Source: an uncultured Pelagibacteraceae bacterium (GTDB lineage Bacteria; Pseudomonadota; Alphaproteobacteria; Pelagibacterales; Pelagibacteraceae). Taken from it: a stretch of 64,000 nucleotides of DNA. The translations under genes were made by a program, and so were the position numbers. This document shows positions 1 through 64,000 of the stretch, in pieces; within the stretch, counting starts at the first letter, position 1; the number at the start of each line of letters is the position of its first letter. The notes under the pieces are model-generated. The model made no database searches, was not told the origin of the DNA, and worked only from the letters and a program-made list of their open reading frames with translations. The stretch spans positions 1 to 64,000 of the forward strand of contig CABYCN010000002.1 of NCBI GenBank assembly GCA_902517455.1, given 5' to 3'.

Positions 1-7
1 AGACGAG

Positions 8-268
8 CTAAGTAATTGATATTTGCAGTGAGTGAATGAATCTTTTCATTTCTTCACCTAAAATTTTATAAATTTTCTTATTACTCTCTAAACTTTTTAG
101 TTTTTTTAAATCAGACGACTCTATAGAAATTTTTAAATGAAATTTACCCTTTTTATATCCAGAATGATTTTTATGTAAAAAAGTCTTATCTTCGATTATA
201 ATATTCTGAATTTTAACTTGATCTTTTATCTTTTTTTTTACAATTGATGTTAATTCATTTATATCCAT
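8..268 (-). CDS. bolA: BolA family protein
   Basis: 86-aa ORF with BolA-like layout (HKNHSGYKKGKFHLKISI...), next to a J-domain gene and cobST. Confidence 0.7.
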   Translation of the reverse strand: MDINELTSIVKKKIKDQVKIQNIIIEDKTFLHKNHSGYKKGKFHLKISIESSDLKKLKSLESNKKIYKILGEEMKRFIHSLQISIT

Positions 269-289
269 AAATACTCTATAATATATACC

Positions 290-817
290 ATGAAAAATAT
301 TTGTGATTGGAAAAATTGTAACGAAATAGGGAATTATAAAGCCCCAATCGAAAAAGATAATAGTAAAAAATTTAGATATTTATGTCTAGAACATGTTAAA
401 GAGTTTAATAAAAATTGGAATTATTTTTCAGGTATGAATGACAAACAAATAATTGATTTTTTAAAATCTGATATGATTTGGCATAAACCTACTCAAAGTT
501 TTAGTTCCTCTGACAACTTTTTTAAAGTTCTTTGGAATAACACCCTTAAGGATGAGTTAGACAAAAATAAATTCAAAGATGATTATGATCATATGCGTCA
601 ATTTAAATTTGATCATAAGGATATAAAAGCCTTTAGTATTTTGGGAATTTCAGTCGGTCTAAAATGGGAAAAAGTACATGATAAATTCAAAGTGCTTGTC
701 AAAAAATTTCACCCTGATATGAATTCTGGTAACAAAAAATATGAGGAAAAATTGAAGTTAATAACACTTGCTTACACTCAACTAAAAAATACATATAGGA
801 ACAAAATTGACATCTAA
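290..817 (+). CDS. DnaJ (J) domain protein
   Basis: C-terminal J domain with HPD motif ([29 protein letters not shown]). Confidence 0.85.
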
Positions 818-1781
818 TCTTAATATCCAACCAGATATAAAAGTTTCTATAAAACAAACTTTTGGCATAGATACAAAAATGGAAGTAGAGGCATTTTCTA
901 AAAAAAGTGAATATGTACCTGAAATTGATAAAAATTACAAATTTGATAAAGATACAACTTTGGCAATTATTTCAGGATTTGCTTTCAACAAAAGAGTTTT
1001 AGTTCAGGGTTATCATGGAACGGGAAAATCAACACACATAGAACAAATAGCAGCTAGATTAAATTGGCCTTGTATAAGAGTAAATCTTGACAGTCACATA
1101 AGTAGAATTGATTTAATTGGAAAAGATGCGATTGTTTTAAAAGAGGGAAAGCAGATTACCCAATTTAATGAAGGAATTTTACCTTGGTCAATTCAAAATC
1201 CAATTGCGCTTGTTTTTGATGAATACGATGCTGGAAGACCTGACGTAATGTTTGTCATTCAAAGAATCTTAGAGACAGAGGGCAGTTTTACGCTTCTAGA
1301 TAAAAATAAAGTTTTAAAACAAAATAAATTTTTTAGATTATTTGCAACTTCAAATACAGTGGGTCTTGGTGATACTTCAGGTTTATATCATGGAACACAG
1401 CAAATTAATCAAGGACAGATGGATAGATGGAACATTGTTACAACCTTGAATTATTTAAATTTAGATAAAGAAATGGAAATTGTTTTAGCTAAGAATAAAG
1501 ATCTTAATAATAATCACGGGAAAGAAACTGTAGCCAATATGATTAAAGTAGCCTCTTTAACAAGAAAAGGTTTTATGGCGGGCGACATATCAACTGTGAT
1601 GAGTCCTAGAACTGTTTTACACTGGGCTGAAAATTTTCAAATATTTAAAGATATTGGTTACGCTTTCAGAGTCACTTTTTTAAATAAATGTGATGAAATA
1701 GAAAAAAATACAATTGCAGAGTATTATCAAAGATGTTTTGGTGATGAATTGCCAGAGTCTCTTGCGAATATTCAAATTTAA
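807..1781 (+). CDS. cobS: Cobaltochelatase CobS-type AAA+ ATPase
   Basis: Walker [10 protein letters not shown], Walker [17 protein letters not shown]; followed directly by cobT. Predicted start is TTG, so the exact start is uncertain. Confidence 0.9.
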
Positions 1782-3590
1782 ATGAGTGACAACAATAAAG
1801 TTGATTATTTAAAAGAAAAACTAAAACAAGCACTTACATCAACATTTAAAGTTATTTCAGATGAATTTAACATTACAGACAAGATAGAAGAAAATAAAAA
1901 GTCTGATAAATATGATTTTTACGAATTTCAAAATCTCAAAAATAAAAACGATTTTATAAAAGCAAGAGCTGATTCAGACTCCTCTGCCTTGAAAAGAAAA
2001 TTTTCCAATAAAGATATATTTGAAAAAAACTTGCCAAGCAATGTATCTTGTAGATCATTATACTCTATAGCAGAAAAAATAAGATGCGAGTCTTTAGGTG
2101 GTAAAATGTTAAGAGGAATACAAAAAAATTATACAGATAATTATAACCTCAAAATAAGTTTAAAAAAAAAAGAACAATTTAATACTAAGGATGATGTTGA
2201 TATTAATGAGGCATTTGAATTATATATGCTTAAAAAATTTCATAATATTGAGTTAAATTCATTGACTAATAAAATGTTAAATTTTTGGGAGAAAGATTTC
2301 GACCGATCTATAAGTAAGCATATACGATTTTTAAAAGATAATCTTGAAAACCAAAATAAATACTCCTCTAAGTTTTCTGAAATATTTCAAGAAATGGAGA
2401 TATTTTTAAATGAGGAAAACGAGGAAATTAAAGAAGAAAATAATAATGATGGTCAAAATAACCCCTCTAATGACGATAATAATTCAAATTCTGTGGACAA
2501 TAAAGATCAAAATAAAGAAGACGAGATACAAGCAAGTTTAGATTCGGATTATGAAATGAGTGATTACAAATTGGATGATCAATTAACAGATACCGACTCA
2601 GACAAACACTCTGTAGAAGAAATAATCCAAAAAAAATCTCTTAATTATCCAGATATAGATTATAAGGTTTTTACAAAAGATTATGATGAAATTACTAAAG
2701 CTGAAAACTTAGAAAATTCAGATGAAGCCTTAAAATTGAGAAAAACACTTGACCAACAATTGATTGGTTTTCAAGATATAATAACAAAACTTGCTAATAA
2801 GCTTCAAAGACAATTGCTAGCAAAACAAAATCGGGCATGGGAATTTGACTTGGAAGAAGGTTTATTAGATAGCTCAAAATTGCCAAGAATAATAATGGAT
2901 CCCTATAATTCTTTATCATTCAAGAAAGAAAAAGATTTAGATTTTAAGGATACTGTAGTCACTTTACTAATAGATAATTCTGGATCAATGAGAGGAAGAC
3001 CAATTACAATAGCAGCTATCTGTGCAGATATTCTATCAAGAACACTTGAGCGATGTTCAGTTAAAGTTGAAATATTAGGATTTACGACCAAAAATTGGAA
3101 AGGAGGACAAAGTAGAGAAAATTGGAATAAGAATGGTAAACCTAAATTTCCCGGTAGATTAAATGATTTAAAACATATAATTTATAAAGGAGCTGATAAT
3201 CATTGGCGACAAACTAAAAATAACCTAGGTTTAATGTTAAAAGAAGGTTTATTGAAAGAAAATATTGATGGAGAAGCTATTTCTTGGGCATTTAACAGAT
3301 TAAAAAAAAGAAAAGAAGAGAGAAAAATACTTATGGTAATATCTGATGGTGCACCCGTCGATGACTCAACTTTATCGGTAAACTCTGGTGATTTTTTAGA
3401 GAAACACCTTAAAAGAATGGTTAAATATATTGAAGACAAAACAGATATAGAAATCTTAGCAATAGGAATTGGTCATGATGTTTCAAGATATTATAATCGC
3501 GCAATTAAAATCACAGACGTAAACGATCTTGGTGACGTAATGGTGTCTCAACTAAGTTCATTATTTGATAAAAGATGCAAATTAAATTAA
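1782..3590 (+). CDS. cobT: Cobaltochelatase CobT-type protein, acidic linker plus VWA domain
   Basis: MIDAS motif [10 protein letters not shown], Asp/Glu/Asn-rich centre, adjacent to cobS. Confidence 0.9.
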
Positions 3591-4867
3591 ATTTTTAATA
3601 AATCCTCATTCTTCCAACTTATAATAACTTCAGCTCCACTTCTAGTTTGAGAATTTCTACATAAAAGAGTAGCAAAGTTCTTTTCAAGTAAAGTTTTACC
3701 AATGAATATTCCTAAACCAAGGCCATCCTTCTTTTTGTTATCTAACTTAGACGATCTTAAATAGGGCTCCCCTATTTTTGACAATACATCGTTAGAATAT
3801 CCTTTTCCATCATCTTCTATATTGATTTCTGTAATTTGATTGTCGCTTTTCAAATTAATAAATACTTTACTTTTTGAAAACTTATTTGCATTACCAATGA
3901 AATTTCTTAATCCGTAAATAATTTCAACGGATTTAGTAATTTTTTTAGTATTAGAGTCTTGATCAAAATTAAAAATGAAATCTTTGGTACTGGTTTCTTT
4001 AAATGAAGAGATAATTTCTTTTAAATAATCTCGGATAGTTATATCCTCATCAATAAAGTCATCTTCTTGACTCGGATTTAGAGATAGTTTTTTTAAAATC
4101 TGGTTACATCTTTCTACTTGACTAGATAATAATTCTATGTCTTGAATGACATCTTTATTATTTTTTAATTGTTTCAAAAGTTCTTGAGAAATAATTTTTA
4201 TAGTCGATAAAGGTGTTCCCAAAGAGTGAGCAGCAGCTGCAGCCTGTCCCCCTAAAGATAGCATTTTATGCTCTTTTGCCATTACTTCCTCCATTTTGTT
4301 TAGAGCCTCTTTTCTTAGTCTTGACTCAGATCCAAAAATAATAGCAAAATAGTTTAAAAATACTAAAGCAATTATTAATGATAAAGGAATAGAAAAATAG
4401 TAATATGGACTTACATGAAAATGATCGCTTAAAGGTCCAGGTAAATCTTCTGAATAAAAAGTAAGGAAAACAATCGCTATTATCGTAATCAATACCAGTA
4501 AGATGTTAGTTTTTAGACCTAATGTTGATGATGCGAATACACTTGGGATTAATAAAAATATTATAAATGGATTAACAACTCCACCAGTTAAGTATATTAA
4601 AACTGCTAATTGAAATATATCAATTATTAAAAAAATAAATGCTGATCTATCTGTTAGTTGAGATTTCTCATAAATAAAAATTAAATAAAGATTACTCAAA
4701 ATACCAACTGAGATGACTACATTAGATAGAATAAAATTAAAGTTAAAATCAAAATAAAAATAAACTAAATTTACAGATATAAATTGACCTATTATACCTA
4801 TCCATCTCAAAGTTATGTAAGTGGATTTATTAAAAGTGTTCTGTTTTGAAGTTTCAAAAAACTTCAT
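3587..4867 (-). CDS. regB: RegB/PrrB-type redox sensor histidine kinase
   Basis: Multiple N-terminal TM segments, GGVVNPF (GGxxNPF quinone-site motif of RegB), H-box [22 protein letters not shown] cysteine context, HATPase_c GLGLGIF. Confidence 0.85.
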
Positions 4868-4870
4868 CTT

Positions 4871-7006
<2,136 letters not shown>

Positions 7007-7163
7007 TTAAAAAGGTTAATTTAACCCTATAAAATCAATGTTATTTAAGGTATAGAAAAAATTTAAACGTCAAGTTTCTAAAAAAAATACTATTTAATAT
7101 TTATATTTACAATGAGAAAGACGGTAAATTTTTGTAATATGTCAAAATTAGATATTTAAATTC

Positions 7164-7970
7164 TTAAAGAATATTTTTTTTCATGAATTTTTCTTTATAT
7201 TCTTTATAAAGTTTTAAGAAGTATTGGTAGTCATTATCTAGGTCTTGATTATAAAAACTTTTAATTTCAGAAATATAATTTTCATTTACCTGACCAGTTT
7301 TAAAGGAGTTTGATTTTGGAACTTCTATATTTGATAAATCTATATTTAAAAATTTTGAAATTTCTTTTTTTGTAACATCATCATTTATTTTTTTAAAATC
7401 AATTATCAAAACATTTTCTATTTTAAAAGTATTGAATATTCTTTTGAAAATTTTAGAGTATAAAGAGAACTCTTTAATATTATACTTGCGGTTATTATCA
7501 ACAAGGAATCTATCAAGTGTATTTGGATATCCTTGATTTTTGTATAACTCATATGTAGATTGAATTCTAGAATATGGTTCCCTAAAAATAAATATTATTT
7601 TTATATTATTGTTATATTTATAAATATTTTCTAAGTAATCCGATTTTAAACAATACTCAGGTGTTTTTTCTAAAAAAAGTTTTTTTTTAAAATTAAACTT
7701 TTTAAAATAATTATAAACAAAATTTAGATGATATTTTTTATAATCTTTACTTGAGTCAAATTTATCTGAGAAAAAAAACATTTGTTCATTATTTTTTGGT
7801 GTTACTATTTGATTTGAATTAGATAAAAAGTTAATAATAGAGGTAGAGGCACAACGCTGACCACCAATAATTAATGCGTTAACTCTAAAATTTTTGTTAT
7901 TCAAAATTTTAAATATACTAAATAAAAAGTTTAGTCTAAGTTTTTTATAAATTTTTGAAAGTTTTGGCAT
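7164..7970 (-). CDS. Sulfotransferase family protein
   Basis: PAPS-binding-like GGQRCASTSI near N-terminus, FREPYSRIQSTYE. Confidence 0.75.
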   Translation of the reverse strand: MPKLSKIYKKLRLNFLFSIFKILNNKNFRVNALIIGGQRCASTSIINFLSNSNQIVTPKNNEQMFFFSDKFDSSKDYKKYHLNFVYNYFKKFNFKKKLFLEKTPEYCLKSDYLENIYKYNNNIKIIFIFREPYSRIQSTYELYKNQGYPNTLDRFLVDNNRKYNIKEFSLYSKIFKRIFNTFKIENVLIIDFKKINDDVTKKEISKFLNIDLSNIEVPKSNSFKTGQVNENYISEIKSFYNQDLDNDYQYFLKLYKEYKEKFMKKNIL

Positions 7971-8023
7971 TTGTATTCTTAGTTTTCAAAAGTATATATC
8001 ACTTTACCAGAATATAACATATA

Positions 8024-8113
8024 TGGCGGAGAGAGTGGGATTCGAACCCACGGTACCTGTAAGGGTACACACACTTTCCAAGCGTGCGCCTTAAACCACT
8101 CGGCCACCTCTCC
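8024..8113 (-). tRNA. tRNA-Ser (anticodon GGA), CCA encoded
   Basis: Reverse complement GGAGAGGTGGCCGAGTGGTTTAAGGCGCACGCTTGGAAAGTGTGTGTACCCTTACAGGTACCGTGGGTTCGAATCCCACTCTCTCCGCCA folds as class II tRNA. Confidence 0.96.
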
Positions 8114-8116
8114 TTT

Positions 8117-8242
8117 ATTTCCTTTTAAAAGACAAAAGTTTATTTTAACTTTTATACCATCATTATTTCCACCAATTCTAATATTATCTTTTGCTAACTT
8201 TTTTGGTGATATAATTTTTAAATGTTTACGTATTTCTAACAA
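8117..8242 (-). pseudogene. Possible truncated remnant of an FkbM-like/methyltransferase-type gene
   Basis: MLEIRKHLKIISPKKLAKDNIRIGGNNDG resembles the 'RIG..NDGGYV' N-terminal segment of that class, then loses similarity just before tRNA-Ser. Confidence 0.35.
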
Positions 8243-8349
8243 ATCTGTCCTTTGAGAGGTAAAAGAACCTTTACTTAATAAATAACTACAAACCTTCTTT
8301 ATAATTTTTTATCTTATTCCCATATATTTAATTAAAAAATTTCATATTT

Positions 8350-9147
8350 TCAAAAATTTATGAAAGTCCAAGGACTAGTTTTAAACTTAGTATATTTCTT
8401 AAACCAAAAAGACAGATATCTTTCAGCAAGATATGCATAAAGTCTTTGGGTATCATATCCTTTTAACTTATCGAAACCAAAAACCTCTTCACATCTCTCC
8501 AACCATGGAAAAAGTTCCTCGAACCATCTTTCTAAAATATAAGGTTTAGCAATAACCATTATGTGTGGATTATAAATATTTTTTGAATTTACGTAAGCTA
8601 AAAAGTCATTTCTATTTTCTTTATTTAATAACTTTATAGCCTTATTTAAATTGTCATGACCATGATGCATGTCAAAATGAAAAGCGATCGTCTGTTTTCT
8701 TTTATTGAAAAAAATAGATGGATCTTTGATTAAATTTTTCCAACCTTTTTTAATAATCTTAATTTTTTTTGCTCCCGATACATTTATTGGGTTACATATA
8801 AAACTCTCATAATGATTAAGATCTTCACTTATATTTTTTAATAGACAGTCATTAAGATTTAATGATGAAATATTATTTATTGTATCATCTGACTTTAACC
8901 AGAACCTTCTCTTTTGACAAAATCCTACCCATTCTTTTTTTTCATTTGGTAAAATGTTCTTCCAGTACCAATAATGAAATGTAAGTTCAGAGTAATATTT
9001 TTCTTTATAATAAATATTTTTTTTTGTATCACACCTTAGATACTTCTTTGAAAAATTTTCATTTCCAACTCCAACTAGCTTTAGTGTAGACTCCTCTAAA
9101 AGGTTAATTTTTTTATTAGTCACACAATAAATATCAAGGTTACTCAT
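8350..9147 (-). CDS. DUF4422-like putative glycosyltransferase
   Basis: ELTFHYWYWKN...EWVGFCQKRRFW resembles the DUF4422 'ELT..YW.WKN...YVGFCHYRRYF' pattern. Confidence 0.5.
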   Translation of the reverse strand: MSNLDIYCVTNKKINLLEESTLKLVGVGNENFSKKYLRCDTKKNIYYKEKYYSELTFHYWYWKNILPNEKKEWVGFCQKRRFWLKSDDTINNISSLNLNDCLLKNISEDLNHYESFICNPINVSGAKKIKIIKKGWKNLIKDPSIFFNKRKQTIAFHFDMHHGHDNLNKAIKLLNKENRNDFLAYVNSKNIYNPHIMVIAKPYILERWFEELFPWLERCEEVFGFDKLKGYDTQRLYAYLAERYLSFWFKKYTKFKTSPWTFINF

Positions 9148-9986
9148 TTTTGGAAAATTCTTTTTAAAGTTTTAGTTTGTCTTAAAAAAAATCTTTTTAA
9201 AAAATTAAATTTTTTATCTCTCTTTGCTAAAATTGGAAAAAATTTTAAATGATCCCAATATCTGCCATTTTCATCTTCTGCCCATTCACATTCTGAGACT
9301 GATAGACTTTCTATATTTCTAATTTTACACAATATAGAAAAAATACTTTGATCATGTCTATGCTCAACAAATCTACAATGATTTTTTTGAATTGAGGGAC
9401 TATCATCAATTAAATTATTGACATGACTAATCTCAAGCCATTTTTCTAAAAGACTAATAGTTTCTAAATTTTTTTTCAAAAACATAGTCCCTGACCAAAT
9501 TTGCTCTGAATTTCTAATTGATGAATAAGTTGGTATTTTTAAAAAACTAAATAAGTCACTTTTTGTATACTCTTGCTCATAATAAATTTGATACTTCAAA
9601 TTTAAATCCATCTTAATATTTGGTTTCCTGTATTGAAATACAAGAATATTATTTTTATTAGTTATTTCTAAATATTCTTTTAATCTTTTAAGACCACTTT
9701 TGTTAAAATGACAACCTATATCTGAATATTGTAAAATAGATCCATCAGGAATTTTATTCAAATAATTCAATATTATTTCAGGCTTCCAACATGCATATCC
9801 ATATAATCTTTTCTTATTTTCCTTTATAAAGTTTTTAATCTGAAACTTTTTTTTTTCACTTAAGTCATTGAAGGAAAAAACCTTTTTATCTTTATAAATA
9901 TTCAATTCATTTGATTGATCTAAAAATCTTTTTTTACTTCTATTAAGGTCAGGGCTTGCAAATGAACATAAATACAAATTAGTCAC
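9144..9986 (-). CDS. Putative glycosyltransferase-like protein
   Basis: YGYACWKPEIILNYLNKIPDGSILQYSDIGC pattern, in a cluster of glycan-type genes. Confidence 0.5.
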   Translation of the reverse strand: MTNLYLCSFASPDLNRSKKRFLDQSNELNIYKDKKVFSFNDLSEKKKFQIKNFIKENKKRLYGYACWKPEIILNYLNKIPDGSILQYSDIGCHFNKSGLKRLKEYLEITNKNNILVFQYRKPNIKMDLNLKYQIYYEQEYTKSDLFSFLKIPTYSSIRNSEQIWSGTMFLKKNLETISLLEKWLEISHVNNLIDDSPSIQKNHCRFVEHRHDQSIFSILCKIRNIESLSVSECEWAEDENGRYWDHLKFFPILAKRDKKFNFLKRFFLRQTKTLKRIFQK

Positions 9987-9990
9987 TTTT

Positions 9991-10707
9991 TTAATCTTTT
10001 TTTTTTAAAATTATTTTTAATTTTTTTAAGCTCATTGATGAATTATATGGCATACCAATATTTTGATTTTTTTTAAGATAGGCTTTCTTAACTTGCTTAT
10101 TTTCTTTTTTAGCAAAATGAAATATTGATTGTGTGGGTCCACCTATATTAATTATTCCTCTTTTATCTAATAATTTAAATAATATTGGTATTACATCTTC
10201 GTGATATAAAAAGTTGGACTTAACATTCACAAAAGCTCTTTTATGCACAAAGGGTTTTTCTGTCATACTCACTCTTAAAATTAATGAATTTTTATATAAA
10301 TGAACCGCAGACTCTCCACCAAGTTTAGACCAAGCATAATTATTCACTGGAAGTAAAGCATCTTTTTCTGAGTAATTTCCCTTTACTCCTGGATAAACAT
10401 AATTTGTCGAAAAATATATTAATTTGATTTTAAATCGAGAACATAATTTGGTAATGTTGGAGGTTCCAATAATATTTAAATCTATACTCTTTTCAATTTC
10501 TTTATTATGAATATTCATAGGACGAGATAAACCAGCTAAGTGTACTAAATAGTTTGGTTTTATATTTTTTAAATAATATAGAGAACTTTTAAACTTTAGA
10601 ATATTCAACTGTTTTTTACTAGGAAAAAATAATTTATATTTGGATTTATATTTCTTAAGAGTTTGTCCGAATCTTCCTGTTCCGCCAGTTATAATTATTT
10701 TTTTCAT
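9991..10707 (-). CDS. NAD-dependent epimerase/dehydratase (RmlD-like SDR)
   Basis: N-terminal GGTGRFGQ nucleotide-binding motif, YFSTNYVYPG, YAWSKLGGE. Confidence 0.8.
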   Translation of the reverse strand: MKKIIITGGTGRFGQTLKKYKSKYKLFFPSKKQLNILKFKSSLYYLKNIKPNYLVHLAGLSRPMNIHNKEIEKSIDLNIIGTSNITKLCSRFKIKLIYFSTNYVYPGVKGNYSEKDALLPVNNYAWSKLGGESAVHLYKNSLILRVSMTEKPFVHKRAFVNVKSNFLYHEDVIPILFKLLDKRGIINIGGPTQSIFHFAKKENKQVKKAYLKKNQNIGMPYNSSMSLKKLKIILKKKD

Positions 10708-10752
10708 ATTTCTTATCTTTATTTAACTATTTATAAATTTTTTGTTATTAAT

Positions 10753-11532
10753 ATGATTATTAAATTATATAATTATATTATGCATTATAAATTCTTAAAA
10801 AAGATTATTGGTGCGATAGGTTTCAAACTAATTCCTAAAAATTTCATTAAAAATGACCGATTATTATCAAAATTCTCGAGTCTTTCTCTTAAAAAAATTC
10901 TCAAAGGTTTATTTGTTAATAATGAAATAAAATCTATAATACAAATTGGAGCAAATGACGGACTAAGGTTTGATGATTTAAATAGTTTTGTTAAAAAATA
11001 TACACCCTATGGAATATTTGTAGAGCCAATTAAATCTAATTTTGAGGAATTAAAAAAAAATTATTCTGACCAAAAAAATCTTTATTTTGAAAATTTAGCA
11101 ATATCCGTTAATAATGAAATAAACCAACTATATAAAGTTAAAGACTCAAAATTAAAGTTTTATGATGATCATGTTGTTGGTATTACATCATTTAACAAAA
11201 ATCATTTAATTAGACATGGAATTAAGAGTAATGATATTATGAAAGTTGATGTCCAATCGATATCTATGAAAGGCTTGATAGAGAAATATTCAATTCAAGA
11301 TTTAGATTTAATTATGATAGATACCGAGGGATACGATGGGGCGATTGTAATTGATCTTTTAAATATAGCTATTATAAGACCTATAATAATTTTTGAATAC
11401 ATACATATTGAGAATGAAATTTTTAAAAAATGTTTAAGTTTATTAGATAAAAAAAATTATATTTTTTTTAAAATTAATGAAAATGTAATTTGTATTCCTG
11501 ATGAAAAGTCCTCAAAATTTCAAATACTCTAA
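10753..11532 (+). CDS. FkbM family methyltransferase
   Basis: IQIGANDGLRFDDL, GIFVEPIKSNFEELKKNY, MIDTEGYDG. Start trimmed from the ORF track (10663) to an in-frame ATG that avoids overlapping the divergent epimerase. Confidence 0.8.
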   Translation: MIIKLYNYIMHYKFLKKIIGAIGFKLIPKNFIKNDRLLSKFSSLSLKKILKGLFVNNEIKSIIQIGANDGLRFDDLNSFVKKYTPYGIFVEPIKSNFEELKKNYSDQKNLYFENLAISVNNEINQLYKVKDSKLKFYDDHVVGITSFNKNHLIRHGIKSNDIMKVDVQSISMKGLIEKYSIQDLDLIMIDTEGYDGAIVIDLLNIAIIRPIIIFEYIHIENEIFKKCLSLLDKKNYIFFKINENVICIPDEKSSKFQIL

Positions 11533-12344
11533 TTTGAAATCCAATTAATAAGATTGTCTTTATTATTAATTATATAGTCTGGAAATCTAGAGTCTAAACT
11601 GATTGGTTTATAAGTTTCTTTTCTACCTATTATATCTTCACCATTTTGAATTCTTTTTTTTATTTCCTCAATCTTTAAGTATTTTTGGTCTATTTTTTCC
11701 TTAAAAACATACTGGTCGTTTGTTTCACATAAGTTTTTGTATTTATATAATAATCTTTCTGGTTCTTTTAAATTACAAAAATGCCATCCACCATCCTCTA
11801 TAATATTGTTTAATTTTATCTTATCTATTCTCCAGAATGGTCTTTTTTTAAATTTTAGGTTCCTTAACCATTGTGGTGATTTTAAATATTTTTTTACACA
11901 TATCCTGCTTCCCAACCAATGTGGGTTTCTTTGGCTTTGAAGATTAAGCTTGTAGTAAAAATGAAGCTGTCTAAATACAGCAAATTTCATATCTTTTTTA
12001 AATTTATTAATTTTTTTTGGATTAGGTATTTCATCCAAATCTGAAATAATAATCAAATCCTCTTCATCTGCTTTATCAATTCCTCTGTTAATTGCATTTC
12101 TTTGAAAATTTTCTCTAATATATGGATTTCCTCCATCAGGTAAATCTTCCACAGGAATGTAAATAATTTTATCTTTAAACTTATTAAACTTTTCTATTCT
12201 AAATTTAAAAGGCTTTGAATTGTTTTGCCAAGTTTTGTTTCCCTCTACAATTACAAAATAATCCACAAAATCATTTAATATATTAAGTCTTAAATCTAAT
12301 AAAAAATCTTCATCCCAATATGAAAAACAATCATATATCTTCAT
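11529..12344 (-). CDS. Glycosyltransferase family 17-like protein
   Basis: [23 protein letters not shown]...FVIVEGNKTW...IISDLDEIPNP, typical of GT17. Confidence 0.75.
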   Translation of the reverse strand: MKIYDCFSYWDEDFLLDLRLNILNDFVDYFVIVEGNKTWQNNSKPFKFRIEKFNKFKDKIIYIPVEDLPDGGNPYIRENFQRNAINRGIDKADEEDLIIISDLDEIPNPKKINKFKKDMKFAVFRQLHFYYKLNLQSQRNPHWLGSRICVKKYLKSPQWLRNLKFKKRPFWRIDKIKLNNIIEDGGWHFCNLKEPERLLYKYKNLCETNDQYVFKEKIDQKYLKIEEIKKRIQNGEDIIGRKETYKPISLDSRFPDYIINNKDNLINWISN

Positions 12345-14152
12345 TATTTTTCCTTACTAATTTTTAAAACTCCAATAAAAGCTTCTTGTGGTATTTCAAC
12401 TCTACCAAACTGTTTTGATCTTGCTTTACCTTTTTTCTGTTTTTCTAAAAGTTTTCTTTTTCTATCTGTTGCCCCACCACCATGAATTTTTGTCAGAACA
12501 TCTTTTTTAAAACCTTTAATCGTCTCTCTAGCAATAATCTTTCCACCTATTGCGGCTTGAACTGGTATCATAAAGTTATGCCTTGGAATTAAATCTTTAA
12601 GTTTTTCACAAACTTCTCTGCCTGTTCTTTGCGCAAAATCTTTATGTATCATCATAGCAAGAGCATCTACTGGTTCACCATTAACTAATATTCCAAGTTT
12701 AACAAGATCTCCCTCTCTATGACCTATTATTTCATAATCAAAGCTTGCATATCCACTCGTCATAGATTTTATTCTATCATTAAAATCAAACACAACCTCA
12801 TTCAAAGGTAATTCATAGTTTAAAACTGCCCTTTTTCCAGAATAAGTTAAATTTGTTTGAATTCCCCTTTTGTCCTGACATAATTTAATTATTGGACCCA
12901 AATATTCATCAGGGGTTATGACAGTTGCTTTTATCCAGGGCTCCTCAATAAATTTTATAAGAGTAGGGTCCGGCAAACTTGTAGGATTTTGCAAATCAAT
13001 AATATCTCCACTATTTAAATTTACTTTATAAACTACTCCTGGTGTTGTTGTGAGTAAATTTACATCAAATTCTCTTTCTAGTCTTTCAGAAATTATTTCT
13101 AAATGAAGCAATCCTAAAAACCCACATCTAAAACCAAGCCCCAGGGCTGATGAAGACTCAGCTTCAAATGAAAAACTTGCATCATTCAATTGTAATTTAG
13201 CTAATCCATCTTTTAATTTTTGATATTCAGAGCTATCAACAGGAAAAAGTCCACAGAACACCACTGGTTTACTTGGTTTAAATCCAGGTAAGGCTTCAAT
13301 ATTAGGTTTTGAGGCATCACATATTGTGTCACCGACTTTAGTTTCAGACAAAACTTTTATTCCGGTAGTAATGAAACCAATCTCACCTGTGTTTAGTTCT
13401 TTTATATCTTTTGCTTTTGGAGTAAAAACTCCAACTTTTTCAACTATATAGTCTTGATCAGTTGAAAGCATTTTAATTTTCATATTTTTAATTATTTTTC
13501 CATTAATAACTCTTATTAATATAACTACTCCTAAATAGGTGTCATACCAACTATCTACCAACAAACATTTTAAATCCTCGTTTGGACTTCCTTTTGGACC
13601 AGGTAACTGATCAATTATTTGCTCTAAGATTTCTTCAATACCTTCTCCTGTTTTACCTGAACATGGAACTGCGTTTTCTGTTCCTATGCCAATTACATCT
13701 TCAATTTGTTTATTTGTCCTATCCAAATCTGATGCTGGTAAATCTATTTTATTTAATACAGGAATAATTTCATGGTTAATGTCTAAAGCTTGGTACACGT
13801 TAGCTAATGTTTGAGCTTCTACTCCCTGGGTACTATCAACTATTAATATTGATCCCTCACACGCATAAAGGGATCTGCTGACTTCATAACTAAAATCTAC
13901 GTGTCCTGGTGTATCGATTATATTTAAAATATAATTTTTTCCATTTTTGGCTTTATAATTCAACTTTACTGTTTGAGCTTTGATAGTTATTCCTCTTTCT
14001 CTTTCAATATCCATTGAGTCAAGGACTTGTGCTTTCATTTCCCTATCTGTTAAACCTCCACACTTATGAATAATTCTATCTGCTATTGTTGACTTACCAT
14101 GATCAATATGTGCAATAATTGCAAAATTTCTAATGTTATCAATAGTGCTCAT
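12344..14152 (-). CDS. lepA: Elongation factor 4 (LepA)
   Basis: [47 protein letters not shown]-terminal [38 protein letters not shown]. Confidence 0.97.
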
Positions 14153-14159
14153 TTAATTT

Positions 14160-16565
14160 TCAAGATCGAATTTTAGCACCAGTTTTATTTTCTACTGTTT
14201 CAATAATTAATTTATTTATTTTTTCTAAATCATTATCATTTAATGTTTTTTCAGATGATTGAATTGTAACACTAATTGCTACTGATTTTTGATTTTCAGG
14301 GATATTGTCACCCTCATAAACATCAAAAACTTTTATATTTTTTATTAAACTTTTATCTACACTGGAAATAACATTTATTAAATCTTGTGCATTTAAATCT
14401 TTGTTCATTATAAATGCAAAATCCCTCTCAGATTTTTGGTAGTCTGAAAAAGTAAATTTTGTTTTTTGATCATTTAATGTTTTTTTTGGCAAATTTAAAT
14501 TATCTATGAAAATTTCGAAACCTACTAAAGACTCTGTTTTCATATCAATCTTCTTCAAAATATTAGGATGAATCTCGCCAAAATATGCAGCTACTTGATC
14601 TTTTTTTTTATTTAAAAATAATCTACCTGATTTACCAGGATGATAATAGTTAGGTGTTTCGTTATCTATAAAGAATTTGTCTGAACTATAGCCCGCTTCA
14701 ACTAAAGTTTGAACTACATCTCTTTTAACATCAAATACATCCACATTTCTTTCTTTTTCAATCCAGTTTAATCTAAACTTTTTACCTGCAGACAAACCAC
14801 AAACTACTATATTTTGTTCACCGGGATTAAAGCCATTAAAAATAGGACCTACCTCAAATATTGATAAATCTTTAAAACCTCTATCGAGATTTTTATTCAT
14901 ATACATTATCAAATTTGAGAATATTGAGTTTCTTAAAACACCCAATTCAGAGCTTATCGGATTTACAATTTTTATTTCTTTTTTTGTACCTTTAAAGAAA
15001 TTATTATAATTTGAATCTGTAAAAGACCAAGTAATTGCCTCCAAATAGCCTTTAGAAGCAATTGATCTTTGTAAAAAATGAAATAGCTTTTGAGATAAAG
15101 TTAAAGTAGGCTTTGTTCTTTCTTTTACTGGATGTATAGTTTTAATTTTATCATAGCCACTTATTCTTACCAATTCTTCAACAATATCAATTTCTTGTAA
15201 AATATCAGGCCTCCATGATGGAATGGTTAACTTTAAATATTTTTTTTCTTTTTTAAATTTAATACCAAGATCTTCCAAAATTTTAAGTATTTCTTTCGTA
15301 GAAATTTTGAAACCAGTTATTTTTTCAAATAAATTTAAATCAAATGTGAGGGTTTTATTTTTATAGGTTTTAATTTTTTGAATGTCTACTTTGCTAATTT
15401 CACCACCACATATTTCTTTAATTAATGATGCGGCTTTATTTAAACCGTTTTCAATAGATAAAGGATCTATACCTCTTTCAAATCTAAATTTTGCATCTGT
15501 ATCAATACTTAATTTTTTTGCTGTATTTCTTATAGATTTAGGTTCAAAAAAGGCTGACTCTAAAAAAATATTTTTTGTATCAAATTCTGTACCAGATCTT
15601 GTTCCTCCAATTATTCCTCCTAATCCTAAAACACCTTTTTTGTCGCTTATAACACACATGTCATTTTCCAATCTATAAATTTTATTATCTAGAGCCGTAA
15701 ACTCTTCTCCAGATCTAGAGTTTCGAACTATTATACTTTTTTCAATCTTATCAGCATCATAAGCGTGTAGTGGACGATTTATATCGAGCATAACATAGTT
15801 TGTAATATCAACTATTGCTGAAATCGGTTTTTGACCAACTGAAATCAATTTATCTTTTAACCATTGAGGACTTTCAGTATTTTTTACATTTGTTATTAAA
15901 CAGCTTCCAAACGCAGTACATCCATGTCCCTTTTCCTTATTAATTTTTACTTTTAAGGTATTTTTTATTTTTGAGCGAATTTTTTTTTCTTTTAACTCTA
16001 CTAATTTTCCAAAACCTGACGCAGCAAGATCTCTAGCAATCCCTCTAATTCCAAGACAATCTGGTCTATTAGGTGTTATAGATAAATCAATAAGATTTGA
16101 TTTTAATTTTGTAAAATAACTTTTACCAATATTTTTTTTATATCCTTTAGGTAATTCAGTAATTCCGTCACTTTTATCAGACAAATTTAATTCAGACTCA
16201 GAACAAAGCATTCCGTATGAAGTAACACCCCTTATTTTAGCGATTACTAATTTCATCTTAGTTTTAGGGATGATTGCACCTGGAGGAGCGTATATAGTAA
16301 TCAATCCTTCTTTCGCATTCTCTGCACCACATACAACTTTTTTAATTTCATTCTCTCCTATATTTACGTTACAAACTTTTAGTCGATCTGCATTTGGATG
16401 TTTTTCCGTTTTTATGATTTCAGCTACTCTGAATAATCCATTATCATCAGAAGGACTTTCTACACTCTCTACTTCTAGACCTATGTTAGTAAGTTGTTCT
16501 AAAAGTTTTTTTTCTTTTAGATTTGTCTTTAGATGATCTTTTAACCAATCAAATGTTATTTTCAT
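14160..16565 (-). CDS. pheT: Phenylalanyl-tRNA synthetase beta subunit
   Basis: tRNA-binding N-terminal domain, [30 protein letters not shown], adjacent to pheS. Confidence 0.96.
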
Positions 16566-17629
16566 CGACTAAGGCCTCTATAATTCGTAGGTACATCCAA
16601 TGGATCGAATCCAAAATGATTTAACCATCTATAATCACAATCAAAAAAAGCTCTTAAATCGTTTATCCCATATTTCAGCATAGCAAGTCTATCAATCCCT
16701 ATACCAAATGCGTATCCCTGAAATTTTGCTGGATCCACTTTTACATTTTTTAAAACATTTGGATGAACCATTCCGCACCCTAAAATCTCTAACCATTGAT
16801 TGCCTTCTCCTATTATAATTTTTCCATCTTTCATTTCGTATCCAATGTCAACCTCCGCAGATGGTTCTGTAAAAGGAAAATGGCTCGGTCTAAATCTCAT
16901 TTTAATTTTATCTACTTCAAAAAACTCTTTGATAAAATAATTTAAACATCCTTTTAGATGACCCATGTTTATATTCTTATCTATATGGAGTCCTTCAACT
17001 TGATGAAACATTGGTGAGTGAGTTTGGTCACTATCTGATCTGTAGGTTCTTCCAGGTGCAATAATTTTAAATGGCGGCTGATCTTTCAACATAGTTCTTA
17101 TTTGAACTGGAGAGGTATGTGTTCGTAATAGTTTCTGCTTTTCTTCATCTAGATAAAAAGTATCATGTAAATCTCGAGCTGGATGATTTTCTGGTGTATT
17201 TAGCGCTGTAAAATTATTATATTCATTCTCGACATCTGGCCCTTCCTCAACGCTAAAACCTATTTCGGAAAAAATTGATGATATTTCATCGATCGTTTGT
17301 GAAACTGGATGAATTTTTCCTCGAACAAATGATCTCTCAGGTAAAGTAATGTCAATTTTTTCTTTTTCTAATTTTTTGTTAATTTCAGCACTTTCAACTT
17401 CATTTATTTTTGAGCTTATTAAATCCTGAAGTTCGTCTTTTATAATATTTAAGTCAGAAGCAAATTTTTTTCTTTCTGACGCCGCGATTGTTCCAATCTT
17501 TTTAAATTGAGTTGAAATTAATCCGTTTTTACCAAATAGATCAGATTTAATTTGGTTTATTTCAGAAATATCCAATTTTTCCCTAAGTTTTGAAAAAAAT
17601 TCGTCTTTTATTTTTTTAAGATCAGTCAT
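16562..17629 (-). CDS. pheS: Phenylalanyl-tRNA synthetase alpha subunit
   Basis: [67 protein letters not shown]-type motif. Confidence 0.97.
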
Positions 17630-17673
17630 TTTTACAGATTATTTCTTACGGAAAATAAAACAATAGAGAAGAT

Positions 17674-18030
17674 TTAATTTAAAGCAGATTGAGCTTTTTG
17701 AACGATAGTTTTAAAGGCTTCGGGGCTATCATACGCTATCTCTGCTAGAATTTTTCTATCTATTTTTATCCCACATTTATTTAATCCATAAACAAACTTA
17801 GAATATGTCAAACCCTCTGCTCTAACCCCAGCATTTATTCTTTGTATCCATAATGATTTAAATTCTCTCTTTTTATTTCTACGATCTCTGTAAGCGTATT
17901 GCATAGCCTTTTCCATAGCTTGCTTTGCAACTCTAATAGTATTTTTTCTACGACCCCATTGTCCTTTAACAGCTTTTAATACTTTTTTGTGTTTAGCTCG
18001 ACTTGTTACACCCCTCTTAACTCTTGCCAT
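17674..18030 (-). CDS. rplT: 50S ribosomal protein L20
   Basis: [38 protein letters not shown]. Confidence 0.97.
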
Positions 18031-18031
18031 T

Positions 18032-18238
18032 TTAACCTCTTAAACTATATGGCATATACGATTTGACTATTTTACCATCTTGTTTTGACATCGTAGTAGT
18101 GCCTCTTAATTTTCTAATTTGAGAATTGGTTCTCTTAATCATTCCATGCCTTTTACCAGCTTGAGCCATTATTACTTTACCTCTAGCTGATATTTTGAAC
18201 CTTTTTTTTGCTGAGCTTTTAGTTTTTAATTTAGGCAT
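18032..18238 (-). CDS. rpmI: 50S ribosomal protein L35
   Basis: [22 protein letters not shown], adjacent to rplT and infC. Confidence 0.96.
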
Positions 18239-18291
18239 AATGATGCGAGTTTATACAAAGAAAGATCAAAACTTACAACCAATATTAAAGG

Positions 18292-18837
18292 TTATAAAGG
18301 CTGTATTACCATGATCATTTGCTTACCATCAAATTTTGGGTGTAATTCTACCTTTCCAATTTCTTTCATGTCCTCTTTGATTTTTGTCATTAATTCATTT
18401 CCTAAATGAGAATGCTGAAGTTCTCGACCTTTAAACCTGATAGTAAATTTTACCTTGTCCCCTTTAGCTATAAATTTTTTTGCATTTTTAACTTTAAATT
18501 CATAATCATGGGTCTCTGTCACAGGTCGCATCTTTATTTCTTTTAGTGCTATAATTTTTTGTTTTTTTTTTGCTAAGTTAGCTTTTTTTTGGGCATCGTA
18601 TTTAAATTTACCCATATCCATTATTTTACAAACAGGGGGATTAGCATTTGGTGATATTTCTAGTAAATCAAGACCTTGATTTTTTGCCATTGATATGGCT
18701 TCATTTGTATTTATAACACCTAGATTCTCACCATCGCTAGTGATAACCTGCACTTCAGGTGAGGAAATTCTGTTATTAGATCTTGGTCCTCTATCCTTAG
18801 TTCTTCTTTGAAAATAATTTTGTTTAAAATCTGCCAC
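18292..18837 (-). CDS. infC: Translation initiation factor IF-3
   Basis: NRISSPEVQVITSDGENLGV, KFKYDAQKKANLAKKKQK, GTG start directly after thrS stop. Confidence 0.96.
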   Translation of the reverse strand: MADFKQNYFQRRTKDRGPRSNNRISSPEVQVITSDGENLGVINTNEAISMAKNQGLDLLEISPNANPPVCKIMDMGKFKYDAQKKANLAKKKQKIIALKEIKMRPVTETHDYEFKVKNAKKFIAKGDKVKFTIRFKGRELQHSHLGNELMTKIKEDMKEIGKVELHPKFDGKQMIMVIQPL

Positions 18838-20757
18838 TTAATTTGAAGATGCTTTGTTTAAAGCAGAAAATGTTTTTAAAAATTTATTAAGTTCCATATT
18901 TTCTTGTTTATCAGAATCCAATCTTCTAATGGTTACTGAGTTACTGTCAACTTCTTTTTTACCACAAATTAATAAAATAGGTACTTTTGCAACTGAATGT
19001 TCTCTGATTTTATAATTCAAATTGTGATTTTTTAAATCAACTATACAACTTATACCAACTTCTTTTATTTTGTTCGAAACTTTTTTCGCATAATCTTCAA
19101 AATCTTCTGAGATTGGGATTATAACCGTTTGTAAAGGTGAGATCCAAAAAGGAAATTTTCCTGCATAATTCTCTATTAAAATTCCAATAAACCTCTCAAG
19201 TGAACCAAATAATGCTCTATGTAACATCACTGGAACTTTTTTAGCTCCATCTTTATCTACATATGAAGCACCTAATCTTCCAGGTAAATTAAAATCAACC
19301 TGTAAAGTTCCGCATTGCCAATCTCTTCCAATAGCATCTCTTAAAACAAATTCAATTTTAGGTCCATAAAATGCACCCTCTCCTTTATTAACAGTATATT
19401 CTAATTTAGTAGCTTTAACTGCTTTTAATAACGCTGCTTCCGCTTTATCCCACACACTATTATCCCCAACTCTTAAATCTGGTCTGTCAGAATATTTCAA
19501 AATAACATTTTCAAAACCAAGATCTTTATAAATTTCTAAAATAAGATTAGTTACTGTCAAACATTCTTTTGTTATTTGATCATCAGTACAAAATATATGA
19601 GCATCATCTTGTGTAAATGCTCTTACTCTTAAAAGGCCATGGAGCGCACCTGAAGGTTCATAACGGTGAACCTTTCCAAACTCAGACATTTTTAAAGGTA
19701 AATCTTTATAGCTTTTAAGACCTTGATTAAATACCTCTACACAACCTGGACAGTTCATTGGTTTTATAGCAAATATCTTTTTATCTGGAGTAGTTGATGT
19801 GTACATATTTGCCCCAAATTTTTCCCAATGACCTGATTTTTCCCATAAACTTCTATCTAATACCTCTGGTGTATTTATCTCTTTATATCCAGCGGCATCT
19901 TGTTTCATTTTCATGTAATTAATTAGTTTTTGAAATAATGCCCATCCTTTTTCATGCCAAAAAACAGAGCCTGGACTTTCTTCTCTAAAATGAAATAAAT
20001 CCATTTCTTTACCCAGTTTTCTATGATCTCTTTTCTCAGCCTCCTCAATTCTATTTAAATAAGCATCTAAATCTTTTTGGGAAGCCCAACTAGTTCCATA
20101 AATTCTTTGTAGCATTTCATTTTTTGAGTCTCCACGCCAATAAGCTCCCGCAACTTTTGTAAGCTTAAAAGCTTTACCAATTTTTCCTGAAGAAAGTAGG
20201 TGCGGACCTCTACACAAATCATGCCAAGTATCGCCGTGATGATAAATAGTTAGCTCCTCATTCTTTGGGATACTCTCTAATATTTCAGCTTTATATTTTT
20301 CACCAATTTTTTTAAAATGACTTATTGCTTCATCTCTTTCCCAAACTTCTCTTCTTGTCTTAACATCTTTATCAATTATTTCTGACATTCTTTTCTCTAT
20401 TTTTTTTAAATCATCCTCTGTAAAAGGTTTTTTGCGGGCAAAATCATAATAAAAACCATTTTCAATTACTGGTCCAATCGTCACCTGTGTGCCGGGATAT
20501 AACTCCTGAACAGCCATTGCCATAATGTGTGCGGTATCGTGTCTTATAACCTCTAGCCCTTCAGGGTCTTTTGCTGTAAAAATTTTTACAGAGCAGTCTT
20601 TTTTTATTGAAAAATACAAATCCTTCAATTCGCCATCAACACTCATTATTAATGCTTGCTTTAGCAATGATTTGCTTATTTTTCCTGCAATATCTAGCCC
20701 TGTAGCCTCTTTTAAAAAATTTAAATTTTTTCCGTCTGGTAATGTAATCGTAGGCAT
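18838..20757 (-). CDS. thrS: Threonyl-tRNA synthetase
   Basis: TGS domain, HDTAHIMAMAVQELYPG, KPMNCPGCVEVF, GALHGLLRVRAFTQDDAHIFC. Confidence 0.97.
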   Translation of the reverse strand: MPTITLPDGKNLNFLKEATGLDIAGKISKSLLKQALIMSVDGELKDLYFSIKKDCSVKIFTAKDPEGLEVIRHDTAHIMAMAVQELYPGTQVTIGPVIENGFYYDFARKKPFTEDDLKKIEKRMSEIIDKDVKTRREVWERDEAISHFKKIGEKYKAEILESIPKNEELTIYHHGDTWHDLCRGPHLLSSGKIGKAFKLTKVAGAYWRGDSKNEMLQRIYGTSWASQKDLDAYLNRIEEAEKRDHRKLGKEMDLFHFREESPGSVFWHEKGWALFQKLINYMKMKQDAAGYKEINTPEVLDRSLWEKSGHWEKFGANMYTSTTPDKKIFAIKPMNCPGCVEVFNQGLKSYKDLPLKMSEFGKVHRYEPSGALHGLLRVRAFTQDDAHIFCTDDQITKECLTVTNLILEIYKDLGFENVILKYSDRPDLRVGDNSVWDKAEAALLKAVKATKLEYTVNKGEGAFYGPKIEFVLRDAIGRDWQCGTLQVDFNLPGRLGASYVDKDGAKKVPVMLHRALFGSLERFIGILIENYAGKFPFWISPLQTVIIPISEDFEDYAKKVSNKIKEVGISCIVDLKNHNLNYKIREHSVAKVPILLICGKKEVDSNSVTIRRLDSDKQENMELNKFLKTFSALNKASSN

Positions 20758-21912
20758 TTAATTTAATAATCTTTTATACTCTGAATAAGTAGAAAAACAC
20801 ATTTTTTCAACATTAAATTTTTTTACTATGTTTTTTCTACCTTCTGTGCCTATTAATTTGAGAGTTGTTTCGTCCATTGTCACAGCTCTAATGATTTTTT
20901 TACTCAAAGAACTTGCATCTCCAGTTTCAAACAATAAGCCGGTTTTCTCATTAATTATTGTTTCATTTGACCCTCCAATATTACTAGCAATAATTAATTT
21001 TTCCATGGATTGTGCTTCAACAGCTACTCTTCCAAATGCCTCTGGCTCAATAGAAGCTGAAACCACAATATCTGAAACTTTATAAGCTAAAGCCATATCT
21101 TTACAATTATCTATAAATTTAATCTGATTTGTTAAACGGTATTGTTCTGACATACGAACTAATTTTTTTTTGTATAAATCTCTACCTTGGTCACTTCCCA
21201 ATATAACAACATGAAATGCCTCATATCCTAAATCAATTTTTACCAAATTAAGAGCTTCAATAAATATTTCATGCCCCTTCCAAGTAGTGAGTCTTCCTGG
21301 CATTAAAATAATTTTTTTTTCTTTGTCAATTTCCCATTTTTTAAGAAGACTTTTTTCTTCACTTTCTAACTTTGTTGAGGGGTCGAAATAATCGACATTA
21401 ATTCCTCTAAAAATAACAAGAAATTTTTTTTTTGAGTTTAAAAATTCAGAGTAATTTTCTTTAATGTGAGAAAAAATAAAATTAGATCCTGCAATAATTA
21501 AGTCTGATCTCACCATAACAGAATTATAAAACTTTTTCATTTTACTGCTGAAATTATAGGTGCCATGAAAAGTTGTAACAAACTTCCTTCTGGTCATTTT
21601 TGTTGCTAACAAGCATGACCAAGCTGGTGCACGGCTTCTCGCATGAACTATAGAAATATTATAAAACAAGATTACTCCTATCAAAATAATTGCATTAAAA
21701 AATATCAATAAAGGATTTTTACTATGGACGGGTAATTTAATTAATTTTACTTTTTTTTTATCTATAAATTTAATTAATTCCCCTCCACTTGTTACTATAA
21801 AAGATTGACTATTATTTTCTGGTAAATAATGAGCAATATCATAACAACCAGTTTCTGCTCCTCCATAACCTAGTTTAGGTATTACTTGTAAAACTTTTAT
21901 ATTAGATGACAT
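20758..21912 (-). CDS. Glycosyltransferase family 4 (group 1)
   Basis: LGYGGAETGCYDIA, MPGRLTTWKGHEIFIEAL, EPEAFGRVAVEAQSMEKLIIASNIGGSNE. Confidence 0.88.
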   Translation of the reverse strand: MSSNIKVLQVIPKLGYGGAETGCYDIAHYLPENNSQSFIVTSGGELIKFIDKKKVKLIKLPVHSKNPLLIFFNAIILIGVILFYNISIVHARSRAPAWSCLLATKMTRRKFVTTFHGTYNFSSKMKKFYNSVMVRSDLIIAGSNFIFSHIKENYSEFLNSKKKFLVIFRGINVDYFDPSTKLESEEKSLLKKWEIDKEKKIILMPGRLTTWKGHEIFIEALNLVKIDLGYEAFHVVILGSDQGRDLYKKKLVRMSEQYRLTNQIKFIDNCKDMALAYKVSDIVVSASIEPEAFGRVAVEAQSMEKLIIASNIGGSNETIINEKTGLLFETGDASSLSKKIIRAVTMDETTLKLIGTEGRKNIVKKFNVEKMCFSTYSEYKRLLN

Positions 21913-21954
21913 TAAAATAGATTATATAATAATAGATAAAACTAATAAACTTTA

Positions 21955-22701
21955 ATGACGAGTTTCAATTACTTAAAATTAAATAAATTAAAAAGAATTA
22001 GGTATTTAAAGCATAATCTAACAAACACAGATTATATAGTTTTTTTACACGGTTTTATGTCAGATTTGAATGGGCAAAAACCTAAGTTTTTTCTAAATTT
22101 TGCAAAGAGAAATAACCTTGGTTTTCTTGCACTTGAATATTCTGGACATGGAAAATCATCAGGAAAATTTGAGACTGGTAATATTTCTAAATGGTCTAAT
22201 GAAACCAAAATAATAATAAAAAAAATCGTTGGAAAAAACAATATTATTTTTATTGGTTCTAGTATGGGTACTTGGATTGGATTAAATCAATTCAAATCTT
22301 TTAAAAAACAAATCACAGGATTTTTGGGAATTGGTTCAGCGCCTGAATTTTTAGAAAGATTAATGTGGAACAAACTTTCAAAAGAAAAAAAGAGAGAAAT
22401 AAAAAAGAATGGAATAATAATTTTAAATCATGGTAAATACGATTATCCAATTACTTATCAATTAGTAAAAGATGGTAGAAAAAATAAAGTACTTAATAAA
22501 ATAATAAATAAAAATTTAAAAGTAACTATGGTCCATGGTGAAAAGGATGAGTCGGTACCAGTAAAATATTCTAAAAAAGTTTTAAAAATTTTTAAAAAAG
22601 CGAAAAAAAGGTTAGTAATCGTAAAAAATGGGGATCATAGTTTGTCATCTTCTAAATGGTTAAATTTAATAAAAAAAGAATTAAAACTGATTATTAACTA
22701 A
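21955..22701 (+). CDS. Alpha/beta hydrolase
   Basis: FLHGFMSDLNG, nucleophile elbow GSSMGTW, GEKDESVP, GDHSLSS. Confidence 0.8.
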   Translation: MTSFNYLKLNKLKRIRYLKHNLTNTDYIVFLHGFMSDLNGQKPKFFLNFAKRNNLGFLALEYSGHGKSSGKFETGNISKWSNETKIIIKKIVGKNNIIFIGSSMGTWIGLNQFKSFKKQITGFLGIGSAPEFLERLMWNKLSKEKKREIKKNGIIILNHGKYDYPITYQLVKDGRKNKVLNKIINKNLKVTMVHGEKDESVPVKYSKKVLKIFKKAKKRLVIVKNGDHSLSSSKWLNLIKKELKLIIN

Positions 22702-25700
22702 CTTCTTTTATTTGAGGTTTCAAAGTAATTGGGTTTTTTAACTTGGTAATCATTTCTTTTGGACAAACTTGAACAAAATTTTTGATTTCCTCATCGAAAT
22801 TATCAACTATATACCTTGATAAATCTGAGTTAGTTTCCTCTTTGTGTTCTAAAATCATATTTTTTAAAAAATTTATCCAATACTCTGTTTCCACATTTTG
22901 CCAAATTACTGTTTCTGGATTTACTTTCTTTTCAAACTCTCGTGATTTATCGTAAATAAAAGCCATCCCACCTGTCATGCCAGCAGCAAAATTATCTCCA
23001 ACTTCTCCAAGAATAACAGCTGTACCACCAGTCATGTATTCACATCCATTTGAGTCACAGCCTTCAATTACTGTTGAAGCTCCAGAATTTCTTACGGCGA
23101 ACCTATCTCCAGCTTGACCTGCTGCAAAAAGCTTACCCGATGTAGCTCCGTATAAAACCGTATTTCCAATTATTGTATTTTCATTTGAAACTAAATTACT
23201 TTCGTCTGAAAGTTTAATGGATATTGTACCTCCTGATAGTCCTTTTCCGACATAATCATTTGCATCCCCTTTAAGTTTAAGCTTCAATCCCTTTGATAAA
23301 AAAGCTCCAAACGACTGACCTGCTGAACCTTTAAATTTTAGTGTAAGAAAGTTTTCATCTAATTTTTCATAACCATACTTTTTGTAAAGTTGGTGTGAAA
23401 TTCTTGTACCGACAGCCCTATTAGTGTTTTTAACGATAAATTCTTTTTCAATTTTAACTGAATCATTTAGAGATTTTTCAATCTCTGGCCATATTTCTTG
23501 ATCTAAAGTGTCAGGTACTTCATTAATTTCCTGAGTTTCACAATATCTCTTATTATTTCCTGGATCCGCTTGAACAAATAAAGGATTTAAATCTAAATCA
23601 TCTAAATTAGGTGAAGCTTTATTTACCTGCATTAATAAGTCTGTTCTTCCAATTATATCATTTAATGATTTAAAGCCTAATTCAGCTAAAATTTCTCTTA
23701 CTTCTGAAGCAATAAAAGTAAATAAGTTTACTATTTTATCCGGAGTACCTGTAAATTTTTCTCTCAATTTTTCATCTTGAGTGCAAACACCAACTGGACA
23801 AGTATTTGAATGACACTGTCTTACCATTATACATCCCATTGCTACTAAAGCAGTTGTAGCTACTCCGTACTCCTCAGCGCCCATCATCGCGGCCATAATA
23901 ACGTCCCTACCAGTCTTTATCCCTCCATCTGTTCTTAAAGTGACTTTGTGTCTTAAATTGTTCAGTGTAAGAACTTGATTAGCTTCAGTGAGACCCATTT
24001 CCCACGGTATCCCAACATATTTAACACTTGTTTGCGGAGTCGCTCCTGTTCCACCATTATGTCCGGAAATCAAAATAATGTCAGCTTTTGCTTTAGCTAC
24101 TCCTGCTGCAATTGTACCAACTCCAGATGAGGCAACTAACTTAACACCAACTCTTGCTTTTGGATTTATTTGTTTCAAATCATAAATTAGTTGTGCAAGG
24201 TCCTCTATTGAATAAATATCATGATGAGGTGGCGGAGAAATTAAGGTTACACCAGGTGTTGAATGTCTAAGTTTAGCAATTTCCTCTGTAACTTTAAAAC
24301 CAGGTAACTGACCACCTTCACCTGGTTTAGCACCTTGAGCTATTTTAATTTCTATTTCATTACAATTATTTAAATAATTTATTGTTACTCCAAATCTTGC
24401 AGATGCAATTTGTTTAACTCTTGAGTTAGCACTATCACCACTCTTCATCACACTAAATCTATTTGCATCTTCTCCACCTTCTCCACTACATGAAGCACCT
24501 TTAATTCTGTTCATTCCTATTGCTAAAGTTTCATGGGCTTCTTTAGACAAAGCACCATGAGACATACTTCCACTTCCAAATCTTTTTAAAATTTGCTCTA
24601 TTGGTTCAACTTCAGAAATCTCTATTGATGGACCTATCTTTTTTTTTCTAAAATTAATTAAATCTCTCAAATTAATTGGAGGTAAACTATAAATACCCTC
24701 GACATACTTTTTATAAACTGAATAAGAGTTTGTTCCTACTGCACTTTGTAATAAATGTATTAATCTTCCTTGATACTGGTGAGTTTCACCATTTTTTCTG
24801 TATCTATAAATTCCACCTATCGGTAAAACATTATCGGTGCTTTCAAATGCTTCTTTATGAATCTGCCGTATTTTTTTTTCAATTCCAGTCAATCCAATCC
24901 CTGAAATTTTAGAGGTCACCCCTGGAAAGTATTCATTTACAATTGTTCTGCTAAGCCCAACTGTTTCAAAATTACATCCACCTCTATAAGAACTTAAAAC
25001 AGATATACCCATCTTAGACATTATCTTTAATAAGCCAGCATTAACTGATTTTATATATCTCTGAATACAATCATCAAAACTGTATTGACCAAATAACTTT
25101 TTTTCATGTCTTTGATATAAACTGTCAAAGGCTAGATATGGATTTATGGTAGTTGCACCTACTCCGATTAATGTCGCAAATGAATGTGTATCTAGAGCTT
25201 CACCAGACTGAACATTTATAGAAACATAACCTCTTAATTTTTTTTCAATCAAAAAAGTATTGATAGCTCCAACACACAACAACATTGGCATAGGTAGCTT
25301 TTGAGATGAAAATTCCTTATCAGTTAGAATTAATTGTGTTACGCCTTGTCTTACAGCTATTTCTGCCTCTTTTTGAATCCTCTTAATTGCACTTAACAAT
25401 TCTTCTTCAAAAGTGAATGTGCAGTCTATTTTAAGAGTATTTGTGCCAAAAAAGTTCACAAATTTATTAAATTGTGAGTTTGATAAAACTGGACTATTAA
25501 GAACATAAATATTTTCTTTAGTTAAAGTAGAGAAATTTAAAATATTACCCAAATTACCAAACCTTGTTTTTAAACTCATAACTTTATTTTCTCTTAATGA
25601 GTCTATGGGAGGATTAGTTACTTGACTGAAATTTTGTCTGAAAAAATGATAAAGTGGTCTGTATTTATCTGACAATACAGCTAAAGGTGTATCATCCCCC

Positions 25701-27199
25701 ATCGAGCCTGTTGCCTCTTTTCCTTCTTCAGCCATAGGATGAAGAATTAACTCTAAATCCTCCAAACTTATCCCAAAGGTATGTTGTTTTCTTCTTAAGT
25801 CTTCCCCTTCAAAATTAGGTTTCTCATTATTGATTGTCAATTTTTCATCTAAATCAATTATTTGCGAGTTAAAATGTTTAAATTCCTTAGCCAAATAGTC
25901 TTTAATTTTAGTATTTGTGAAAACTTTTCCCTTCTCAATTCTTACTCCTATAATCTCACCTGGGCCTAATCTTCCCTTAGATAAAATTTTTTTTTCATTA
26001 AGTTTTATCATTCCAGTCTCTGAACCAGCAAAAAGAAATTTGTCTTTAGTTATTGTATATCTTAGTGGTCTCAAACCATTTCTGTCATTTGCTGCAATCA
26101 CCCACTCATTATCTGTTGCAGCTATAGCGGCAGGACCATCCCAAGGTTCCATTGTGCTATTTAAAAAATTAAATAACTGTTGATGACTTTTTGGAAGTGT
26201 TTTGTTTTTTTTTGACCATGCATCAGGAACTAACATTAATTTAGCTAATGGTGCAGGGTGACCAGATTTATTCAATAATTCAAACACATTATCTAATGCT
26301 GCAGAGTCAGATACACCTGTTCGAATTACAGGTTTTAAATTATTCACATCTTCAAAAAGCGAGCTACTCATTTCCTGCTCGTGAACTTTCATCCAATTTT
26401 TATTTCCTTTGTATGTATTAATCTCTCCATTATGCGCAACAGCTCTAAAAGGTTGAGCTAAACTCCAACTTGGAGCTGTATTAGTTGAAAACCTTTGATG
26501 AAAAATAGCATATCTAGATATAAATCTACCATCTAGCAGATCTAGAAAAAAATCAGAAATTGCTTCAGCTAAAAACATCCCTTTATAGATAATTGATTTT
26601 GAACTCATAGAACAAATATAAAAGTTTGATAAAGATAGGCTAAAAGCTTTGTTCTCTATTTTTTTTCTAGTTTCAAAAATTTTTCTTTCGAGATTTTTAT
26701 CCAATAAATTTGGATCATTTGATTTAAATAATACCTGAATGATTTCAGGCATTGTTTGTATGGCTTTTTCACCTAAAACTTTTGGATTAACTGGAACTTG
26801 TCTCCAACCATAGATACTAAAGTTATTTTTAGTTAGTTCACTTTCAACAATTGTTTTACATCTTTCTTGCGAAACATAATCATTTCTAGGTAAAAAGATC
26901 ATACCTACACAAATCTCTGAGTTGTCATAATCATGACCAGTAACTTCTATTTTTTCTATAAAGAAATCTTTAGGAATTTCTAAATGTATTCCCGCGCCAT
27001 CTCCTGTTTTGCCATCTGCATCTACAGCGCCCCTATGCCAAACAGCTTTCAAAGCCTCAATTCCATATTCAACAATAGCCCTTGATTTTTTTCCTTCGGT
27101 AGATGCAATTAAACCAACACCGCAAGCGTCGTGTTCCATTTCGCCTGAGTAAACGTGATTTTTATGTAATAATTTTAAATTTTTTTTATAATTTTCCAT
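22694..27199 (-). CDS. gltB: Glutamate synthase (NADPH) large subunit
   Basis: [10 protein letters not shown] class II amidotransferase start, [24 protein letters not shown], GGxxGG-rich C-terminal GXGXG repeats. Confidence 0.97.
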   Translation of the reverse strand: [1501 protein letters not shown]

Positions 27200-28638
27200 T
27201 AGGCAACTTCTGATGTTTTTAATTCAATACTTTTAAGATAATTTTTTATTGAAGAAGCCGCATCCCTTCCATCTTTAATAGCCCACACAACTAACGATGC
27301 ACCCCTCACAATGTCTCCTGCAGCAAAAACACCCTCTAGATTAGTCTCCATCGTATCAAAGTCTGTTTTTATAGTTCCCCATTTAGTTACTTTGAGCGCT
27401 TGAGCATCAAATAGTAGTGGTAAATTTTCTGGATCAAAACCAAGAGCTTTGATTACCATATCTGCTTTTATTTCAAATTCTGATCCATTTTTAATCTCAG
27501 GCTTTCTTCTCCCTGATTCATCAGCTTCACCCAGTTTGATTTGATCGACTACTAAATGTTCAATTTTATTTCTACCTTTAAATTCTTTTGGACTTGAGAG
27601 CCAAACAAATTCTACACCTTCTTCCTCCGCATTATTAACCTCTCTTGCAGATCCTGGCATATTTTCTTTATCTCTTCTATAAAGACATTTAACTGATTTT
27701 GCTTTTTGCCTAATTGATGTTCTAACACAGTCCATAGCAGTATCACCACCACCAATAACTACAACATCTTTTCCCTCTGCACTTAGTATACCTTTATCAA
27801 ATAGCTCAACCTTATCTCCTAATCCTTTTTTATTTGATGCTGTCAAAAATTCCATTGCAGGAAAAATATTTTGTAAATCGTTTCCAGGCAATTCTATTTC
27901 CCTTGGTTTATAAACTCCTGTCGCAATCAGTATTGCGTCATGTTTCTTTCTTAATTGTTCTAAGGTTGCATCTTTACCTACTTCAAAATTCTGAACAAAT
28001 TCTATACCTCCATCTTTTAAAAGTTTTGTTCTTCTTTCAACTACATATTTTTCTAATTTAAAATTAGGAATTCCGTAAATTAATAATCCACCAGCTCTGT
28101 CATACCGATCATAAACAGTTATTTTATATCCATTTTTTCTTAATTGTTCTGCTGCTGCTAACCCCGCTGGTCCTGCTCCAATTATACCTACGCTTTGGTT
28201 TTTTTCCTCTTTAAGTTCAATTGGTTTAATCCAGCCTTTTTCCCAAGCGTTATCAGTAATATATTTCTCCATTGAACCAATTGTCACTGTCCCATGACCT
28301 GATTGCTCTATCACACAATTGCCTTCGCATAGACGGTCTTGAGGACATATTCTTCCACATACTTCAGGCATATTGTTAGTGCTTTGAGATAATTCATATG
28401 CTTCTTGAAGTCTTCCCTCAGCGGTTAGTTTGAGCCAATCTGGGATGTTATTACTTAATGGACAATGTACTTGACAAAAAGGAACTCCACATTGAGAGCA
28501 CCTACTTGATTGTTCTTTTGCTTTTTGATTAATGAATTCGTCATATATCTCTTTAAAATCAACTTTTCTAGACGCAACATCTCTTTTAGGTGGGGTTTGT
28601 TGACCTATCTTGACAAATTTAAGCATTTTATCATTCAT
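27199..28638 (-). CDS. gltD: Glutamate synthase small subunit
   Basis: CSQCGVPFCQVHCPLSNNIPDW, GAGPAGLAAAEQLR, VIGGGDTAMDCVRT. Confidence 0.96.
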   Translation of the reverse strand: MNDKMLKFVKIGQQTPPKRDVASRKVDFKEIYDEFINQKAKEQSSRCSQCGVPFCQVHCPLSNNIPDWLKLTAEGRLQEAYELSQSTNNMPEVCGRICPQDRLCEGNCVIEQSGHGTVTIGSMEKYITDNAWEKGWIKPIELKEEKNQSVGIIGAGPAGLAAAEQLRKNGYKITVYDRYDRAGGLLIYGIPNFKLEKYVVERRTKLLKDGGIEFVQNFEVGKDATLEQLRKKHDAILIATGVYKPREIELPGNDLQNIFPAMEFLTASNKKGLGDKVELFDKGILSAEGKDVVVIGGGDTAMDCVRTSIRQKAKSVKCLYRRDKENMPGSAREVNNAEEEGVEFVWLSSPKEFKGRNKIEHLVVDQIKLGEADESGRRKPEIKNGSEFEIKADMVIKALGFDPENLPLLFDAQALKVTKWGTIKTDFDTMETNLEGVFAAGDIVRGASLVVWAIKDGRDAASSIKNYLKSIELKTSEVA

Positions 28639-28821
28639 TTTTTTTAAAATTTTATATCAAATTATACGTTGTTATTGTTAGTAAAAGAATTATTTAAGTC
28701 AGTATTTATGACCTAATTTTGTCAATAATTGCTGTTAAACCTAAAGATTTTAATAATTGCATAGCTATTATGAATAAATCGAATTGTTTAAAATCAATAT
28801 TTTTTAAGTTACGACACTAGT

Positions 28822-29589
28822 ATGCTTCAAGAATTTATAGAAATCTTAATTCTATCTGCTATTCAAGGAATTTCGGAATTTTTACCAGTCAGTTCATCAG
28901 CTCATTTAATTTTAGTTTCAAGTTTTTATAACTTAAAAACAGGATCATTATTAATCGATATAAGTCTACACTTGGGATCTTTATTAGCAATTGTATTTTA
29001 TTTTAGAAAAGATTTATTTGATTTAAAAAATAACAAGAAATTTTTACAATTAATAATAATAGGGTCAATACCATTAATTATTTTTGGATATATTCTTCAT
29101 TCAACAGAAATTATTTATCTTCTTAGAAATATAAAGCTTATTGCATGGACCACATTATTTTTTGGAGTTATTTTATTTTTTTCTGATCAAAGAAAAATTG
29201 AAAAAAACATATCGACAAACCTGAATATTAAATCAATAATATTTATTGGTTTATTTCAAGTTCTTGCGTTAATACCTGGTGTAAGTAGAGCAGGAATTAC
29301 CTTAACAGCTGCAAGATTTCTTAAATTTAATAGAGTCGATGCAAGTAAAATTTCATTTTTATTATCTATTCCTGCTTTATCCGGGGCAAGTTTTCTTGGA
29401 TTAAAAGATTTATTTAATCAGACTATAGAGATCAATTATTTAATTTTATTTGCAATATTTTTATCTTTTTTATTCTCATATATTACGGTAAAATTTTTTT
29501 TAATTTACATTAACAGATTTTCTTTGAATATATTTGTAATTTATAGAGTGTTAATAGCTGTTGCATTATTTATTGTTATATACTACTAA
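28822..29589 (+). CDS. uppP: Undecaprenyl-diphosphatase UppP/BacA
   Basis: AIQGISEFLPVSSSAHLIL and LIPGVSRAGITLTAARFLKFNR motifs. Confidence 0.94.
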   Translation: MLQEFIEILILSAIQGISEFLPVSSSAHLILVSSFYNLKTGSLLIDISLHLGSLLAIVFYFRKDLFDLKNNKKFLQLIIIGSIPLIIFGYILHSTEIIYLLRNIKLIAWTTLFFGVILFFSDQRKIEKNISTNLNIKSIIFIGLFQVLALIPGVSRAGITLTAARFLKFNRVDASKISFLLSIPALSGASFLGLKDLFNQTIEINYLILFAIFLSFLFSYITVKFFLIYINRFSLNIFVIYRVLIAVALFIVIYY

Positions 29590-29593
29590 AATT

Positions 29594-30484
29594 TTAGTTA
29601 ATTTTTTTTGAACCTGGAGATATCTGAGAAGAAATCACAGCAATTAAAATTAAAAAACATCCTATTATATTATTGATATTTAAAAATTGATTTAAGATTA
29701 TCCATCCAGCGATTGCTGCAAATACTCCTTCAAGTGAATAAATGATGGCAGCTGGTGCTTCCTCTATATTTTTTTGCGCAAACATTTGTAATGTAAAAGC
29801 TATACCGCCTGAAAAAACACCTGCATAAATAATTGAAGCACTTTCTAAAATAATTTTTGAAAAAATTATTTCCTCAAATAGTAAAGAAAAAATTATTGAC
29901 AAAGTTGCAACAAATAATGCTTGTAATGCTGCATAAAAAATTGGAATATCGAATTTTTCCATAAATTTACCAGCGAAAATAATATGTAAAGCCCAAAATA
30001 TAGAACAAATTATCACTAAAGAATCTCCTAACATAATTTCAGAATTTGAAAAATCGCTCAACAGATACACGCCCACAATACATAAACCTATAGCAGGCCA
30101 AATGCTCCAATGAATTTTTTGTGAATAAATTAAAAATAACAAAATAGGGACTAAAGGAACGTAAAAAACTGTAAAAAAAGCAGCATTTGCTATATTTGTA
30201 TACTGTAATGCTGCTTGCTGCAAAAAGGTTCCAAGAAAAAGAGAAATACCCATTAAAATTAAATATTTAATAAATAAGTTTTTCTTACTATTGATTTCAT
30301 ACTTTATTTTTTTTCTCTCAAAAAATAATGCAATAGGTAATATTGTAAAAAAACCAACAATAAATCTCGCTGAATTAAATGTTAGTGGCCCTATATTATC
30401 CATGCCAGTGTCCTGTGCAATAAATGCAGTACCCCAAATAAAAGTAGTTATAATTGCGCATAACATTGAAATTGATTTAGTCAT
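29594..30484 (-). CDS. EamA/DMT family transporter
   Basis: About 10 TM segments, IWGTAFIAQDTGMDNIGPLTFNSARF. Confidence 0.85.
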   Translation of the reverse strand: MTKSISMLCAIITTFIWGTAFIAQDTGMDNIGPLTFNSARFIVGFFTILPIALFFERKKIKYEINSKKNLFIKYLILMGISLFLGTFLQQAALQYTNIANAAFFTVFYVPLVPILLFLIYSQKIHWSIWPAIGLCIVGVYLLSDFSNSEIMLGDSLVIICSIFWALHIIFAGKFMEKFDIPIFYAALQALFVATLSIIFSLLFEEIIFSKIILESASIIYAGVFSGGIAFTLQMFAQKNIEEAPAAIIYSLEGVFAAIAGWIILNQFLNINNIIGCFLILIAVISSQISPGSKKIN

Positions 30485-30510
30485 ATTTTAAAATTAACAA
30501 GATTTAATGG

Positions 30511-31608
30511 TTAAATTATTCCATTAATTATACAAGAGCTATCAAAATCTTCTTTGTTTATATAACATCCAGACATCTTCCTAACACCTTCAAATGATCC
30601 TCTACCATGAAGAATACGCCAATTATTAAATATAAGTAAATCACCTGGTTTTAAAATATATCTCCATTGAAATTCTTTTTTATTAGCAATTAAATCAAAT
30701 TTTTTTATACCCTCATAAAATCTTTTTGTAAGATCATGTCCAAGTCTGAAAGGAGCTCTATCATAATTATTAAAGCTAACTTGTAGTAATTCATTTTTTT
30801 TATTTAACTTAAAAATTGGTCTCTCAGCCTTCAAGAAAACTCCATCGCCTATATAATTACCTGTTACATTAATCGTTGATAAAAGATTAAACATTTGATT
30901 ATTTTCATTTTTAATTTTTTCAGCAATCTTAAAACCGTCAACTAAAATTGACTCCCCTCCCTCAGCTGAATATTCGGTGCAAAGCAAAAGCTGTAATCCA
31001 GGCGCATCATTACTGTAAGTACCATCTGTATGTGGTCGTAATTCATCTTGAGTATATGAGCTATCTGCTTTATTTTGATTAGATTCAAAACTCCACAAAC
31101 CTCCAAAAATTGAATTTCTTACATATCCTATTTTATTTGCGACCTCTTTTACTGAAGTAAAATCTCTATCACAATTTTTTAAAACTATAAAACCGTATTC
31201 ATACAAAATTCTTAAAAAATTTTTAAATCCTTCTTTGCTTTTTGTTTTATCATAATCAAAAAATAAATTTGTGCTTAAATCTTGATTTTTCCAAGTTTTA
31301 ATACTCAAGTTTTTTTTACTGGTTTTAATTTTATTTCTGTATAAAAACTCAAAAGAATAATTTACAGGGCTATCTAAATCAGGCCATAAAACACTTAAAA
31401 ATTTACCATTTTCTATAATCCTAGCATTTTTAATTTTTAAATTTAAATCTAATCCAGCAGTGTAAGTTTTTCTTTGATTAGTCCTTTTGTCCCAATTTTT
31501 TTCATCTTTTGCATGATCTCTTAGCCAAATATTTGGAAATATTTCTGGATTATCATCTTTAAAATGTACTATTAAATTATCTGAGGATATTTCAAATTTT
31601 CTAATCAT
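30511..31608 (-). CDS. Gamma-butyrobetaine hydroxylase-like 2-oxoglutarate/Fe(II) dioxygenase
   Basis: N-terminal DUF971-like LRDHAKDEKNWD segment, HTDGTYSNDAPGLQLLLC iron site, RILHGRGSFEGVRKMSGCYI. Confidence 0.85.
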   Translation of the reverse strand: MIRKFEISSDNLIVHFKDDNPEIFPNIWLRDHAKDEKNWDKRTNQRKTYTAGLDLNLKIKNARIIENGKFLSVLWPDLDSPVNYSFEFLYRNKIKTSKKNLSIKTWKNQDLSTNLFFDYDKTKSKEGFKNFLRILYEYGFIVLKNCDRDFTSVKEVANKIGYVRNSIFGGLWSFESNQNKADSSYTQDELRPHTDGTYSNDAPGLQLLLCTEYSAEGGESILVDGFKIAEKIKNENNQMFNLLSTINVTGNYIGDGVFLKAERPIFKLNKKNELLQVSFNNYDRAPFRLGHDLTKRFYEGIKKFDLIANKKEFQWRYILKPGDLLIFNNWRILHGRGSFEGVRKMSGCYINKEDFDSSCIINGII

Positions 31609-32534
31609 AAACTTAAATTATAAGCAAAATTTGGACCGAGATTTTTTTTTAAATCATTGTTAAATCTAGCTGCTTCAGCTCCATCTATTATTCTATGATC
31701 ATAAGATAATGATAAAGGAAGCATAGTTCGAATAACAAATTTACCATTTATATAAATTTGTTTTTTTTCTGATTTACCTATTCCTAGAATAGCAACCTCT
31801 GGATAATTTATTATTGGAGTAAAAAATGAACCACCAATTCCACCAAGACTTGTTATGGTCATAGAACCACCAAAAAGTTCTTTTTTTTCGATTTTTAAGT
31901 TTCTACAATCTTCACTTACTTTTTTTAATTCTTTTGCAATTTTTGAAATTTTTTTGTTATCGACATTTCTTAATTTTGGAACCATAAGCCCATGAGGAGT
32001 ATCTACCGCTATACCTATGTGACAATATCTTTTAAATGTCATTTTTCCTTTTTCAATCTCATCTATAGAAGAATTGAAATTAGGATATTTTTTTAATGAA
32101 ATTGATAATGCTTTAATTATAAATGCTAATGGAGTTATTTTTTTTATTTCTTTAGTATATACATCTTTTAAAGAATTTCTGAATTCTTCTATCTCAGTTA
32201 TATCAGCCTCATCATGATTAGTAACGTGTGGTATTTTTGTCCATGAATTAAGCAAATATTTTGATGCTAATTTTTTAACCCTTGGAATATCTTTGATTTC
32301 AACTTCACCAAATTCCGAATGAGCATAATCTATTTTTATTTTTTGATACTCTTGAGAATTAATCTTATCGCTTTGATTTGATTGCTTAGAGACAAATAAT
32401 TTGATGTCATCCTCTATAACTCTGCCGTTTTTTTTACTTCCTTTTACTTTGTTAATATCTACTCCAAGTTCTCTGGCAAATTTTCTTGCTTTCGGTGATG
32501 CTGATACCATATTCGTAAAATTTTTTTTTAACAT
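31605..32534 (-). CDS. Dihydrolipoyl acyltransferase E2: peripheral subunit-binding plus catalytic domains, no lipoyl domain
   Basis: SPKARKFARELGVDINKVKGSKKNGRVIEDDI binding domain; catalytic LSLSYDHRIIDGAEAARF; ORF begins at the binding domain. Confidence 0.88.
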   Translation of the reverse strand: MLKKNFTNMVSASPKARKFARELGVDINKVKGSKKNGRVIEDDIKLFVSKQSNQSDKINSQEYQKIKIDYAHSEFGEVEIKDIPRVKKLASKYLLNSWTKIPHVTNHDEADITEIEEFRNSLKDVYTKEIKKITPLAFIIKALSISLKKYPNFNSSIDEIEKGKMTFKRYCHIGIAVDTPHGLMVPKLRNVDNKKISKIAKELKKVSEDCRNLKIEKKELFGGSMTITSLGGIGGSFFTPIINYPEVAILGIGKSEKKQIYINGKFVIRTMLPLSLSYDHRIIDGAEAARFNNDLKKNLGPNFAYNLSL

Positions 32535-35500
32535 TTATATTTTTGTAGGCATGGGTTTATTAGGATCAATTTTATATTTTTTAATCGCATCTGAGGCATA
32601 TTTGGATGCTAAAAGTTGTTCTTTTGCTAGTACACTCAACCCGTATGTAACAATATGCTCTTTGTCAACTTCAAAAAATTTTCTTAAATTTTTTCTAGTA
32701 TCGCTTCTACCAAATCCATCTGTTCCTAAAGAATAGAAACTTTTATTTATATATGGTCTTATCTGATCAGAATTCATTTTAATATAATCTGATGCAGCTA
32801 ATATTGGACCTTCAGTTTTTCCTAAACATCTTTCCACATACGATTTTTTTGATTCTTTATCAGGGTTTAATAAATTATATCTCTCTACTTCTAACCCATC
32901 TTTTCTCAATTCGTTGAAGCTTGTAACACTCCAAACCTCACTGTCTATATTATATTCTTTCTGCAATATTTCAGCACCTGCAATCATTTCTCTTAAAATT
33001 GTACCTGAGCCTAGAAACTGAATTTTATTTTTTTTATATTTTATAAACTCTTTAATTTTATACATACCTTTAAGAATACCTTCTTCACAGTTCTTTTCCT
33101 TTGGCATCTCTGGGTGTGGATAATTTTCATTCATAGTAGTAATGTAATAGAAAATATTCTCATTTTTCTCATGCATTCTTTTAAGTCCTTCTCTAAAAAT
33201 TACTGCTAACTCATAATGAAATGTAGGATCATAAGAAATACAATTTGGTATTGTCGATGCTATTAAATGACTATGGCCATCTTGATGCTGTAACCCCTCC
33301 CCAGCTAATGTAGTCCTCCCAGCAGTAGCTCCAATTAAAAAACCTCTAGATTGACTATCAGCACCCGCCCAAGCCAAGTCCCCTATTCTTTGAAAACCAA
33401 ACATGGAATAGAACAAATAAATAGGGATCATTTCTATATCGTGGTTGGTATAAGAAGTCCCTGCAGCAATCCAAGAAGACATTGCACCTGCTTCTGTGAT
33501 CCCCTCCTCCAATACCTGACCGCTCTTTTCCTCTCTATAAGAGCTTAATTGTGCAGAGTCCTCAGGTTCATACTTCTGGCCTTCGTGAGCATATATTCCA
33601 ACTTTTTGAAAAAAACCCTCCATGCCAAAAGTTCTTGCCTCATCAGGTATAATTGGAACTAACCTTGGAGCTACATTTTTATCCCTTAGAAGGCTTGTTA
33701 ACATCCTTACCAATGCCATTGTAGTTGACATTTCCTTTTTACCAGTTGATTCTTTCATACTATCAAAAATATTTTTAGGAGGTGCTTTTATTGATTTGGC
33801 ATAGGTAGTTCTTTCAGGAATAAATCCACCGAGCCGAAGTCTTCTTTCTTTAAGATACTTTATTTCAGCTGAACTGTCTGCAGGCTTATAATACTCAATA
33901 TTTTTTACTTGATTATCAGTCAAAGGAACATCAAACCTGTCTCTATAATACATTAAATCATTAATATCTAATTTCTTTGTTTGATGAGTTGTATTAACAC
34001 TTTCTCCACTTTTACCCATTCCATAACCCTTAATTGTTTTAGCTATTACAACTGTTGGACTGCCGAAGTTTTTAGAGGCTTTGTCATAGGCAGCAAACAC
34101 TTTGTGAGGATCATGGCCACCTCTGTTCAATCTCCATATATCTTTATCAGATAAGCTTGAAACTAATTCTTTTGTCTCTGGATACTTTCCAAAAAACTTC
34201 TCTCTAACGAAAGCACCATCTCTGGCTTTGATTGCTTGATACTCTCCATCAACAGTTTCATTCATAATCTTAACGAGATGACCTGTCTTATCATTAGCTA
34301 ATAACGAGTCCCAATATGACCCCCATATAACTTTAATTACATTCCAACCGGCCCCTCTAAAAATTCCCTCCAACTCTTGTATTATTTTTCCATTACCTCT
34401 TACAGGACCATCTAATCTTTGCAGATTGCAGTTAATTACAAAAATCAAATTATCTAGATTTTCTCTTGCTGCTAAACCAATAGCGCCTAGAGACTCGGGT
34501 TCATCCATCTCACCATCCCCTAAAAAAGCCCAAACTTTTCTTCCCTCATCTTTAATCAGACCTCTATTGATTAAATATTTCATATATCGAGCTTGATAAA
34601 TTGCTAACATTGGACCCAGCCCCATTGAAACTGTTGGAAATTGCCAAAATTTTGGCATCAACCATGGATGGGGATAAGATGATAAGCCGCCAGGATTAAC
34701 CTCCTGTCTAAAACTGTCTAGCTGTTTTTCATTAAGTCTTCCCTCAAGAAAAGCTCTTGCATACATGCCAGGAGCACTATGACCTTGAAAATAAATTAAA
34801 TCTCCACCGAATTTATTATTTTTGGCTCTCCAAAAATGATTCATCCCCACATCATAAAGAGTTGCAGCAGAGGCAAAGGTCCCAATATGTCCTCCAAGCT
34901 CTGGGAATTTCTTGTTAGCTCTAACTACCATAGCAGCTGAATTCCATCTTATTAGTGATCTAATTTTTCTCTCAATATTTTGATCTCCATTAGATTTTTT
35001 TTCTTCACTGACAGGGATAGTGTTTATATATGGAGTGTTTTGAGTATAAGGAATATTCGCACCCTCACTGTAAGCTTTATTTATTAATTCCTTTATCAAA
35101 TAATGAGCTCTTTGATTTCCATCTTTTTGAATAACTGCAGATAAAGAATCTAACCATTCATTGGTTTCAAGAGGATCTATATCATCTTTATTGATAGTTT
35201 TAATAACACCACTTTTTTTTTCAATATTTCTTAAGATTTCATTTTGTTGGTTTTCAGGCTTTTTAATAATTTTCTCTTGAAATTTTTCTAAAGAAATTTC
35301 TGCTTCTTTAATTAAATTTTCAGTATTCTTAGGTACGTTCTCTGGTATTTTTGTAGAACTTTTTGAACTAAGAACAGTTAAAAGATAATCACCTTTAGAG
35401 ACTTTATCTCCAATTTTAACTCCAATTTTTTCAATTTTACCCTCAATAGTTGAAGGAATTTCAACACTTGATTTATCACTTTCAATAGTTACCACCGGAT

Positions 35501-35597
35501 CATTTTTTTTTAATTCTTGTCCTTCTTTAACAAGTAGTTCAATCACTTCTACATTTTCAAATTCTCCAATATCGGGAACTAATAATTTTTCACTCAT
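32535..35597 (-). CDS. aceE: Pyruvate dehydrogenase E1, homodimeric AceE type, with N-terminal lipoyl domain fusion
   Basis: N-terminal LLVPDIGEFENVEVIELLVKEG...ESDKSSVEIPS lipoyl domain; then DPLETNEWLDSLSAVIQKDG, FLGDGEMDEPESLGAIGLAARENLDNLIFVINCNLQRLDGPVRGN. Confidence 0.93.
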   Translation of the reverse strand: MSEKLLVPDIGEFENVEVIELLVKEGQELKKNDPVVTIESDKSSVEIPSTIEGKIEKIGVKIGDKVSKGDYLLTVLSSKSSTKIPENVPKNTENLIKEAEISLEKFQEKIIKKPENQQNEILRNIEKKSGVIKTINKDDIDPLETNEWLDSLSAVIQKDGNQRAHYLIKELINKAYSEGANIPYTQNTPYINTIPVSEEKKSNGDQNIERKIRSLIRWNSAAMVVRANKKFPELGGHIGTFASAATLYDVGMNHFWRAKNNKFGGDLIYFQGHSAPGMYARAFLEGRLNEKQLDSFRQEVNPGGLSSYPHPWLMPKFWQFPTVSMGLGPMLAIYQARYMKYLINRGLIKDEGRKVWAFLGDGEMDEPESLGAIGLAARENLDNLIFVINCNLQRLDGPVRGNGKIIQELEGIFRGAGWNVIKVIWGSYWDSLLANDKTGHLVKIMNETVDGEYQAIKARDGAFVREKFFGKYPETKELVSSLSDKDIWRLNRGGHDPHKVFAAYDKASKNFGSPTVVIAKTIKGYGMGKSGESVNTTHQTKKLDINDLMYYRDRFDVPLTDNQVKNIEYYKPADSSAEIKYLKERRLRLGGFIPERTTYAKSIKAPPKNIFDSMKESTGKKEMSTTMALVRMLTSLLRDKNVAPRLVPIIPDEARTFGMEGFFQKVGIYAHEGQKYEPEDSAQLSSYREEKSGQVLEEGITEAGAMSSWIAAGTSYTNHDIEMIPIYLFYSMFGFQRIGDLAWAGADSQSRGFLIGATAGRTTLAGEGLQHQDGHSHLIASTIPNCISYDPTFHYELAVIFREGLKRMHEKNENIFYYITTMNENYPHPEMPKEKNCEEGILKGMYKIKEFIKYKKNKIQFLGSGTILREMIAGAEILQKEYNIDSEVWSVTSFNELRKDGLEVERYNLLNPDKESKKSYVERCLGKTEGPILAASDYIKMNSDQIRPYINKSFYSLGTDGFGRSDTRKNLRKFFEVDKEHIVTYGLSVLAKEQLLASKYASDAIKKYKIDPNKPMPTKI

Positions 35598-35804
35598 TTT
35601 ATAACTCTATACCTCATAAAATTATAGTAAATTGCAAATTTTAACACATTCTGATCAATTTTTTGACATTCTTTGTGTTGAAATTACTAAAATGATTAAA
35701 AAATTATTAGATGTGCTTATTAAACAAAAAGTAAGCTATCACTTTGATGCAAAAATTTGGATACAAAAAATTTTGTTAAAAGAAAAATTTCGAAAAATTA
35801 ATTA

Positions 35805-36980
35805 TTAATTTCTTTCAACACACACAGCGATACCCATTCCTCCACCAATGCAAAGGGTTGCACACCCCTTTTTTTTGTTAGTCTTTTGCATTTCATGTAA
35901 AAGTGTAACTAGTATTCTTGTACCAGAGGCTCCTATAGGGTGACCTAAAGCTATTGCACCCCCATTTACGTTAACTTTGTTTTTATCAATATTTAATTCA
36001 CGAATTACAGCTATACTTTGTGCAGCAAAAGCTTCATTAATTTCAAATAAATCTACATCATTAATTTTCCATTTAGCTAGGCTAATTGCTCTTTTAACTG
36101 CTTCTATGGGTCCTAACCCCATAAGCGAAGGATCAACACCAACTGAAGCCCAAGATACAATTTTTGCTAATGGTTGAATTGATTTTTTTTCAGCTTCCTC
36201 TGAATTTGTTAATAATAAAGCTGCTGCGCCATCATTTATACCGGATGAATTTCCAGGTGTGACTGTCCCATTTTTTTGGAAAACAGTTTTTAATTTTTTT
36301 AAATCTTTAAGACTCAAATCATTTCTTGGGTGCTCATCTTTTTTAAAAATATTTCCTCCTAAATTAATTTCTACCATTTCATTTTGAAATTTATTATTTT
36401 TCACTGCGTCCTGAGTTTTTTTTTGAGAATTTAATGCAAATTCATCTTGGTCCTCTCTGGATATTTCAAATTTTTTTGCAACATTTTCTGCTGTTACACC
36501 CATATGGTAATTGTTAAATGCATCCAGCAGGCCGTCATGTATCATTGAGTCTACTATTTCATTTTCTGAGTTTTTTTTTAAATTTTCATCAAAAACTAAA
36601 TTTGGAGCATTAGACATATTTTCTTGCCCACCAGAAATAATTTTTTTTGAATCCCCTAATTTAATCGATTGAAAGCCAGAAATGACTGCTCTTAGTCCAG
36701 AGCCACACACTTGATTAACAATGTACGCAGGTTTTGAGACAGGTATTCCAGCTGCAATTGCAGCCTGTCTAGCGGGATTCTGTCCTGTCCCAGCAGTTAA
36801 TACTTGACCCATAATTACTTCATCAATTTCTTCACTGTTAAATTTGCTTCTTTTTAAAAGGTCGCTTATCACCATTGATCCAAGATGATGTGCTTTTATA
36901 TCTTTTAATGATCCTTTGTAAGTTCCTATAGGTGTTCTTACAGCATCTATTATGATTACTTCTTTTGATTTATGTAACAT
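35805..36980 (-). CDS. Acetyl-CoA acetyltransferase (thiolase)
   Basis: VNQVCGSGLRAV active site, NVNGGAIALGHPIGASGTRI, CIGGGMGIAVCVE. Confidence 0.94.
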   Translation of the reverse strand: MLHKSKEVIIIDAVRTPIGTYKGSLKDIKAHHLGSMVISDLLKRSKFNSEEIDEVIMGQVLTAGTGQNPARQAAIAAGIPVSKPAYIVNQVCGSGLRAVISGFQSIKLGDSKKIISGGQENMSNAPNLVFDENLKKNSENEIVDSMIHDGLLDAFNNYHMGVTAENVAKKFEISREDQDEFALNSQKKTQDAVKNNKFQNEMVEINLGGNIFKKDEHPRNDLSLKDLKKLKTVFQKNGTVTPGNSSGINDGAAALLLTNSEEAEKKSIQPLAKIVSWASVGVDPSLMGLGPIEAVKRAISLAKWKINDVDLFEINEAFAAQSIAVIRELNIDKNKVNVNGGAIALGHPIGASGTRILVTLLHEMQKTNKKKGCATLCIGGGMGIAVCVERN

Positions 36981-37052
36981 TTAATTTTAAATTTGTCTTA
37001 TAGTTAAAATACACTAAAATTTGTTATAGTATAATCAAATAAAATTTAAAAT

Positions 37053-37129
37053 GCGTCTGTAGCTCAATTGGATAGAGCGCTTGGCTACGGACCAGGAGGT
37101 TCTGGGTTCGACTCCTAGCAGACGCACCA
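37053..37129 (+). tRNA. tRNA-Arg (anticodon ACG), CCA encoded
   Basis: GCGTCTGTAGCTCAATTGGATAGAGCGCTTGGCTACGGACCAGGAGGTTCTGGGTTCGACTCCTAGCAGACGCACCA cloverleaf. Confidence 0.97.
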
Positions 37130-37249
37130 TTAATAAGGGAAATTGTGTTAAATTGGTTTTTAAAAACTTCGTTACAAAAGTCAGTAATTTATTTTTTTTT
37201 AATAATCATTATAATTTTGTTAATCTTAACTTTTATATTATAAAAGCTC

Positions 37250-37651
37250 ATGTCTAAAAATTTTGAACAAATAAGCCTCAAACCAGGATTCATGAAACAT
37301 AACGGAGGTGTGCTCTTCAGAAATATTTCAGAAACAGAATATGAATTTAAATCTACGATAAATGAAAATCACCTTAATGCCTCGAATATAACGCATGGTG
37401 GATATTTGTCTGCTTTAATTGATGCTGGTGCAGGAACTGCAGCTCATAGATGTGCTGATAACTCACCATGTGTTACAATTTCTTTAGACTTAAAATTTAT
37501 CAGTGCATCGAAAATTGGAGATGAAATAATTGGAAATGTAAAAATATTAAAAAAAACAAAAACATTGGTATTTTTATTCTGTGAATTAAAGTGTAATAAT
37601 AAAATTATTACTTCTGCCTCCGGGGTTTGGAAAATTTTAGTTAAAAGGTAA
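37250..37651 (+). CDS. PaaI/hotdog-fold thioesterase
   Basis: NITHGGYLSALIDAGAGTAAHR, TISLDLKFISASKIGDEI. Confidence 0.85.
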   Translation: MSKNFEQISLKPGFMKHNGGVLFRNISETEYEFKSTINENHLNASNITHGGYLSALIDAGAGTAAHRCADNSPCVTISLDLKFISASKIGDEIIGNVKILKKTKTLVFLFCELKCNNKIITSASGVWKILVKR

Positions 37652-37679
37652 ATGAGAACGTTTTAACTTCTGATTCGGT

Positions 37680-37753
37680 CATGTTTTAGGCTATCTTTGT
37701 TCTTTAGTACTAACAACATGTAGTAGATGGAAATTTAAGTATACCAAAGATAG
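37680..37753 (+). promoter_or_regulatory. Possible structured (pseudoknotted) 5' leader of the downstream helicase
   Basis: CATGTT(37680-37685)/AACATG(37715-37720) and CTATCTTTG(37691-37699)/CAAAGATAG(37745-37753) are interleaved complements; the last strand lies just before the ATG at 37758. Confidence 0.35.
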
Positions 37754-37757
37754 AAAG

Positions 37758-40226
37758 ATGAAAAATAAAATTACTGCAGTTATTGGTCCCACAAATACTG
37801 GAAAAACTCACTTAGCCATAGAAACTATGTTGTCTTTTGAAACTGGAATGATTGGTTTTCCACTAAGATTATTGGCCCGAGAGGTATATGACAAAGTCAT
37901 TCAAAAGACTAGTATTGATAAAGTTGCTCTAATAACTGGGGAAGAGAAAATTATACCAAATAATTCAAAATATTTTTTATGTACTGTTGAGTCTATGCCT
38001 ATTGATAAACATCTAGATTTTGTAGGTGTTGATGAAATTCAAATGTGTTGTGACCACGAAAGAGGACATATTTTTACAGATAGACTATTAAATATGAGAG
38101 GGAATAAATTAACAATGTTAATGGGATCAAGTACTATCAAAAATATTATTTCATATTTAGATGATGATATAGAATTTATTTATAGAAATAGACTTTCTAA
38201 ACTTTCTTATGCTGGACATAAAAAAATATCTCGAATAAATAGAAAAACTGCCATTATAGCTTTCTCAACAGAAGAAGTTTATGCAATAGCTGAGTTGATT
38301 AGAAGACAAAAAGGTGGTGCAGCAATTGTAATGGGATCATTGAGTCCAAAAACCAGAAACGCACAAGTTGAGCTCTATCAATCAGGTGCTGTAGATTTTT
38401 TAGTTGCAACAGACGCTATAGGTATGGGAATAAATATGGATCTAGATAATGTTTTTTTTTCTAACTTAAAGAAATTTGATGGTAAAAAATTAAGAAAACT
38501 AAATTTATCTGAAATTGGACAAATAGCTGGAAGAGCAGGGAGATATTTAAATGATGGAAGTTTTGGAATTACAGGCGAATGTAAAGAAATCAATTCTGAG
38601 GAAGTAGATCTCTTAGAAAATCATAAATTTGAAGAAATTCAATTTCTTTTTTGGAGAAACTCAGAGTTAAATTTTAATAATTCTTCTACACTTATAAAGT
38701 CTTTAGATGAAAAACCTAAAAAAAGATGGCTAAGAAAAATTAATGAATGCGAGGATGAAAAAGCACTCAAATTTTTTTTAAAAGATAAAAATTTTGACAA
38801 TATTGAATTCGACAGCAAAAAACTCAGTCTTTTATGGGAATGTTGTCAAATACCAGATTTTGTTAAAAAAACTTATGGTAATCACTATGAAGTGATTGCA
38901 AATGTTTTCAAATATTTAAATAGTAAAAAAGCTAAAATATCTGATGATTTCATGCGTCTTCAGCTAATGAAACTGGACAAATTAGAGGGAAACGTAGATT
39001 CTTTGTCAAATAGAATTGCAAATGTTAGAACTTGGTCTTATGTTTCGAATAAAAATAATTGGGTAGAAAATCAAAAATACTGGATAGAAAAAACAAAGTT
39101 ATTAGAAGATAAACTTTCAGATAGACTTCATGAAGAACTTACTAAAACATTTATTGACAAAAGAGCTAGCGTTCTTGCGAGAGGATTAAAACAAGACATG
39201 AAATTTGATACTAAGATATTGAAAAATAATGATGTTATAATTGATGAACAATTTATCGGAAGAATAAATGGCCTAAAATTAGAGTTAGATTTAAAAAAGG
39301 GAGCATTAGAAACAGACATCAAATCTCTTAAAAAAGCTGCAAGACAGACTGTTGGTCCAGAACTTGAAAAAAGAATTGAAATAATTATTGAAACTGCATT
39401 GATAGAATTAAAAGATGATTTCAAAATTTATTGGAATGAGGCATCAATTGGAAGATTAATACCGGGTAGTGACTATTTAAATCCAAACATTGAATTAATT
39501 GTTGATGATATTTTGGATAATAATCAAAAACAAAAATTAATCAATTTTTTAAAAAAATGGTTGAAAAATAAAATTAACACAATTCTCAAAAGTCTAATTG
39601 ATTTAAAAGATATCAAAGAAAAAAACTCATCAATTAAAGCCCTGGCATATCAACTTTATGAAAATAATGGTGTTCTTAAAAGAGAGCAAGTTTCTGAATA
39701 TCTTTACAAATTAGGTAAAAATGAAAGAAAAATTTTAAGAGAACTTGGAGTAAAATTTGGAAGATATCATATTTTTTTGTATAGATTAATTAAACCAGAA
39801 GCTGTTTCTATAAGAACTTTGCTATGGAAAAATTATCATCAGAAACATTTTGACTTAAAACCACCAACTTTTGGTTTAAACTTTTTAAACAATAATAGTC
39901 TTAAAAATAGAAATTTTATGTTGCTTTGTGGTTTTGAAAAATTTGAAAACTTTTACGTAAGAATTGATATTCTTGAAAGACTATTTATGCAAATTATTAA
40001 TTCTAATTCAGAGAAAGAAATTCAAGTGATTCCCGAAATGCTAAATCTATTAGGTTGTAGCAAAGATAATTTCAAAAAACTTTTGAAGAATATGGACTAC
40101 AGAGTTACTGAAAAAGATAAAGAAGTATTTTTTAAGTATGCTCCCAAAAAGAATTTTAAGAAATTAAACAAAAAGAATTTAAAAGAAAATCCTTTTGGTG
40201 TTTTAAAAAATTTAAATTTTAATTAA
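37758..40226 (+). CDS. Suv3-like DEAD/H helicase family protein
   Basis: GPTNTGKTHLAIE, PLRLLAREVYDK, LVATDAIGMGINMDLDNVFF, QIAGRAGRY. Confidence 0.9.
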   Translation: MKNKITAVIGPTNTGKTHLAIETMLSFETGMIGFPLRLLAREVYDKVIQKTSIDKVALITGEEKIIPNNSKYFLCTVESMPIDKHLDFVGVDEIQMCCDHERGHIFTDRLLNMRGNKLTMLMGSSTIKNIISYLDDDIEFIYRNRLSKLSYAGHKKISRINRKTAIIAFSTEEVYAIAELIRRQKGGAAIVMGSLSPKTRNAQVELYQSGAVDFLVATDAIGMGINMDLDNVFFSNLKKFDGKKLRKLNLSEIGQIAGRAGRYLNDGSFGITGECKEINSEEVDLLENHKFEEIQFLFWRNSELNFNNSSTLIKSLDEKPKKRWLRKINECEDEKALKFFLKDKNFDNIEFDSKKLSLLWECCQIPDFVKKTYGNHYEVIANVFKYLNSKKAKISDDFMRLQLMKLDKLEGNVDSLSNRIANVRTWSYVSNKNNWVENQKYWIEKTKLLEDKLSDRLHEELTKTFIDKRASVLARGLKQDMKFDTKILKNNDVIIDEQFIGRINGLKLELDLKKGALETDIKSLKKAARQTVGPELEKRIEIIIETALIELKDDFKIYWNEASIGRLIPGSDYLNPNIELIVDDILDNNQKQKLINFLKKWLKNKINTILKSLIDLKDIKEKNSSIKALAYQLYENNGVLKREQVSEYLYKLGKNERKILRELGVKFGRYHIFLYRLIKPEAVSIRTLLWKNYHQKHFDLKPPTFGLNFLNNNSLKNRNFMLLCGFEKFENFYVRIDILERLFMQIINSNSEKEIQVIPEMLNLLGCSKDNFKKLLKNMDYRVTEKDKEVFFKYAPKKNFKKLNKKNLKENPFGVLKNLNFN

Positions 40227-40230
40227 GATT

Positions 40231-40641
40231 ATGTTTTTCAAAAAAGAAGATGAAAATAAAACTAATGATTTAGCTAAGGTTGCTGCATTGCTTATTCACG
40301 CAGCTCGAATAGACGAAGATTATTCAAAAGATGAAGAAGAAATAATCAAGCAGTCTCTTTTAAAACTAGGTGCTGATAGTATCAATTTAGATAGCATTAT
40401 TAAGGAAGGAAAAATAATTGAAAGTGACACAAATCAAATATTGGAGTTTACAAAAGAAGTAAAAAACATGGATGAAAACAATAAAATTTTAATTATAGAA
40501 ACACTCTGGAGAATTATTTACTCCAATCAAGAGGCAGATATGTATGAAACTAGTTTAATGCGAAGACTTGCAGGATTATTATATATTGACAATAAAACTA
40601 TGGGAGATATCAAAGAAAAAATCAAAAAACAAAAATCATAA
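40231..40641 (+). CDS. TerB-like protein
   Basis: [22 protein letters not shown]...[28 protein letters not shown]. Confidence 0.8.
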
Positions 40642-40967
40642 TGACATATATAGTTAATGAAAAATGTATCAAATGTAAACTAATGGATTGTGTTGAAGTC
40701 TGCCCGGTAGATTGTTTTTATGAGGGAAAAAATATGCTTGTAATTAAACCTGATGAGTGTATAGATTGTGGCGTTTGTGAGCCAGAGTGTCCTGTCGATG
40801 CTATAACTGCTGATACAGAACTTGAAAGTGAAAAATGGTTAGAAATCAATAAAACTTATTCTGAAATCTGGCCAAACATAAATCAAAAAAAAGATCCACC
40901 AATGGATCATGAAAAATATAAAGATGAGCAAAATAAATTTGAGAAATATTTTAAAGAAAACCTTTAA
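40641..40967 (+). CDS. fdxA: Ferredoxin, 3Fe-4S/4Fe-4S (FdxA type)
   Basis: [21 protein letters not shown] and [16 protein letters not shown]. Confidence 0.93.
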
Positions 40968-41799
40968 AAAAAAGAAAATACCTAAAAAAAAATCAAAAAA
41001 AAAAAATCTTTTAAGAGTAAACAAGACAATAAAAAAAATTACAAAAAAAACAATTAAATCGAAAAAAAGTGTTTCCAAAGTTTTGTTAAAAACCTCTAAA
41101 TCAAAAGTAAATAAAGTAGAGTCTAAATCACAGGAAAACTTAAGGATACCTAAGAGTAACGAGGCTAAACCGGAAATTAAAAAAGTAAAAAAACAAGATA
41201 CTGAAAAAAGAGAGTATAAAATTAAAGATTATATTAATTATCCAAAACACGGCGTAGGACAAATCACAGAATTTAAGAAAATTAGTATTGGAGGAATAGA
41301 TGTAGAAACTTATATAATTAAGTTTGAAAAAGACAAAGCAAACGGTATGGTTCCAGTAAATAAACAATCACACCTTCGCCCATTAGCTTCAATTAACCAA
41401 ATTAATAAATGTATATCGATTTTAAAAAGTAAACCTAAAATTAAAAGATCTATGTGGAGTAGAAGAGCTCAAGAATATGAAGCAAAAATATCATCAGGTA
41501 AAATATATGAGTTAGCTGAAGTTGTAAGAGACTTAAATAAAGGTGATGACCTTATGGTAGATCAATCTTATAGCGAAAGGCAACTTTTTGAAAAAGCTTA
41601 CGAAAGAATTCAATCAGAATTTCAAATTGTGTTGAATCTTTCTTTAGAAGATACTCAAAAAAAATTGGATAAAGCTTTAAAAAGAAATTTAATAGTTCCT
41701 AATAAAGAACCACAAACATCTGAAAAAGACTCTTCAAGTTCTCCTTCATCAGAAATTTCTGAGGATGAAACAATTTCAGATAATGAGGAAACATTGTAA
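40909..41799 (+). CDS. carD: CarD family transcriptional regulator with Lys-rich N-terminal extension
   Basis: [37 protein letters not shown] and [17 protein letters not shown]; start uncertain (MKN at 40909 or MSK at 40924), overlapping fdxA. Confidence 0.85.
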
Positions 41800-41810
41800 A
41801 GAATAAAAAA

Positions 41811-41850
41811 AAACGCCTCTCACACGTAAATCGTTATGAGAAGCGTTTTT
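41811..41850. terminator. Probable bidirectional rho-independent terminator
   Basis: AAACGCcTCTCA...TGAGAaGCGTTTTT stem, flanked by A-run on the left and T-run on the right, between carD (+) and a small peptide gene (-). Confidence 0.75.
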
Positions 41851-41869
41851 GATAAAGAATACTAAGCTA

Positions 41870-41947
41870 TTATCTTCTTCTTCTTTTTTTAGCTTTTTTC
41901 TTAGCTTTTTTCTTAGCCTTCTTTGCTTTTTTTCTTCTCTTAGGCAT
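41870..41947 (-). CDS. 25-aa Lys/Arg/Ala-rich basic peptide MPKRRKKAKKAKKKAKKKAKKRRRR
   Basis: Manually translated; ATG preceded on the minus strand by AAGGGAGCTAAAG (SD-like); followed by terminator at 41811-41850; too short for the supplied ORF track. Confidence 0.75.
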   Translation of the reverse strand: MPKRRKKAKKAKKKAKKKAKKRRRR

Positions 41948-41968
41948 CTTTAGCTCCCTTTTTAGTTA

Positions 41969-41989
41969 AACGAATCAAAATGATTCGTT
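41969..41989 (-). promoter_or_regulatory. Perfect 9-bp hairpin in the 5' leader of the basic peptide gene
   Basis: AACGAATCA-AAA-TGATTCGTT inverted repeat. Confidence 0.5.
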
Positions 41990-42144
41990 GTTAGTCTATT
42001 TTTATTTTTTTATATACCTTATGTCAATTCTTTAATTAAAGTAAAAAATTTTAAAAATAAATTTTATTAAAAAATATTTTTATATTTTAAAAAGTGTAAA
42101 AAAGTTAATGTTTATGCGCTTAATAATCTAATATTTAAAGTAAA

Positions 42145-43845
42145 TTAATAAAGTTTTTCTAAATCTTCTTTATATTTTTTTAAAATATTTTTTCTTTTTA
42201 GTTTTAATGTTGGTGTTAACATTCCATTGTTAATTGTAAATTCTTCCGTGATTAATTTAATTTTTTTTACTTTTTCAACTAAAGATAAACTTTTATTTAA
42301 ATTTTCTAAATAAAATTCAATTTCTTTTTTATTTTCAATAGTGTCAGAAACAATTAATGCAACTAAAAAAGTTTTTTTATCTCCATAAACAAAACTTTGT
42401 ATAATTTTTTCATTTAAACATAATAAATTTTCAATTTTTGAAGGTGAAATGTTGTCTCCACCGAGATTAACTATGATTTCTTTTTTTCTATCAGTAATTT
42501 TTAAATTTCCATCCTCTGTTATCTCTCCTATGTCACCAGTATGCAACCAGCCATTTCTTATGACATCATCTGTCTCTTTTTTCATATTCCAATAACCAAG
42601 CATGATACTTTCACCTTTTACTAAAATTTCACCATCTTCGGCAATATTTACTTGATTTGTTTTAAAAGGAGGTCCTACTGTATCAATTTTGATTTTTTTT
42701 GGAATATTACAACTCACAACAGGAGAGGCCTCTGTAAGACCATAGCCTTGAAGAGTTGGAAGTCCAATTGAGTTTAAAAATTCTCCAATTTTTTGATCTA
42801 ATGCGCCACCTCCAGAAACAAAAGCTCTTAATTTTCCACCAAACTGATTTTTAATTTTTCTTCTTACTAGTTTTTCACAAAAAAAATTAATTGATTTTTC
42901 CTTCAAGGTTAAACGCTCATTATTTAGTTCTTTAATTCCAAGTGAAATAGTAGATGATATCAATTTTTTCTTAAAACCCTTTTGTTTTGAAAAATTCATA
43001 GAAATTTTACTATACAAATTTTGATAGAATCTCGGTACAGCAGTCATAATTGTGGGTTTCGCAATAGACATATTTGATAATAGCTTATCTAAACTTTCAG
43101 CATAATAAATTTTTGCTCCAAGTGAAATTTGAACAAATTGAACTGTGTGTTCATACGAATGAGATAATGGCAACCATGTTAAAAAAGTGGGCTCACTATC
43201 TTTAACTAATTCATTCAATATTTCCTCAGCTCCCTCACAATTTGATAAAATTCCTCCATGACTAAGCATTACTCCTTTAGGATTTCCAGTTGTTCCAGAT
43301 GTATAAATTATACAAGCAAGGTCTTTCCTATTAAGATTTTGATTGAAGTTTATATCAGGATTTAATTTCTTTTTTTTTGAATATATGTTTAAAATATTTT
43401 CTAAGTTATCAAAATTATCATTTATTTTTTCAATAGATAAAATTTTTATTTTATTTGAGATAAATTTTTCAATTTTTTTTAATTGGATTTTATTTGAGAC
43501 AATACAAATTTTTGGATTACAATCATTAATTATGTATTCATAGTCTTTTTCTGAATAAGTTGTAAACAATGGCACTGTGACTCCACCCGCATTCATAATT
43601 GATATGTCCGAGATAAGCCATTCAGGTCGATTCTCAGATAATAGGACACATCTATCTCCTTTAGATATATTTGCTCTTAAGTATCCAGATAAAACTTGAA
43701 TATTTGAACTAACTTGTTCCCAAGTCAAAAAAGCTTTTTCATTTTCTTTTAACCATTTTAAAAATGACTTATCGGCAACTGAGTTTATTTCTTTGTACTT
43801 TTTAAAAAAAAGTTCTACTAAACTGTTTATTCTACTTAATTGCAT
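42145..43845 (-). CDS. AMP-dependent synthetase / long-chain acyl-CoA ligase
   Basis: IIYTSGTTGNPKGVMLSHGG, LQGYGLTEASPVVSCN, GWLHTGDIGEITEDGNLKITDRKKEII. Confidence 0.93.
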   Translation of the reverse strand: MQLSRINSLVELFFKKYKEINSVADKSFLKWLKENEKAFLTWEQVSSNIQVLSGYLRANISKGDRCVLLSENRPEWLISDISIMNAGGVTVPLFTTYSEKDYEYIINDCNPKICIVSNKIQLKKIEKFISNKIKILSIEKINDNFDNLENILNIYSKKKKLNPDINFNQNLNRKDLACIIYTSGTTGNPKGVMLSHGGILSNCEGAEEILNELVKDSEPTFLTWLPLSHSYEHTVQFVQISLGAKIYYAESLDKLLSNMSIAKPTIMTAVPRFYQNLYSKISMNFSKQKGFKKKLISSTISLGIKELNNERLTLKEKSINFFCEKLVRRKIKNQFGGKLRAFVSGGGALDQKIGEFLNSIGLPTLQGYGLTEASPVVSCNIPKKIKIDTVGPPFKTNQVNIAEDGEILVKGESIMLGYWNMKKETDDVIRNGWLHTGDIGEITEDGNLKITDRKKEIIVNLGGDNISPSKIENLLCLNEKIIQSFVYGDKKTFLVALIVSDTIENKKEIEFYLENLNKSLSLVEKVKKIKLITEEFTINNGMLTPTLKLKRKNILKKYKEDLEKLY

Positions 43846-43849
43846 AATT

Positions 43850-43934
43850 TGGTGGGCGAAGAGAGAATCGAACTCTCACTTCTTGCGAAACACGATTTTG
43901 AGTCGTGCGCGTCTACCAGTTCCGCCATTCGCCC
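43850..43934 (-). tRNA. tRNA-Leu (anticodon CAA), CCA encoded
   Basis: Reverse complement GGGCGAATGGCGGAACTGGTAGACGCGCACGACTCAAAATCGTGTTTCGCAAGAAGTGAGAGTTCGATTCTCTCTTCGCCCACCA. Confidence 0.96.
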
Positions 43935-43992
43935 TTATTATTTAATTATTTATTAAATAGTATAAGAACTAAAATTATATTAAAACCAAAAA

Positions 43993-44598
43993 ATGTTTAA
44001 AAATCTTTACAAAAAATGTTTAGATTTAGCAGGTCACAAAAGTTCTAAAACTTACTTGGCGATTGTGTCATTTGTTGAAAGTTCATTTTTTCCTATACCT
44101 CCAGACATAATGGTTATTCCAATGGTAATCTCCAAAAAAACCGATTTTAAAAAAATTTTTCTTATAACAACAATATTTTCAGTTTTAGGTGGTATGCTCG
44201 GTTATGTAATTGGAGCATTCTTTTTCGAATTTGGAGCACACATTATGAATTTTTATGGTTATGAGGACAAACTATATAACATAAAAGAAAACTTGATAAG
44301 AAATGATAGTTTTTATGCTTGGCTAGGAATACTTTTTTTAGCTGGTTTTACTCCTCTTCCTTATAAAGTTTTTACGATTGCAAGTGGTCTCATAGGTTTT
44401 AACTTTTTGATTTTTGTTTTAATAAGCTTAATTTCTAGAGGGTTAAGATTTTTTTTAGTGTCATATCTCTCTTATAAATTTGGAGACTTGTTTACTGAAT
44501 TTATGGATAAACATGGGTCAAAATGGTTTACCATAATTGGAATATTAATTGTTATTTTCGGATTAGTAGTTTATCTAATTTTAAAATCTAATGTTTAA
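43993..44598 (+). CDS. DedA/VTT-domain (YqaA-like) membrane protein
   Basis: VSFVESSFFPIPPDIMVIPMV, LAGFTPLPYKVFTIASGLIGFN. Confidence 0.85.
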   Translation: MFKNLYKKCLDLAGHKSSKTYLAIVSFVESSFFPIPPDIMVIPMVISKKTDFKKIFLITTIFSVLGGMLGYVIGAFFFEFGAHIMNFYGYEDKLYNIKENLIRNDSFYAWLGILFLAGFTPLPYKVFTIASGLIGFNFLIFVLISLISRGLRFFLVSYLSYKFGDLFTEFMDKHGSKWFTIIGILIVIFGLVVYLILKSNV

Positions 44599-45076
44599 TT
44601 TAAAAGCTGAATTTTATTTAAAAATAATTTTTTTATTTAGCTTAATTGCATTGATTTCCGCTTTTTTTATAGAATATGTTCTTGGACATCAGCCTTGTAA
44701 TTTATGTTTAATAGAGAGAATTCCTTATGGATTAAGTATCATGATGATACTGGCAATCTTTTTAATTAAAAAAAATCAAAAATTCTTAGTTTTGTTGTTA
44801 ATTCTTACTTTTATTTTCTCTTTTGCAATTTCTTTTTATCATTTTGGAATTGAAAAGGGTTTTTTTCAGGAGTCATCTGTTTGTGGAGTAAAGAGTTTGA
44901 CTGAAAGTATAACTAAAGAGGATTTGCTTAAACAATTTAGTGAGAAAACAATAAGCTGTAGAGATGTGACATTTAAGATTTTTGGATTATCACTTACAAG
45001 TATTAATATTGCAGTAAGTTTATTGTTTATTATAACGCTTTTAAAAATTTTTAATAAATATGAAAAAAACAAATAA
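44591..45076 (+). CDS. dsbB: Disulfide bond formation protein DsbB
   Basis: GHQPCNLCLIERIPY motif, four TM segments. Confidence 0.88.
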   Translation: MFNLKAEFYLKIIFLFSLIALISAFFIEYVLGHQPCNLCLIERIPYGLSIMMILAIFLIKKNQKFLVLLLILTFIFSFAISFYHFGIEKGFFQESSVCGVKSLTESITKEDLLKQFSEKTISCRDVTFKIFGLSLTSINIAVSLLFIITLLKIFNKYEKNK

Positions 45077-45590
45077 AAAAGTACAGGAATTTATAAGAGT
45101 TGATCATGCTGGTGAGAGAGGTGCTGTAAAGATCTATGAAGGTCAATTGTTAGCTTTAAATACTATTGTAAAAAATGAAAGTTTAAAAAAAACAATTGAA
45201 GATATGAAGGAACACGAAATAGAACATTGTCAATTTTTTGAAAACGAAATAAAAAAAAGAAATATTGAGCCAACAAAATTTTTACCTTTATGGGATTTAT
45301 TAGGAGTTGGATTAGGATTTGGCTCTACATTACTAGGTAAAAAAGCTGCAATGCTATGTACAGCATCTGTTGAAGAAGTTATTGATAAACATTATTTAGA
45401 TCAAATTAATCAGCTAGGACCTGAAGAGGAAGAATTAAAAAAGAAAATAACGAAATTTAGACAAGACGAATTAGATCATAAAGACATTGCTTATGAGGAG
45501 GGCGCAACAAAAAAAGGTTTTTATTCTATAATGGATAGAATTATCAAAACTGGATCTAAATTAGCAATTAATATCTCTGAGAAAATTTAA
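45060..45590 (+). CDS. coq7: COQ7-type 2-polyprenyl-3-methyl-6-methoxy-1,4-benzoquinone monooxygenase
   Basis: IRVDHAGERGAVKIYEGQL, EHEIEHCQFFE, ASVEEVIDKHYLDQI, RQDELDHKDIAYEEGA di-iron ligands. Confidence 0.93.
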   Translation: MKKTNKKVQEFIRVDHAGERGAVKIYEGQLLALNTIVKNESLKKTIEDMKEHEIEHCQFFENEIKKRNIEPTKFLPLWDLLGVGLGFGSTLLGKKAAMLCTASVEEVIDKHYLDQINQLGPEEEELKKKITKFRQDELDHKDIAYEEGATKKGFYSIMDRIIKTGSKLAINISEKI

Positions 45591-45593
45591 TTT

Positions 45594-46163
45594 TTAAGCT
45601 TCAAGCTCTACATCCCAATATAGATAATCCATCCAACTTTTATGTAAATAATTTGGTGGAAAATTTTTTCCGTTACGGTGAAGGTCTTCGGTAGTTGGTT
45701 GATAAGGATATTGGGTAAGCCTCATTCCTGAGGTTTTAAGTAATTTTCCACCTTTTTTGACATTACATGCCGAACAGGCTGTTACAACGTTATCCCAATG
45801 AGTTTCCCCACCTTTTGACCTTGGAAGCAAATGATCAAATGTTAATTCTTCACCACTTCCGCAGTATTGACATGAAAATTTATCTCGCAGAAAAACATTG
45901 AACCTTGTGAAACTTGGTTTAGATTGTGGAACGATATAGTCTTTTAAAGCAATAACGCTGGGCAATTGCATACTAAAATTAGGACTTCTTACAAATCTAT
46001 CATAATTACTTACTATGATAACTCTATCCAAAAAAACCGATTTTACGGTATCCTGCCATGACCATAAAGATAAGGGGTAATAGCTTAAAGGTCTATAATC
46101 AGCATTTAAAACTAATGCTGGACATTTTTCTAAAGACATATTTTTTTCCATAAAACTATTCAT
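45594..46163 (-). CDS. HNH endonuclease family protein
   Basis: CQYCGSGEELTFDHLLPRSKGGETHWDNVVTACSACNVKKGGK. Confidence 0.9.
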   Translation of the reverse strand: MNSFMEKNMSLEKCPALVLNADYRPLSYYPLSLWSWQDTVKSVFLDRVIIVSNYDRFVRSPNFSMQLPSVIALKDYIVPQSKPSFTRFNVFLRDKFSCQYCGSGEELTFDHLLPRSKGGETHWDNVVTACSACNVKKGGKLLKTSGMRLTQYPYQPTTEDLHRNGKNFPPNYLHKSWMDYLYWDVELEA

Positions 46164-46208
46164 AAGTAAATCTTAACTTAAATAAAAATTAATTTCAATA
46201 TTTAGAAA

Positions 46209-46862
46209 TTATAAATTTTTTTTTAAAATATAATTTAATGCTACACTTGAGGCTTCAATGGGAATATGGTGATCACAATTTTTAATTAAATATGTCTCAA
46301 TGTCAATATTGCTTCTTATAAAAAAATCTTTTGCCTCTAACATAAATTTAGGTGAGACAACTTGATCTGAGTCCCCGTGTACTAATAGCGTTCTTGTTGA
46401 AGACCTTATCCTTGGTTTTAAATCTTTTTGATTAATAATCTTACCTGAAAAGCCAATTATACAATTATATTCTTTATCAGATGTCAAACCTAAATTTATT
46501 GACATCATGCAACCTTGACTAAAACCCGATAAACAGATTTTTTTATTTTCTAAATTAAATTCCTTCTTAACCTCGCTAATGAATTCATTTAATATTTTTT
46601 CTGCTTTAATACTTTCCTCTATAATATAATTTGGATCATCTTTTGTTAAATCAAACCACTGAAAGCCTGATGGATTTATTGAGCATCGTTCATGTCCATT
46701 AGGGCAAATAAAGATCGTATTGGGTAAGTGCCTTTTCCAATTCAATGACAGCATACTTATATCTTTTCCATCCCCTCCATATCCATGAAGTAAAATGATC
46801 GCTTTTTTAATTTCTTTTCCTTTCTCAGGTTCAATAATGGTTGAGTCCAGACAAAATGTCAT
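46209..46862 (-). CDS. Phospholipase/carboxylesterase family alpha/beta hydrolase
   Basis: ILLHGYGGDGKD, LSGFSQGCMMSI, VHGDSDQVVSP, CDHHIP. Confidence 0.88.
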   Translation of the reverse strand: MTFCLDSTIIEPEKGKEIKKAIILLHGYGGDGKDISMLSLNWKRHLPNTIFICPNGHERCSINPSGFQWFDLTKDDPNYIIEESIKAEKILNEFISEVKKEFNLENKKICLSGFSQGCMMSINLGLTSDKEYNCIIGFSGKIINQKDLKPRIRSSTRTLLVHGDSDQVVSPKFMLEAKDFFIRSNIDIETYLIKNCDHHIPIEASSVALNYILKKNL

Positions 46863-46911
46863 ACTGTATGATTTATGTTTTTTTATTATTAAAAGACTTT
46901 ACAATACTTAC

Positions 46912-47115
46912 ATGATTTCTGGAATAATTGTAAAAATTTTATCAATCGCTTTATTAATAGCTGTTGGTATAGTTCTAATACTTGGAATTGGAACTTTGTT
47001 CAAGGGTGGAGAAACAAGTAAAAAATATTCAAATAAATTAATGCAATTGAGAGTTTTGCTTCAGTTTATAGCTGTCATTGCTTTGGTAGGTTTTGCATAT
47101 TTTTTTAAAAATTAA
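46912..47115 (+). CDS. HIG1-domain/twin-TM small membrane protein
   Basis: 67-aa protein, two hydrophobic helices with KKYSNKLMQLRVLLQFIAV; start trimmed to internal ATG. Confidence 0.7.
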   Translation: MISGIIVKILSIALLIAVGIVLILGIGTLFKGGETSKKYSNKLMQLRVLLQFIAVIALVGFAYFFKN

Positions 47116-47621
47116 TTATAGTCTTTTAACCATTCTATAAACTTTCTATGATTAAAATCAGTTGATCCGATAATTCTTGCAAACTCCAATCCCTCTTTAT
47201 TTATTAAAATTGATGTTGGTATTCCTCTAAGTTTAAATTTTTTTGCTAACGTAATTGGATTGTCAAAATACAATTTTAAATTTTGAATTTTTAGATCTTC
47301 AAAAAACTCTGTAGCTTTTTTTTCATCTTCTTTTCCAATATTTATTGCAAATATTTTTAAATTATCAAAATTTTCTTGAACTTGTAAGGAGTCCAAAGAG
47401 GGCATTTCTTCTCGGCAAGGAGCACACCAAGTTGCCCAAAAATTCAGTAAAATTAAATTTCCGTTGTAGTCATTCAGGTCTATTTTCTCACTTTTAGCAT
47501 TTAAAAACGTTATAGTATCATATTTTTTTAGTTCCTTATTAATAACAAGATTTTTTATATTCTTTTTCTCATCAGCAAAAGAATTAGATATAAAAAAGAT
47601 AAATATTATTAAAAATCTCAT
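47112..47621 (-). CDS. TlpA-like thioredoxin-fold protein
   Basis: Signal peptide, LLNFWATWCAPCREEMPSL, GIPTSILINKEG. Confidence 0.9.
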   Translation of the reverse strand: MRFLIIFIFFISNSFADEKKNIKNLVINKELKKYDTITFLNAKSEKIDLNDYNGNLILLNFWATWCAPCREEMPSLDSLQVQENFDNLKIFAINIGKEDEKKATEFFEDLKIQNLKLYFDNPITLAKKFKLRGIPTSILINKEGLEFARIIGSTDFNHRKFIEWLKDYN

Positions 47622-47645
47622 ATTAAAAAGGTATAATTAATTATC

Positions 47646-49031
47646 ATGACAAAAAATAAAAACAACCGGGCAATATGGGGTAGAAGAATCAAAGGTACTC
47701 CTTCCTTACTTTTTCAAAAAGTTGGAAGCTCAATAGATATTGATAAAAGGCTTTATAAACAAGATATAGCTGTATCTATTGCTCATGTAGAGATGTTATT
47801 TAAACAAAAAATAATTTCCTTCAAAGTTAAGAATAAAATTGTCTATGGATTGAATAGAATAGAGAAAGAGATAATTAAAAAAAAATTCGAATTTAATAAA
47901 AAATATGAAGATATTCATATGAATATTGAGAAAAGACTCTTTCAAATAATTGGGGTAGAGGCTGGCTACATACACACTGCAAGATCAAGAAATGATCAAG
48001 TTATTACTGATTTTAAAATTTGGATCAAATCATCAACTATAGAGATAAAATCTATAATAGATAAAATTATTAAAAGTATTTTAAAGCTGGCAGAAAAAAA
48101 TATAAAAACTATCATGCCCGGCTTTACACATTTAAAAAGTGCTCAAGCAATTTCTTTTGCACATTATTTAATGGCTTACGTAGAAATGCTTAATAGAGAT
48201 AAAAAAAGATTTAACGATAATTTGCATAATTTAGATGAAAACCCTTTGGGTGTGGCTGCAATATCAGGAACGTCTTTTAACATCGATAGAATTTATACAA
48301 GTAAAAAACTTAAATTTAAAAGACCTACAAATAACTCTATTGATACTATTTCAGACAGAGATTTTGTTTTAGATTTTTTGTATAGCTCTTCGGTATGTTC
48401 AATGCATATCTCAAGAATCGCTGAGGATCTTATTATTTGGAACTCAGAAGGCTTTAGATTAATAAATTTATCAGATAAAATAGTCACGGGTTCGTCTATA
48501 ATGCCCCAAAAGAAAAACCCAGATCTGTTAGAATTCCTTAGAGGAAAATCTGGAGTCATTTATGGAAATTTATTATCCATGTTTACTATTTTAAAAGGAT
48601 TACCTTTATCATATTTTAAAGACCTACAAGATGATAAAGAAATAATTTTCAGATCAAATGATACGCTTCTAGACTGTTTAAAAATATTTGATGAAATTAT
48701 CAAAAACATAAGCCCTAACAAAAAAAGAATGTTTGAGCTTACAAACTTTGGTTATATTACCGCTACTGACCTGGCTGATTATCTTGTGAAATACCATGCG
48801 ATGTCCTTCAGAGATGCGTATGCAAAAACAGCAAATATAGTTAATTTAGCAGAAAAAAAGAGAAAAAATCTTAATCAGTTAACTCTTAAGGAACTCAAAA
48901 AAATTGAACCAAAGCTAACTAAAGATGTTTTTAGAGTTTTTGATTTAAATTATTCAGTAGACTCTAAAAAATCTTATGGGGGAACTGCTTTTGGTAATAT
49001 TAAAAAAATGATAATGAAATATAAAAAATAA
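47646..49031 (+). CDS. argH: Argininosuccinate lyase
   Basis: IHTARSRNDQVITDFKIW, SSIMPQKKNPDLLEFLRGKSG. Confidence 0.95.
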   Translation: MTKNKNNRAIWGRRIKGTPSLLFQKVGSSIDIDKRLYKQDIAVSIAHVEMLFKQKIISFKVKNKIVYGLNRIEKEIIKKKFEFNKKYEDIHMNIEKRLFQIIGVEAGYIHTARSRNDQVITDFKIWIKSSTIEIKSIIDKIIKSILKLAEKNIKTIMPGFTHLKSAQAISFAHYLMAYVEMLNRDKKRFNDNLHNLDENPLGVAAISGTSFNIDRIYTSKKLKFKRPTNNSIDTISDRDFVLDFLYSSSVCSMHISRIAEDLIIWNSEGFRLINLSDKIVTGSSIMPQKKNPDLLEFLRGKSGVIYGNLLSMFTILKGLPLSYFKDLQDDKEIIFRSNDTLLDCLKIFDEIIKNISPNKKRMFELTNFGYITATDLADYLVKYHAMSFRDAYAKTANIVNLAEKKRKNLNQLTLKELKKIEPKLTKDVFRVFDLNYSVDSKKSYGGTAFGNIKKMIMKYKK

Positions 49032-49165
49032 TGATAGTCAAAAAAATTATATTAATTTTATTTTTATTTTCCATGATTATCTCTTGTGGAAAAAAAGGAG
49101 ATCCTGTTTATAACGATCCAAAAAAAAAAGTAGAATATCAAAATACTTTAATAAATAAAATTTAA
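49031..49165 (+). CDS. lptM: LptM/YifL-like small lipoprotein
   Basis: 44-aa ORF MIVKKIILILFLFSMIISCGKKGDPVYNDPKKKVEYQNTLINKI with lipobox and CGKKGDPVY, located between argH and lysA; missed by the ORF track. Confidence 0.8.
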   Translation: MIVKKIILILFLFSMIISCGKKGDPVYNDPKKKVEYQNTLINKI

Positions 49166-50379
49166 TGAAATACATCAATAAAAAATTGGTAATTGAAAAA
49201 ACTAGTATAGAAAATATAGCCAAAAAGTATGGTACACCAACTTATAGCTATTCCTATGACCAATTAAGGACAAACATTAATAATTTTAAAAAAAGTTTTA
49301 AATCTTTTTCACCATTAATATGTTTTTCTGTTAAATCAAACTCAAATGTAAATTTGATTGAAGAAATAAAGAAATTTGGATTAGGTGCAGATGTTGTATC
49401 AATCGGAGAATTAATGACTGCAATTAAAGCTGGAATTAATCCCAAAAAAATAGTTTTTTCAGGAGTTGGCAAAACTTCAAATGAAATAATTTATGCTATT
49501 GAAAAAAAAATACTGCTTATAAATGCAGAGTCTAAAAGTGAAATTAAAGAAATAAATAGAATTGCAAAGTTAAAAAAAAAGAAAATTAAAATAGGTATTC
49601 GTTTAAATCCAAATACTGACGCTAAAACCTTAAGCCAAATATCTACTGGAAAAAAAGAAAATAAGTTTGGTGTTAATGAAAAAACATTTATAGATCTTGT
49701 AAAATATTGTAAAAATTCAAGAAATATTCTATTAAGTTGCCTAAGTGTTCACATTGGAAGCCAAATTTTAAATCACAAACCATATGAGAGAATGCTAAAA
49801 GTAATTGACAAAATTATCAATAAAACAAACTATAAATTTGAATTTATTGATTTGGGCGGGGGCATGGGTATTACTTATAATAACAAAAACAGAAAACTAG
49901 ACTACAAAAAATATAACTTTGCTGTAAATAGATTTCTAAAAAAACATAAATCAAAAATAATTTTTGAACCGGGAAGATCTATTATAGGAAATACTGGAAC
50001 ATTGATTTCTAAAATTATTTATATTAAAGAAACAAAAAACAAAAATTTTATCATTTTAGATGCAGCAATGAACGATTTGATGAGACCAGCTTTGTATGGT
50101 GCTACTCATAAAATTTTGCCTTCGAAAAAAATAGGTAAAAAAACCAAAAAAATTTATGAATTTGTTGGACCAATTTGCGAAAGCACTGACAAATTTATAA
50201 CCTTAAAAAAATTTCAAAAATTAAAAGAGAAAGATATAATAGCAATCTGTGATGTGGGTGCTTATGGAATGTCTCTTAGCTCTAACTATAATTTAAGACT
50301 TAAACCTTTAGAGTTACTTATTAAAAAATCCAAGATAAGAGTTATTAAAAAAAGGCAAAAATATAAAGATTTAATTTAG
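49165..50379 (+). CDS. lysA: Diaminopimelate decarboxylase
   Basis: YGTPTYSYSYDQLR, CFSVKSNSN PLP lysine, HIGSQI, FEPGRSIIGNTG, CDVGAYGMSLSSNYN. Confidence 0.95.
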   Translation: MKYINKKLVIEKTSIENIAKKYGTPTYSYSYDQLRTNINNFKKSFKSFSPLICFSVKSNSNVNLIEEIKKFGLGADVVSIGELMTAIKAGINPKKIVFSGVGKTSNEIIYAIEKKILLINAESKSEIKEINRIAKLKKKKIKIGIRLNPNTDAKTLSQISTGKKENKFGVNEKTFIDLVKYCKNSRNILLSCLSVHIGSQILNHKPYERMLKVIDKIINKTNYKFEFIDLGGGMGITYNNKNRKLDYKKYNFAVNRFLKKHKSKIIFEPGRSIIGNTGTLISKIIYIKETKNKNFIILDAAMNDLMRPALYGATHKILPSKKIGKKTKKIYEFVGPICESTDKFITLKKFQKLKEKDIIAICDVGAYGMSLSSNYNLRLKPLELLIKKSKIRVIKKRQKYKDLI

Positions 50380-50391
50380 CTTCATATATTA

Positions 50392-51093
50392 ATGATAAGA
50401 AACTCAATATTTTCGATTTTCTTTTTTTTTGGAATAATATTTATATCAATAATTTTTTTGCCTTCATTTTTCTTACCCCGAAAAATTGTTCTGTTTGGTG
50501 GAAAATTGATGGGATATTGGGCAGGTTTTTGTTTAAAATTTTTTATGTCAACTAAGATAATTATCAAAGGGGGGGAGAACATTGTTAATAATGATAAATT
50601 TTTTATAGCTTCATCTCATCAATCAATGTTTGAGACTTTTTACTTGCAAACTATTTTTAATTCACCAATTTTTATACTAAAAAAAGAATTAATTTTAATA
50701 CCAGTTTTTGGTTGGTACTTGAAAAAAATCGGATCTATTTCAGTAAAAAGAAATAAAATAACCAGAGATAATTTAGGTTTTTTAGATGATATTAGAAAAA
50801 CATTAGTTAATTCAGACCGCCCTTTAATAATTTTTCCTCAAGGCACAAGAGCCTTACCGAATGAAAGACCTCAATTTAAGAAAGGCGTATCAAGAGTATA
50901 TTCTGAATTAAAGATTAAATGTCAGCCAATTGCAATTAATTCAGGATATGTTTGGCCAAAAAAGGGTTTGAAGGTTCCAAATAAAACTATAACTATTTCA
51001 ATTTTAGAACCAATACCATCTGGTCTTCAAAAAGATGAATTTATTAAAATTTTAGAAAATAATATTTACTCAGAACTTAATTTATTAAATTAG
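50392..51093 (+). CDS. plsC: 1-acyl-sn-glycerol-3-phosphate acyltransferase
   Basis: SSHQSMFETFYLQ (Hx4-D/E variant), FPQGTRALPNERPQFKKG. Confidence 0.85.
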   Translation: MIRNSIFSIFFFFGIIFISIIFLPSFFLPRKIVLFGGKLMGYWAGFCLKFFMSTKIIIKGGENIVNNDKFFIASSHQSMFETFYLQTIFNSPIFILKKELILIPVFGWYLKKIGSISVKRNKITRDNLGFLDDIRKTLVNSDRPLIIFPQGTRALPNERPQFKKGVSRVYSELKIKCQPIAINSGYVWPKKGLKVPNKTITISILEPIPSGLQKDEFIKILENNIYSELNLLN

Positions 51094-52202
51094 CCTTTCA
51101 TTGGCATAACAACAAAAATACTATCAAAATCTCCTGGATCTTTTATTAACGCTGGTGAACCTGTGTCATTAAAAAATATCTCTATTTTTTCTCCAATAAT
51201 CTGAGACGCAACATCGATTAGATATCTCGAATTAAAACTAATTTCTAAATCATGGTCAAATTTTACAACTAAAGTTTCCTTCCCATCTCCGCTATTTGTA
51301 TTATTTACAGATAAATTTAAAATATCTTTTGTTAAATTAAACTTAACACCATCTTTTTTGTCCAAAGATACAGAGGCAACCCTATCCACAGAATCTAAAA
51401 ATACTTTTAAATTTATCTCTAATTTTTTCTGATTGTTTTTTGGAATTACCTGAATGTAGTTTGGAAACTTCCCATCAATTAATTTAGAAATTAAAACACT
51501 ATTATTAAGCTCAAATTTTATTTTTGACTTTATGTTTGAAATTTTAACATCTCCATCATAACTATCTAACAAAGAGCATAACTGAAAAATGGTCTTTTTA
51601 GGCAATATAATTGGTTCAAAATCAATCCGCTCTTCTAATCTAATCTTAGATATAGACATTCGGTGACTATCAGTAGCTGCTGCAGTTAAATAACTTTTAT
51701 CCTCTACCTCAGTTTGGTGTAAATATATTCCACTTAGATAATGTCTAGTTTCATCGCTAGAAATTGAAAATTTACATTTGTTTAATAATTTTAATAATTG
51801 TTTAGATTTTATTGAAAATTGGTTTTTATTAAAGTCTTCATCGGTCAAAGGAAATTCTGAAGCACTTAGGGTATTCAAATTAAAAAAGGATTTTTCAGAC
51901 TCAATATGTAATTTACTAGCATCATTTAATGTTAAATTAATTTTTTTACCTGAAGAAAATTTTCTCACTATATCATACATAATAGAGGAAACAGTAGTTA
52001 TCTTACCCTCTTCAAAAACTTCTACATTATTCAACCGGTGAATAAATATTAAATCTAGGTCTGTTGCAGTTATAGTTAAATTAGAGTTTTGTGCCTCAAG
52101 CAATATGTTAGATAGTATTGGAAGAGTACTTCTTTTTTCAATAACACCTTGACAATAATTCAACGCTTGTTGAAGATCTTGTTGATTAACGTTAAATTTC
52201 AT
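51090..52202 (-). CDS. dnaN: DNA polymerase III beta subunit
   Basis: LPILSNILLEAQNSNLTITATDLD, AATDSHRMSISK, C-terminal VVMPMKG. Confidence 0.95.
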   Translation of the reverse strand: MKFNVNQQDLQQALNYCQGVIEKRSTLPILSNILLEAQNSNLTITATDLDLIFIHRLNNVEVFEEGKITTVSSIMYDIVRKFSSGKKINLTLNDASKLHIESEKSFFNLNTLSASEFPLTDEDFNKNQFSIKSKQLLKLLNKCKFSISSDETRHYLSGIYLHQTEVEDKSYLTAAATDSHRMSISKIRLEERIDFEPIILPKKTIFQLCSLLDSYDGDVKISNIKSKIKFELNNSVLISKLIDGKFPNYIQVIPKNNQKKLEINLKVFLDSVDRVASVSLDKKDGVKFNLTKDILNLSVNNTNSGDGKETLVVKFDHDLEISFNSRYLIDVASQIIGEKIEIFFNDTGSPALIKDPGDFDSIFVVMPMKG

Positions 52203-53604
52203 TTTCCTTATTATTAAATAATATCTGATTTTTTAATTTATTAATATTTTCAACAATTTCTGGATCTTTTTCTTTAAGCCTTTCTATAGTTTTGACTGAG
52301 TGAATAATTGTTGTATGGTCCCTATTTGAAAATTCCCTACCAATTTCTGGTAAGGATTTTGAGGTAAGAGTTTTAGTTAAATAAATGGCAGTTTGTCTTG
52401 GCCTAACTAAATATCTTGATCTCCTTGAGGATAACATTTCATTTTTACTAATTTTAAAAAATTTACAAACCAAAGTTTGAATCAAGTCAATTGTAACTTT
52501 GTTTTCTGATATATTCAGTAAATCTTTTAATACTATCTTGGTTTCAGATAGATTAGGCATCTTGTTATAAATTCTTGAAAAAGAAATTATTCTATTTAAA
52601 GCTCCAACTAATTCTCTGACACTTGTCTTTATTTCAAAGCTTATAAAAGTTAATATTTCTTTTGGAATTTCGAGTTTCTTTGAGTAAAGTAAATTTGACT
52701 CCTCTATTTTCTTCTCAACAATTTTTTTTCTCAATTCGTAATCTGGTTTTTGAATATCAACTACTAACCCACCTGAAAATCTGGATTTAATTCTTTCTTG
52801 CATTCTAGAAAGCTTATTAGGGGGTCTATCAGCAGAAACTATTATTTGAGAACCTTTATCAATTAAAGCATTAAATGTATGAAAAAATTCCTCTTGCATA
52901 GCCTCTTTGCCATTCATAAATTGAATATCATCAATTAAGAGTACATCTGTATTCCTGAAATATTCTTTAAATTTCACCATATTGTTAGATTTTATTGATT
53001 TAACAAATTGATACATAAACCGCTCAGCTGAAATAAACAAAACTTTATTTTCGTTTTTAATTTCAATTCCTATAGAATTTAATAGATGAGTTTTGCCCAT
53101 ACCTACTCCACCATAAATATAAAGCGGATTATAATGAGAAACATTTTCTGAAACTTTTATTGATGCCTCATACGCAAGTTTGTTACTTGATCCAGTAATA
53201 AAATTATCAAATTTTTTATTTGGATCAATTCTATTATATTGAAGATAAGTGTCTTTTATAAAAGAGACATTTTCTTTTAAAGCTAACTTTTTTAAATCTT
53301 CTTCACTTTTATTAATACTTCGCTCAACAATCTTGAACTCAATTCTTATTACGCTTTTTCTATAGTTTTTAATTACTTTTAAAATTTGATCTAAGTATCT
53401 TGAAGTAATCCAATCTCTTATAAATCTTGTAGGAACAGACAATAAGATATAACTATTAAATTCCTCAACAAAACTTATTTTTTTCAACCAACTTTCGTAA
53501 ATATCTGATCCTAATTTTTTTTTCAGATCTAATTGGATTAAATTCCAATTTAAAATTTCTGGATTTAAGTTTAGTAAATCATTATTAATATTAGATTTAT
53601 TCAT
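52192..53604 (-). CDS. dnaA: Chromosomal replication initiator DnaA
   Basis: YGGVGMGKTHLLNSIG, LIDDIQFMNGKEAMQEEFFHTFN, SRRSRYLVRPRQTAIYLTKTLTSKSLPEIGREFSNRDHTTIIHS. Confidence 0.97.
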   Translation of the reverse strand: MNKSNINNDLLNLNPEILNWNLIQLDLKKKLGSDIYESWLKKISFVEEFNSYILLSVPTRFIRDWITSRYLDQILKVIKNYRKSVIRIEFKIVERSINKSEEDLKKLALKENVSFIKDTYLQYNRIDPNKKFDNFITGSSNKLAYEASIKVSENVSHYNPLYIYGGVGMGKTHLLNSIGIEIKNENKVLFISAERFMYQFVKSIKSNNMVKFKEYFRNTDVLLIDDIQFMNGKEAMQEEFFHTFNALIDKGSQIIVSADRPPNKLSRMQERIKSRFSGGLVVDIQKPDYELRKKIVEKKIEESNLLYSKKLEIPKEILTFISFEIKTSVRELVGALNRIISFSRIYNKMPNLSETKIVLKDLLNISENKVTIDLIQTLVCKFFKISKNEMLSSRRSRYLVRPRQTAIYLTKTLTSKSLPEIGREFSNRDHTTIIHSVKTIERLKEKDPEIVENINKLKNQILFNNKENEI

Positions 53605-53879
53605 AAATACGAGGAAGGTTCAGTTAGAACCATAATTCAATTATTGCAACAAATAATTTTCAAAAATGAAAAAAAAATTAAATCTGGGATTGTGTCTTTC
53701 AATATTTTAAAAAATGTTTAGTTAAAAATAAAATTCACAACTTTCAACAAATAAAATTTATAATTGAATCAGTAATGTTAGTTTGTTTACTAAATCTAAA
53801 TATAGTACTTAAAAAAGAAAAATTTATAGATTATGTAGTTTTTTAAGTTGAATTTTTTTAACAACCTCTGGTGTTAAAA

Positions 53880-54140
53880 TTATATTGAAGAAATTTTTTT
53901 TGTTATCCTCGAGACATTTCTTGAAGCATTTTGCTTTTTAATAATTCCTGTTTTAGTAATCTTCATTAACTCAGAATTCAACTTAGGTAAGAATTTTAAT
54001 GCGTCTGATTTCTTTTTTTCTGCAATTAGAGAGTACATTTTTTTTAAAGCAGCCTTATATCTGCTTTTTCGTGCTTTATTTACTAATGTTTGTTTTGATA
54101 TTCTTCTAATTCTTTTAATAGCTGATTTTGTATTTGCCAT
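53880..54140 (-). CDS. rpsT: 30S ribosomal protein S20
   Basis: MANTKSAIKRIRRISKQTLVNKARKSRYK; start trimmed from ORF track to the internal Met. Confidence 0.93.
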   Translation of the reverse strand: MANTKSAIKRIRRISKQTLVNKARKSRYKAALKKMYSLIAEKKKSDALKFLPKLNSELMKITKTGIIKKQNASRNVSRITKKISSI

Positions 54141-54187
54141 ATAAGCAGGGGTATAGCTTGTGGAATTATTTTGGTCAATCAAATAAT

Positions 54188-55054
54188 CTATAATTTTTGG
54201 CATAATTCACAAAAAAAAGTTGATCTTTTGGAAATCGTTTTCTTTTTAATTATTCCGTGACATTTAAAATTTTTACAACTCAACCCTTCTTTCTCATAAA
54301 CTTTAAATTCTTTTTGATAATCTCCTTTTCTGCCAGACGTATTTTTAAAATCTCTTATGGTCGAGCCCCCTCTTCTAATTGCTTCTAGAAGAACTTTTCT
54401 AGAATTTTTAATTATTTTCCTACAGTCATCTTTTTTTAATAGATATGCTTTTTTACTAGGATTAATCTTGCTTAAGAATAGAATCTCACTTGCATAAATA
54501 TTACCAATCCCAGAAACAAATTTTTGATCTAATAAAAAATTTTTTATATTCTTTTTTTTATTTTTAAAAAAAGAAATGATATATTTTATATCAAACTCTG
54601 GCTGAAATGGTTCAGGTCCAAGATGAGAGAACTTTTGCTTTAGCTTGCTAATATCGTCGATAATTTCAAAGAAACCGAATCGTCTAGGGTCATTATAAAC
54701 AATTTTAAAATTATCAAAAATTATTTCTACATGATTATGTTTTTTGGGTAGAGTAGGTGAACTGTAAAAACTGGTATTTGTTATCAAACTTTTTTTATTT
54801 TGGTCAACCAAGTGTATCGTGCCAGACATTCCTAGATGTAAAAGACAATATCTTTTGTCAGATAAATGCAAGATTAAATATTTTGAGTATCTTCCAACTT
54901 TGATTATTTTTTGATTTTCCAAAATACTTGAAAAATTATAGGGAATCTTAAATCTAAGGTTTCTGTTTCTTACTATTACTTTTTTAACCTTCTTTTTATC
55001 AATTTTTTTGTGAAGTGACTGTCTGACCACTTCTACTTCTGGTAATTCTGGCAT
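54188..55054 (-). CDS. mutM: Formamidopyrimidine-DNA glycosylase
   Basis: MPELPEVEVVRQSL, YNDPRRFGFF, GIGNIYASEILF, zinc-finger C-terminus. Confidence 0.96.
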   Translation of the reverse strand: MPELPEVEVVRQSLHKKIDKKKVKKVIVRNRNLRFKIPYNFSSILENQKIIKVGRYSKYLILHLSDKRYCLLHLGMSGTIHLVDQNKKSLITNTSFYSSPTLPKKHNHVEIIFDNFKIVYNDPRRFGFFEIIDDISKLKQKFSHLGPEPFQPEFDIKYIISFFKNKKKNIKNFLLDQKFVSGIGNIYASEILFLSKINPSKKAYLLKKDDCRKIIKNSRKVLLEAIRRGGSTIRDFKNTSGRKGDYQKEFKVYEKEGLSCKNFKCHGIIKKKTISKRSTFFCELCQKL

Positions 55055-55086
55055 TTAGTATTATATTCAACCCATTATTTATTATT

Positions 55087-55791
55087 ATGCAACAATATCT
55101 ACAAAACAAAAAAGGACTAGTGAAAAATGTTTTTAATAAGGTCTACGATCGATATGACCTTATGAATGATTTCATGTCTTTAGGTATTCACAGACTTTGG
55201 AAAAAAAATCTTTTAAATATGATGAATCCCTCATCAAATCAAAATTTAATTGATGTAGCATGTGGAACCGGTGATATTGCTGAACTTTTTTTAAATAATA
55301 CAAATAAATTAACCCCCATAACTTGTGTTGATCCTAATAAAGGTATGATCCTAAAAGGTATTGAGAAACTTAAAAAATTTAAAAATATAAATTGGGTGAT
55401 TGGATCTGCAGAAAAACTCCCCCTTGAAGATAACTTTTTTGATTTTTATACTATAAGTTTTGGTTTAAGAAATACTAAAAATTTAGATAAATCTTTGACT
55501 GAAGCTTATCGCGTTTTAAAGCCAGGTGGTCGTTTTTTTTGTCTTGAATTTTCAAAAATACAAAATCCAGATCTAGATTTTATCTACAATAATTACTCAA
55601 AGCTTATACCTTTGATTGGTAAATTAATTGTTGGTGAAAGAGAACCCTATGATTATCTTGTTCAGAGTATAGCGAATTTTTTACATCAAGAAGAATTAAT
55701 TGATTTAATGAAAAAAAACGGTTTTGAGAAAAATTCATATAGAAATTTGTCTGGTGGAATAGTCTCTATACATAGCGGCTGGAAAATTTGA
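55087..55791 (+). CDS. ubiE: Ubiquinone biosynthesis C-methyltransferase UbiE
   Basis: VFNKVYDRYDLMNDFMSLGIHRLWK, DVACGTGDIAELF, FGLRNTKNLDKSLTEAYRVLKPGGRFFCLEFS. Confidence 0.96.
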   Translation: MQQYLQNKKGLVKNVFNKVYDRYDLMNDFMSLGIHRLWKKNLLNMMNPSSNQNLIDVACGTGDIAELFLNNTNKLTPITCVDPNKGMILKGIEKLKKFKNINWVIGSAEKLPLEDNFFDFYTISFGLRNTKNLDKSLTEAYRVLKPGGRFFCLEFSKIQNPDLDFIYNNYSKLIPLIGKLIVGEREPYDYLVQSIANFLHQEELIDLMKKNGFEKNSYRNLSGGIVSIHSGWKI

Positions 55792-57359
55792 TGTTCAAAA
55801 GAATAATCACTTTGTTTAAACTTGGGAGAAAAGTAGCTCAATCAGATATACTTAATATTTCCTCACAATTTCATGAACCACCATTTTCATTAAAAATTAT
55901 ATTTAAGATTTTATCATTTTCTTTTTCAAAAAAAAAAAAAATAGACAAAGTTAAAGATGAAGGAGAGAGACTTTCTAGCTCGTTAGAGTCTATGGGAACT
56001 ACATTTATTAAACTAGGGCAATTTTTAGCAACACGACCTGACATTATTGGTGACCAACTTTCTAAAAAACTTGAAAATTTACAAGATAAACTTCCAGCTT
56101 TTTCACTTGTTCAGGCGAGAGAAATAATTAAAAAAGATCTAGGTGAAAAAACTTTTAACACTATAATTAATTTGAGTGAACCCGTAGCTGCAGCTTCTAT
56201 TGCACAAGTTCACAAAGCTCAAATTAACGATAATGGGACTTTAAAAGATGTGGCTATTAAAATATTACGCCCAAATATAAAAAAAATATTTAATGAAGAA
56301 ATAGATGCGATTATGCTTTTTGCTTTTTTGATCGAGTCGTTAATAAAAAAAACTAAAAGGCTTAAATTAGTCGAAGTAGTTTTTTTATTAAAGGAAATTA
56401 CAAATCTCGAAATGGACTTAAGGTTTGAGGCCGCAGCTGCAAATGAATATTCTGAAAATACTAAAAATGATGCTGGCTTTAGAGTCCCAAAAATTTATTG
56501 GAATTTTACCAGCGAAAATGTAATGACACTTGACTGGGTGGAGGGCATTTCTATCAGAGAAACAGAGGAACTTAAGAGAAGAGACTTCAATACTGAAAAA
56601 ATTTCTGAGGATATTATTCAAAATTTTTTACGGCATGCAGTGAGGGATGGATTCTTTCATGCAGATATGCATCAAGGCAATATATTTATAGATAACAATG
56701 GTCATATTGTACCAATTGACTTTGGTATTATGGGTAGATTAGATAAAATAAGTAAAAGATTTTTAGCTGAAATACTATTTGGTTTTATTCAAAGAGATTA
56801 TCGAAAAGTTGCTGAAGTACATTTGGTTGCTGGATTAGTTCCTAAAGAAGTTCCAATTGATGATTTAGCACAGGCTCTGAGGTCAATTGGTGAACCAATA
56901 TTCGGCCAAGCTGTAAAAGATATTTCAGGAGGAAAGTTATTAAAACAATTATTTGAAGTTACTGAAAAATTTAATATGCAAACTCAACCTCAGCTTTTGA
57001 TGTTACAAAAAACAATGGTAGTAGTAGAGGGAGTTGCTAGAAAGTTAAATCCAAATACTAATATTTGGACAACATCTAAACCTGTTCTTGAAAATTGGTT
57101 AAAAGAAACAAAAGATCCAATAAGAACTTTAAACGAGACTCTACAGAACACGTCTGAAGTAATTAAAAGATTACCAGAATTTCCTGAAATAATGGATAAA
57201 GCAAATCAAGCCCTCACATATTTAGCAAGTGGTCAAATTCCACAAAATTCCAATTCTTATACAGCTTTAAATGCCAAAAAATCTGAAATGACAGCTTTTA
57301 GAAATCAGTCAATTATTGGTTTATTAATCCTTGTAATTTTTGGTCTATTAGTATTTTAA
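55788..57359 (+). CDS. ubiB: Ubiquinone biosynthesis kinase-like UbiB (ABC1)
   Basis: MGTTFIKLGQFLATRPDI, EPVAAASIAQVHKA, FFHADMHQGNIFID, PIDFGIMGRL, C-terminal TM. Confidence 0.95.
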   Translation: MMFKRIITLFKLGRKVAQSDILNISSQFHEPPFSLKIIFKILSFSFSKKKKIDKVKDEGERLSSSLESMGTTFIKLGQFLATRPDIIGDQLSKKLENLQDKLPAFSLVQAREIIKKDLGEKTFNTIINLSEPVAAASIAQVHKAQINDNGTLKDVAIKILRPNIKKIFNEEIDAIMLFAFLIESLIKKTKRLKLVEVVFLLKEITNLEMDLRFEAAAANEYSENTKNDAGFRVPKIYWNFTSENVMTLDWVEGISIRETEELKRRDFNTEKISEDIIQNFLRHAVRDGFFHADMHQGNIFIDNNGHIVPIDFGIMGRLDKISKRFLAEILFGFIQRDYRKVAEVHLVAGLVPKEVPIDDLAQALRSIGEPIFGQAVKDISGGKLLKQLFEVTEKFNMQTQPQLLMLQKTMVVVEGVARKLNPNTNIWTTSKPVLENWLKETKDPIRTLNETLQNTSEVIKRLPEFPEIMDKANQALTYLASGQIPQNSNSYTALNAKKSEMTAFRNQSIIGLLILVIFGLLVF

Positions 57360-57367
57360 TTTAGGAG

Positions 57368-58573
57368 ATGAAAAACTTAAAAAATAAAAAAATTTTACTC
57401 ATTATTTGTGGTGGGGTATCTGCATACAAAAGTCTTGAATTAATTAGATTATTCAAAAAAAAAGATGCCGAAATAAAAACTATTTTAACTAAGAATGCGA
57501 AAGAATTTGTAACACCATTGTCAGTTGCTTCATTATCACAAGGAAAAGTTTATGATGATCTTTTTAATGTAGAAAATGAGTCAGAGATGGATCATATTGC
57601 ATTATCTAGATGGGCTGATGTAATAATTGTTTCTCCAGCTACAGCAAACACGATCTCTAAACTCAGCCAAGGCTCATCCGAAGACCTCGCTTCAACTGTA
57701 ATTCTAGCTTCAAATAAACCAGTATTTTTAGTACCAGCAATGAATGTTAGAATGTGGGAACATAAATCAACAAGAAACAATTTAGTAAAATTAAAAAGTT
57801 ATGGTTATAAAACTATTGGTCCAATTATAGGTGAAATGGCATGTGGAGAATATGGAGAAGGAAAAATGGCTGAACCCACTGATATTTTAAATGAAATTAA
57901 TATTTTTTTATTAAGTCAATCAAACAATAAGAAAATTAAAGTTTTAATAACTGCAGGACCAACAAATGAGTATTTAGATCCAGTCAGATTTATAACTAAT
58001 AAGTCAAGTGGGAAACAAGGCTATGAAATAGCAAATAGTTTATTAAAAAGAGGATTTGATACAACATTAATATCTGGTCCTACTAACCTTGATGTTGACA
58101 ACAAAATCAATCTAATAAAAGTAAATACTGCTGAAGAAATGTTTAAAGCGACCCAGAAAAATTTACCAATTGATATAGCTATTTTTTCTGCTGCCGTATC
58201 AGATTTCAAAATCATAAGAAAAAAAGAAAACAAAATTAAAAAACAAGAAAATCTAACAGTTAACCTGGAAAAAAATATTGATATATTAAACTATGTGTCA
58301 AATCATAATTTTATGAGGCCAAAATTAGTTATAGGTTTTGCAGCGGAAACTCAAGATTTAGATAGAAATGCAATTATGAAACTTACAAATAAAAATTGTG
58401 ATTGGATTATAGCTAATGATGTATCAAAAAAAGATAGGGGTTTTAACAGTGATTATAATGAAGTTACTATTCATTACAAAGATAAAAAAAAAACTAAAGA
58501 AGTACTTTCATTTAAAAAAAAGTCAGAAATATCTGAGGAAATTGTAGATAGAATTGTTGCTCAAATTAATTAA
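57368..58573 (+). CDS. coaBC: Phosphopantothenoylcysteine decarboxylase/synthetase
   Basis: CGGVSAYKSLELIR, PAMNVRMWEH, ACGEYGEGKMAEP, ITAGPTNEYLDPVRFITNKSSGKQGYEIA. Confidence 0.95.
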   Translation: MKNLKNKKILLIICGGVSAYKSLELIRLFKKKDAEIKTILTKNAKEFVTPLSVASLSQGKVYDDLFNVENESEMDHIALSRWADVIIVSPATANTISKLSQGSSEDLASTVILASNKPVFLVPAMNVRMWEHKSTRNNLVKLKSYGYKTIGPIIGEMACGEYGEGKMAEPTDILNEINIFLLSQSNNKKIKVLITAGPTNEYLDPVRFITNKSSGKQGYEIANSLLKRGFDTTLISGPTNLDVDNKINLIKVNTAEEMFKATQKNLPIDIAIFSAAVSDFKIIRKKENKIKKQENLTVNLEKNIDILNYVSNHNFMRPKLVIGFAAETQDLDRNAIMKLTNKNCDWIIANDVSKKDRGFNSDYNEVTIHYKDKKKTKEVLSFKKKSEISEEIVDRIVAQIN

Positions 58574-59010
58574 TGGCTAAAGTACTAATAAAAAAGTTAA
58601 ATCCAGCAGTAAAACTACCTGTCTACAAAACCAGTGGTGCTTCTGGTATGGATTTAATGGCATTTATTAAAGAACCCATAAATATAAAACCAAAAACATC
58701 CTCTTTAATTCCTACAGGATTATCAGTAGCATTTTCTTTAGGTTATGAAATACAAATTAGACCTAGATCTGGCTTAGCAGCAAAAAACAATATAAGCGTT
58801 TTAAATACACCTGGAACTATTGATAGTGATTATAGAGGTGAAATAAAAGTTATTATCTTTAATCATGGAAATGATAGTTTTGTAATTAAAAATGGTGACC
58901 GTATTGCTCAGATAGTATTATCTCCTATAATTAAGATGGAATTAGAAGAAACAAATGAATTACCAAAAACAATAAGGGGAGAAAGGGGGTTTGGTTCTAC
59001 GGGTAAATGA
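58573..59010 (+). CDS. dut: dUTP diphosphatase
   Basis: SGASGMDLMAF, IRPRSGLAAKNNI, GTIDSDYRGEI, NGDRIAQIVL, RGERGFGSTGK. Confidence 0.97.
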   Translation: MAKVLIKKLNPAVKLPVYKTSGASGMDLMAFIKEPINIKPKTSSLIPTGLSVAFSLGYEIQIRPRSGLAAKNNISVLNTPGTIDSDYRGEIKVIIFNHGNDSFVIKNGDRIAQIVLSPIIKMELEETNELPKTIRGERGFGSTGK

Positions 59011-59753
59011 ATTCAAAATTAAATAAAATTCAAATTAAAAGGTTTTCTAGACAAATTATATTAAGAAATATTGGTATCCAGGGCCAAAAAAGAATTATTC
59101 AATCTAAAGTACTTATAGTCGGTATGGGAGGCCTAGGTTGTCCTGTTGCAGAATTTTTAACAAGGGCAGGGATTGGCTCTTTAGGAATAATAGACTCAGA
59201 CAAAGTTGATTTATCAAATATTCATCGTCAAAGCCTTTATAACATCGATGATTTAAATAAATCTAAAGTAACTATTGCTAAAAAAAAATTAAATAAAATT
59301 AACCCCAAAACAAAAATAATCTCTTATAAATTAAGACTTAAAGATAATAATTATAAAAAAATTATTAGAAAGTATGATTACGTTATTGATGGTTCTGATA
59401 ACTTTAAAACCAAATTCCTACTAAATGATTTTTGTAAATTGTCCAAGAAATTTCTTGTTGCTGGAGCTATCAGTAAGTTTAATGGGCACGTTTTTACATT
59501 TGATTTTAAAAATAAAAAAACCCCCTGCATAAGATCTTTTTTTCAAGAAAAAGAGATTTCAGACGACATTCTGAATTGTGAGTACGAAGGAATTTTAGGA
59601 ACGGTTGCAGGTATTATAGGTACTATTCAGGCGAATGAAATTTTAAAAAGAATTTTAAATATTGGTAAAAGTCTCAACGGTTATATTTTGATTATAGATT
59701 TTTTAAATTTAGATTTTAGAAAAGTAAAACTAAAAAAATTGAAAAATGTTTAA
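59007..59753 (+). CDS. ThiF/MoeB family adenylyltransferase
   Basis: FSRQIILRNIGIQGQKRI, GMGGLGCPVAEFLTRAGIG, NIHRQSLY, DGSDNFKTKFLLND. Confidence 0.92.
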   Translation: MNSKLNKIQIKRFSRQIILRNIGIQGQKRIIQSKVLIVGMGGLGCPVAEFLTRAGIGSLGIIDSDKVDLSNIHRQSLYNIDDLNKSKVTIAKKKLNKINPKTKIISYKLRLKDNNYKKIIRKYDYVIDGSDNFKTKFLLNDFCKLSKKFLVAGAISKFNGHVFTFDFKNKKTPCIRSFFQEKEISDDILNCEYEGILGTVAGIIGTIQANEILKRILNIGKSLNGYILIIDFLNLDFRKVKLKKLKNV

Positions 59754-60204
59754 AAAATTTTATTTTAAAAATATTTTGGTAATTTTGTTTTTTCTATTTT
59801 TTACCTCTGCTACTTTGGCTGATGATATTTTTTTATCTTTAAAAAAAGATAAAGTAAATGTCAGATATGGACCAAGCTTTGAGTCACCCATAAAATTTGT
59901 TTATAGAAAGATCAATTTACCCATAAAGCAAATAGATAAAAAAGAAAATTTCAGAAGAATTATAGATCTCAAAAATAATAGCGGGTGGATTCACATATCC
60001 CAATTAAAAAAAACAAATTCATTGATTGCTCTAAAAGACAAAACTTTATTTAAAAAACCAAGTAATTTATCACAACCAATAGCTAAAATAAAAACTGGAA
60101 GAGTTTTAATTGTAAAAAAATGTGATCGCGATTGGTGTAAAATTCTATCAGGAAGATTTAAAGGGTGGATTGATAAAAAAAATCTTTGGGGAAATATAAA
60201 ATAA
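59746..60204 (+). CDS. SH3-like domain secreted protein
   Basis: Signal peptide; KVNVRYGPSFESPIKFVYRK...GWIHISQL, CDRDWCKILSGRFKGWIDKKNLWG. Confidence 0.85.
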   Translation: MFKKFYFKNILVILFFLFFTSATLADDIFLSLKKDKVNVRYGPSFESPIKFVYRKINLPIKQIDKKENFRRIIDLKNNSGWIHISQLKKTNSLIALKDKTLFKKPSNLSQPIAKIKTGRVLIVKKCDRDWCKILSGRFKGWIDKKNLWGNIK

Positions 60205-60213
60205 AGTTTTATT

Positions 60214-60237
60214 AAAATAATTTGATCTAATTATTTT
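60214..60237. terminator. Convergent low-GC terminator
   Basis: AAAATAATT-TGATCT-AATTATTTT perfect inverted repeat followed by T-run, between convergent genes. Confidence 0.55.
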
Positions 60238-60470
60238 TTTATTTTACTGGCCCACCATTTATCTAAAATAAAGTACCATATTGAGTTAGCTATTGGTTCA
60301 ACAATCGCGTCCGTTAATGCTACAGCAAAAGACACATCGGCAACAAGCATCAAAACAGTAATAGCAATAGCAAAATGCCCTATTGTGTAAACAATTGTTC
60401 TTAATATCGAACCTTTGTTATTTTTATATATGCTACCAGCAGCGTTAAAAATACCATTTGTGAACTCCAT
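60231..60470 (-). CDS. DUF2061 membrane protein
   Basis: RTIVYTIGHFAIAITVLMLVADVSFAVALTDAIVEPIANSIWYFILDKWW. Confidence 0.8.
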   Translation of the reverse strand: MEFTNGIFNAAGSIYKNNKGSILRTIVYTIGHFAIAITVLMLVADVSFAVALTDAIVEPIANSIWYFILDKWWASKIKK

Positions 60471-61066
60471 TAATTTTTAAAAGGACTTTCTAGAACGCAC
60501 GCTACTAGGTGAATTCTTGCCTGTTCCCCCCCGTTAAAAAAATTGTGATATTTGGTGTTGTTTGTTATCCAAACTTTTCCATTAGCAGGAAGATGTTTAG
60601 CAACATTTTCGATTACCATAGAACAACCTTTGTTTGTTATAATTGGTATATGTAATCTACATTCAGGATCTTTATGCCAGCTGAGAGTTGATCTTGGTTC
60701 TTTCAATAAAAGTCTTACTCTTCCTAATTTGTACCTCTCTCTTAATTTTTCGAAAACTTCTTTAAAATAAGTTTTTTCAAATTCAGGAACCAATTGAGTA
60801 TATTTTGATTCATCTATATCAACATCCCTTGAAACTTCTTTGCCAGTTTCATCAGCTATTGTCCAATATTTTCCTCTTACATTATTACCTTTAATAGAGC
60901 TTTCATCATTAGGAATTTGGTTTATTGGTATTGCACCAAAATGAGTAATTCCTAGCGAGTTGAAATTTTTATTTTTCAATATCTTATCTAAATCTTCTCT
61001 TAGTTTTGAAATATCAAAATTTAAATTAGGTACTTCATAAAAATCTTTGAAGATTGTTGCTGCCAT
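60470..61066 (-). CDS. Aspartyl/asparaginyl beta-hydroxylase-like dioxygenase
   Basis: SWHKDPECRLHIPIITNKGCSMVIE and YHNFFNGGEQARIHLVACV. Confidence 0.7.
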   Translation of the reverse strand: MAATIFKDFYEVPNLNFDISKLREDLDKILKNKNFNSLGITHFGAIPINQIPNDESSIKGNNVRGKYWTIADETGKEVSRDVDIDESKYTQLVPEFEKTYFKEVFEKLRERYKLGRVRLLLKEPRSTLSWHKDPECRLHIPIITNKGCSMVIENVAKHLPANGKVWITNNTKYHNFFNGGEQARIHLVACVLESPFKN

Positions 61067-61087
61067 ATTTTTAATGTTTAATTCACG

Positions 61088-63325
61088 TTAGTTTAATCTT
61101 AAATCAAATCTATCTGCATTCATAACTTTTACCCAGGCTTTCACAAAGTCATTGATAAATTTTTCCTTAGAGTCTTCACACGCATAAACTTCAGCTAAAG
61201 CTCTTAGTTGTGAATTTGAACCAAATATAAGATCCACTCGTGTACCTTTCCACTTTGTTTTCTTAGTTTTTCTATCAATTCCAATAAATACTTGTTCAGA
61301 TTTATCTACCTCTTTCCATGTTGTATTCATATCTAATAAGTTGGTAAAATAATCATTAGTAAGTGCACCAGGCTTTTTAGTAAATACTCCATGAATTGAA
61401 CTATCAAAGTTTGTATCTAATACACGCATACCACCAATTAAAACAGTCATTTCTGGAGCCGTAAGACCCATTAATTGAGCTTTGTCAATAAGCTTTTCTT
61501 CAGCGGATACAATCGATTTATCACCATTAAGATAATTTCTAAAACCATCTGCTTGGGGTTCTAGTAATCCAAATGAGTTCACATCAGTCTGATCTTGTCT
61601 AGCGTCTCCTCTTCCTGGTGAGAAAGGAACTTTTATTGTATGACCACCTTTTTTAGCAGCCATTTCAACTCCTACTCCTCCGGCTAATACAATCAAATCA
61701 GCCATTGAAACACTCTTTTTTTTACCATCAAATTGCTTTTTAATTTTTTTTAAAGCTGAAATAATCTTTGAAAGCTTAGATGGATTATTAACTTTCCAAT
61801 TCTTCTGCGGCTCTAACATTATTCTTGCACCATTGGCTCCGCCTCTTTTATCTGACCCTCTAAATGTTGAAGCTGATGCCCAAGCAGTAGATACTAATTC
61901 AGAAACTGATATCTTTGATTTTGATATTTTTGATTTTAAATTGTTAATATCTTTCGATTTTAATTTATACTTTGATTTATCAATTGGATCTTGCCAAATT
62001 AATTGTTCTTTTGGAACATCGCTACCAAGGTAACATACTCTTGGTCCCATATCCCTGTGTGTTAATTTAAACCAAGCCCTAGCAAAAGCATCATGAAACT
62101 CTTTTGGATTTTTATGAAAATGCTTTGTAATAGGTCCATAGCTTGGATCAACTTTCATTGAAATATCAGTTGTTTGCATCATAGGAGGATGAAGAACATT
62201 TTTGTTATGTGCATCAGGGACCATTTTTATCTTTTGACCATTTTTCTTAGGTGTCCACTGATGAGCGCCTGCAGGACTTTTAGTTAGCTCCCATTCGTGA
62301 TCGTATAGACAATCTAAATAACCCATATCCCATTGAATTGGATTCTGTGTCCATGCACCTTCTATACCACTACTAATTGTATCAACACCTTTTCCAGATT
62401 TGTATCCACTATTCCATCCAGTTGATTGATCTTGAATTCTTGAAGCTTCAGGATCAGGACCTTTGTGTGACTCGGGTGCTGCTCCATGTGATTTTCCAAA
62501 TGTATGTCCACCTGCAACTAACGCAGCTGTTTCATAATCATTCATTGCCATTCTACCAAATGTTTCCCTAATATCATGTGCAGCAAGTTTTGGATCAGGG
62601 TTGGCATCAGGACCTTGAGGGTTTACATATATTAAACCCATGTGTGAAGCACCGAGTGGTTGTTCTAAATCTCTCTTTTTAGTATATCTTTCAACACCCA
62701 ACATTTCTTTTTCTGATCCCCAATAAATATCATCTTCTGGTTCCCAAATATCTGTTCTGCCAGCACCAAAGCCAAATGTTCTAAATCCCATTGAGTCTAA
62801 GGCAACGTTTCCAACAAGAATAAATAAATCTGCCCAAGAAATCTTATTTCCATATTTTTTTTTAATTGGCCATAAAAGCAATCTTGCTTTATCTAGGTTA
62901 ACATTGTCTGGCCAAGAATTAAGCGGTGCAAATCTTTGATTTCCTGTTCCAGCTCCACCTCTGCCATCACCAGTCCTGTATGTACCTGCCGCGTGCCAAG
63001 CTAATCTTATGAATAGAGGTCCATAATGACCATAATCAGCAGGCCACCACTCTTGAGAGTTTGTCATTAATTTTTTTAAATCTTTTTTAAGAGCCTTATA
63101 ATTAAGTTTTTTAAATTCTTTAGCGTAATTAAATTTTTTATCCATTGGATTTGATAAATTTGAGTGTTGACTAAGTATTTTGAGATTTAAACTATTCGGC
63201 CAAAAATCTCTTACTGATTGACCTCTTCCTGCAGAAAATTTTGCGGGTGTCCCTGATCCAGTGAAAGGACACTTGTTAAGTTGATTTGTTGTAAAAGATT
63301 TATTTTTAAAATTTTCAGTACTCAT
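61088..63325 (-). CDS. katG: Catalase-peroxidase
   Basis: [50 protein letters not shown], duplicated C-terminal domain. Confidence 0.97.
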
Positions 63326-63360
63326 TTAATTTCCTATATGTAATTTTAAGATATTAGCAG

Positions 63361-63377
63361 TTTATAATGATTCTAAA
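63361..63377. promoter_or_regulatory. Candidate Irr (ICE-type) operator upstream of katG
   Basis: TTTATAATGATTCTAAA, one mismatch from the palindrome TTTAGAA-N3-TTCTAAA, starting 36 nt upstream of the katG start codon. Confidence 0.55.
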
Positions 63378-63434
63378 AAAGTGTCAATTGGTTTAAAATG
63401 ACGCTAAATTGATTAAAAGGTCAATCCTCTAGTT

Positions 63435-63818
63435 TTACAAGAACTTCAACTGATTTAATCTTTTTTCCGTTAATTTTTTTAAAATATTGATGGGTCCTAC
63501 ATCTGAGTTTTCTAAATCAATTAACTTTTCTTCTTTTAAGTCATAAAAATGATGATGATCAGTAACGTTTGTGTCAAAATAAGTTTCACTAGAATTGATT
63601 GGTATTTGTTTAAGATATCCTTTTTTTTCAAAAGCATGTACCGTGTTATATACTGTAGCTAATGATATCTTGCTGCTTGTATGATTTTTAATTTTTTGTT
63701 CTAATTCATTAATTGTAAAATGAAATGTTTTTTCTCTATTGAATAAAACTTCACATATCTGAAGTCTTTGTTTTGTGGGTCTTAATCCAGATTTTCTTAA
63801 TTTTTCGATATATTTCAC
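63435..63818 (-). CDS. irr: Irr-type Fur family transcriptional regulator
   Basis: LRKSGLRPTKQRLQICEVLF, ISLATVYNTVHAFEKKGYLKQI, TYFDTNVTDHHHFYDLKEEKLIDLE; HHH present, no CxxC pairs. Confidence 0.88.
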   Translation of the reverse strand: MKYIEKLRKSGLRPTKQRLQICEVLFNREKTFHFTINELEQKIKNHTSSKISLATVYNTVHAFEKKGYLKQIPINSSETYFDTNVTDHHHFYDLKEEKLIDLENSDVGPINILKKLTEKRLNQLKFL

Positions 63819-63837
63819 TATTTAATTTAAATTGTTA

Positions 63838-63854
63838 GTTAAAATTATTCTAAA
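63838..63854. promoter_or_regulatory. Candidate second ICE-like operator in the irr-fabA intergenic region
   Basis: GTTAAAATTATTCTAAA; right half-site ATTCTAAA identical to the katG site, left half degenerate. Confidence 0.4.
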
Positions 63855-63913
63855 GTACTATTATAGTTATATTATATATTAACAAAATCAAGTAAATAAA
63901 GGTACCTGATTTT

Positions 63914-64000
63914 ATGAAAAAAAACTCTTACTCATATGATGAGCTAATTAGTTGCGGTAACGGTAAATTATTTGGCCCAGGTAATGCTAAATTACCTCTT
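63914..64000 (+). CDS. fabA: 3-hydroxydecanoyl-ACP dehydratase FabA (partial, runs off window)
   Basis: [29 protein letters not shown] matches the FabA N-terminus. Confidence 0.88.

Follow-up and report, generated by a model that had tools for sequence, protein, structure and literature searches.

SAR11 bacteria (Pelagibacterales) belong to the most abundant kinds of cell on Earth and have small genomes with little intergenic DNA. In the window analyzed here, a stretch of 64,000 nt from a SAR11 genome, the region next to a CarD gene holds an open reading frame of 25 codons whose product would consist almost purely of Lys, Arg and Ala. Is this ORF a gene, and if so, what does its product do? 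An earlier, sequence-only reading had taken it to be a real gene in its own transcription unit, and we compared the locus across the order.

Results

The peptide gene and its expression signals

The ORF lies on the minus strand (41947-41870, stop codon TAA), and its translation is MPKRRKKAKKAKKKAKKKAKKRRRR, in agreement with the sequence-only reading. Every residue after MP is Lys, Arg or Ala, and the Lys and Arg side chains give a charge of +19. The Shine-Dalgarno sequence AGGGAG (41959-41954) stands 6 nt before the ATG, and the segment formed by it and its spacer (AGGGAGCTAAAG, 41948-41959) shows zero variation among the 26 genomes that encode the same peptide. Upstream, sequence matching predicts a sigma-70-like promoter on the minus strand (41999-42027; TTGACA at 42027-42022, a 17-nt spacer and TAAAAA at 42004-41999), in a region of low variation among these genomes. 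Downstream, a terminator stem-loop (41805-41850) with a T-run on both sides separates the gene from the convergent CarD gene and is common to the two, with a U-tract after the stem; one stem pair is changed from A-U to G-C in four sequences. The reading as a separate transcription unit is supported, and the ORF is presumably translated. The upstream flank on the same strand (42145-43845) carries an AMP-dependent long-chain acyl-CoA ligase-like gene, named by eye, which we do not claim as part of the system.

ORFs of this class (20-40 aa, ≥90% Lys/Arg/Ala, at least two Ala) did not occur in 20 windows simulated with a first-order Markov model of the window, compared with one in the real window. 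The six Arg codons are all AGA, and the Lys codons alternate between AAA and AAG. The codon alternation reported by the sequence-only reading therefore holds for Lys but not for Arg, as no AGG is present, and its use as an argument against slippage is weak. As the core consists of exact 12-nt units (AAGAAAAAAGCT), repeat expansion and contraction could plausibly account for its variation in length.

Conservation across SAR11

The peptide gene is real, single-copy and present throughout the order. CarD was found in 172 of 197 Pelagibacterales genomes, and wherever the contig of an examined CarD locus extends beyond CarD, the peptide gene adjoins it on the opposite strand; this holds for both families and for every genus sampled. 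A degenerate N-terminal pattern matched in 274 of 397 genomes of the order and produced no control matches; the genomes that it missed include ones with the variant N-termini MATKKK, MAKRKKK and MEELK. Among named genomes, exact-pattern matches belonged to Pelagibacteraceae or to Pelagibacterales single-cell genomes and MAGs. The pattern was without a match in viral contigs, and a phage origin was rejected. A few genomes seemed to have a second copy, but these matches proved to be the N-termini of large proteins and were rejected too.

The very same peptide is encoded in 26 genomes, between which CarD identity averages only 85%. The start codon, frame, Shine-Dalgarno sequence, stop codon, leader and terminator are kept across the genus and the order, and differences in peptide length are whole codons in all but one of about 105 loci. 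In the exception (L211, on contig G577:C5 of genome G577), a run of eight A stands for the expected seven near the gene end; this one-base difference shifts the last codons, and the frame continues to 47 aa. It may be a homopolymer sequencing error or a real change. Synonymous and amino-acid changes could be compared on few differences, as those inside identical-peptide groups are bound to be synonymous and the gene varies very little overall. A frame or Shine-Dalgarno sequence that relatives fail to keep, or frameshifts among them, would have spoken against a gene; it passed this test with L211 as the lone frame-shifted locus, and the view that it is a gene and not low-complexity noise gains order-wide backing.

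Length series and histone H1-like character

The peptide is shortest in the family of the window, where it has 20-32 aa in the window's own genus (g1), 21-24 aa in genera g5 and g6, 31-32 aa in g3, 31-38 aa in g2 when counted from MAKRR, and 34-58 aa, with Pro and Val, in g4. In the sister family (f2), it is a protein of 80-99 aa with KAAPKKK/KPAKK repeats behind a short MEELKVIFAKA head. The longer orthologues begin with MAKKRKKAAKKKVAKKPAKRKVAKKKPAAKK (58 aa) and MEELKVIFAKARKKAKKKAAPKKKRKAAKRKPAKKKAAP (80-99 aa). Across genera, the protein diverges in its choices among Lys, Arg, Ala, Thr and Pro. The long forms look like histone H1 tails, and the short forms look like these tails in reduced form; streamlining suggests that the series runs by loss and not by gain.

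The Lys/Ala(/Pro)-rich repeat that marks H1-like and AlgP-type tails appears as Lys/Arg/Ala in the window and as KAAPKKK/KPAAKK in the orthologues. The H1-tail-like or compaction-like composition noticed earlier is thus strengthened by the repeats of the second family and by the Lys-rich tails of CarD described below. Pfam and NCBIfam gave no match to the peptide even at E 10, although low complexity limits such searches, no HMM of a histone-like family matched it, and no chain in a PDB sequence search, ribosomal chains included, did so. Since homology to a curated family was not found, the peptide is better described as probably working like H1-type tails than as a member of their families.

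The CarD neighbor

The convergent neighbor (40909-41799, plus strand) is a CarD/CdnL protein with RID and CarD_C domains and a Lys-rich N-terminal tail. In the window, this tail (40909-41230) is roughly 110 aa long, and its start overlaps the end of a ferredoxin gene (40967). Lys-rich tails of about 55-150 residues stand at the N-terminus of SAR11 CarD proteins, so that the proposed adjacency of the peptide gene to a Lys-tailed CarD was borne out both in the window and in its relatives. Lys-rich CarD tails also occur in 6 of 28 other alphaproteobacteria (L105, L108-L110, L119 and L128), and a separate comparable peptide within 1.5 kb of CarD was seen at none of these 28 loci.

A GANTC site in the leader

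The leader contains a perfect 9-bp inverted repeat (41969-41989, minus strand; AACGAATCA-TTT-TGATTCGTT), made of two divergent copies of one motif in the layout CGAATCA-N3-TGATTCG. The copy CGAATCA (41981-41987; TGATTCG on the plus strand), which includes a GANTC site, is present order-wide in each of the leaders examined, and the second, opposite copy (41971-41977, TGATTCG on the minus strand) has disappeared or changed in some of the sister genera. In numbers, CGAATCA/TGATTCG was present in all 86 leaders of the window's family and in 21 more, including those of the sister family (two of the 21 come from genomes counted before); of random 75-mers, 2% contain it.

Nearly all leaders are able to fold into a hairpin. 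However, the stem in the consensus fold is without two-sided changes, and in genera g2-g4 the partner arm differs and a shifted hairpin forms, leaving CGAATCA unpaired. Conservation of CGAATCA while its partner arm changes is more in keeping with a DNA site than with an RNA stem. The 9-bp repeat of the sequence-only reading is present, but its interpretation as an RNA hairpin only was rejected, a methylation/GcrA-type DNA motif being the better explanation of its invariant arm. An operator of a regulon was likewise rejected, as the palindrome occurs once per genome in relatives and, where checked, only at the peptide gene.

TGATTCG is the extended context reported for methylated GANTC at GcrA-activated promoters of Caulobacter, a preference that the same study did not see in Brevundimonas (PMC7987155). 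A CcrM homologue has been reported in SAR11 (PMC3973325), and Pelagibacter has been reported to be without ctrA (PMC2877005). The conserved extended GANTC (TGATTCG/YGAKTCK) in the promoter region of the peptide gene is of the GcrA/CcrM type. Our analysis revealed the CcrM-type RAMA domain (PF18755) in 24 of 26 relatives, the window's own genome included, and GcrA (PF07750) in 20 of 26; GcrA was not found in the own genome, which is 66% complete. In the window, GAWTC (GAATC/GATTC) is depleted, with 49 occurrences against 96 expected, and is 3-fold denser outside ORFs, whereas GASTC (GACTC/GAGTC) is not depleted (66 against 47 expected). Taken together, the motif, the CcrM and GcrA genes, the GAWTC bias and the reported absence of ctrA make control of the peptide gene by CcrM/GcrA plausible. 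A point against such control is that, relative to the predicted start, the leader GANTC sites fall at about +6 to +22 and not in the -35/-10 region.

GAWTC may be the sequence at which the CcrM-type enzyme of SAR11 mainly acts or matters. The sole other TGATTCG/CGAATCA in the window (37671-37677), in a gap about 80 nt before a large helicase-like ORF at 37758, is a possible second promoter of the GcrA/CcrM type.

Constraint at the nucleotide level

In the 26 genomes with the same peptide, only three codons vary. Variation at the Lys codons is 4-fold lower than at invariant Lys codons of CarD, and every Arg and Ala codon is the same throughout. The mean pairwise codon difference is 0.028, compared with 0.188 expected from L20 codons of matched residues in the same genomes; 20,000 resamplings never reached 0.028, in a comparison that ignores relatedness but in which both genes share the genomes. 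Avoidance of long A-runs may account for part of this constraint at best: the longest run is 7 (P about 0.04-0.045), and five AAG codons are present against 1.7 expected. The near-frozen synonymous sites vary far less than those of CarD and L20, so that the nucleotide sequence is constrained as well; this hints at an additional RNA-level role, which the reading favored below would not cover. The transcript folds better than its shuffles (z -4.3), largely owing to the hairpin and the terminator. A 3' UTR segment (CTTAGTATTCTTT, 41850-41867) is complementary to AAAGAAGGCTAAG in the coding sequence, and this pairing is kept in most relatives of the window's genus (GCT to ACT, G-U to A-U). As a general feature the pairing was rejected, since it is absent in other genera and from the consensus fold.

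Discussion

We favor, with somewhat better than even confidence, the reading that this monocistronic gene encodes a minimal, H1-tail-like nucleic-acid-binding peptide, streamlined from a longer form and probably tuned by CcrM/GcrA. The peptide would be a presumably disordered polycation, the reduced form of the 80-99 aa Lys/Ala/Pro-repeat protein that the sister family of SAR11 still keeps. It would bind nucleic acid by charge, possibly RNA but most likely DNA, as the long forms are H1-like, and thereby compact or screen the nucleoid. Transcription is predicted to start just upstream of the invariant CGAATCA (TGATTCG) site, and a start beside this GANTC suggests that replication and the cell cycle probably tune the gene by way of CcrM methylation and GcrA. 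Between these parts of the proposed function, electrostatic binding to nucleic acid in the nucleoid appears most likely, and cell-cycle timing is perhaps its complement. A methylation-clocked (CcrM/GcrA) minimal histone of 20-30 aa, reduced from an H1-like ancestor as the genome was streamlined, with synthesis tied to replication and a role in nucleoid compaction in the smallest and most abundant of free-living cells, is a possibility that we hold only tentatively.

Composition alone cannot separate DNA from RNA, the ribosome or other polyanions as the target. Tiny Lys/Arg-rich basic ribosomal proteins exist, and a product of 20-32 aa with extreme charge, presumably well expressed in view of its strong Shine-Dalgarno sequence, promoter and terminator, might be a small ribosome- or rRNA-associated protein instead of a nucleoid protein. 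We consider this rather unlikely, because the PDB search matched no ribosomal chain, a length that varies from 20 to 99 aa in repeat units is easier to reconcile with a disordered tail than with a docking protein, and the long forms have the Lys/Ala/Pro composition of H1 tails. It is quite unlikely that the transcript acts mainly as a regulatory or structured RNA, for example a dual-function sRNA, with the peptide secondary. The frozen synonymous sites, the folding of the transcript and the possible 3' UTR-CDS pairing in the window's genus would fit such an RNA, but the start codon, Shine-Dalgarno sequence, stop codon and frame are kept amid whole-codon length changes and protein divergence, the pairing is confined as described above, and A-run avoidance may explain part of the constraint.

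The strict convergent neighborhood, the tail of CarD itself and the H1-like tails fused to CarD in some other alphaproteobacteria would suit a detached basic tail that works specifically with CarD/RNA polymerase and aids CarD at promoters. This is improbable, as genes that converge from separate promoters do not form an operon, gene order may persist without a functional link, and CarD already has its own tail. The H1-like tail of AlgP organizes polyphosphate granules (PMC9239181), which raises the idea of a similar organizer of these or other granules; polyphosphate kinase (PF02503) is, however, patchy, with a match in only 4 of 26 relatives, whereas every locus checked has the peptide, and we regard a granule role as very improbable. 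Low-complexity composition in an A-rich genome could also yield noise or an upstream leader or attenuator peptide, but the order-wide conservation with Shine-Dalgarno sequence and frame, together with a terminator followed by a convergent gene that leaves nothing downstream to regulate, reduces this to a negligible chance.

A gene kept in every lineage with a frozen sequence is likely important, yet this one is without a protein family model. Should it prove to compact DNA, the peptide would rank with the smallest known histone-like proteins, and its reduction from about 99 to 20 residues would be visible as a series. If the GANTC site is functional, it would be a concrete CcrM/GcrA target in a clade reported to be without ctrA (PMC2877005), and cell-cycle control in SAR11 would become testable.

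Unannotated SAR11 sORFs with ribosome-binding sites have been reported for HIMB5 (PMC6429828) and HTCC1062 (PMC2704228), and we found no paper on the function of this peptide. At least three sORFs appear in the survey of HIMB5, whose main-text examples do not name CarD; an earlier listing of the peptide sORF there is possible (PMC6429828). The HTCC1062 survey covered IGRs above 26% GC (PMC2704228); at 22% GC, the IGR of the peptide gene would have escaped it, provided that the cultured strain resembles the window here.

Several known systems resemble the one proposed here. H1-tail-like Lys/Ala/Pro domains of bacteria bind DNA in AlgP and PhaF of Pseudomonas (PMC9239181). The SAR11 proteins share with them the Lys/Ala(/Pro) repeat, the high basicity and the predicted disorder, with KPAA/KAAPKKK-type repeats in the long forms; in contrast, the SAR11 peptide stands alone, without a folded domain, reaches down to 20 aa and, in the window's genus, is nearly without Pro. 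Two reports describe chlamydial HctA and HctB as condensing the chromosome (PMC13317200, PMC8343073). These are likewise small, very basic and H1-like, but are much longer and have no detectable homology to the SAR11 peptide. To our knowledge, SAR11 has no developmental cycle of the chlamydial kind. In Myxococcus CarD, with its HMGA-like domain, and in the Lys-tailed CarD proteins of alphaproteobacteria, a basic chromatin-like tail is also tied to CarD, whereas SAR11 has a separate convergent gene and its CarD tail is N-terminal. The GcrA/CcrM promoters of Caulobacter and Brevundimonas offer a parallel for the leader, with GANTC in an extended TGATTCG context near a sigma-70-like promoter and with CcrM and GcrA genes in the clade; the candidate SAR11 sites differ in apparently lying just downstream of the predicted start.
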